NCBI GenBank assembly: GCA_029865385.1
Contig: JAOUGX010000029.1
Coordinates: 1 to 36,542 of the forward strand
DNA from: Gammaproteobacteria bacterium
Lineage (GTDB): Bacteria; Pseudomonadota; Gammaproteobacteria; Steroidobacterales; Woeseiaceae
Length of the DNA: 36,542 nucleotides
Direction of reading: 5' to 3'
This document shows positions 1 to 36,542 of this stretch, in pieces. The stretch's first letter is position 1; each line of letters begins with the position of its first letter. A program made the translations under genes and the position numbers. The notes below the pieces were generated by a model. That model did not search any database. It was not told where the DNA came from and worked only from the letters and a program-made list of their open reading frames with translations.

Positions 1-109
1 TAAAGATCAATCCGCAGCAAGCAATCAGTAAGATCAGGCACAGCGGGCGGATTGGACTCTCCCCATAGGTGGTCACCGTAAAAAGTCGCCCGAAAGTATT
101 GCCTGACAC
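1..109 (-). pseudogene. aroC: Chorismate synthase N-terminus (partial), reading frame diverges after about 18 codons
   Basis: A GTG codon at 109-107 overlaps the TAG stop of prmB by one base and opens a frame whose first residues read MSGNTFGRLFTVTTYGES. This is the highly conserved start of chorismate synthase, the last enzyme of the shikimate pathway. The family continues with HG and a DGCPPG-type segment, but here the frame continues as PIRPLCLILLIACCGLIF up to the window edge, which is hydrophobic and unlike AroC. The change occurs near position 55. No single-base shift restores the AroC motif in the other two frames. Either aroC is broken or fused here, or the edge of the assembled sequence is chimeric. 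prmB followed by aroC is a common proteobacterial order, so the identity of the first 18 residues is secure; calling it a pseudogene is tentative. Confidence 0.6.
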
Positions 110-1056
110 TATGATCCAGCCCGCTGTGAATATGCCCTGTCGAATTCTTCCTGCTGTCGCTCGATGTCCGCCTTGCCGATAAGAAAGACACCGTCGCCAC
201 CGTGCTCGAAATCCAGCCAAACGAATGCCGCCTCGGGAAACAGTTTTTCCAGCGCAGGCTGGCTGTTACCCACCTCAACGACAAGCACACCCTCGTCGGC
301 CAGGAACCGGCCTGCATCATGCAGGATCGCAATCACTGAATCCAGACCGTCACGGCCGGCCGCGAGCCCGAGTACCGGTTCGTGCTGAAACTCCGCTGTC
401 AGATTCTGCATGTCCTGCTGATCAACGTATGGCGGATTGCTGACGATAAGGTCATAGCAGCCTTCGCGGTTTTTTCCCAAAGGCTCGAAAAAACTTCCGT
501 GAAACAATTGCACGCGTTGCTGCAACTCATAACGTTCGACGTTCGTGGCCGCGACTTGCAACGCTTCTTCTGACAGGTCGACCGCATCGACGCGGCATTC
601 CGGACAGGCGACCGCGGTGGCAATGGCGATGCAGCCACTGCCCGTGCCGAGATCCAGCGCGCGGCGCAGCTGCCCCTCGCGTAGCCAGGGCGAGAACCCG
701 CAGGCAATCAGCTCTGCCAGCGGGGAGCGCGGAACCAGGACGCGCTCGTCGACGAAAAACTCCAGGCCGGCGAACCAGGCCTGTTGCAGAAGGTAGGCCA
801 TCGGAATCCGCTGCTCGATACGCCGTTGTGCCAGCTGATCGACGAGCTCTTGCTCGCGCCGCCGCACCGGCTGCGAATACGCATCCCGCGAGTCGGTATG
901 ATCAAGGCCGAGCTTGGCAAATACCAGCCAGGCCGCTTCGTCAATCGCATTGTCTGTACCGTGGCCGTAGCTAAGCTGCGCATCCTCGAAGCGCGCGGCG
1001 GTGCGCCGAATCAGCTCTTCGACGTTAGGCAGGGCTTCGTTTCGCTTTGCGGGCAT
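109..1056 (-). CDS. prmB: Ribosomal protein L3 glutamine N5-methyltransferase PrmB
   Basis: This SAM-dependent methyltransferase is expected to methylate a glutamine of ribosomal protein L3. The Rossmann fold shows the SAM loop [12 protein letters not shown], the catalytic NPPY motif in IVSNPPYVD, and a YGHGTDN plus [12 protein letters not shown] region typical of PrmB rather than PrmC. The open frame extends upstream to 1137, but the E. coli protein aligns from just before [13 protein letters not shown] therefore prefer ATG at 1056 (315 aa, close to the usual 310); ATG at 1077 is a second option and neither has a clear Shine-Dalgarno. The gene is divergent from sco1 and directly precedes the aroC start, with which it overlaps by one base. 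Confidence 0.9.
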
Positions 1057-1178
1057 TTGGCGGGTACCGGGCAACATGGCTGCCGGAAAAACGCAAAATC
1101 TAGCATGCAACGAGTCAACGCCGTCGAAAATCGACACATTCGGTTTCGCCCGACGCCACTGGGTTAGAATGCGTCGCC

Positions 1179-1799
1179 ATGGGATCGAGCCGGAAAATTG
1201 TCGCTGTCACGCTCGCCGCACTGGCGCTGTCAGTTGCTGCCGTGCTCGCATTTCGCAGTGTTGATCACACGCCGCGACAGTTTTTGTATGCCACCGTATT
1301 GCCCGAGCCAATGGTCTTGCCGGAATTCCGGCTCAACGACCAGGATGGTCAGCCACTCACCCGGGACTCCTTTCGGGATCGCCGCACCCTTCTGTTCTTC
1401 GGTTTCACCCACTGTCCGGATATTTGTCCCGCTACCCTGCAACAGCTCGCGGTCGTTCGCCGAAAGCTGGCCCTGGAGCTTCCGGACGAACAGGATCTCC
1501 CCGACATCCTATTAATAAGTGTCGATCCGGAACGGGATACGCCGCAGGTATTGCGCGAGTACGCGGGCCATTTTGGCGATGGTGTAACAGCGGCGAGCGG
1601 CGAGCTCGGTGAATTGACAAAACTAGCCGCCGCGCTCGGCATTTATTTCGAAAAAGGTGACGTATCGGGCAACGGATATAATGTCAATCACTCCGCTGCC
1701 GTCCTTATGATCAATCGCGCGGCAGAGTTTCAAGCAGTGTTCAGTGCGCCGATCGACATCGACGCGATGTTTGCAGATCTGATGCTGCTCTCGGAATGA
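1179..1799 (+). CDS. SCO1/SenC/PrrC family copper chaperone
   Basis: Membrane-anchored thioredoxin-fold protein of the Sco family, which delivers copper to, or reduces, the CuA site of cytochrome c oxidase on the periplasmic side. An N-terminal hydrophobic segment (about residues 8-25) serves as uncleaved anchor. The copper ligands are visible: CPDIC (Cys79 and Cys83) in [14 protein letters not shown], and a distal histidine (His171) in YNVNHSAAV. The 206 aa length is normal. It is first in a run of five closely spaced plus-strand genes, and the next gene, four bases on, is a PCuAC copper chaperone. That pairing supports a role in oxidase copper assembly. No oxidase genes are in the window. 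Confidence 0.92.
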
Positions 1800-1803
1800 T
1801 GCA

Positions 1804-2250
1804 ATGAATCGCCAAGCCGTAATGCTGTTGCTTGCCATGCTTGTGATAACAGCATGTTCCCGGCACGACGGTCCGGCTCTTGATGTAAGCAATGTTCGTG
1901 TTCTGGCACCGTTGCCCGGGCGCAGCGCTTCTGTCGCTTACATGGATATGCACAACCGATCGCAACATCCGCTGACGATCGATGGGATTTCCAGCCCGGA
2001 ATTCGTTCGCGCGGAAATTCACGAGACCACGCTCTCGGATGGCATCGCACGTATGCAGGCTCTGGAATCGATTACAGTCGACGCCGGTGCCCGGCTCAGT
2101 TTCGCCCCGGCCGGCCTGCATATTATGCTGCTCGACCCGCGCAAGGGCCTGCTGCCGGGTGCCACCGTACGGCTGGAATTACGCTACAGCGATGGCGGCC
2201 TGCTGATTGTCGACGCACCGGTCCGGACTCGTGGCGACGACGTTAAATAG
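1804..2250 (+). CDS. PCuAC-family periplasmic copper(I) chaperone, lipoprotein
   Basis: Small copper-binding protein of the PCuAC (DUF461) family. The N-terminus is a lipoprotein signal with lipobox ITAC (Cys18), so the mature protein is probably lipid-anchored. The family copper site, His-x10-Met-x21-His-x-Met, is present exactly: His73, Met84, His106 and Met108 (in EIHETTLSDGIARM and LHIM). In characterised systems PCuAC passes Cu(I) to CuA of cytochrome c oxidase together with a Sco protein; here the Sco gene lies four bases upstream, which suggests co-translation and a shared pathway. Length of 148 aa is typical. Confidence 0.92.
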   Translation: MNRQAVMLLLAMLVITACSRHDGPALDVSNVRVLAPLPGRSASVAYMDMHNRSQHPLTIDGISSPEFVRAEIHETTLSDGIARMQALESITVDAGARLSFAPAGLHIMLLDPRKGLLPGATVRLELRYSDGGLLIVDAPVRTRGDDVK

Positions 2251-2273
2251 AGACCGGATATCGGGAGTTATCA

Positions 2274-3152
2274 ATGACTGACCGCGCCGGCAAGGCTTTT
2301 GTGCTGCTGCAAAGAATCCTGCCGAAACACCTCATGACTTCAGCCATTCACTGGCTCGCCGGAATCCGGGCGGTACCGGTCAAGAACTGGTTGATCAGTC
2401 GATTTGCGTCCGCTTACGACGTTGACCTTGAGGAGGTATTACTTCCGGTGCCGGAGGGTTTCGCATCATTTAACGAATTTTTCACGCGCGAACTCGCGAC
2501 AGACGCGCGCCCGATCGAGATGGATCCGCAAACAATGGCTTCACCGGTCGACGGGACGGTAAGTGCGGCAGGGCGAATCGACGGCAAGACGCTCATTCAG
2601 GCAAAGGGCATTACCTATTCGCTTCCCGATCTGCTCGCGACGGACCTTGCAATTGCAGAAGAATTCGTCAACGGCAGCTTTGCAACCATTTACCTTGCAC
2701 CTTACAACTATCATCGTGTGCACTGCCCTTTGGATGCGGAACTCCGGTCTGCCCTGTACGTTCCGGGAGCTTTGTACAGCGTCAATGAAAAGACAGTTGC
2801 CGGCCTGCCGGGACTGTTCACGGGCAACGAACGCCTCGTTTGCAGGTTTCGTTGTGCATTCGGACCGATGATCGTCATTTTTGTCGGCGCGCTGCATGTC
2901 GGTAGCATATCAACGCCGTGGACTGGCAAAATCCGCCCGCAGAAGAGCGGCGTGGCACAGCTGCTGGATCTGCAGCAAAGCCGGCATTCGACAGAGCTGA
3001 GGAAGGGCGATCTACTGGGCTGGTTCAACATGGGATCGACGGTCATTCTGCTGCTGCCCGAGCGTAGTTGCCAATGGCATCCGAACCTGCTGCCCGGCAG
3101 CCGGCTGCGAATGGGAGAAGGCATAGCTTCGGTGCCGAGCCAGCCGTCGTGA
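2274..3152 (+). CDS. psd: Phosphatidylserine decarboxylase proenzyme
   Basis: Makes phosphatidylethanolamine from phosphatidylserine at the inner membrane. The proenzyme cleaves itself to form a pyruvoyl group from the serine of the LGST motif; here the motif reads MGST (residues 253-256, FNMGSTVILL), with Met in place of the usual Leu. The self-cleavage triad is present as Asp93 (SPVDGTVS), His150 (YHRVHCPLD) and Ser255. ATG at 2274 follows a GGGAG-type ribosome site. Length of 292 aa fits the bacterial enzyme (about 290-320). It sits 23 bases after pcuC, and its TGA overlaps the possible GTG start of epmA. Proximity of psd to epmA is also seen in E. coli. Confidence 0.95.
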   Translation: MTDRAGKAFVLLQRILPKHLMTSAIHWLAGIRAVPVKNWLISRFASAYDVDLEEVLLPVPEGFASFNEFFTRELATDARPIEMDPQTMASPVDGTVSAAGRIDGKTLIQAKGITYSLPDLLATDLAIAEEFVNGSFATIYLAPYNYHRVHCPLDAELRSALYVPGALYSVNEKTVAGLPGLFTGNERLVCRFRCAFGPMIVIFVGALHVGSISTPWTGKIRPQKSGVAQLLDLQQSRHSTELRKGDLLGWFNMGSTVILLLPERSCQWHPNLLPGSRLRMGEGIASVPSQPS

Positions 3153-3157
3153 ATGAG

Positions 3158-4147
3158 ATGTCCGCCGGAAATCGTTCCTGGCGACCGAGCTGCACGGTTT
3201 CAACCGCCAAACGCCGCGCCTCGATGCTTGCTGCCGCGCGTGATTTTTTCGCATCGCGAGATATTCTCGAAGTCGAAACGCCCATGTTGTCGGCTAACGC
3301 CGTTTCCGATCCGAACATAGAAAGCATTCGCGCGATGCTACGCGTGGATAACGGCACGTCGAGATACCTGCATACGTCCCCGGAATACTACATGAAGCGC
3401 TTGCTCTGCAACGGCTATCCAGATATCTATTCCATTTGCAGGGTATTTCGCGACAGCGAATGCGGCAAAAGACACCAGCCCGAGTTCACAATGGCGGAGT
3501 GGTACCGGCATGATTTCGGCATCCGGGACATGATTGCGGAAACCTGTGAGTTCATCCGGGAGTTGATCGATGCAGAGCTAATAGGTTCGGCGACCGACAC
3601 GATGAGCTATTCGCAGGCGTTCGCAGATTTCGCTGGAATCGATGTGTTGCGGGCGGATTGTGATGCGCTTGCCGACACCGTCGACGCCGACCCGCGACTG
3701 CGAGCGGTGATCGGCAAGGACCGCGATCAATGGCTTGACCTGGTCATGAGCCGTAAAATTGCTCCGGCATTTGCCGCTGACCGGCTGACGGTGATTCATC
3801 ACTACCCCGCAAGCCAGGGCGCACTTGCCAGAATCTGCCCGGATGACCCGAGCTGTGCCGATCGTTTCGAAGTTTTTTTCGGCGACCTCGAACTGGCGAA
3901 TGGCTACGTCGAGTTACTGGATGCCGAGACACAGGAGAAGCGCTGGCAGCATGAGCAGCAAATTCGGCGTCGTAGAGGACAGGCACTTGCACCATGGGAC
4001 CAGAAATTTCTCGATGCGCTTCAAAGCGGCCTGCCGGCCTGTGCCGGCGTCGCCGTAGGATTTGACCGGCTGTTGATGATCAACGTGAAATCGGGCGATA
4101 TTGCGCGTGTACAAACATTTGCATTCGAAAGACTGGATTCTCGATGA
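3158..4147 (+). CDS. epmA: EF-P (R)-beta-lysine ligase EpmA (PoxA/YjeA/GenX)
   Basis: Paralogue of class II lysyl-tRNA synthetase lacking the anticodon-binding domain; it attaches beta-lysine to Lys34 of elongation factor P. Class II features are visible: motif 2 in CRVFRDSECGKRHQPEFTMAEWY, the FGDLELANGYVEL segment, and motif 3 in GVAVGFDRLLM. The open frame reaches back into psd, but family proteins begin MSE-x-WRPS, matching MSAGNRSWRPS here, so I place the start at ATG 3158 (329 aa; E. coli EpmA is 325). A GTG at 3149 that overlaps the psd stop is an alternative. It overlaps msrC by four bases (ATGA). Its substrate gene, efp, lies just downstream on the other strand. EpmB, which makes beta-lysine, is not in the window. 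Confidence 0.93.
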   Translation: MSAGNRSWRPSCTVSTAKRRASMLAAARDFFASRDILEVETPMLSANAVSDPNIESIRAMLRVDNGTSRYLHTSPEYYMKRLLCNGYPDIYSICRVFRDSECGKRHQPEFTMAEWYRHDFGIRDMIAETCEFIRELIDAELIGSATDTMSYSQAFADFAGIDVLRADCDALADTVDADPRLRAVIGKDRDQWLDLVMSRKIAPAFAADRLTVIHHYPASQGALARICPDDPSCADRFEVFFGDLELANGYVELLDAETQEKRWQHEQQIRRRRGQALAPWDQKFLDALQSGLPACAGVAVGFDRLLMINVKSGDIARVQTFAFERLDSR

Positions 4148-4623
4148 ACAACGAAACCGACTATGAGCTGCTCGCGAAACAGGCAGAAGTGCTGTTGAGT
4201 GATGAGCCGGATCCGTTGGCCAATACAGCGAATTTTGTAGCGCTGATCAACGAGTACGTCAGTAACATCAACTGGGTTGGCGTCTACGTACTGCGTGGCA
4301 ACGAACTGGTTCTCGGTCCGTTTCAGGGAAAACCGGCCTGCGTACATATTCCTCTGGGGAAAGGTGTTTGTGGCACAGCCGCGCAGAATAAGAAAACTCT
4401 ACGCGTCGCCGACGTGCATGCATTTAAAGGTCATATTGCCTGCGATACCGCTTCGAATTCCGAACTGGTCGTACCGTTGATCAGCGGGGAAAGGCTGCTC
4501 GGCGTACTCGACGTCGACAGTCCACAGCACGATCGCTTCAGTGCCGCCGATCAGGCCGGGCTCGAAGCACTCTGCACCGTCTTCATACGTGCGCTGCAAG
4601 CATCCGGCAACAAATTTATTTAA
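4144..4623 (+). CDS. msrC: Free methionine-(R)-sulfoxide reductase (GAF-domain fRMsr)
   Basis: Single GAF-domain enzyme that reduces free methionine-R-sulfoxide in the cytoplasm, related to E. coli YebR. Three cysteines characteristic of the family are present at 66, 76 and 100 ([34 protein letters not shown]), with the same 10- and 24-residue spacing as in the E. coli protein. Length of 159 aa is typical. The ATG overlaps the epmA stop by four bases, so translation is probably coupled. The gene ends inside the 3' end of efp: the two stop codons face each other and the coding regions overlap by eight bases. Confidence 0.92.
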
Positions 4624-5182
4624 CGCGTGATACGTACTCTCCCGAGCGCGTGTCAACTTTGACAACTTCTCCTTGCTCGACAAATAACGGAACGCGAACG
4701 ACAGCGCCAGTTGACAGTTCGGCGGGCTTTACTCCACCGCTGGCCGTGTCGCCGCGAATGCCGGGATCGGTGCGCACGATCTCCAGCTCGACGAAATTTG
4801 GCGGGGAGACAATCAGTGGCGTGTTGTTCCATAACGTCACCTGGCACAGGTCCTGCTCCTTTAACCAGTCCTTTGCATCGGCCACGGCCTTGGCATCAGC
4901 CGCGTATTGCTCGAAGGTGTCCGGCACCATGAAGTGCCAGAATTCCCCGTCCGAATAAAGGTATTGCATGTCGGTATCCATGACATCAGCAGCGGGAACG
5001 CTCTCACCGGACCGAAATGTCTTCTCGACGGTCCTGCCGGTCTTCAGGTTCCTGATCCGTACCCGGTTGAATGCCTGGCCCTTGCCCGGTTTGACGAATT
5101 CGTTTTCCACGATAACGCAGGGATCATTGTCGATGATGATGCGCAGTCCCGAACGAAACTCGCTGGTGTTGTAGTTGGCCAT
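4616..5182 (-). CDS. efp: Translation elongation factor P
   Basis: EF-P relieves ribosome stalling at polyproline stretches. The 188 aa protein has the KOW-like N-domain followed by two OB domains. The modification loop reads [11 protein letters not shown] with the acceptor Lys34, as in species that use EpmA-type beta-lysylation, and epmA lies nearby on the opposite strand. The start at ATG 5182 ([13 protein letters not shown]) matches family proteins. A perfect hairpin lies 16 bases upstream of the start in the presumed leader, and a candidate promoter lies further up. The gene is convergent with msrC and divergent from the FimX-like gene. Confidence 0.97.
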
Positions 5183-5197
5183 GGGTGTAGTCCGCGA

Positions 5198-5215
5198 GCC
5201 TGCGCTGACGCAGGC
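5198..5215 (-). promoter_or_regulatory. Perfect hairpin in the efp leader
   Basis: GCCTGCG and CGCAGGC form a seven-base-pair stem with a four-base loop. It lies about 16 bases upstream of the efp start codon, inside the presumed 5' untranslated region. There is no U-run after it on the efp strand, so it does not look like a terminator. It could affect ribosome access or mRNA stability; this is inference. Confidence 0.4.
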
Positions 5216-5228
5216 GATTTCAGAAAGA

Positions 5229-5257
5229 ATTAACTATTTAAAATCAATCAGATGCAA
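5229..5257 (-). promoter_or_regulatory. Candidate sigma-70 promoter for efp
   Basis: On the minus strand TTGCAT (5252-5257) and GTTAAT (5229-5234) are separated by 17 bases in an AT-rich patch, which would give an efp leader of roughly 40 bases containing the hairpin. Matches to consensus are moderate. Confidence 0.35.
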
Positions 5258-5517
5258 ATCACCCTGCAGCTGAAGGCGGCTATCATACCGCGTGAAATGG
5301 CCGCGCATAAGGTGCCGGCGGCCGACCGCGGACGCACATTCGCCCGGAATCGCCCGGCGAAGCCGCAAGCGGAATTCACCATAAGCATTGATTATTTGAT
5401 ACCCGTCACGGTTTGAAGTCTTCGGCGGGCTTAGTCTGCAAGCTATCTAAGGACGGATTAGCCAATTCTCACTATTTCTCGGCGTGACCGGTGCGCGTCC
5501 AGTTTCAAGGAAATTAA

Positions 5518-7617
5518 TTGAACGAGCGGCAGGGAATCTCTATCGCTGTATTGACGACGGATCAGGACGACGTGGAAGTGGTCAACAAGGCCCTCCGCGA
5601 CGCCGGACACGCGGCGCATTGCCATTGGGTGCGTCAATCGGATGCTTTCGACTCCATTCTGCGCGCCGAACGCGTGGAAATGGTGATCCTCAACTGTGAT
5701 CGATATTCAGACAGCATCCGCCAGGTGATTCGGCAGAAAGATGCCTACATTCCCGAAGTCCCGGTTATTGCCGCGAGTCACTCGGTCGAAGAGGCCGCAA
5801 TCGATGAGGCGATGCAGCAGGGCGCCGCTGACCTCGTTTCCATCAGCGCCCGATCGCGCCTCCAGGCGGTTGTCGAACGTGAACTACGCGCCTACCGGGT
5901 CGAACAAGCGCTCAACTCGACGCTGCAAAGCGCTACCGGATACAGAAAACAGCTGCACCACTACATGCACGGCTCGACGAGTGCGATCGCTTACGTCCAC
6001 GACGGCATTGTGGTCGAAGTCAATCAGGCCTGGCTGGATGTTTTTCGCGCCAAGGATGCCAGCGAAGTTCGTGGGCTGCCGCTTATGGACAATTTCGAGC
6101 CGCAGAGCCAGGCAGCTGTCAAAGGCGCCATCATCGCGACGACCAAGGGCAAGTGGCAGCCTGGCGAAAAACTGTTCGCAAAATCGCGCATACCGGGCCA
6201 GTCGACGGGCGACCTGGAACTCGATTTCCAACTCGTCGATTTCGGCGACGGACCGCAGGTACAAATTCGCATAGCGCCGCCGGAAAAAACGCCGGAAGAG
6301 CCGACCAAGCTGGTGCATGAAGCGCTCAAGCGCGACCCGACCACTTTGTTCTTCAATCGCGCGACCTTTCTCGAACGGATCACACGTCGCCTTGCGAACA
6401 AGCCCAAGTCGGGACTGCATGCCCTCGCCTACATCAAGCCCGACGATTTTTCCGAGGTACGCGCCAAGGTTGGTATCCTGGCGACAGAGGAAATACTTTC
6501 TCAGTTCGCGGAGGAAGTCAGAAAACGAATGCACCCAAGGGACGTCGCCGGACGATTCGAAGGTACCGTCATTACGGCTCTACTCGAAAGGGGTAACGAT
6601 CGTGACGCCGAGGTCTGGGGCCAACAGCTCGTAGACCACATGAATGCCCACGAATTCAAGATCGGCAACCAGTCCGTGCACCTGACCTGCACAGTCGGCG
6701 TGTGCGCAGTAAGCGGCGTGTATGCCAGTCTCGATGAATTGGTGGATGCGGCCGCGCAGGCACATAAACAAGCCAAGAGCGCCGGTGGCAATACAGTGCG
6801 CCTCAGTGAGTCGACCGACGCCGATACACGTTTGCGAAAACACGATGCTATCTGGGTCAAGCGAATCAAGGAAGCGCTCCGAGAAAGCCGCTTTCGGCTG
6901 GCGAATCTGCCAATTGCCGGTTTGCGCAACGACACCGTCAAGATGTACGACGTGCTGGTGCGGATGATCGACGAGCAGGGCGCCGCCATCCTGCCGTCGG
7001 AGTTCATGCCGGCAGCCGGGCGCAATAACCTGATGAAACTGATCGACCGCTGGATAATGACCGCTGCCATAGATTTCGGATTCGAGGAAAAGGCCGATCG
7101 CGTCTTCGTGCGGCTCTCGCGTCAATCCATACACGATCCTTCGCTATATGACTGGCTGCAGAAGGAGTTGTCGCAGCGAGACATTTCTCCTTCTTCGATT
7201 GTCGTGCAGATATCAGAACAGGAAGCGGCGAAATACATCAAGCAAACTCGTGAAACCACTGGCCAGCTCCGCAAGCTCGGCTTGCGCTTCGCGCTGGAGC
7301 ATTACGGCGTCGACCGGAACCGATTTCAGATACTCGATATACTGAAACCGGACTACATCAAGATCGACGGCGAGCTTATGCATTCCCTGACCAGTGACAC
7401 GCAAATACAAGATGCCGTGCGTCTGCTCGCACAGGCAGCGGAACAGAGAAGAATCGAAACCATTGCCGAACGCGTCGAAAATGCCAATGCGATGGCCGTG
7501 CTATTCCAACTGGGCGTAAATTACATGCAAGGGCACTATGTGCATGAGCCTGAGGTCGTCCTCCAGGAGCATGTGAACGTCGCACGCACGACGCTCGAAG
7601 CGATCGCCAACAGCTAG
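5518..7617 (+). CDS. FimX-like degenerate REC-PAS-GGDEF-EAL protein, probable type IV pilus regulator
   Basis: The 699 aa protein has the layout and size of Pseudomonas FimX (about 690 aa): a receiver-like domain (about 5-125) without a clear phosphoacceptor pocket, a PAS domain (about 145-255), a GGDEF domain (about 270-430) and an EAL domain (about 440-685). Both catalytic motifs are lost. GGDEF is replaced by GRFEG (345-349), and EAL by DVL (478-480, in MYDVLVRM). The usual DDFG is EHYG (594-597). So it should not make or cleave c-di-GMP, though the EAL fold may bind it, as FimX does to promote type IV pilus assembly. Start is TTG at 5518, chosen because AAGGA lies seven bases upstream and no ATG fits. 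The next gene, on the same strand, is FimV-like, which supports a polar or pilus role. The exact ligand is inferred. Confidence 0.82.
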   Translation: MNERQGISIAVLTTDQDDVEVVNKALRDAGHAAHCHWVRQSDAFDSILRAERVEMVILNCDRYSDSIRQVIRQKDAYIPEVPVIAASHSVEEAAIDEAMQQGAADLVSISARSRLQAVVERELRAYRVEQALNSTLQSATGYRKQLHHYMHGSTSAIAYVHDGIVVEVNQAWLDVFRAKDASEVRGLPLMDNFEPQSQAAVKGAIIATTKGKWQPGEKLFAKSRIPGQSTGDLELDFQLVDFGDGPQVQIRIAPPEKTPEEPTKLVHEALKRDPTTLFFNRATFLERITRRLANKPKSGLHALAYIKPDDFSEVRAKVGILATEEILSQFAEEVRKRMHPRDVAGRFEGTVITALLERGNDRDAEVWGQQLVDHMNAHEFKIGNQSVHLTCTVGVCAVSGVYASLDELVDAAAQAHKQAKSAGGNTVRLSESTDADTRLRKHDAIWVKRIKEALRESRFRLANLPIAGLRNDTVKMYDVLVRMIDEQGAAILPSEFMPAAGRNNLMKLIDRWIMTAAIDFGFEEKADRVFVRLSRQSIHDPSLYDWLQKELSQRDISPSSIVVQISEQEAAKYIKQTRETTGQLRKLGLRFALEHYGVDRNRFQILDILKPDYIKIDGELMHSLTSDTQIQDAVRLLAQAAEQRRIETIAERVENANAMAVLFQLGVNYMQGHYVHEPEVVLQEHVNVARTTLEAIANS

Positions 7618-7940
7618 AAACCAGCTTATAACTTCCCCGCTGGGCGAAACCTTCACAGCCAGAAGCCACGGAGAACTCCGAGTCTGGTTCTGGTTATCGC
7701 TTCCCGCAAGGTGTTCAGGAAAAGTGTGACGTGCCTCACGTTTTTCGGTCGATTCTTTGCGCAGAAAAGACCAAGATGCCAAAACATTGATTCAGTGCAT
7801 ATACAGAAAATTTGCCGCCCGGTAGTCTTCGCCGATATCTGCGCCATTGGCGCCTGGCCGGAACCGGGTCGAGGTATCAGACGGTGAATTCCTGTGCGAA
7901 GAACAACAAGAAATCATCAAACATTCTCGGCGGTGGTCGT
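7618..7940. other. Intergenic region between the FimX-like and FimV-like genes
   Basis: This 323-base gap holds a weak terminator-like hairpin at 7728-7745 and then a stretch that stays open in the fimV frame back to 7812, which I take as untranslated. No clear promoter pair, no tRNA fold and no small gene with a ribosome site are visible. The distance suggests that fimV has its own promoter. Confidence 0.55.
7728..7745 (+). terminator. Weak candidate terminator after the FimX-like gene
   Basis: ACGTG-CCT-CACGT forms a five-base-pair stem (six with a G-U pair) followed at once by a run of T. It lies about 110 bases after the fimX stop. The stem is short, so the call is weak. Confidence 0.3.
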
Positions 7941-10070
7941 ATGAAACAGTTCCTGCCTGCTCTGGCCGCGGTTAGCGGTGCATGCAGTCTCGTTGCCGCT
8001 CCGGCGGCAGCTCTCGAACTCGGCGAACTAACGGTGGAGTCGAAGCTGGGACAACCGCTTCGCGCCAGCATAGCTTACGCGCTGCAACCCGATGAGCAAC
8101 TTCATGCCTACTGCATTTTCCTCAAACCGGGAATACCCGGCGGTGGCTTGCCCGGCGTTTCCAGGGCCAGGATCGATGTCAGAGGCAACGCAATTCTATT
8201 GACCGGCAGCACGCCCATTCGCGAACCGATGCTCGGGTTGCGGGTTTCTGTCGACTGCCCATACACCGCCAATCTGCTGCGCGAATACACGATATTCGTT
8301 GATCTCAATACTCCCGCCAGCATGGAGCAGGCTGAACAGCCGGCGTCCGCCAGCGGTGTGCTTTCCGTGCCGGCAGCCGAGCAAATTGAAGCAACACCCG
8401 AACGAACGGCTCGTGTAACGAGCAGGACCAGCGCTGTAGATCAAAGCCCGGTTTCCTCGAACAGCCGTTACCAGGTTCGGCCGGGCGATTCCCTGTCCGG
8501 AATCGTCGCAAGAATTTCTGACAGGCCGCGCGGCCTTTGGCCGGCAGTCAATGCCATTTTCGCCGCGAATCCGGATGCATTCATCGACGGTGACGTCAAT
8601 CTGATCAAAGCCGGCAGCTGGCTGGATATTCCCGATCTGTACCAGGTGCTTGGCGCTGCCGATTCAAGTGCAGCTGCGGGACCGGCAGACGATCCGGTCA
8701 CACAGCCGCTGCAATCTGCTACCAATTACGATGGCTTCGAATCACGACCGGTGATCGACGATAAGGCAGGAACTGTTGATTACAGGGAATCAGTGGCCGG
8801 TGACAGCAGATCAACCGCAGTCGCGGGCGCCGCGATACCGGTCAGCCCCTCGGAATTGCTGGGCGACGACTTCGACGAATCGATGAGCACACTGCGACCG
8901 GGCGATATCATAGTCGACAATGACAGCCCGTTCGTATCGGATGCAGAGTCTCGCCCGGCTTTGTCGAGTAGCGCGACGGAGACGGTAGTAATTCCGGACA
9001 CGTCTGTCAGCAACGCTGCGACCGGTCCGGCGATTGAGGCAATAAATTCCCGCAGCGTATCCGCGGGTAGGTGGACCTGGCTCGCGTGGCTCGGAGGTGC
9101 TGGACTCGCCGTGTTCCTCGGGCTTTTGTTTTTCGGCCGGACATTTCGCGAACGATTTGGTTCGATTCCGGTTGGCGCGCTTGATACAGCGTCGCGTTAT
9201 CGTCGGCAAGGCGACCCCGATCGACGTTCGGCCGCACCCGCTGATATCGACTTCGATCTGGACGAATTGCCGAGCAGTACGACGGCAATGGCTCTCGATG
9301 CCGATCTCGGACTCGGAACAGGATTCCGCGGCGATTCGGATATCGACGTTGCGCAGGATTTCGGTTTCTCCGCCAGCGATGACTTCGCGTCTGACTTCGA
9401 CCTCGATCTCACTGCGGCTGCGGATGAACCAGAGCAACAGCCGACAGACGTTATTCCGCCACATCGCAATACGGTACCTTCGATTCTGGAGAGCGAAATT
9501 CCTCCGAGCGATGACGATGAATACGACCTTTCGATGATTGTTGACGCCACTCGCCAGCCGAACGTGGACACACACCTGACGGCGAAAGACCTGAAGGCTG
9601 TGCCAATCGGTGCCGCGGACGATGATGACGATAACGAAGATTACACTTTGAGTCGCGAGGTCGACTACAAAATCCTGGAACAGGATTACCAGGAAGAATT
9701 CACGACAACGCAAGCGTTGAATGACGAGATTGCCAAGGCAGCCCTGGAGCTGGCCAAAACCATGGCTCGCAGGAACGCTGCCGATGAAACGGCCGAGATG
9801 CCTGCCGACCTCAATGACACTGACGCGGCCGACCTGACCGCCGAATTGCCGGCGTCGTCGGACAAGGGTGACGCTGAAATTACAGCAGAACTGACCGCCA
9901 ACCTGGTTGGGCATGGCGATGCGGTGAACGATGACTTGATCAGCGATCTCGACGATACCGGGATCAACGAAGAACTGACCGCCGAATTGCCCAATGCCGA
10001 AAACGACGTAACGGTGGAAATGGATGTCGAGGGCGGCAGGATCGACACCAAGAAATCCCGCGCATCGTAG
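7941..10070 (+). CDS. fimV: FimV-like LysM-domain protein
   Basis: Homologue of FimV, the inner-membrane, peptidoglycan-binding polar protein needed for type IV pilus function and twitching. From ATG 7941 the 709 aa protein starts with a signal peptide (MKQFLPALAAVSGAC...APAAA), followed by the hallmark LELGELTVESKLGQPLRA segment of FimV. A LysM domain spans about 177-233 (YQVRPGDSLSGIV), one transmembrane segment about 378-400 (TWLAWLGGAGLAVFLGLLFF), and the rest is a long, very acidic cytoplasmic region rich in Asp and Glu. The frame is open upstream to 7812, but the signal peptide fixes the start. The last 100 residues contain repeated TAEL/TAEM motifs (separate entry). I see no evident TPR repeats like those of the Pseudomonas FimV tail. 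Confidence 0.85.
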   Translation: MKQFLPALAAVSGACSLVAAPAAALELGELTVESKLGQPLRASIAYALQPDEQLHAYCIFLKPGIPGGGLPGVSRARIDVRGNAILLTGSTPIREPMLGLRVSVDCPYTANLLREYTIFVDLNTPASMEQAEQPASASGVLSVPAAEQIEATPERTARVTSRTSAVDQSPVSSNSRYQVRPGDSLSGIVARISDRPRGLWPAVNAIFAANPDAFIDGDVNLIKAGSWLDIPDLYQVLGAADSSAAAGPADDPVTQPLQSATNYDGFESRPVIDDKAGTVDYRESVAGDSRSTAVAGAAIPVSPSELLGDDFDESMSTLRPGDIIVDNDSPFVSDAESRPALSSSATETVVIPDTSVSNAATGPAIEAINSRSVSAGRWTWLAWLGGAGLAVFLGLLFFGRTFRERFGSIPVGALDTASRYRRQGDPDRRSAAPADIDFDLDELPSSTTAMALDADLGLGTGFRGDSDIDVAQDFGFSASDDFASDFDLDLTAAADEPEQQPTDVIPPHRNTVPSILESEIPPSDDDEYDLSMIVDATRQPNVDTHLTAKDLKAVPIGAADDDDDNEDYTLSREVDYKILEQDYQEEFTTTQALNDEIAKAALELAKTMARRNAADETAEMPADLNDTDAADLTAELPASSDKGDAEITAELTANLVGHGDAVNDDLISDLDDTGINEELTAELPNAENDVTVEMDVEGGRIDTKKSRAS
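9780..10035 (+). repeat. TAEL/TAEM repeats in the FimV tail
   Basis: The C-terminal region encodes ETAEMP, LTAELP, ITAELT, LTAELP and VTVEM. Starts of successive motifs are spaced about 16, 15, 32 and 11 residues apart, so a period near 16 with one degenerate copy (DLISDLDD) in the long gap. The DNA copies have diverged, so this is a protein-level repeat. Confidence 0.55.
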
Positions 10071-10081
10071 GAAATGCCGGC

Positions 10082-10103
10082 GCCGCGTTTCCTACGCGGC
10101 GGC
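10082..10103. terminator. GC-rich hairpin between convergent fimV and parC
   Basis: CGCCGCG and CGCGGCG pair across a short A/T-containing loop in the 21-base gap between the fimV and parC stop codons, reaching into the 3' end of parC. The seven-base-pair stem is strong, but neither side carries a clear U-run. It may act as a bidirectional barrier to transcription or to exonucleases. Confidence 0.3.
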
Positions 10104-12335
10104 AAGTCGGATTACTTTTCTCCAGCCTTTTGGCAGCAGGCTGCCGCGCAACGCGCGCTCGCCGTAATAATCGTCCAGATCGTTCCACTTGAGCGTCATC
10201 GTGCGAGTCTCCGTATGCAACAGCAGATTTCCGTCTTCGGGAACCACAGCCACAGCATGCAACTTTTCTTCTCCGGTCTGATACTTTTTCGAAGGAATAT
10301 TGATAAGTTTGTTGCCCTTGCCCTTTGCCAGTTCGGGCAGATCTTCCATCTCGAAAAGCAACAGGCGGCCAATCGAGCTGACAGCCGCAATCAGGCACTC
10401 CGCATCGGCCGGCACCGGCGCCGGCACGACGGGCTTGCCCGCGGGCGGTACTCGCAGCACTGCCTTGCCGGCTTTGTTGCGCGACACCAGGTCCTCGAGT
10501 CTTGCCACGAACCCGTAGCCGGCATCGCTTGCCAGTAGCCAGCGGTCCTGCGGCTCGCCGATCATCGCGCCGCAGAATTCGGCGCCATCGGGCGGCTTGA
10601 ACATGCCGGACAGTGCATCGCCCTGGCCGCGCGCCGAAGCCAGATTCTGTGCCAGCACGCTGTACACGCGCCCGGTGCTGTCAATGAACATAGCCAGTTG
10701 ATTGCTGCGACCCGGCGCGGATGCGAGATAGCCATCACCGGCCTTGTAACTCAGCGCCAGCGGATCGATGTCGTGGCCCTTGGCAGCGCGAACCCAGCCA
10801 CGCTGAGACAGCACTACGGTGACCGGCTCAGCGGCAACCAGCTGGGTTTCGTCCAGCGCCTGCGCCGCCTCGCGCTCGACGATCAGCGTACGTCGCTTGT
10901 CTCCGTAGGCCTCGGCATCTTCAAGAATCTCTTTTTTTATCAAGGTCTTGAGTTTTGCAGCGCTCTTCAGAATCTGCTCGATATCGTTGCGCTCGGTCGA
11001 CAGTTCGTCCTGCTCACCACGGATTTTCATTTCCTCGAGCTTGGCCAGATTGCGCAGGCGCAAATTCAGGATTGCTTCCGCCTGTATGTCGGACAGCGCG
11101 AAGCGCTTCATCAACACCGGCTTCGGTTTGTCTTCGGTACGAATGATCTTTATGACGGCATCGATGTTCAGGTAGGCAATCAGAAGGCCGTCGAGCACAT
11201 GCAGCCGGTCGTTAACGATCTGCAAACGATGCTGCAGCCGGCGCTTGACCGTGTCCTTGCGGAACTGGATCCATTCACCGAGCAGTTCGAGCAGATTGAA
11301 CTGCCTCGGTCTTCCGTCCAGGCCGACGATATTCATGTTGACCCTGACCGTGCGCTCGAGTGACGTCGTCGAATACAGATGTGACATCAGTTCTTCGATG
11401 TCGACCTTTTTCGATTTCGGCGTGATCACGAGACGAATCGGGTCCTCGTGGTCCGACTCATCGCGCAGGTCTTCAACCAGGGGCAGTTTTTTGTTTCGCA
11501 TCTGGCCCGCGATCTGTTCCAGCACCTTGCTGCCTGAAATCTGGTAAGGCAGGGAATTGATCACGATGTCGCCGTTTTCCTGCCGGTACGATGCCCTCAG
11601 TCTCAGTGTCCCGTTACCGGTCTGATAGATCTGGCGAATATCGCTTCGAGGCGACACCAGTTCGCCGCCGGTGGGAAAATCGGGGCCCTTGATGTGTTTC
11701 ATCAGCTGGGCGACCGTGGCCGACGGGTTGTCGATCAGGTGCACGAGCGCCGCCGCAACCTCGCGCAGGTTGTGCGGAGGCACATCGGTGGACAGGCCAA
11801 CCGCAATTCCGGTGGTGCCGTTCAGCAAGAGGTTAGGCAGACGCGCCGGCAATACCACCGGTTCGTCCATCGTGCCGTCGAAATTCGGTACCCAGTCGAC
11901 GGTGCCCTGGCCGAGTTCCGACAACAGGCTCTTCGCATAGGGCATCAGGCGCGATTCGGTATAACGCATCGCGGCGAACGACTTCGGATCGTCAGTCGAA
12001 CCGAAGTTACCCTGCCCATCGATCAGGTTGTAGCGATAGGAGAAGCTCTGTGCCATCAACACCATCGCTTCGTAGCATGCGGAGTCGCCGTGCGGATGGT
12101 ACTTGCCAATGACGTCGCCGATCGTTCGTGCCGACTTTTTGGGCTTCTGGCCGGCCGAGAGTCCCAGTTCGCTCATGGCGTAAATGATCCGGCGCTGCAC
12201 CGGCTTCAATCCGTCGCCGATCTGCGGCAGCGCACGATCGAGAATGACGTACATCGAATAGTCGAGATACGCTTTCTCGGTGTAATCCTTCAGCGCCAGC
12301 TGCTCTACGCCTTCCAGGTTCAATTGATTCTGCAT
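10092..12335 (-). CDS. parC: DNA topoisomerase IV subunit A
   Basis: Breakage-reunion subunit of topoisomerase IV, which decatenates daughter chromosomes. The catalytic tyrosine is Tyr125 in [10 protein letters not shown]. The quinolone-determining region reads [14 protein letters not shown] with Ser85 and Glu89, equivalent to E. coli Ser80 and Glu84, so no classical resistance substitution is present here. At 747 aa it has the E. coli ParC length, and the adjoining subunit is ParE-like (TDTTRPNHL), which separates this pair from gyrase. ATG at 12335 has GAGG ahead of it, and the gene follows parE with a 12-base gap, so the two subunits are co-translated. Confidence 0.96.
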
Positions 12336-12347
12336 CTTGTTCCGCCT

Positions 12348-14234
12348 CTAGACCTGGGCAAGATTGCCCTTGGTCTCCAGCCATTCGCGTCGGTCGCCCG
12401 CGCGCTTCTTGGCCAGCAACATGTCCATCAACTGGTCTGTCTGATCTTTCGCGCTGATCGTCAATTGCACGAGTCGGCGCGTGTCCCGGCTCATGGTCGT
12501 TTCGCGCAGCTGCAACGGGCTCATTTCGCCGAGTCCCTTGAAGCGAGTGACCGAAACCTTACCTTTGACGTTCTCCGCGGCTATGCGATCGATAATGCCC
12601 TGGCGCTCGGCCTCGTCCAGCGCGTAGTGGACGTCTTTGCCAACATCGATACGAAACAGGGGTGGCATTGCCACGTAGACATGGCCCGCCAGTACCAGAT
12701 TACGAAAATGGCGCAGGAACAGAGCGCACAACAGGGTCGCGATATGCGCGCCGTCGGAATCCGCATCCGCCAATATGCAGATCTTGTGATACCGAAGGTC
12801 GTCAATTTCGGCACTGCCCGGATCCACACCGATGGCAACGCTGATGTCGTGCACTTCCTGTGATGCGAGTATCTCCGCGGAATCCACTTCCCAGGTATTC
12901 AGGATTTTGCCGCGCAACGGCATGATCGCCTGGGTATTGCGGTCCCGCGCCTGTTTGGCCGAACCGCCGGCCGAGTCGCCTTCCACCAGGAACAATTCAC
13001 AGAATTCCGGCTGCTGAGAAGTGCAGTCCGCCAGTTTTCCAGGCAGCGCGGGACCGGACACAATTTTCTTTCGTACGACTTTCTTCGCCGCTTTTAATCG
13101 TGATTGCGCCTTGTTGATCGCATGCTGCGCGATCTGGTCGCCGGTCTCCGGATGCTTGTTCAGCCACAGCACGAAACTGTCTTTAATGACACCGGAAACG
13201 AAGGAAGCCGATTCGCGCGACGACAGCCGTTCTTTGGTCTGGCCGGAGAACTGCGGATTTTCCAGCTTCACGCTCAGGATGAAACTCAATCCATCCCACA
13301 CGTCTTCCGGCGCCAGTTGCACGCCGCGCGGCAGCAGATTGCGAAATTCGCAGAACTCGCGCAGTGCATTGGTCAGGCCGGTTCGCAACCCGTTGACGTG
13401 GGTGCCACCCTGAGGTGTTGGCACGAGGTTGACGTAAGACTCGTTTACGACCTGACCGTCGCCGGTGTGCCAGGCCAGTGCCCAGTCGACTGCTTCGTGA
13501 TTTCCCGCGAGGCCGCCCGCGAACGGATCGACGGGAAGGTGTTCGACATCCCCCATGGCCTCGAGCAGGTATTCCTCAAGGCCACCCGAATAACACCACT
13601 CTGTTTTTTCCTCGGGTTTCTCGACCTTGAGACAGACTTTCAAGCCCGGGCACAACACCGCCTTGGCACGCAGCGCATGTTTCAGCCGTGAAACCGAAAT
13701 GTTCGGTGAATCGAAATACTGAGGATCCGGCCAGAATCGGATTGTGGTGCCCGTATTGGCCTTTCCTACCGTGCCGACGACTTCAAGTTTGCCGCGCTTG
13801 TTGCCGCCGGCAAAGCTCATGTTGTATTCCTTGCCGCCACGCCGGATCCAGACTTCGAGATGCTTCGACAAGGCATTCACGACGGACACGCCGACGCCGT
13901 GCAGTCCGCCGGAATACTGGTAGTTGTCCTTGTTGAATTTGCCACCCGCGTGCAGGCGCGTCAGGATCAGTTCAACACCGGGAATCTTTTCTTTCGGGTG
14001 AATGTCGACCGGCATGCCGCGGCCATCGTCGCCGACCTCCAGCGAACCGTCCTTGAAAAGCGTTACATCGATCTTCTTGCAATGCCCGCCAAGTGCCTCG
14101 TCGACACTGTTGTCCACCACCTCGTGCGCGAGATGGTTCGGCCGGGTTGTATCCGTATACATGCCCGGACGGCGCCGAACCGGCTCGAGGCCACTCAGGA
14201 CCTCGATGTCGGCCGCATCGTATCGTTTAGCCAC
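12348..14234 (-). CDS. parE: DNA topoisomerase IV subunit B
   Basis: ATPase subunit of topoisomerase IV. GHKL ATPase motifs are visible near the N-terminus (VDNSVDEALGG, DDGRGMPVD, GGLHGVGVSVVNALS), followed by the TOPRIM region with EGDSAGG and DADSDG and the C-terminal RFKGLGEM segment. The open frame starts at 14522, but the first 96 codons are an overlap with the DUF3501 gene and do not resemble ParE. The family start aligns with GTG at 14234 (VAKRYDAADIEVLSGLEPVRRRPGMY), giving 628 aa against 630 in E. coli. A minus-strand TAGAAT (14275-14280) could be its -10 element. The gene lies about 80 bases after DUF3501, so it may also receive read-through from the rubrerythrin operon. Confidence 0.95.
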   Translation of the reverse strand: MAKRYDAADIEVLSGLEPVRRRPGMYTDTTRPNHLAHEVVDNSVDEALGGHCKKIDVTLFKDGSLEVGDDGRGMPVDIHPKEKIPGVELILTRLHAGGKFNKDNYQYSGGLHGVGVSVVNALSKHLEVWIRRGGKEYNMSFAGGNKRGKLEVVGTVGKANTGTTIRFWPDPQYFDSPNISVSRLKHALRAKAVLCPGLKVCLKVEKPEEKTEWCYSGGLEEYLLEAMGDVEHLPVDPFAGGLAGNHEAVDWALAWHTGDGQVVNESYVNLVPTPQGGTHVNGLRTGLTNALREFCEFRNLLPRGVQLAPEDVWDGLSFILSVKLENPQFSGQTKERLSSRESASFVSGVIKDSFVLWLNKHPETGDQIAQHAINKAQSRLKAAKKVVRKKIVSGPALPGKLADCTSQQPEFCELFLVEGDSAGGSAKQARDRNTQAIMPLRGKILNTWEVDSAEILASQEVHDISVAIGVDPGSAEIDDLRYHKICILADADSDGAHIATLLCALFLRHFRNLVLAGHVYVAMPPLFRIDVGKDVHYALDEAERQGIIDRIAAENVKGKVSVTRFKGLGEMSPLQLRETTMSRDTRRLVQLTISAKDQTDQLMDMLLAKKRAGDRREWLETKGNLAQV

Positions 14235-14288
14235 TACTTGTTTGCCCCAAGCGATGCTGTTCAGTTCGCGAGGGATTCTAGCAGGATG

Positions 14289-14304
14289 TGCGCCGTCGGG
14301 CGCA
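14289..14304 (-). promoter_or_regulatory. Short hairpin between the DUF3501 gene and parE
   Basis: TGCGCC and GGCGCA form a perfect six-base-pair stem with a four-base loop, 10 bases after the DUF3501 stop codon. There is no U-run. A TAGAAT box lies just downstream, so the element could be a weak transcription boundary or part of the parE promoter region. Confidence 0.3.
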
Positions 14305-14313
14305 AGCACGGAC

Positions 14314-14898
14314 CTAGGCCAGATCGGCGGCCAGCGACAGGCGTACGTTTTCGCCGACAGGTCGTATCTCGACCTTGCAGTTCTCGTGGTCGATACCGGC
14401 AGCCAGCGGTGCACCGTTGTCCAGCGCATCCTTTTGAGCTGCGTCGAGTTCGAAACGCAGGAAGTGAACCGCAGAGGTCTTGTCGCCATCGGCACGATCC
14501 AGATCTTCATCGGCAATGGCACGAATCTTCGGCAAGTCGCCGATCTGCAACCAGACTGTTGCCTCGATCCCGACCAGATGTTTTAGCATTTCCCGGCGCT
14601 CCGCCTCATCCGGAAACTCGACCATAAAGGTAGCTTTCCAGTTGCTGCCGTCAGGAATCAAGGGATTGTAGGCGTCGAGTTCCTGCTGAATCCCGGCCGC
14701 TTCGAAAATGCGTTCGATACGCAGCATCTCCTGCACCTGGTACTGCATCGTCATGCGATCTTCGAAGTACAGGGTCGCGTTCGTGCCTAGCGGCAAGCGC
14801 CGGTTTTTCTTGTGCGCCATGACCTTGGAACGAAACTCATTTCGCACCTCTGCGTATTTCTCGAGACTGTACAGGTCGGAACGGGACAGTTTTTTCAT
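14314..14898 (-). CDS. DUF3501 family protein of unknown function
   Basis: The 194 aa product (from ATG 14898, MKKLSRSDLYSLEKYAEVR) resembles the DUF3501 family, found in proteobacteria next to rubrerythrin and CCG-type Fe-S proteins, exactly the context here. It has a basic N-terminal part (KVMAHKKNRRLPLG), then a conserved YFEDRMTMQYQVQEMLRIERIF segment. There are no signal peptide, transmembrane segment or cysteine cluster, so it should be cytoplasmic. The open frame extends to 14994 but that part is shadow of the upstream gene. Its start follows the stop of the Fe-S protein gene after two bases, so the two are translationally coupled. The molecular function is not known to me; a link to peroxide or redox stress is inferred from the neighbours. 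Confidence 0.82.
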   Translation of the reverse strand: MKKLSRSDLYSLEKYAEVRNEFRSKVMAHKKNRRLPLGTNATLYFEDRMTMQYQVQEMLRIERIFEAAGIQQELDAYNPLIPDGSNWKATFMVEFPDEAERREMLKHLVGIEATVWLQIGDLPKIRAIADEDLDRADGDKTSAVHFLRFELDAAQKDALDNGAPLAAGIDHENCKVEIRPVGENVRLSLAADLA

Positions 14899-14900
14899 CT

Positions 14901-16265
14901 TCAAATGCCGTACGCGCTTCGTAGCAGGCTCATCGGGTTTCCTGCCTCGTGCGTATCGAGTTCCTGTGCGATTTGCTCGGCGGCCATCGGACAATCACTG
15001 ATGAAATGGTCGGAAGCGCCTTCTCTTACCTTGTTGATCACCGGTCGCGCGATCTTCTTCGAAATATCGTGAAACTCTTTCTTCACGGCATAGGTGCCAT
15101 CGTGGCCAGAACACCGTTCAATGATTTCAAATTCCGTATCCGGTACCAGCGCCAGAATATCTCGTGTTTTCAGCCCGATGTTCTGCACGCGCAGATGACA
15201 GGGGACCTGATACGACACCTTGCCGAGCCGGTTACGGAATTCCGTTTTCATTTGCCCGGCCCTGTGTCGCAGCATCAGGTACTCGAACGGGTCGAACATC
15301 GCCTCGCGCACTTTCCGAACGTCCGGATCGTCGGGAAACATCAATGGCAATTCCTGCTTGAACATCAAGGTACAGGAAGGAACGGGCGTAACGATGTCCC
15401 AGCCACGACTCACCCAATCCAGGAGTTGCGGTATGTTGGCGTCCTTCGCATGCTTCACTGCATCCAGGTCACCCAGCTCGAGTTTGGGCATGCCGCAACA
15501 AACTTCCCTGCTGGCTAGAGCAACCGGTATCCCGTTGTGTTCGTATACTGCGACCAGGTCTTCGGCGAGCGACGGCATATTGCGATTGCCATAGCAGCTT
15601 GAGAACAAAACCACGCGACCCCGGGTAGCATCCGTCGCAGTCGCCGTATCACCGTAATTACCGGACGGTCCGACGCGCGATTTCAAACGCTTGCGCGCCG
15701 ATTTCGAATGATAGGCCGGAACCGGCGCGTCGCGGTGAACGCCGAGTGTCTTTTCCAGAATTTTGCGACCAACCTTGCTGCGGTTGCCCGCATTGACCGC
15801 CTGCGCGACGATCGGGATACCGGCGAAGCGACCGACTTTGTCCGTTGCGCTGAGGATCTTGTCGCGAGTACTGGCACCCTGTTTCTTGAATCGGGTTGCC
15901 TTGGCGCGCAACATCAGGTGCGGAAAATCGACATTCCACTCGTGCGGCGGCACATAGGGACACTTGCTCATGTAGCACATGTCGCACAGGTAGCAATGGT
16001 CGACAACATCCCAGAATACCGCCTTCGGCACAGTATCGAGTTCCATGCTTTCGGACGAATCGACTGCATCGAACAATGTCGGGAAGGCGTTACAAAGATT
16101 GAAACAGCGGCGGCAACCGTGACAGATATCGAACACCCGCTCGAGTTCCTTGTGGAGCGAGGCATCGTCGTAGAACTCGTTCGTTTGCCAGGCGATCGCG
16201 TTCCGGGTCGGCGCCTCGAGACTGCCCTCGCGTTTATCCGTTGCTTTACTCATCTCGCGATGCAT
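14901..16265 (-). CDS. Heterodisulfide-reductase-like (CCG domain) iron-sulfur protein
   Basis: Cytoplasmic electron-transfer protein with two [4Fe-4S] ferredoxin-type motifs: Cys48-51-54-58 (CHGCRRCFNLC) and Cys91-94-97-102 (CYLCDMCYMSKCP). Two cysteine-rich CCG-type domains follow: FSSCYGNRN with EVCCGMP, then VPCHLRVQNIG with ERCSGHDGTYA. This is the layout of GlpC, LutA and HdrD relatives. No flavin or NAD-binding domain is fused, so it needs an outside electron donor. The start could be ATG at 16265 or the ATG four codons later (MSKATDK). It lies between rubrerythrin and DUF3501 on the same strand, with small gaps on both sides, and probably forms one functional unit with them. Electron transfer to rubrerythrin is plausible, but inferred. 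Confidence 0.85.
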   Translation of the reverse strand: MHREMSKATDKREGSLEAPTRNAIAWQTNEFYDDASLHKELERVFDICHGCRRCFNLCNAFPTLFDAVDSSESMELDTVPKAVFWDVVDHCYLCDMCYMSKCPYVPPHEWNVDFPHLMLRAKATRFKKQGASTRDKILSATDKVGRFAGIPIVAQAVNAGNRSKVGRKILEKTLGVHRDAPVPAYHSKSARKRLKSRVGPSGNYGDTATATDATRGRVVLFSSCYGNRNMPSLAEDLVAVYEHNGIPVALASREVCCGMPKLELGDLDAVKHAKDANIPQLLDWVSRGWDIVTPVPSCTLMFKQELPLMFPDDPDVRKVREAMFDPFEYLMLRHRAGQMKTEFRNRLGKVSYQVPCHLRVQNIGLKTRDILALVPDTEFEIIERCSGHDGTYAVKKEFHDISKKIARPVINKVREGASDHFISDCPMAAEQIAQELDTHEAGNPMSLLRSAYGI

Positions 16266-16299
16266 CGACCGGGTCTATTCCGGCCGATGCATACTGGCG

Positions 16300-16719
16300 T
16301 CAGTCGTCCAGCGAGTCGAGCGCTTTCTGAAAACGGTTGGCATGCGATCGCTCTGCCTTGGCGAGTGTTTCGAACCAGTCCGCAATTTCCTCGAATTTTT
16401 CCTGGCGCGCGGTCTTGGCCATACCAGGGTACATGTCGGTGTATTCGTGAGTCTCGCCGGCGATTGCCGCAGTCAGGTTCGCTGCTGTCGGACCGATCGG
16501 TAAGCCGGTGGCCGGATCACCGACCTGTTCGAGGTATTCCAGATGGCCGTGAGCATGACCCGTCTCACCTTCCGCCGTCGAACGAAAAACAGCTGCGACG
16601 TCGTTGTAGCCCTCGACATCCGCTTTGGCCGCAAAATAAAGGTAACGACGATTGGCTTGTGATTCTCCGGCAAATGCATCCTTCAGGTTTTTTTCTGTCT
16701 TGCTGCCTTTCAGTGACAT
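16300..16719 (-). CDS. Rubrerythrin-like diiron protein without rubredoxin domain
   Basis: Four-helix ferritin-like protein of 139 aa. The two half-sites of the diiron centre are visible: Glu19 (AGESQANRRY), Glu52 and His55 (EGETGHAHGH), Glu89/92 (GETHEYTDMYP), and Glu123 and His126 (KAERSHANRF). Classical rubrerythrin reduces hydrogen peroxide and carries a C-terminal rubredoxin domain as electron donor; that domain is missing here, so electrons must come from another protein, possibly the Fe-S protein encoded next. ATG 16719 has an excellent ribosome site (AGGAG, five bases upstream). A perfect palindrome about 43 bases upstream probably binds a regulator. Confidence 0.9.
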   Translation of the reverse strand: MSLKGSKTEKNLKDAFAGESQANRRYLYFAAKADVEGYNDVAAVFRSTAEGETGHAHGHLEYLEQVGDPATGLPIGPTAANLTAAIAGETHEYTDMYPGMAKTARQEKFEEIADWFETLAKAERSHANRFQKALDSLDD

Positions 16720-16761
16720 GGTTGCTCCTCTTAATGCGATTTTTCGTACGATTGCAAATGT

Positions 16762-16776
16762 TTAGACTTAGTCTAA
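16762..16776. promoter_or_regulatory. Perfect 7-1-7 palindrome upstream of the rubrerythrin operon
   Basis: TTAGACT-T-AGTCTAA is a perfect inverted repeat with seven-base arms around a single base. It lies 43 bases upstream of the rubrerythrin start, in the promoter region on the minus strand. The 7-1-7 shape and TTA...TAA ends are those of Fur-superfamily operators such as PerR boxes, and PerR controls rubrerythrin in other bacteria. The inner bases differ from known PerR and Fur consensus, so an Rrf2-type or other regulator is equally possible. I cannot fix a -35/-10 pair around it. Confidence 0.6.
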
Positions 16777-16894
16777 GAATTCAGCACTTTATGCCCGCAT
16801 CCCGAAGCTGTCAACTGTGACCGGGCACCGCGTTGACGCTGCCAATAGGGCACGGTAGCGTAGCCACGAACAGATTACCGGAGTCGCTCCCGCA

Positions 16895-17125
16895 ATGAGC
16901 AGCAAAAAGAATATCGACCTCGAAAAATCGCTGACGGAACTCGAAGCCATTGTGGAAGAACTGGAAAGCGGCGACCTGCCGCTGGACAAAGCGATGCAGA
17001 AATTCGAACAGGGCATCAAGCTGTCGCGCGGCTGCCAGACCGCGCTGAAAGATGCAGAGCAGAAAGTGGAAATTCTGATGAAAAGCGCCGGCAGCGAAAA
17101 TCTCGAGGAATTCGACCAGGATTGA
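16895..17125 (+). CDS. xseB: Exodeoxyribonuclease VII small subunit
   Basis: The 76 aa protein carries the XseB signature: an N-terminal LEKSLTELEAIVEELESGDLPLDKAMQKFEQGIKL-type helical hairpin (residues about 9-43) and a second helix (TALKDAEQKVEIL). Several copies bind one XseA subunit to degrade single-stranded DNA; xseA is not in the window. In many gammaproteobacteria xseB is followed by ispA and dxs, but here the next gene is feoB on the other strand, so it stands alone. A GGAG lies 11 bases before the ATG, and TTGACG/TAGCGT spaced by 17 bases upstream is a weak promoter candidate. Confidence 0.93.
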   Translation: MSSKKNIDLEKSLTELEAIVEELESGDLPLDKAMQKFEQGIKLSRGCQTALKDAEQKVEILMKSAGSENLEEFDQD

Positions 17126-17160
17126 GGCGCTGCGACGCCGGCTTTCACAATGAAATCGCT

Positions 17161-19353
17161 TCAGGGGTTACCTAGCTGGAAAGCAATCAGCGCGCCCAGA
17201 TATCCAATCGACGTCATGTAGAGCCAGGCAAACACAGGCCATCGCCAACCGTTTGTTTCGCGCCGGATGACGGCGAGGGTTGCCGCACATTGCAGGCAGC
17301 AGGCGTAGAAAATCAGCAGGCCGATCACCATAGGCAAGGTAAAAACCGCAGACCCGTCCGGCCAGCTCGCTGACCTGAGTCTGCCGGCCAGCGTCGCTTC
17401 GTCCGCCTCGTCGCCGACCGCGTAAACCGTTCCGAGAACCGCAACGACCACTTCGCGAGCCGGGAAACCGGCGATTACGGCGGCCGATACGCGCCAGTCC
17501 CAACCCAGTGGTCGAAACAAAGGCTCGATCGACTTGCCCGCCCGGCCAAGAAAGCTCTGCTCAAGTTGCGCGGCCGCTGCCTGATTTTTCAATGTTGCGG
17601 TTTCTCGTTGTAGATATTCCCCGTCGAATCTCTGCTGCGCAGCACCGATTTGATCCTGCAGCTGGCTTTCGATCTCCGGCGAGCGCGGGAAATAAGCCAG
17701 CGCCCAAACGACAACCGCGACGCTGAATATCACCGTGCCGGCGCGCCGCATGAAAATCATTGCACGCCCCAGTAGCTGCATTAACACGGTGCGCGGATTC
17801 GGCCGGCGAAACTCCGGCAGCATCAATGCAAATGGCGGCTTCGGGCCGCGTAATACGCTTTGCCGCAACATCAACGCGGTCAGCAGTCCGGCGACTATGC
17901 CAAGCAGATACAGTCCGAACAGAACCAGACCCTGCAGATTCATCCAGCCGATTTTTTGTGCGGGCACGAACGCCGCAATCAGCAAGGCATAGACCGGCAA
18001 TCTGGCCGAGCAGGTCATGAACGGCGCGGCGAGTATGGTGGCGATGCGATCACGACGATTGGGGATGACGCGCGTCGCCATGATGCCTGGAACCGCGCAC
18101 GCGAAACTCGAAATCATCGGAATGATGGATTGTCCGGACAGACCGACGGAACGCATTACCCGGTCCATCAGGTAGGCGGCGCGCGCCAGGTATCCGGAAT
18201 CCTCGAGGATGATAATAAAGAGAAACAGGATCAGAATCTGCGGCAGGAAAACGATGACGCTGCCGACGCCTGCAATGACGCCGTCCGAAACGAAGCTGGC
18301 TATCGCGCCAGCCGGCAGGATCGACGCAATGCTGGCACCCAGCGTCGATGTCGCTACATCAATCGCGTCCATCAGTGGCGTCGCCCAGGCAAACACGGCC
18401 TGGAAGACGACTGCCATGACCACGAACAGTCCTATCGTTCCCGGAATCGGCCGATTGATCCACGCCGAAAGTCGCGAACTCCAGGTCACGATGGCCGGCG
18501 CGGACTGCTGAACCTCGCTGAGCACATCGCGCACCCAGCCATAACGCTGTCGTGCTTCTTTCGCGAGCGGTGGATCCGCGCCGAACAAAGCCTGGCGTAT
18601 CGCATCGACGCGAGCGGCACCGCCGTCGCCGAGACGCCCGACCAGTTCGCGATAGAAATCGCTGTCGTGATCGATCAGCGCACGTTCGATCTCGATCCGC
18701 GGAACGGTCACCGGCATCTCGCGAACCAGCTCCTCGGAAGCGTGCGAAAGTTCCTGCCATAGAGTTGGCAGATCCGGCTTCGGAGCGGACGGCAATTCGG
18801 ACAATGCCCGTCGCAGTGCATCGATGCCCTGCCCGGTCGTCGCCACCACGGGACAGATTTGAACACCGCCAAGGCGTTTTTTCAGCGCGTCGACGTCGAT
18901 ATGCAGTCCACTGGCCTGCGCAGCATCCGTCATCGTAAGCGCAACGACTACAGGCAGATTCAACGTCAACAGTTGCTGCAGCAGGTACAGCCCCTGGTAA
19001 AGGTTGGTCGTATCGAGTACCGCGAGAATACCAGCCGGTGGCTTGACATCCGGCATGCGACCGAACAGCACATCGACGGCGATCCTCTCTTCCAGCGAAT
19101 GTGTGCTCAGCGCAAACATGCCGGGCAAATCGACCAGCTCGAGCACGGTGTCGCCAAGCTTGAATACGCCGATATGCTTCTCGACCGTTACGCCAGGATA
19201 GTTTGCGGTTTTCTGCCGCATGCCGGTCAGGCGATTGAACAGGGTGCTCTTACCGGAGTTCGGATTTCCGACAACGACGACGGTGGCGGATGGATGTCGG
19301 CGAACGCCGATCTTATCCACCGAAACGCGAATTGATTTCGGATCAGGCCGCAT
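17161..19353 (-). CDS. feoB: Ferrous iron transporter FeoB
   Basis: Inner-membrane Fe(II) transporter of 730 aa: an N-terminal GTPase domain (about 22-195), a linker helical region, then two Gate-type membrane regions with about eight to ten segments. G1 is GNPNSGKST (29-37), the switch region contains YPGVTVEKHIG, and G3 is DLPG (75-78). The G4 motif, NxxD in E. coli FeoB, reads TMTD here (140-143), so Asn is replaced by Thr. Gate signatures include SFACAVPGIMATRVI and AGFPAREVVVAVLG. It follows feoA by 42 bases in a two-gene operon behind a Fur box. No feoC is present. Confidence 0.95.
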   Translation of the reverse strand: MRPDPKSIRVSVDKIGVRRHPSATVVVVGNPNSGKSTLFNRLTGMRQKTANYPGVTVEKHIGVFKLGDTVLELVDLPGMFALSTHSLEERIAVDVLFGRMPDVKPPAGILAVLDTTNLYQGLYLLQQLLTLNLPVVVALTMTDAAQASGLHIDVDALKKRLGGVQICPVVATTGQGIDALRRALSELPSAPKPDLPTLWQELSHASEELVREMPVTVPRIEIERALIDHDSDFYRELVGRLGDGGAARVDAIRQALFGADPPLAKEARQRYGWVRDVLSEVQQSAPAIVTWSSRLSAWINRPIPGTIGLFVVMAVVFQAVFAWATPLMDAIDVATSTLGASIASILPAGAIASFVSDGVIAGVGSVIVFLPQILILFLFIIILEDSGYLARAAYLMDRVMRSVGLSGQSIIPMISSFACAVPGIMATRVIPNRRDRIATILAAPFMTCSARLPVYALLIAAFVPAQKIGWMNLQGLVLFGLYLLGIVAGLLTALMLRQSVLRGPKPPFALMLPEFRRPNPRTVLMQLLGRAMIFMRRAGTVIFSVAVVVWALAYFPRSPEIESQLQDQIGAAQQRFDGEYLQRETATLKNQAAAAQLEQSFLGRAGKSIEPLFRPLGWDWRVSAAVIAGFPAREVVVAVLGTVYAVGDEADEATLAGRLRSASWPDGSAVFTLPMVIGLLIFYACCLQCAATLAVIRRETNGWRWPVFAWLYMTSIGYLGALIAFQLGNP

Positions 19354-19395
19354 GACGCATTGCTAGTGGGCTTGAAGGCGAGCTGGGGTGTCGCT

Positions 19396-19629
19396 TCAAC
19401 TCCCGGTCTTCAACGACACGGCAAAGTGGCGGGCCTGCTCCCGGCGCAGCGATATGGCATTGCCGAACATGCGATACTCGATGGGGTCGCCACCGATGGC
19501 GGCGCTCGCCAGTTCGATCTCGGTGCCTTCTACAAGCCCGAGAACCATCAGCCGCTGGACGACCGGGTCCTTGCTGTCAACGCCCGCGATGACGTATTTC
19601 CGGCCACGTTGTAGCGAATCAAGGGTCAT
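19396..19629 (-). CDS. feoA: FeoA family protein
   Basis: Small SH3-like protein that supports FeoB-dependent Fe(II) uptake. The 77 aa product shows the family pattern: VVQRLMVLGLVEGTEIELAS followed by GDPIEYRMFGNAISLRREQA. The frame can be opened nine codons earlier at GTG 19656, but the predicted promoter would then start transcription almost at that codon. ATG at 19629 has a GAAGG ribosome site and gives the usual family length, so I prefer it. It precedes feoB in the same operon and lies directly downstream of a Fur box. Confidence 0.9.
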   Translation of the reverse strand: MTLDSLQRGRKYVIAGVDSKDPVVQRLMVLGLVEGTEIELASAAIGGDPIEYRMFGNAISLRREQARHFAVSLKTGS

Positions 19630-19663
19630 CGGGTGCCAGCCTTCATAGTTTTCCACTGAGGCT

Positions 19664-19691
19664 AGTTTACAGAAATGCGAATGATTCGCAA
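19664..19691 (-). promoter_or_regulatory. Candidate feoAB promoter
   Basis: On the minus strand TTGCGA (19686-19691) and TAAACT (19664-19669) are spaced by 16 bases, each matching four of six consensus positions. The -35 box and the spacer are covered by the Fur-type palindrome, as expected for iron-repressed transcription. Confidence 0.5.
19676..19690. promoter_or_regulatory. Fur box upstream of feoAB
   Basis: TGCGAAT-G-ATTCGCA is a perfect 7-1-7 inverted repeat, the architecture of the Fur core site TGATAAT-n-ATTATCA. A further half-site (GCATTCGC) follows at 19694-19701, as in many extended Fur sites. The position over the -35 region of feoA fits Fe(II)-Fur repression. The regulator itself is not encoded in the window. 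Confidence 0.75.
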
Positions 19692-19775
19692 TAGCATTCG
19701 CTAGGTATTTCTACCTATCGGGCCGGGATTGAGAAGACGGTCACATCCGGCCCTCGAACCAGAGCCGAGGTCGAT

Positions 19776-21080
19776 TCAGGTATTGGCGCTGCCGTCGCCC
19801 TGCAGGCGGGTAATCATGGAGCGCAGGAACACTTTGTTGAATCGCAGCTGGCAGGCCTGCGAAACCTGTTCCATCAGCGTGGAACTGACCCGGAGGATCG
19901 TTACCGCACCCTGTGCCTTGATCGAAGCCGTCCTCTTGGCGCCGCGGACGTAGCTGGTTTCGCCGAAGCAATCACCGTCTTCAAGTATCCCTAAGCTCTT
20001 GCCATGTGCTTCCACGGCCGCCTGGCCGGAAACGATAATGTAGAAGCGGTCGTCCATCTCGCCCTCACGAACGATCTCTTCGGCGTCCTTGTACTCGTGC
20101 CAGTCGCTGGCGCGCAGCACTTCCCATATTTCCGCATGCGAGAACTCGTGAAAAAACGTCAGCGTCCGCAACAGATCGAAGTGTTCCTGGTTGTCGAGGC
20201 TGTCGTACTTGGTACGCAGATCCTGGTAGACGCGTGTAAGGTCGGCCGCCATGACACTGCCGCTTGCGCAGCGCTTGGATGGATCCTTTTGCATCGCCAT
20301 GACGACGACATTTTCAAGTTCTTCGGGAATGTCTTCGCGATAGGTGTGTATCGGTGGCGGCGTCGCATAGACGATCTGGTGCAGCAGTTTCGACAGGTTG
20401 TCGGCTCGAAACGGCCGGAAACCCGTCAGCAATTCGTACAATACCGCCCCAAGGGAATACAGATCCGAACGCGGCGTCAGCTCTTCCGACTGCACCTGTT
20501 CCGGTGACATGTAGCTGGGGCTTCCGGCAATGCCTTCGATGCGCGAGATATCCGAATCCGTGCAGATGGCGATGCCGAAATCGATGATGCGGACGTCGTT
20601 GTCAATCGTCAGCATCACATTGCTCGGCTTGATATCGCGATGAATGACGCCACGACCGTGTGCATAGTGCAGTGCTTTGGCACACTTGTAGATGATCTCG
20701 ACGACGTCGTCGACACGCAGCAGATTGTCGGGCCGGCAATACGCAGCCAGGGTGCGCGCGCCCTGCACGTGTTCGGTTACCACGTAATACTTTCCGTCTT
20801 CTTCGCCGGCATCGTAGATCGGCATGATGTTCGGGTGCTGCAGCATGCCGACCATGTGTGCTTCGTTGAAAAACATCTTGCGCGATACGCGGGCCCTTTC
20901 GGCGTCCGCGTTTTCCTCGATGTTGTAAACCTTGATCGCGACATCGCGACGATAGTAGGGATCGTGCGACAGGTAGACTATACCGGTGCTGCCTTTGCCG
21001 ACCTTGTTGATGATGACGTATTTGCCAATTTTGTCCGGTACGTCAGAGGGTCGCTTGAGTTCGGTGACACTACGGGCCAT
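19776..21080 (-). CDS. Ser/Thr protein kinase fused to a C-terminal cyclic-nucleotide-binding domain
   Basis: Cytoplasmic 434 aa protein with a complete Hanks-type kinase domain (about 20-290): glycine loop VGKGSTGIVY, Lys50 (VAIK), Glu73, HRDIKPSN with catalytic Asp149, DFG Asp167, and MSPEQ at the end of the activation segment. All catalytic residues are present. A cNMP-binding domain (about 305-420) follows, with FYIIVSGQAAV and a phosphate-binding-cassette-like CFGETSYVRGAKRTAS holding the GE and RTA motifs (Glu374, Arg383). There is no transmembrane segment or DNA-binding motif. This is the reverse order of eukaryotic PKG. It starts 14 bases after the pgpA stop on the same strand, so it is likely the last gene of the glyA-to-pgpA run. 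Control of kinase activity by cAMP or c-di-nucleotide is inferred. Confidence 0.9.
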   Translation of the reverse strand: MARSVTELKRPSDVPDKIGKYVIINKVGKGSTGIVYLSHDPYYRRDVAIKVYNIEENADAERARVSRKMFFNEAHMVGMLQHPNIMPIYDAGEEDGKYYVVTEHVQGARTLAAYCRPDNLLRVDDVVEIIYKCAKALHYAHGRGVIHRDIKPSNVMLTIDNDVRIIDFGIAICTDSDISRIEGIAGSPSYMSPEQVQSEELTPRSDLYSLGAVLYELLTGFRPFRADNLSKLLHQIVYATPPPIHTYREDIPEELENVVVMAMQKDPSKRCASGSVMAADLTRVYQDLRTKYDSLDNQEHFDLLRTLTFFHEFSHAEIWEVLRASDWHEYKDAEEIVREGEMDDRFYIIVSGQAAVEAHGKSLGILEDGDCFGETSYVRGAKRTASIKAQGAVTILRVSSTLMEQVSQACQLRFNKVFLRSMITRLQGDGSANT

Positions 21081-21094
21081 GTTTTACCTATACG

Positions 21095-21577
21095 TCAGGA
21101 CATCAGCCACCTGCCAAAACCGAGTAATAATGCGGCGAAAAGCGCGGCTGCGAGGTCGTCCAGCATAATTCCCGTGCCTCCGCGGAGTCTGTGATCCAGG
21201 TCCCGAATCGGCCAGGGTTTGAGAATGTCAAACAGCCTGAAAAGCAGAAATCCCAAGGCCCACAGCACAATCGAGGGGGGTACGGTCAGCAAAACCAGGT
21301 ACATGCCGGCGATCTCGTCCCAGACGATGCCCGGGTGGTCGTGAACGCCCATGCGCCTGGCACTCTGACCGCAAATCCAGATTCCGGCCACGACCAGCAG
21401 CAGGCCGATCAGGAGCCGCCACTCGATCGCCAGGGGCAGGCTCAGCCAGGCGATCGCGACGCCCGGCAGCGATCCGACGGTGCCCGGGGCAATCGGAGCG
21501 AGGCCAGTACCGAAACCGAAGGCGAGGAAGTTGACCGGGTCTCTCAGTACCTTTTTTCGGGTATCGAGATCAGCCAT
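21095..21577 (-). CDS. pgpA: Phosphatidylglycerophosphatase A
   Basis: Membrane phosphatase that turns phosphatidylglycerophosphate into phosphatidylglycerol. Family signatures are complete: GFGTGLAPIAPGTVGS, DHPGIVWDEIAGM and RLFDILKPWPIRDLDHRLRGGTGIMLDDLAAA-type segments, with the acidic residues expected to bind Mg. Several hydrophobic helices make it an integral membrane protein. The open frame runs to 21676, but the start at ATG 21577 (MADLDTRKKVLRDP) gives 160 aa, close to E. coli PgpA. It overlaps the thiL end by eight bases. The thiL-pgpA order is standard in gammaproteobacteria. Confidence 0.94.
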   Translation of the reverse strand: MADLDTRKKVLRDPVNFLAFGFGTGLAPIAPGTVGSLPGVAIAWLSLPLAIEWRLLIGLLLVVAGIWICGQSARRMGVHDHPGIVWDEIAGMYLVLLTVPPSIVLWALGFLLFRLFDILKPWPIRDLDHRLRGGTGIMLDDLAAALFAALLLGFGRWLMS

Positions 21578-22541
21578 TGTCAGTGCCGCTGAAATGCAGG
21601 TAACCCGCGGTGCTGAATTCGAACGCCCGGTTGTTCTTGCGGCAGCGCAAGCCGGAACCGGGGCACACTTCTCCAATTCTTGTCACTCTCAACGAACACT
21701 GATCGGCCAGTTCGCGAATTGCACCTGCCTGCGATGCGGCTGCCGTGAAAGCGATTTCATAGTCGTCGCCACCACCGAGGGCAAGTTCGATCGCATCATC
21801 GCTGCCGCGAACCGCGATGAGTTGCTGTGACAGCGGCAGGCATTCGACATCAATCTGCCCACCGGCACGGCTCGCGGCCAACAACTTGCCTATGTCGCCG
21901 AACAGGCCGTCTGACAGGTCGATGGCAGCGCTGGCGAGTGGCGCCAGTTTCGATGCGAACTGAATACGTGCCGCAGGCCTCGTAAAACGCCTGCACAAAT
22001 AGCGCTCTGATTCATTTTGCCTGTTGCCCGATGACAGCAGCGCCAGCCCGGCGGCCGCATCGCCCGCCGTCCCGGTCACGTAAATATCATCGCCTTCTGT
22101 CGCGCCGGAACGTCGCAAGACAGCATCGGCCGCGACGTCGCCGATGACCTGGACCGTGACGACGATCTCCTTGCCACGAGTGGTATCACCGCCAATCAGG
22201 GCGAGAGAATATTCCCTTGCCGCCTCGAAAAGCCCGCCGGAAAATTCCTGCAGCCATTGCGCATTCGCGTCTGTAAGCGTTAATGCCAGTGTCATCCAGC
22301 GAGGTCTGCCTGCCATCGCTGCGATATCGGAAACGTTCACGACGACCGCGCGATAGCCAATGTCGGCCGGGCTCATGGCGGAAGGGAAATGCACGCCCTC
22401 AACCAGCGTGTCTGTGACGATGACCAGCTCGCGACCCGCAGCGGGATGAACGATCGCGCCATCGTCACCTATGCCGAGCAATACATCCGCTTCGGCCGCG
22501 TCTTGCGTGAAATAGCGATCAATGAGTTCGAATTCATCCAC
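21570..22541 (-). CDS. thiL: Thiamine-monophosphate kinase
   Basis: Phosphorylates thiamine monophosphate to the pyrophosphate cofactor. The AIR-synthase-like fold shows LLGIGDDGAIV, VTDTLVEGVHF, GYRAVVVNVSDIAAMAG and ALIGGDTTRG near the N-terminus, with the later SDGLFGDIGKLL and GGGDDYEIAF motifs. The frame is open for a further 93 codons upstream, but that stretch lies over nusB and has no ThiL character. GTG at 22541 starts MDEFELIDRYF, which aligns with family N-termini and gives 323 aa (E. coli 325). It follows nusB by 20 bases and overlaps pgpA at its end. Confidence 0.94.
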   Translation of the reverse strand: MDEFELIDRYFTQDAAEADVLLGIGDDGAIVHPAAGRELVIVTDTLVEGVHFPSAMSPADIGYRAVVVNVSDIAAMAGRPRWMTLALTLTDANAQWLQEFSGGLFEAAREYSLALIGGDTTRGKEIVVTVQVIGDVAADAVLRRSGATEGDDIYVTGTAGDAAAGLALLSSGNRQNESERYLCRRFTRPAARIQFASKLAPLASAAIDLSDGLFGDIGKLLAASRAGGQIDVECLPLSQQLIAVRGSDDAIELALGGGDDYEIAFTAAASQAGAIRELADQCSLRVTRIGEVCPGSGLRCRKNNRAFEFSTAGYLHFSGTDNG

Positions 22542-22561
22542 CGTGCGGATCTCGGGAACTG

Positions 22562-22996
22562 TCAGCGTGCTCCCGCCGCGCGTAACTCGGGAACGGCGCG
22601 ATCGAGCACAGCGTTTATGTACTTGTGCCCATCGACCGACCCGAAACGCTTGGCGAGATTCACGGCCTCGTTGATTACAACGCGAAACGGCACATCGGGC
22701 ATTGCCTCGAGTTCGTGAACCCCGAGCAGCAGAATTCCGAATTCCACCGGATCGAGTTGATCCAGGGGGCGATCGATGTATTTCCCAATGGTCGATTCCA
22801 GTGTCGCGCGATTGGCACAAATCGCTGCAATAACTTCGTCGAAATACGGGCGATCCACTCGATTGTATTCAGGACGTTCCTGGAATTGCTCCACCAGTTC
22901 GTTCACGCTATGACCTGTCAGTTGCAACTGGTAGAGCGCCTGCACGATCAATTCACGGGCGCGGCTGCGCGCACCTGATAAGGCGGCCTTGCTCAT
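22562..22996 (-). CDS. nusB: Transcription antitermination factor NusB
   Basis: All-helical RNA-binding protein of 144 aa that works with NusE (S10) in rRNA antitermination. It shows the family start SRARELIVQALYQLQLTG and the conserved core DPVEFGILLLGVHELEAMPDVP followed by VVINEAVNLAKRFGS. ATG 22996 has GAGGA seven bases upstream. It sits between ribH and thiL, the standard ribH-nusB-thiL-pgpA arrangement. Confidence 0.96.
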   Translation of the reverse strand: MSKAALSGARSRARELIVQALYQLQLTGHSVNELVEQFQERPEYNRVDRPYFDEVIAAICANRATLESTIGKYIDRPLDQLDPVEFGILLLGVHELEAMPDVPFRVVINEAVNLAKRFGSVDGHKYINAVLDRAVPELRAAGAR

Positions 22997-23027
22997 GATG
23001 ACGTCCTCGAATCCTTGCCAGGCGGAA

Positions 23028-23501
23028 TCACGCCAGCCGGCGCAGCAAGCTGACCATTTCTATTGCAGCGAGTGCCGCCTCTTCGCCCTTGTTACCTGCC
23101 TTGGTACCGGCCCTTTCTATTGCCTGCTCGATGGTATCGACCGTCAGCACACCGAAGCCGATCGGAATTCCGTGCCGCAAGCCCGCGGCAGCAACACCTC
23201 GCGTGCACTCACCAGCGACAAAATCGAAATGCGGAGTGGCGCCGCGTATAACGGCGCCGAGCGCAATGATTCCATCGGCGCGCCGGGCAGCAGCAATTTT
23301 TTCGACGGCCAGCGGCATTTCATAGGCGCCGGGCACCCTTACTATCTCGATATCGGATTCATTGGCGCCGTGCCGTCGCAAACAGGCAACCGCGGCATTG
23401 ACCAACGAGTGAACGATGAAGTCATTGAATCGCGAAGCGACAATGACAAAGCGCACGTCGCGCGCGACAAGATCGCCTTCCGTTGTTTTAATTCTGTCCA
23501 T
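23028..23501 (-). CDS. ribH: 6,7-dimethyl-8-ribityllumazine synthase
   Basis: Penultimate enzyme of riboflavin synthesis, condensing the 5-amino-ribitylamino-pyrimidine with dihydroxybutanone phosphate. Family residues are present: [38 protein letters not shown] with catalytic His91, and [25 protein letters not shown]. The 157 aa length is typical of the icosahedral or pentameric enzyme. It lies nine bases after the ribBX stop, and its ribosome site (GGAGA) lies inside the ribBX 3' end, suggesting coupled translation. Confidence 0.97.
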
Positions 23502-23510
23502 GAACGTTTT

Positions 23511-24656
23511 TTATTTCTCCACGTACTCAGTGATCTCGAGCCCGAAACCGGAGATACCATACAGGTGTTTCGGTGCTGACAGTACCCGCATCCGGTGCAC
23601 TCCGAGATCCCGCAGAATCTGGGCTCCAACTCCGTAAGTGCGCAGGACGGCATCGCCGCTGCGCTGACCCCACAATTCGTCCCGATCCCTTGCCAAGCCT
23701 TCGACGGCGTCCATCAGGTCGCGCGACGACTCCTGCTCGCGCAGGACGATGATCACGCCGGCATCCTCGTCAGCAATCCTGCGGATCGCGCTGTCGATGG
23801 GCCAGCCGAGACTGCGACTCTGCACACCAATCACATCGCCGAGCGTGTTCTGGATGTGCACCCGGACCAGCGGTGTTTCCGCCGCTGCAACGTCGCCTTT
23901 CGCCAGTGCAATGTGCACTGTCTGGTTTACACGATCATCGTAGCAATACATCGTGAACTCGCCGTGCGCCGTCTGCACGACGTTTTCGGAAATCCGGTCG
24001 ACGTAGCGTTCCTTTTCCAGCCGGTAACGGATCAGATCCGCAATGGTACCCATGCGGATACCGTGCTTCCTCGAAAAACGCTCGAGATCCGGCCGCCGCG
24101 CCATGCTGCCGTCCTCGTTGAGAATTTCGACGATCGCCGCCGCCGGTTCCAGTCCCGCCAGTCTTGCCAGGTCGCAACCGGCCTCGGTATGACCGGCGCG
24201 AGTCAGTACACCTCCCGGCTGCGCCATAACCGGAAATATGTGGCCGGGCTGACTCAGGTCTTCCGGTTTCGCAGCGGCCGCAACCGCCACGCGTACCGTT
24301 CGCGCCCGATCGTGCGCTGAGATGCCGGTCGTTATGCCTTCGGCGGCCTCAATCGATACCGTGAAATTCGTTGCATGCCGCTGATCCGTGTCATCGACCA
24401 TCAGCGGCAAGCGCAGCTGCGCGCATCGTTCGCGCGTTATCGTCAGGCAGATAAGCCCGCGACCGTTGTGGGTCATGTAGTTGATGTCTTCGGGCCGGAC
24501 CCGCTCTGCCGCCATCAGCAGGTCACCCTCGTTCTCCCTGTCCTCGTCGTCGACCATGATGACCATCTTGCCGTCACGAATATCGGCGATGATCTCTTCG
24601 ATACTGCTGAACGGCGTATTTTGCGCACCAGGATGGGGAATCGTCTTATTTCGCAT
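23511..24656 (-). CDS. ribB: 3,4-dihydroxy-2-butanone-4-phosphate synthase with degenerate GTP cyclohydrolase II domain (RibBX type)
   Basis: The N-terminal half (about 1-205) is a complete RibB domain, with the metal-binding acidic loop DDEDRENEGD and the HTEAGCDLARLAGL segment, making the four-carbon unit of riboflavin from ribulose 5-phosphate. The C-terminal half (about 206-381) has the fold-level pattern of GTP cyclohydrolase II but has lost its active site: the zinc cysteines of the SECLTGDVFGSLRCDC-type motif are replaced (RVHIQNTLGDVIGVQSRSL), and the RQEGRGIGL motif reads REQESSRDL. It therefore should not open GTP. This matches the RibBX variant known from Proteobacteria. A separate active RibA is expected elsewhere in the genome. 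It overlaps ribE by 11 bases. Confidence 0.92.
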   Translation of the reverse strand: MRNKTIPHPGAQNTPFSSIEEIIADIRDGKMVIMVDDEDRENEGDLLMAAERVRPEDINYMTHNGRGLICLTITRERCAQLRLPLMVDDTDQRHATNFTVSIEAAEGITTGISAHDRARTVRVAVAAAAKPEDLSQPGHIFPVMAQPGGVLTRAGHTEAGCDLARLAGLEPAAAIVEILNEDGSMARRPDLERFSRKHGIRMGTIADLIRYRLEKERYVDRISENVVQTAHGEFTMYCYDDRVNQTVHIALAKGDVAAAETPLVRVHIQNTLGDVIGVQSRSLGWPIDSAIRRIADEDAGVIIVLREQESSRDLMDAVEGLARDRDELWGQRSGDAVLRTYGVGAQILRDLGVHRMRVLSAPKHLYGISGFGLEITEYVEK

Positions 24657-25290
24657 AACCGTGTTCTCTCAGGAGGTCCATTGAGACCCCGTCCTTGTCA
24701 TCTTTCGACAACAGCCTTTCTATGTATCGGGCCAGCAGGTCAACCTCGATATTAACCTTTGTGCCGACTTCGTACCCGCCAATGATGGTCGAATTCACCG
24801 TGTGCGGAATGATATTCAAGCTGACTGTATTGGCCGATACCGAGTTAATGGTAAGACTTACACCATCGACGCAGATCGAACCCTTACGTGCAACATAACG
24901 GCGGAAATCCATCGGAATTTCGACATCCAGCCGAATCGACCGCGCGTCCCGGGCGGTCGTTACTACCGTCCCCACGCAATCGATGTGACCGCTGACAAGA
25001 TGCCCGCCCAGGCGTTCGCCCAGCGCCAGCGACGGCTCTACATTGACCCGGTCACCGGCTGCGATGCCGGCCAACGCGGTGACCGTCATCGTTTCCCTGG
25101 AGAGATCGGTATCAAATCCGTCCGGATGCAGCCGCACCGCCGTCAGGCAAACTCCGTTGATGCAAAAGCTCTCTCCGATCTCATAGACCGGCCAGTCGAG
25201 ACCGGACGATCGGATTGTCAGCCGCAGGTCGCCGCCGCGCGACTCGACGCGGGATACGCTACCGATGGTTTTGACAATCCCGGTGAACAT
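24646..25290 (-). CDS. ribE: Riboflavin synthase, alpha chain
   Basis: Dismutates two lumazine molecules to riboflavin. The 214 aa protein has the two internal lumazine-binding repeats: the first starts MFTGIVKTIGSV and includes GESFCINGVCLT, the second starts near GGHLVSGHIDCVG and includes KGSICVDGVSLT. The N-terminal MFTGIV start is the family standard and fixes the start codon, with AAAGGG upstream. It lies 37 bases after ribD and overlaps ribBX, so the riboflavin genes are tightly linked. There is no room for an FMN riboswitch between them. Confidence 0.96.
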   Translation of the reverse strand: MFTGIVKTIGSVSRVESRGGDLRLTIRSSGLDWPVYEIGESFCINGVCLTAVRLHPDGFDTDLSRETMTVTALAGIAAGDRVNVEPSLALGERLGGHLVSGHIDCVGTVVTTARDARSIRLDVEIPMDFRRYVARKGSICVDGVSLTINSVSANTVSLNIIPHTVNSTIIGGYEVGTKVNIEVDLLARYIERLLSKDDKDGVSMDLLREHGYAK

Positions 25291-25327
25291 TGTTTATTGG
25301 CCCTTTACTGGCCCTGAATTGGCCGGT

Positions 25328-26458
25328 TCAGTTGCGGCGCAATGGTCGCACGATGATCCTCGTATCGCGGCCGATTCGACGCACGTCGACGTACTCCAGG
25401 CCGCAACGATGTTCCAGGTCTTGCCAAGCCGGCGTCTCGAACATGCCCCGCGTCTGGCTGCCCATGATATGGGGCGCCTGATAAATGACAAGCTCGTCGA
25501 CCAGCCCCGCAGTCAGCAGCTCACCGGCCAGCACCGCGCCCGCTTCCACGAGCACATCGTTGATTTCCATGCCGGCCAGCTCCTGAAGCGCCGATTCGGG
25601 GTCTACCCGGCCGTCGCGGGCCACACACCGGTGCACTGTGGCGCCAGCCGCTTCCAAAGGCGCGCGCCGTTCGTCATCCACGCAGAAAATCACGGTCTGG
25701 CCCGACAATGCCAGCATGCAGGACGACATTGGCATGCGCAGGCGACTGTCGAGGATCGCGCGAACCGGCTGGCGGTTTGTCAGGGTCTTGTCCCGCACGG
25801 TCAATGACGGATCGTCCGCAAGAACGGTCCCAACGCCGGTCATGACAGCACCTGACGCGGCCCGAAGCCGTTGTACATCGGCCCGGGCTTCAGGTCCGGT
25901 GATCCATTGGCTTTGGCCGTCGGCCATTGCCGTGCGCCCATCGAGGCTCGCCGCGACTTTCAGCCGGACGAAAGGCCGGCCGCGCTGCACCCGGCTTATG
26001 AAACCCTCGTTCAGAGCAGCAGCCTGGGCAGCCATCAATCCCGTTCGTACCGAAATACCCGCCTCACGCAACGCTTCGATCCCCCGGCCGGACACCTTCG
26101 GAAAAGGGTCCGTCATCGCGAGCACGACCGCCGAAATCCCGGCAGTAATCAGGGCATCGGTACAGGGCGGTGTCTTGCCATGATGGCTACAGGGTTCCAG
26201 CGTAACGTAGGCCGTTGCACGTTTGGCCTTGCTGCCTGCCGCCGAGAGCGCATTGATCTCAGCATGTGGCTCGCCGCTTCGCTCATGCCATCCCTCGCCG
26301 ACAATCACGCCATCACCGACCAACACACACCCGACCCGCGGGTTGGGATGCGCGCTGTACCGGCCGCGCCACGCGAGCTGCATTGCGCGACCCATGTAAC
26401 GATAGTCGGCCGCGTCGAAATCGGCCGTGTCGCTTTCGACCCGGGTGGTCTCTGACAT
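25328..26458 (-). CDS. ribD: Bifunctional riboflavin deaminase/reductase RibD
   Basis: Carries out the second and third steps of riboflavin synthesis. The N-terminal deaminase domain binds zinc through His65 (GEPHAEINAL) and Cys90 and Cys99 (EPCSHHGKTPPC). The C-terminal reductase domain begins near FVRLKVAASLDGRTAMADGQSQWITG and includes VMTGVGTVLADDPSLTVR. The frame opens at GTG 26485, which overlaps the nrdR stop, but ATG 26458 has AGGGG seven bases upstream and gives 376 aa, close to E. coli RibD (367), so I prefer it. Gene order nrdR-ribD-ribE-ribB-ribH is classical. Confidence 0.95.
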   Translation of the reverse strand: MSETTRVESDTADFDAADYRYMGRAMQLAWRGRYSAHPNPRVGCVLVGDGVIVGEGWHERSGEPHAEINALSAAGSKAKRATAYVTLEPCSHHGKTPPCTDALITAGISAVVLAMTDPFPKVSGRGIEALREAGISVRTGLMAAQAAALNEGFISRVQRGRPFVRLKVAASLDGRTAMADGQSQWITGPEARADVQRLRAASGAVMTGVGTVLADDPSLTVRDKTLTNRQPVRAILDSRLRMPMSSCMLALSGQTVIFCVDDERRAPLEAAGATVHRCVARDGRVDPESALQELAGMEINDVLVEAGAVLAGELLTAGLVDELVIYQAPHIMGSQTRGMFETPAWQDLEHRCGLEYVDVRRIGRDTRIIVRPLRRN

Positions 26459-26481
26459 GGCAATACCCCTGTTGCCTTGCT

Positions 26482-26994
26482 TCACTTCTTGCCGAGCAGC
26501 TCGGGCAATAACGACATTTGTTCGCGGCTGGCGGATTCGTCGGAGATTTCCTGCAGTCGCAGGATTTCGTCCTGAAACTCGGTCACGTCCTGAAATCGAC
26601 GATAGACCGACGCGAATCTGACATACGCAACTTCGTCCAGGTTGCGCAGTTCTTCCATGACCAGATCGCCAATGAGCCGGGACGGTACCTCCCGTTCACC
26701 CAATGTGCGCAGTCTGTGAACCAGCCGTCCAACCGCCTGTTCTACCTCGTCTGACGGGACCGGGCGTTTTTCAAGTGCCCGCACCATGCTGTTACGCAAT
26801 TTGTTTTCATCAAAGGGCTGGCGGCTGTTGTCGGACTTGACCAGGCGCGGCATGACCAGCTCGGCGCTTTCGAAGGTGGTGAATCGTTCGTTGCAGTCCA
26901 GGCACTGGCGGCGACGGCGAATCTGCCGCCCGTCGGCGGCCAGTCGCGAGTCGATGACCTTGGTTTCTTCGTGGCTGCAAAACGGACAGTACAT
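26482..26994 (-). CDS. nrdR: Transcriptional repressor NrdR
   Basis: Zinc-ribbon and ATP-cone repressor of ribonucleotide reductase genes. The ribbon cysteines are Cys3, Cys6, Cys31 and Cys34 ([14 protein letters not shown]), followed by the ATP-cone with [19 protein letters not shown] and the [16 protein letters not shown] segment. At 170 aa it is slightly longer than the usual 150-160. It lies between glyA and ribD on the same strand, a conserved location. Its targets (nrdAB or nrdJ) are not in the window. Confidence 0.96.
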
Positions 26995-27038
26995 CAGTGG
27001 CTACCGAATACGCCGCTGCCAGCAGGATAACACCGCAT

Positions 27039-28292
27039 TTACCGGTAGACCGGGAAACGTTTGCACAGGGCCACAACCTGCCCGCGCACGCGCTGGATCA
27101 GCACTTCGTTTTGCAGATCATCCAGGATGTCGCACATCCAGCCGGTCAGTTCGCGTACTTCCCGTGGACCGAAGCCGCGCGTGGTTATTGCCGGCGTGCC
27201 CACCCGCAGCCCGCTGGTGACAAACGGCGAACGCGGATCGTTCGGCACCGCGTTCTTGTTCACCGTGATATTGGCATTGCCCAGCGCCAGGTCCGCGTCC
27301 TTCCCGGTGATGTCTTTCGACACCAGGCTGACCAGCATCAGGTGATTATCCGTGCCGCCGGATATGACATCGAATCCGCGCTCGGCGAATACGGATGCCA
27401 TGACCCTCGCGTTCTCGACTACCCGCTTCTGGTATTCCTTGAATTCCGGCCGCATCGCCTCGAGAAACGCAACCGCTTTTGCCGCAATGACGTGCATCAG
27501 CGGGCCGCCCTGTATACCCGGAAACACCAGCGAATTGAATTTCCTGGCCAGTTCTTCATTGTGACGCGCAAGAATCAGTCCACCCCGCGGCCCGCGCAAT
27601 GTCTTGTGCGTCGTCGTCGTTACGACATCGGCAATCGGCACAGGATTCGGGTATACGCCTGCCGCAACCAGCCCGGCGACATGCGCCATATCCACCATCA
27701 GGTACGCACCAACACTGTCGGCAATGTCGCGAAATTGCTGCCAGTCGACAACGCGCGAATACGCGGAGAATCCGGCGATGATCACGCGCGGTCGATGTTC
27801 TTCGGCAAGTCGTTGAACCTGACCGTAGTCGATAAGCCCGGTTTTCGCATCGACACCGTACTGCGCAGCGTCATACAACTTGCCCGAAAAATTGACTTTC
27901 GAACCGTGCGTGAGATGGCCGCCATCGGCCAGGCTCATACCGAGCAGGTGGTCACCGGGCTCGAGAAGCGCCATGCAAACGGCAGCATTGGCCTGCGAAC
28001 CCGAATGCGGTTGCACGTTGGCGTAATCGGCGCCGAACAGCTTCATTGCCCGGTCTATCGCCAGCTGCTCGGCGACATCCACGTATTCGCAGCCGCCATA
28101 GTAGCGCTTGCCCGGATAGCCTTCCGCGTACTTGTTCGTCAGCACGGAGCCCTGGGCTTCCATGACGCGCGGGCTGCAGTAGTTCTCGGAGGCTATCAGC
28201 TCGATGTGCTCTTCCTGGCGGCGGGCCTCATCGACAATAGCTGTGAATAACTCGGCATCGAATTCTTCGATCGACGGGGTTTCTACGTACAT
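27039..28292 (-). CDS. glyA: Serine hydroxymethyltransferase
   Basis: PLP enzyme that makes glycine and methylene-tetrahydrofolate from serine. Motifs include [31 protein letters not shown], the PLP-lysine segment [14 protein letters not shown], and [18 protein letters not shown]. The frame is open to 28367, but ATG 28292 ([12 protein letters not shown]) aligns with family N-termini and gives 417 aa, the exact E. coli length. It heads a nine-gene run through nrdR, the rib genes, nusB, thiL and pgpA. The one-carbon product feeds purine synthesis, for which purL is at the window's right end. Confidence 0.97.
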
Positions 28293-28338
28293 GGGATTGA
28301 GCAGTCTCCGGGGGTGGGCTGGAAAATCGAAGTGGCGC

Positions 28339-28367
28339 ATTGTACCGGAGCAGGCCGGGGCTGCCAT
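28339..28367 (-). promoter_or_regulatory. Candidate sigma-70 promoter for glyA
   Basis: On the minus strand ATGGCA (28362-28367) and TACAAT (28339-28344) are spaced by 17 bases, with four and five consensus matches. It lies in the gap between the deacetylase-like gene and glyA and would give a leader of about 40 bases. Confidence 0.45.
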
Positions 28368-28398
28368 CGTCTGCCGTGCAAATTATCGGGAATTGCGC

Positions 28399-29349
28399 CT
28401 ATTTGTGGCCTAACAGGGACTGAACAACCCCGGTCCAGGCCCTGCCGATATTGTCCCGATTGTAGCCGCCACCGCCGGTAGCCACGATTCGACCGCCGGA
28501 ATGGCGTTCTGCGAGTACGCAAAGATCGGCGGCGGCGCCTGCGTGACAGGCCTCGGAAAACTGTAAATGGGTAATCGGGTCGCCGGCCAGGCTATCCGCC
28601 CCGCACTGCATGATGATGAACTCCGGTGCTGCGTCGTCGACATAGCTCAGTACCCGTTTCCAGGCGGCCTGAAACTCGGCATCGCCGGCACCGGGCGGGA
28701 TCGGGATGTTCAATTTCGTGCCTGCGGCGGCGCCCAGTCCGGTTTCGTCCTCTGCGCCGGTCCCCGGGTAGAGAAAGCGGCCATCTTCGTGAATATCGGC
28801 AAAGAGCACGTCCGGATCGCTGATAAAACCGTAGAAAACACCGTCGCCATGGTGCGCGTCGATATCAACGTAGGCGATGCGGCGCAAATTGTGCTGCCGG
28901 CGAAGGTACTCGATCGCCACACCACAATCGTTGAAAACGCAGAATCCCGCGGCCCTGTCCCGGGCCGCGTGATGAAGACCCGCAATCGGGACGAACGCGC
29001 TGCGCGCGTCCCCGGACATGACGGCATCGACTGCGGCGAGCGTGGTGCCAACAACCCAGGATGCGGAATCGAAAATGCCGGGGAAAGCCGGTGTATCGCC
29101 TCCATCGAGGAATCCAATGCCACGCGCCGACATTTCGGAAACAAAGTTTATGTAGTCCGCCGTGTGAAACAGCGCCAGCTCATCGGCCGTCGCACAACGC
29201 GGCGTCGCATATACGATATCGGAAGCAAACGCGGCCTGGCTCAATACGGCCTGGAAGACGGCATGACGATCCAGTCCAAACGGATGGTCGCTGCCGAACC
29301 CGTAGTTGGCCAATGCATCGCCTCTGTAGACAAGAACCGGTGCCGGCAT
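28399..29349 (-). CDS. Histone-deacetylase-family (arginase-fold) hydrolase
   Basis: Zinc hydrolase of the class I/II deacetylase superfamily, related to bacterial AcuC and acetylpolyamine amidohydrolases. Visible motifs are AGLHHAARDRAAGFCVFND, the zinc ligands of VDIDAHHGDGV, CGADSLAGDP, and the catalytic tyrosine in GGGGYNRDNIGRAW. All catalytic residues are present, so activity is likely; the substrate (acetylated protein, acetylpolyamine or other amide) cannot be told. ATG 29349 (MPAPVLVYRGDALANYGFGSDHPF) is preferred over GTG 29361, where GGGGA is too close to work. The gene diverges from ettA and precedes glyA, from which it is separated by about 105 bases. Confidence 0.9.
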   Translation of the reverse strand: MPAPVLVYRGDALANYGFGSDHPFGLDRHAVFQAVLSQAAFASDIVYATPRCATADELALFHTADYINFVSEMSARGIGFLDGGDTPAFPGIFDSASWVVGTTLAAVDAVMSGDARSAFVPIAGLHHAARDRAAGFCVFNDCGVAIEYLRRQHNLRRIAYVDIDAHHGDGVFYGFISDPDVLFADIHEDGRFLYPGTGAEDETGLGAAAGTKLNIPIPPGAGDAEFQAAWKRVLSYVDDAAPEFIIMQCGADSLAGDPITHLQFSEACHAGAAADLCVLAERHSGGRIVATGGGGYNRDNIGRAWTGVVQSLLGHK

Positions 29350-29422
29350 CGTGCGAATCACTCCCCGGGGTGAATCAACTGGGTATTCTGCAATGCTTGT
29401 TTTCTAATGCCGCAGCATACCC

Positions 29423-29428
29423 GATAAT
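29423..29428 (+). promoter_or_regulatory. Candidate -10 box for ettA
   Basis: GATAAT matches five of six -10 positions and lies 39 bases before the ettA start in the short divergent gap with the deacetylase-like gene. The -35 region (TTTTCT at 17-base spacing) is weak. Confidence 0.3.
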
Positions 29429-29467
29429 AGCGCCCCACTTCTCTTGACTTCCAAGATCTGCGAGCCA

Positions 29468-31140
<1,673 letters not shown>

Positions 31141-31141
<1 letters not shown>

Positions 31142-31791
31142 TGGGCGTGCTGCTGGCGATCGCGGGCGTCTTCCTGCTGCTGTCGATTTACTTCCTTTCG
31201 AAGACGTTCCTGTGCTTGAAGCGGCATCGATTTGTCAGGGCTGGCGGTTCCGCTTTGAGCTGCATTGCATCTGCCGCCGTCATGGCCGCCGCCGCAGTAG
31301 TCGCACTGAGTTATTACAGCTACGTCCGGTTGACCGACGAGCAATTGATTACCACGGTCGAATTCAGGCGCGTTGCTCCGCAAGAGTTTCAGGCCCGGCT
31401 GATTACCCGCGGTCAGCGTGACCGATTCTTCAACCTGAAGGGTGACGAATGGCAGATCGATGCCCGACTGGTGAACTGGATGCCGCCGATGACGATTCTT
31501 GGCCTCGATCCGATATACCAGCTGGAAAGACTGAGTGGCAGATATTCCGAAATTGACCGCGAACAGACAGAAGCCCGGACGGTGCATTCATTGACCACAG
31601 AACTGCCGATCGATGTCTGGAAGGTGGCCCGTCGATTTCCGCGACTGGCGCCCGGTATCGACGCTTATTACGGAAGTGCGACTTATGTACCGATGGCCGA
31701 CGGCGCACGCTACGACGTCAGCCTGTCGCGCGACGCGCTTATTGCCCGTCCTGCAAACGAAATTGCCCAAAAAGCCGTAGGCGACTGGTGA
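31141..31791 (+). CDS. Two-transmembrane protein of unknown function, coupled to ettA
   Basis: I do not recognise a named family. The 216 aa product begins with two hydrophobic segments (about 3-24 and 38-62), followed by a soluble domain of about 150 residues. That domain has a beta-rich look (RVAPQEFQARLITRGQRDRFFNLKGDEWQIDARLVNW) and a conserved-looking ending (FPRLAPGIDAYYGSATYVPMADGARYDVSLSRDALIARPAN). There are no cysteine clusters or catalytic motifs. Loop charges suggest the C-terminal domain may be cytoplasmic, but this is uncertain. Its ATG shares a base with the ettA stop codon (TGATG), so it is translated by reinitiation after ettA. Similar proteins in other gammaproteobacteria are sometimes labelled efflux-related; I see no support for that here. 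Confidence 0.8.
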
Positions 31792-31852
31792 CAGGGATGC
31801 GTCGGCCTCCTCATTATGTTCAACGCCGGGTAGTTGCTGTCGGAAGCAGAGC

Positions 31853-31858
31853 TATACT
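31853..31858 (+). promoter_or_regulatory. Candidate -10 box for the DUF4145-like gene
   Basis: TATACT matches five of six -10 positions and lies 60 bases before the start of the next gene. No good -35 box is at the right distance. Confidence 0.3.
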
Positions 31859-31918
31859 GGGCTATCGCCAATTGCCGGACAAGGCAGGCGAAATAACCAT
31901 AAGAAAGATGGCGTCATT

Positions 31919-32605
31919 ATGCCTATAACGCTGGAGCGAGATCAGGGTTTGCGAGCCCAGACCAACGAGCAGTTGGGGCTGGAATGCCCGTATTGCGGTG
32001 TCTACGCACACATGACCGCGCAGTCCGTTCCAGATGTTGACCTGGTCATGAAGAACCGTCCCAAGCACGTTGGTCTTGTTTACCAGTGCGACGCATGCAA
32101 CGCGCCGATCTTTCTACGCTTTGCGGTCAAGCAATACAGCGATGACAAAGTCGAGCTGTATCAGAATTTCATCGAGCTGGAGCGACCCAAGGAGCGTTTC
32201 CCCTTCTCCTATTTGCCCAAGCAAACGGAAATTCTGTTCCGCGAGGCGCTGGCCTGCTACTCGGGCAACAATTTCAATGCGTTTGCATCCATGTGCCGGC
32301 GCGCTGCGGCCAGCGCCTATAACGCCATGGGAGACGGTGGCAAGCTGCGTGCCTTTGATGAAGTCATGGTGGCCCAGGACATTGCAGAGATCGATGACAA
32401 CAATTTCGAGCCGGTCAAGAAAGTCCTGTTCGAGAGTGGTGACGATTCCATCCCATCGCTGAACCGCGCCCAGGCCGGCGTACTCCTGGAAGTGCTCAAG
32501 GACATGTTCTATCAATGTTTCGTGCGTCGTGGAAAGCTGTCGCGAGCCATAAAAGTGCGGCGCTTTTTCGTGCAGGAAAGCAACGGCAGCAGCTCCGCCG
32601 CATAG
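31919..32605 (+). CDS. DUF4145-like zinc-ribbon protein of unknown function
   Basis: The 228 aa protein starts with a zinc-ribbon: CPYC (24-27 in LECPYCGVYAH) and CDAC (YQCDACNAPIFLRF), followed by a helical domain with YLPKQTEILFREALACYSGNNFNAFASMCRRAAASAY-type sequence that resembles DUF4145. Proteins of this group are found alone or fused to restriction and defence enzymes, and their role is not established. Here there is no fused nuclease and no defence neighbour. The protein is soluble and probably cytoplasmic. The start at ATG 31919 has only a weak ribosome site (AAGAAAGA). It lies between the ettA pair and purL, convergent with purL, with only two bases between the two stops. Confidence 0.8.
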   Translation: MPITLERDQGLRAQTNEQLGLECPYCGVYAHMTAQSVPDVDLVMKNRPKHVGLVYQCDACNAPIFLRFAVKQYSDDKVELYQNFIELERPKERFPFSYLPKQTEILFREALACYSGNNFNAFASMCRRAAASAYNAMGDGGKLRAFDEVMVAQDIAEIDDNNFEPVKKVLFESGDDSIPSLNRAQAGVLLEVLKDMFYQCFVRRGKLSRAIKVRRFFVQESNGSSSAA

Positions 32606-32607
32606 TA

Positions 32608-35600
32608 TCAGCCGATCGCAACTCTGGCGTTTCGGAACATTCTCATCCACGGTCCCGCAGCACCCCAATCCGCAGGGTGCCAGGAATTCTGCAGCGTCAT
32701 GGCGACGCGCTCCGGATGCGGCATCATGATTGTGACGCGCCCGTCGTCGCTGGCCAGACCGCAGACACCGTCCTCCGATCCGTTCGGATTGGCAGGATGC
32801 CTGCGCGCAACAGCACCGTGGTTGTCGACGTAGCGAAGTGCGATCGCTGCTGCATTTCGGTCCCGATCCGAGGCAAAGTGTGCCCTGCCCTCACCATGCG
32901 AAGTCGCGATCGGCAATACCGAACCGTTCATGCCGGACAGAAATATCGATGGGCTGTCAGTAATTTCCACGAGACTCAATCTTGCTTCGAATTGCTCCGA
33001 GCGATTGCGAAGGAAACGAGGCCAGTGCGCTGCCCCCGGAATCAATTCGCGCAGCTGCGACATCATCTGGCAGCCATTGCAGACACCGAGGGAAAAGGTG
33101 TCGCTGCGAGCAAAAAACTCGGCAAACTGATCGCGCAGTATTGATTGATACAGGATGGACTTCGCCCAGCCGCCGCCGGCGCCGAGGACATCGCCGAAAG
33201 AGAATCCGCCGCAGGCAATCAGGCCCTGGTAGTTCGCCAGCTTGTCGCGCCCGTCGAATAGATCGCTCATGTGCACGTCCACCGGCTCAAAACCGGCGCG
33301 CATGAAAGCAGCAGCCATTTCGTACTGGCTGTTGACCCCCTGCTCCCGAAGAATCGCAATGCGCGGTTTCGAGCGGCCGCAAAGCGCGGCCGCGATGTCA
33401 TTGGAGGGATCGAATGTCAGCCTGACGTTGAGGCCGGGATCGCTGTCGTCGAGTATACGATCGAATTCTTCCTGCGCTGTTTCCGGGTTGTCGCGAAGTG
33501 CCTGAATGCGATAGCTGGTTTCGGACCAGCGTCGCTGCATTTCGGCGCGCCCCAGTCTGAGAATCACCTCGTCGTCATTGACGATCACGAGTTCTTCGGC
33601 GTCGTTGACCTCTGCAAGCTCCACCCACCCGGTATCGTATTCCTGCAGCACTTCAAGCACTTCCGGAAGCTGACTGTCCGCCACCTGTATTACAGCACCG
33701 GGTTCCTCGTTGAATAACTGCGCCAAAATGTCTTCATCGGAGCCCGCGAGCTTGACTGTTACTCCCAGACGCCCGGCAAACATCATCTCGGCAATCGCTG
33801 CGAACATCCCGCCATCGGAACGGTCGTGGTATGCAAGCAGCAATCGTTTTCTGTTCAGCGCCTGGATTGCGGCGAAAAAATTGCTTAATCGATTCGGCTG
33901 ATCGACATCCGGCGTTCGCCCGCCATGGAGATTGAAGGCTTGCGCAAGGCACGAACCTCCCAGTCGGTTGGCGCCCTCAGACAAGTCGATCAGCAACAGC
34001 CGGCTGGGTCCGGAGATTTTCTGCAGTTGCGGTGTCAGGTGACGTCGTACGTCAGTAACCGGCGCGAAGGCCGTAACGATGAGCGACACCGGCGCAACGA
34101 CATGGTGCTCGCCGTTTTCATCCTCCCATCGGGCTCGCATCGACAGGGAGTCCTTGCCGACCGGAATCGCAATCCCCAGGGCGCGGCACAGTTCACTGCC
34201 AACGGCCTTGACGGTATCGAACAACTTCGCGTCTTCGCCCGGATGACCGGCCGCGGCCATCCAGTTCGCGGACAGGCGAATATCGCCGATGTCCCCGATT
34301 GCCGCGGCAGCAATATTAGTAACCGCTTCCGCTACAGCCATTCGACCAGAGGCCGGCGCGTTCAGAACGGCAAGCGGCGTGCGCTCCCCCATCGACATCG
34401 CTTCGCCTGTCGAACTCTCGAATCCACTCGCGGTTATTGCCACATCGCTGACCGGCACCTGCCATGGGCCGATCAGCTGATCGCGAACCGACAGGCCACC
34501 GACCGTTCGATCGCCTATGTGGATCAGAAACGACTTGTCCGCAACGGCAGGAAAGCCCAGTACGCGCATCGCGGCATCTTCAAGTTCAATTCCGGAAAGG
34601 TCGAGCGTGGACGGTTCGGATTGTATGCGCGAGACCACTCGCGTCATTTTCGGCGGCTTGCCAAGCAGCATTGCCATTGGCATATCGATGACCCGGTTGC
34701 CGAAATCACGATCGCTGACGACAAGGCGTTGATCGTTGGTCAATGAGCCGATAATCGCGTGCGGACATCGTTCGCGCTCGCAGATTGTGGCAAATTCAGC
34801 ACAACGTTCGGCGGCAATGATCAGCACATAGCGCTCCTGCGCTTCATTGCACCAGATCGCCATAGGCGACATGCCGGGCTCGACATTCGGCACCTCACGT
34901 AACTCGATTCGCGCACCGTGCTTGCTGTGATCGACTGCCTCGGGAACGGCGTTCGACAAGCCGCCCGCACCGACGTCGTGAATCAGCAGTATCGGGTTAT
35001 CGCCACCCATTGCCCAGCAGCGGTCGATCACCTCCTGCGCGCGACGTTCAATCTCGGGATTGCCGCGCTGCACGGAAGCGAAGTCCAGATCCTCGCTACT
35101 CGTACCACTCGCGAGACTCGATGCCGCGCCACCACCGAGTCCGATCTGCATCGCGGGTCCGCCAAGAACGATAATACTCGCCCCCACCGGCACGTCGATT
35201 TTCCTGGCGTGCTCTGCGCGCACGTTGCCAACGCCGCCTGCGATCATAATCGGTTTGTGATATCCGCGAATTTCATTGGCCGGCAATCCGGGCACGGCCG
35301 ATTCGAAAGTTCGAAAGTATCCCAACAGATTCGGCCTGCCGAATTCGTTGTTGAAAGCGGCTCCGCCCAGCGGCCCTTCCAGCATGATCTGCAATGGCGT
35401 CGCCATGCGCGACGGATGACCGAAAGGAGATTCCCAGGGTTGTTCGAATCCCGGAATTCGCAGATGCGACACCGTGAACCCCGTCAGACCGGCTTTCGGT
35501 TTCGCGCCGAGCCCGGTGGCACCCTCGTCACGGATTTCACCGCCGGCGCCGGTTGCCGCACCGGGAAACGGGGATATCGCGGTCGGGTGATTGTGCGTTT

Positions 35601-36542
35601 CTACCTTCATCAGGATATGAATCGGCTCATCGATGTATTGGTAAGCCCGGCTTTCCGCTGCTGGCATCAATCGCCGTCCGCTCCAGCCATCGATAACTGC
35701 TGCATTGTCGGAATACGCGGAGATCACACCATCGGGTGCCGCCTCCGTAGTACTTCGAATCATGTCGAAGAGCTTGTCCGGCAGCGCTTCACCGTCAATG
35801 ATCCAGTCGGCACGAAATATCTTGTGCCTGCAATGCTCCGAATTCGCCTGAGCAAACATCATCAGTTCGGCGTCGGTCGGATTGCGCTGAAGTCTCAGGT
35901 AGTTTTCAAGCAGATAGTCGATTTCGTCGTCAGACAGTGCCAGGCCGAGGCTGCGATCCGCGTCCAGCAATGCCGCCTTGCCTGCAACCAGCACATCGAC
36001 GATGGTCAACGATTCGGCACGATGAGGTTCGAACATCGCGGATGCGTCGTCATCCCACATGACGCTTTCCGTCATGCGATCGACAATGATGGCAGCAAGT
36101 CCTGCAAGTTCCTCCGCGGTTAACGGCTCTTCGGACGAGATGGCGTACTGTATTCCGCGCTCGAGCCGCCGGATCGTTTCAAGACCGCAGGCATGCGCAA
36201 TATCCGTCGCTTTGCTGGACCATGGCGATATCGTGCCGGCGCGGGGAACGACGCAAAAAGCGTCGAATCCGGCTGGCGACTCCTGGACCGGCTCGCCTGA
36301 CAGCAGCAACGCATGAAGATGCTCGCGTTCATCACGCGACATCGCGCCGCGCAGGTCGGCGAAATACCGGAAGCGCGCAGTCACACTGGATATCGACGGT
36401 TTCGACTGACGCAGTAACTGCTGCAGTCTTTTCAGGCGGAACGGCGACAGCGCGGATTGCCCCGCAATGGTCAAATGGGTCGCATTCGACGAATCCAGCG
36501 TACAACCGGCGGATGTGAGATCAGTCGCAGGTTTGGACAAGC
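32608..36542 (-). CDS. purL: Phosphoribosylformylglycinamidine synthase, single-chain PurL
   Basis: Fourth step of purine synthesis: converts FGAR to FGAM using glutamine. This is the large gammaproteobacterial form (about 1300 aa) with the N-terminal PurS-like part, two synthetase halves and a C-terminal glutaminase. Signatures: [48 protein letters not shown], and in the glutaminase [10 protein letters not shown] (nucleophilic Cys) and MPHPERVAM. The frame is open to the right edge and opens with TTG at 36540, so the true start may lie just outside. TTG at 36474 ([17 protein letters not shown]) aligns best with the E. coli N-terminus. Only the first few residues, if any, are missing. Confidence 0.96.

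Follow-up and report, generated by a model that had tools for sequence, protein, structure and literature searches.

A further copy of the aerobic-type rubrerythrin system in a Woeseiaceae genome, with a candidate Irr-type operator and an altered CCG site

What system do a rubrerythrin, an iron-sulfur protein and a DUF3501 protein form when their genes stand side by side, and what controls it? This question is raised by a locus in a Woeseiaceae genome (Gammaproteobacteria; contig JAOUGX010000029.1), which we analyzed within a stretch of 36,542 nucleotides, hereafter the window. Three genes on the minus strand span positions 14314-16719 in the order RBR, RFO, DUF3501. RBR (16300..16719) encodes a single-domain (aerobic-type) rubrerythrin of 139 aa (PF02915, E = 1.1 × 10−29); Pfam gave only rubrerythrin and ferritin models over this length, in line with an initial annotation that had described a rubrerythrin without rubredoxin. 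RFO (14901..16265) encodes a GlpC-like Fe-S protein of 454 aa (PF02754, E = 1.5 × 10−13), and its stop codon is followed after two bases by the ATG of the DUF3501 gene (14314..14898, 194 aa), a spacing that the annotation had given correctly. The short gene divergent to RBR (16895-17125) is one that we recognized as, and take to be, xseB, and feoAB lie beyond it in the window. The gene downstream of the trio has DNA gyrase B-type domains and is presumably parE. The trio is real and is as first described, apart from the second CCG motif of RFO.

The locus had also been put forward as an undescribed system, a reading that we rejected because the trio is already in print. In 2016, Cardenas, Quatrini and Holmes described an aerobic-type rubrerythrin lineage that lacks a rubredoxin domain and is co-located with DUF3501 and an Fe-S oxidoreductase, which they named RFO (PMC5114695); a DUF3501 crystal structure (3FJV) dates from 2009. 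The accessible text of their survey counts 185 genomes with all three genes and 25 with RBR and DUF3501 without RFO, with two exceptions, and reports fused RFO-DUF3501 genes in Nitrosomonas. The 25 genomes indicate that RFO is not obligatory. In Hydrogenobacter thermophilus, the RFO gene lies apart from the other two, and ferredoxin:NADPH oxidoreductase (FNR) can supply electrons (PMC5114695, PMC3317640). This three-part system has been proposed for the ancestral mitochondrion (PMC7050145), and further copies of the trio were reported in 2020 (PMC7852563, PMC7760498). The window's trio adds one more example of the published aerobic-type system. The rest of the earlier idea, in which the module reduces peroxide, has an Fe-S partner of its own, and includes a third part of no assigned function, agrees with the evidence. 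The accessible portions of the literature on the trio (PMC5114695, PMC7050145, PMC7852563, PMC7760498) give no function for DUF3501, and two of the three proteins have no assigned function there. What is new here is an operator, its tie to Irr, and an altered CCG site, CSGH, in RFO.

To survey linkage, we drew 398 genomes from the window's phylum (Pseudomonadota), the window's own included. DUF3501 was present in 25 of these, and all 25 had the order RBR, RFO, DUF3501, which bears out the claim that the trio recurs in other proteobacteria and indicates that the arrangement is not due to chance. An RBR sharing 82% identity or more with that of the window was encoded in exactly these 25 genomes; 55 further genomes had only weaker RBR relatives, at 57% identity or less. 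Related loci from named genomes (n = 80) contained RFO in 79 cases and RBR in 74; a contig edge truncates the six that lack RBR. The system is widespread, with DUF3501 in 160 of the 369 genomes searched from the class of the window (Gammaproteobacteria) and in 144 of 300 genomes of one order in that class. RFO was present at all of the best 30 class DUF3501 loci (approximately 1.5 kb of flank on each side). Frequent occurrence of DUF3501 without the other two genes, which the annotation had named as evidence against a joint system, was not seen at the loci examined. Some genomes carry second copies, which were left out of the linkage survey. Across the 80 related loci and those of the phylum draw, full-length RBR matches were 81-94% identical to the window's RBR, and both RFO (36-77%) and DUF3501 (35-80%) were less conserved. 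RFO and DUF3501 were fused in two genomes; long open frames inspected for fusion at further loci (L260-L262, L270-L272, L275-L278) included no fused gene. We also considered feoAB as part of the module and rejected it, with feoB in only 5 of the 80 related loci and 2 of the 37 longest.

The window's RBR contains no cysteine. Its di-iron ligand positions (E19, E52, H55, E89, E92, E123, and H126) match those of sulerythrin (E20, E53, H56, E92, E95, E126, and H129), and the pattern was found in 93 of 93 related RBRs, counted one per genome. The protein matched the Burkholderia pseudomallei RBR (4DI0, E = 2.5 × 10−74) and sulerythrin (1J30, E = 8.9 × 10−51), both of which belong to group 4 of Cardenas et al. 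(PMC5114695). With a single domain, group 4 kinship, a complete ligand set, and co-located RFO and DUF3501, the window's RBR is of the aerobic type. Among its sister proteins, ferriperoxin is reported to be an FNR-dependent peroxidase whose mutant is unable to grow aerobically; FNR was the electron donor in the assay, and the affinity for H2O2 measured with it was weak, with a Km of 1.6 mM (PMC3317640). Diferrous sulerythrin is described as fast with H2O2 and very slow with O2 (PMC12851003). By analogy with these published activities, the window's RBR would be a peroxidase as well.

RFO carries two N-terminal cluster motifs on the minus strand, C48-x2-C51-x2-C54-x3-C58 (16092..16124) and C91-x2-C94-x2-C97-x4-C102-P (15957..15995). 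All four cysteines of each motif are conserved without exception across the 24 sequences aligned, a set that includes the window's and leaves out one relative (L135). Pfam ferredoxin models scored below their cut-offs on RFO. The first CCG site is complete (C224, C256, C257, and C298). The second has only the cysteines C356, C385, and C425, and its motif reads C385-S-G-H388 (15102..15113, minus strand); the two cluster motifs and two CCG stretches of the annotation are thus present, with the second CCG non-canonical. All 95 RFOs compared, each from a different genome, had CSGH here; at the same position, E. coli GlpC, GlcF, and YkgE have CCG. The CxxC pair of GlpC was absent in 95 of 95 genomes. 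Judging from the sequences, H388 may be a ligand of the second site. Relative to the accessible text of the published trio description, the CSGH site is new.

RFO was 26% identical to E. coli GlpC and scored 146.7 and 222.1 against two NCBIfam GlpC equivalogs, reaching neither cut-off (279.9 and 278, respectively). We rejected the identification of RFO as GlpC on these scores, on the non-canonical second CCG, and on its neighbors, which are RBR and DUF3501 and not glpA and glpB. In a fold comparison, the RFO portion of one fused relative matched LutA well (TM 0.83 by target), HdrB moderately (0.58-0.64), and EtfD loosely (0.34). LutA, HdrB, and EtfD carry electrons.

The DUF3501 protein matched PF12007 with 247.2 bits (cut-off 25). 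Its AlphaFold model (mean pLDDT 93) aligned with 3FJV, the crystal structure of a DUF3501 relative with no stated function, at a Z of 27.4. We considered an enzyme of known fold and rejected it: beyond 3FJV the best Z was only 6.9, in a mixed set with many Ig-like and other beta-sandwiches, and because these matches lie within background level we draw no function from them. Many charged residues are invariant in DUF3501, and no cysteine is conserved (best column, 8 of 47), so the protein is unlikely to be an electron carrier itself and more probably serves as an adaptor. A model of the fused RFO-DUF3501 protein (pTM 0.68) had a disordered linker (pLDDT < 50) and gave no confident placement or interface.

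Next, we turned to the region upstream of RBR. A sigma-70-like promoter, TTGACA-17-TAAAGT (16786..16814, minus strand), is the sole consensus match in 14150-17000; as shuffled sequences average 1.3 matches against the one found, the match alone is no evidence. Just past its −10 hexamer lies a 7-1-7 palindrome, TTAGACTNAGTCTAA (16762..16776), at approximately +3 to +17 of the inferred start, which is a candidate Fur/Irr-type operator. The pattern TTAGACTAAGTCTAA at 16762-16776, between the promoter and RBR, is the window's only match at up to two mismatches (2 of 100 shuffles had a match). The palindrome resembles the ICE consensus (Irr box). We scored 70 RBR upstream regions, namely the window's and those of 69 of the 80 related loci, the same sequences from which the consensus was built: 54 of 70 reached at least 12 of 14 and 16 scored lower, versus 0 of 70 reversed controls. 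The columns preceding the palindrome vary much more. Exact matches to the pattern numbered 12 across the 20 nearest genomes, spread over 11 of them; 10 of these places lie directly before RBR, and the backward control had none; for 9 of the 11 genomes, the site before RBR was the sole exact match. Allowing one mismatch gave 48 places in the 20 genomes and 27 with the backward control, which means that chance may account for most one-mismatch places. A wide regulon was rejected, as the window's own genome had 4 places at up to two mismatches versus 2 in the backward control. The position of the palindrome, just past the −10 hexamer, suits a repressor; at mbfA, the transcript is reported to start inside the Irr box and to be repressed by Irr (PMC3413700).

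Of the three Fur-family genes in the genome that carries the window, one is Irr-like and encodes an HxH motif. The product of this gene (L122:1462-1863) is approximately 40% identical to the Irr-type proteins linked to trios; the name Irr is our own assignment, made from similarity and recognition. In the phylum draw, an Irr-type Fur-family gene stood directly upstream of RBR in 5 of 24 loci (L141, L142, L143, L145, and L146). Among the 369 class genomes, 116 had both Irr and DUF3501, 44 DUF3501 alone, 34 Irr alone, and 175 neither (uncorrected for kinship). Five loci (L285-L289) were picked because Irr and DUF3501 lay near each other on the same contig; in four of them Irr comes after the trio, and in the fifth it comes before. 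We compared an Irr-positive set, made up of these five and 15 others of the 116, with an Irr-negative set of 23 of the 44, one locus in each set having no RBR in its stretch. An operator scoring at least 12 of 14 was present in 18 of 19 Irr-detected versus 4 of 22 Irr-undetected trio operons (Fisher P = 7 × 10−7, kinship uncorrected), and 9 of 820 shuffled sequences reached this score. The Irr-positive operons with an operator comprised 4 of the 5 picked for linkage and 14 of the 14 others, and one Irr-linked operon (L288) scored only 10. An operator without a detected Irr was found at L309, L311, and L317; at the fourth such operon, L323, a weaker Irr-like gene adjoins DUF3501.

Near relatives with DUF3501 (n = 14, own genome included) had a strong Irr match in 12 cases. 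One genome, G406, had the operator and matches to RBR, RFO, and DUF3501 but no Irr match, and G414 had DUF3501 and no Irr match; three others (G398, G402, and G413) had Irr without DUF3501. A one-mismatch operator site lies approximately 40 bp upstream of an Irr-like gene in G409. Irr has so far been described mainly in alphaproteobacteria. Irr sites were reportedly predicted by Rodionov et al. in 2006, a study cited in PMC3413700. The accessible text of open-access papers on Irr or PerR with rubrerythrin (PMC3413700, PMC2864753, PMC7762939, PMC7760498) yielded no link between Irr and the trio. The palindrome and its association with Irr suggest how the trio is controlled: they hint at the conditions under which the module may be needed, and they single out a regulator as a target for deletion.

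We favor, with a probability of roughly 0.6, an Irr-gated peroxide reductase in which RBR is the peroxidase, RFO re-reduces RBR, DUF3501 docks the two, and an Irr-type repressor acts at the start. This reading begins from gene content and order, the metal-ligand residues, the conserved operator, and the Irr association, all of which are directly observed. The reduced di-iron site of RBR would meet H2O2, and probably organic hydroperoxides too, and yield water, a step that we take from the published work with ferriperoxin and sulerythrin. Because RBR has no rubredoxin domain, its re-reduction would fall to RFO, whose two [4Fe-4S] clusters and CCG-domain sites would return electrons obtained from a further carrier, be it quinol, ETF, or ferredoxin. 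DUF3501 would act as an adaptor subunit by which RFO is docked onto RBR; linkage, fold, and fusion point to both the electron path and this adaptor role. That RFO is a better donor to RBR than FNR is our guess. The operon would have its own promoter and be repressed by an Irr-type member of the Fur family that binds across the transcription start. In this way, an enzyme costly in iron would be produced once the supply of heme or iron is adequate, or once stress has removed the regulator. Irr binding at the operator and the direction of control are what we infer here, and control that ties synthesis to iron or heme supply would fit proteins holding many irons. A more specific version, an iron-gated three-protein peroxide reductase in which Irr acts via a near-dedicated operator, RFO passes electrons through a new type of CCG site, built from three cysteines plus a histidine, and DUF3501 docks, is tentative.

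The main rival on chemistry is iron handling. RBR would then be a ferroxidase that oxidizes Fe(II), RFO would send the electrons to the respiratory chain, and excess iron would be detoxified under Irr control like that of the membrane ferritin MbfA. The Irr-type operator and the co-occurrence of Irr with DUF3501 would suit this role, as would feoAB beyond xseB. In addition, Bradyrhizobium japonicum Irr is reported to repress the rubrerythrin-like blr7895, homologous to mbfA (PMC3413700), and a Pelagibacter RBR has been postulated to be a ferroxidase (PMC2864753). However, ferriperoxin and sulerythrin are described as peroxidases and feoB is rare at related loci, including the longest, so we consider iron handling quite unlikely. 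It is very improbable that the trio is a di-iron oxygenase, with RBR activating O2 on some substrate, RFO as its reductase, and DUF3501 as effector protein. Di-iron monooxygenases do need effector proteins, and the layout of a di-iron protein, a reductase, and a small protein without conserved cysteine would accommodate this, but the sister proteins are reported to be very slow with O2.

DUF3501 might serve as an assembly or repair factor for the RBR di-iron site or the second site of RFO, and not as a working subunit. Its many invariant charged residues, its lack of a conserved cysteine, and its occurrence with RBR even without RFO, in 25 genomes (PMC5114695), are consistent with such a role. 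We find it rather doubtful, as the natural fusion with RFO, though compatible with assembly, better suits a standing subunit. As for control, a different member of the Fur family, Fur itself or a PerR, may recognize the palindrome, with Irr tracking the site only through shared ancestry. G406, L309, L311, and L317 have the operator without a detected Irr, and the statistics on Irr and the operator are uncorrected for phylogeny. This reading is nonetheless unlikely given the split between Irr-positive and Irr-negative operons (18 of 19 versus 4 of 22, with a weaker Irr-like gene at L323), the repeated physical linkage of Irr and the trio in differing layouts, and the one-mismatch site upstream of the Irr-like gene in G409.

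If the more specific version, the iron-gated three-protein peroxide reductase, is correct, the same three proteins would serve in mitochondria too. Spectroscopy and purification of the complex gain concrete targets in the CSGH site and in the naturally fused RFO-DUF3501. Compared with known systems, RFO resembles GlpC, the electron-transfer subunit of anaerobic glycerol-3-phosphate dehydrogenase, in its two N-terminal cluster motifs and two CCG domains; unlike GlpC, it has no second CCG and CxxC cysteine, has an invariant His388, and is not adjacent to GlpA and GlpB. Ferriperoxin from H. thermophilus and sulerythrin from Sulfolobus tokodaii are single-domain RBRs like the window's, with shared ligand positions compared for sulerythrin; in the accessible accounts, they were studied alone or with FNR, without RFO or DUF3501. 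In the Irr regulon of alphaproteobacteria (mbfA, ccpA; PMC3413700, accessible text), as here, iron or peroxide genes carry an Irr box at or close to the point where transcription starts; the window differs in its target, the RBR trio, and in coming from a gammaproteobacterium. The mitochondrial system has homologues of all three proteins with a coherent distribution; unlike in the window, its genes are physically unlinked and its proteins are predicted to be mitochondrial. The operator, the Irr association, and the CSGH site are absent from the accessible description of the aerobic-type system by Cardenas et al. (PMC5114695), with which the window otherwise shares the same three co-located families, an RBR of the sulerythrin/ferriperoxin lineage, and an identical gene content.

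The single-domain rubrerythrin RBR (16300-16719 in the window) and its relatives retained 81-94% identity even where both partners, the GlpC-like Fe-S protein RFO and the DUF3501 protein, were down to 35-40%, a sign of strong constraint on RBR. Loci from three genomes of a single genus (L181, L182 and L183), all lacking DUF3501, carried an Irr-type gene and, downstream of it, a rubrerythrin of 53-57% identity; therefore, the pairing of Irr and RBR exists outside of the full trio. Beyond xseB, the short gene divergent to RBR, lie feoB and feoA (17161-19656), a neighborhood kept in few relatives, with feoB present in 5 of 80 loci.

The candidate operator, a 7-1-7 Fur/Irr-type palindrome, was also found apart from the trio. 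The related genome G402 carries a perfect operator adjoining an xseB-like gene (locus L118, 1501-1515). DUF3501 was not found in this genome, and neither RBR nor RFO was present within the 3 kb read; it is as if the trio were gone and the operator left over beside the xseB-like gene.

Copies of the palindrome with one mismatch were found in six related genomes in the intergenic gap between what we take by eye to be rlmE-like and ftsH-like frames: the window's own genome (contig C106; L125, 5076-5090) and loci L332, L333, L335, L336 and L337. Both frames were visible in L333 and L335, and either one in the other loci of the six. Another one-mismatch copy in the window's own genome (contig C7; L124, 4993-5007) lies approximately 100 bp 5' of a gene that, judged by eye, likely encodes a TonB-dependent receptor, though this may be a chance match. 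Finally, a one-mismatch site approximately 40 bp 5' of an Irr-like gene in genome G409 (L340, 1454-1468) suggests that this gene is autoregulated.
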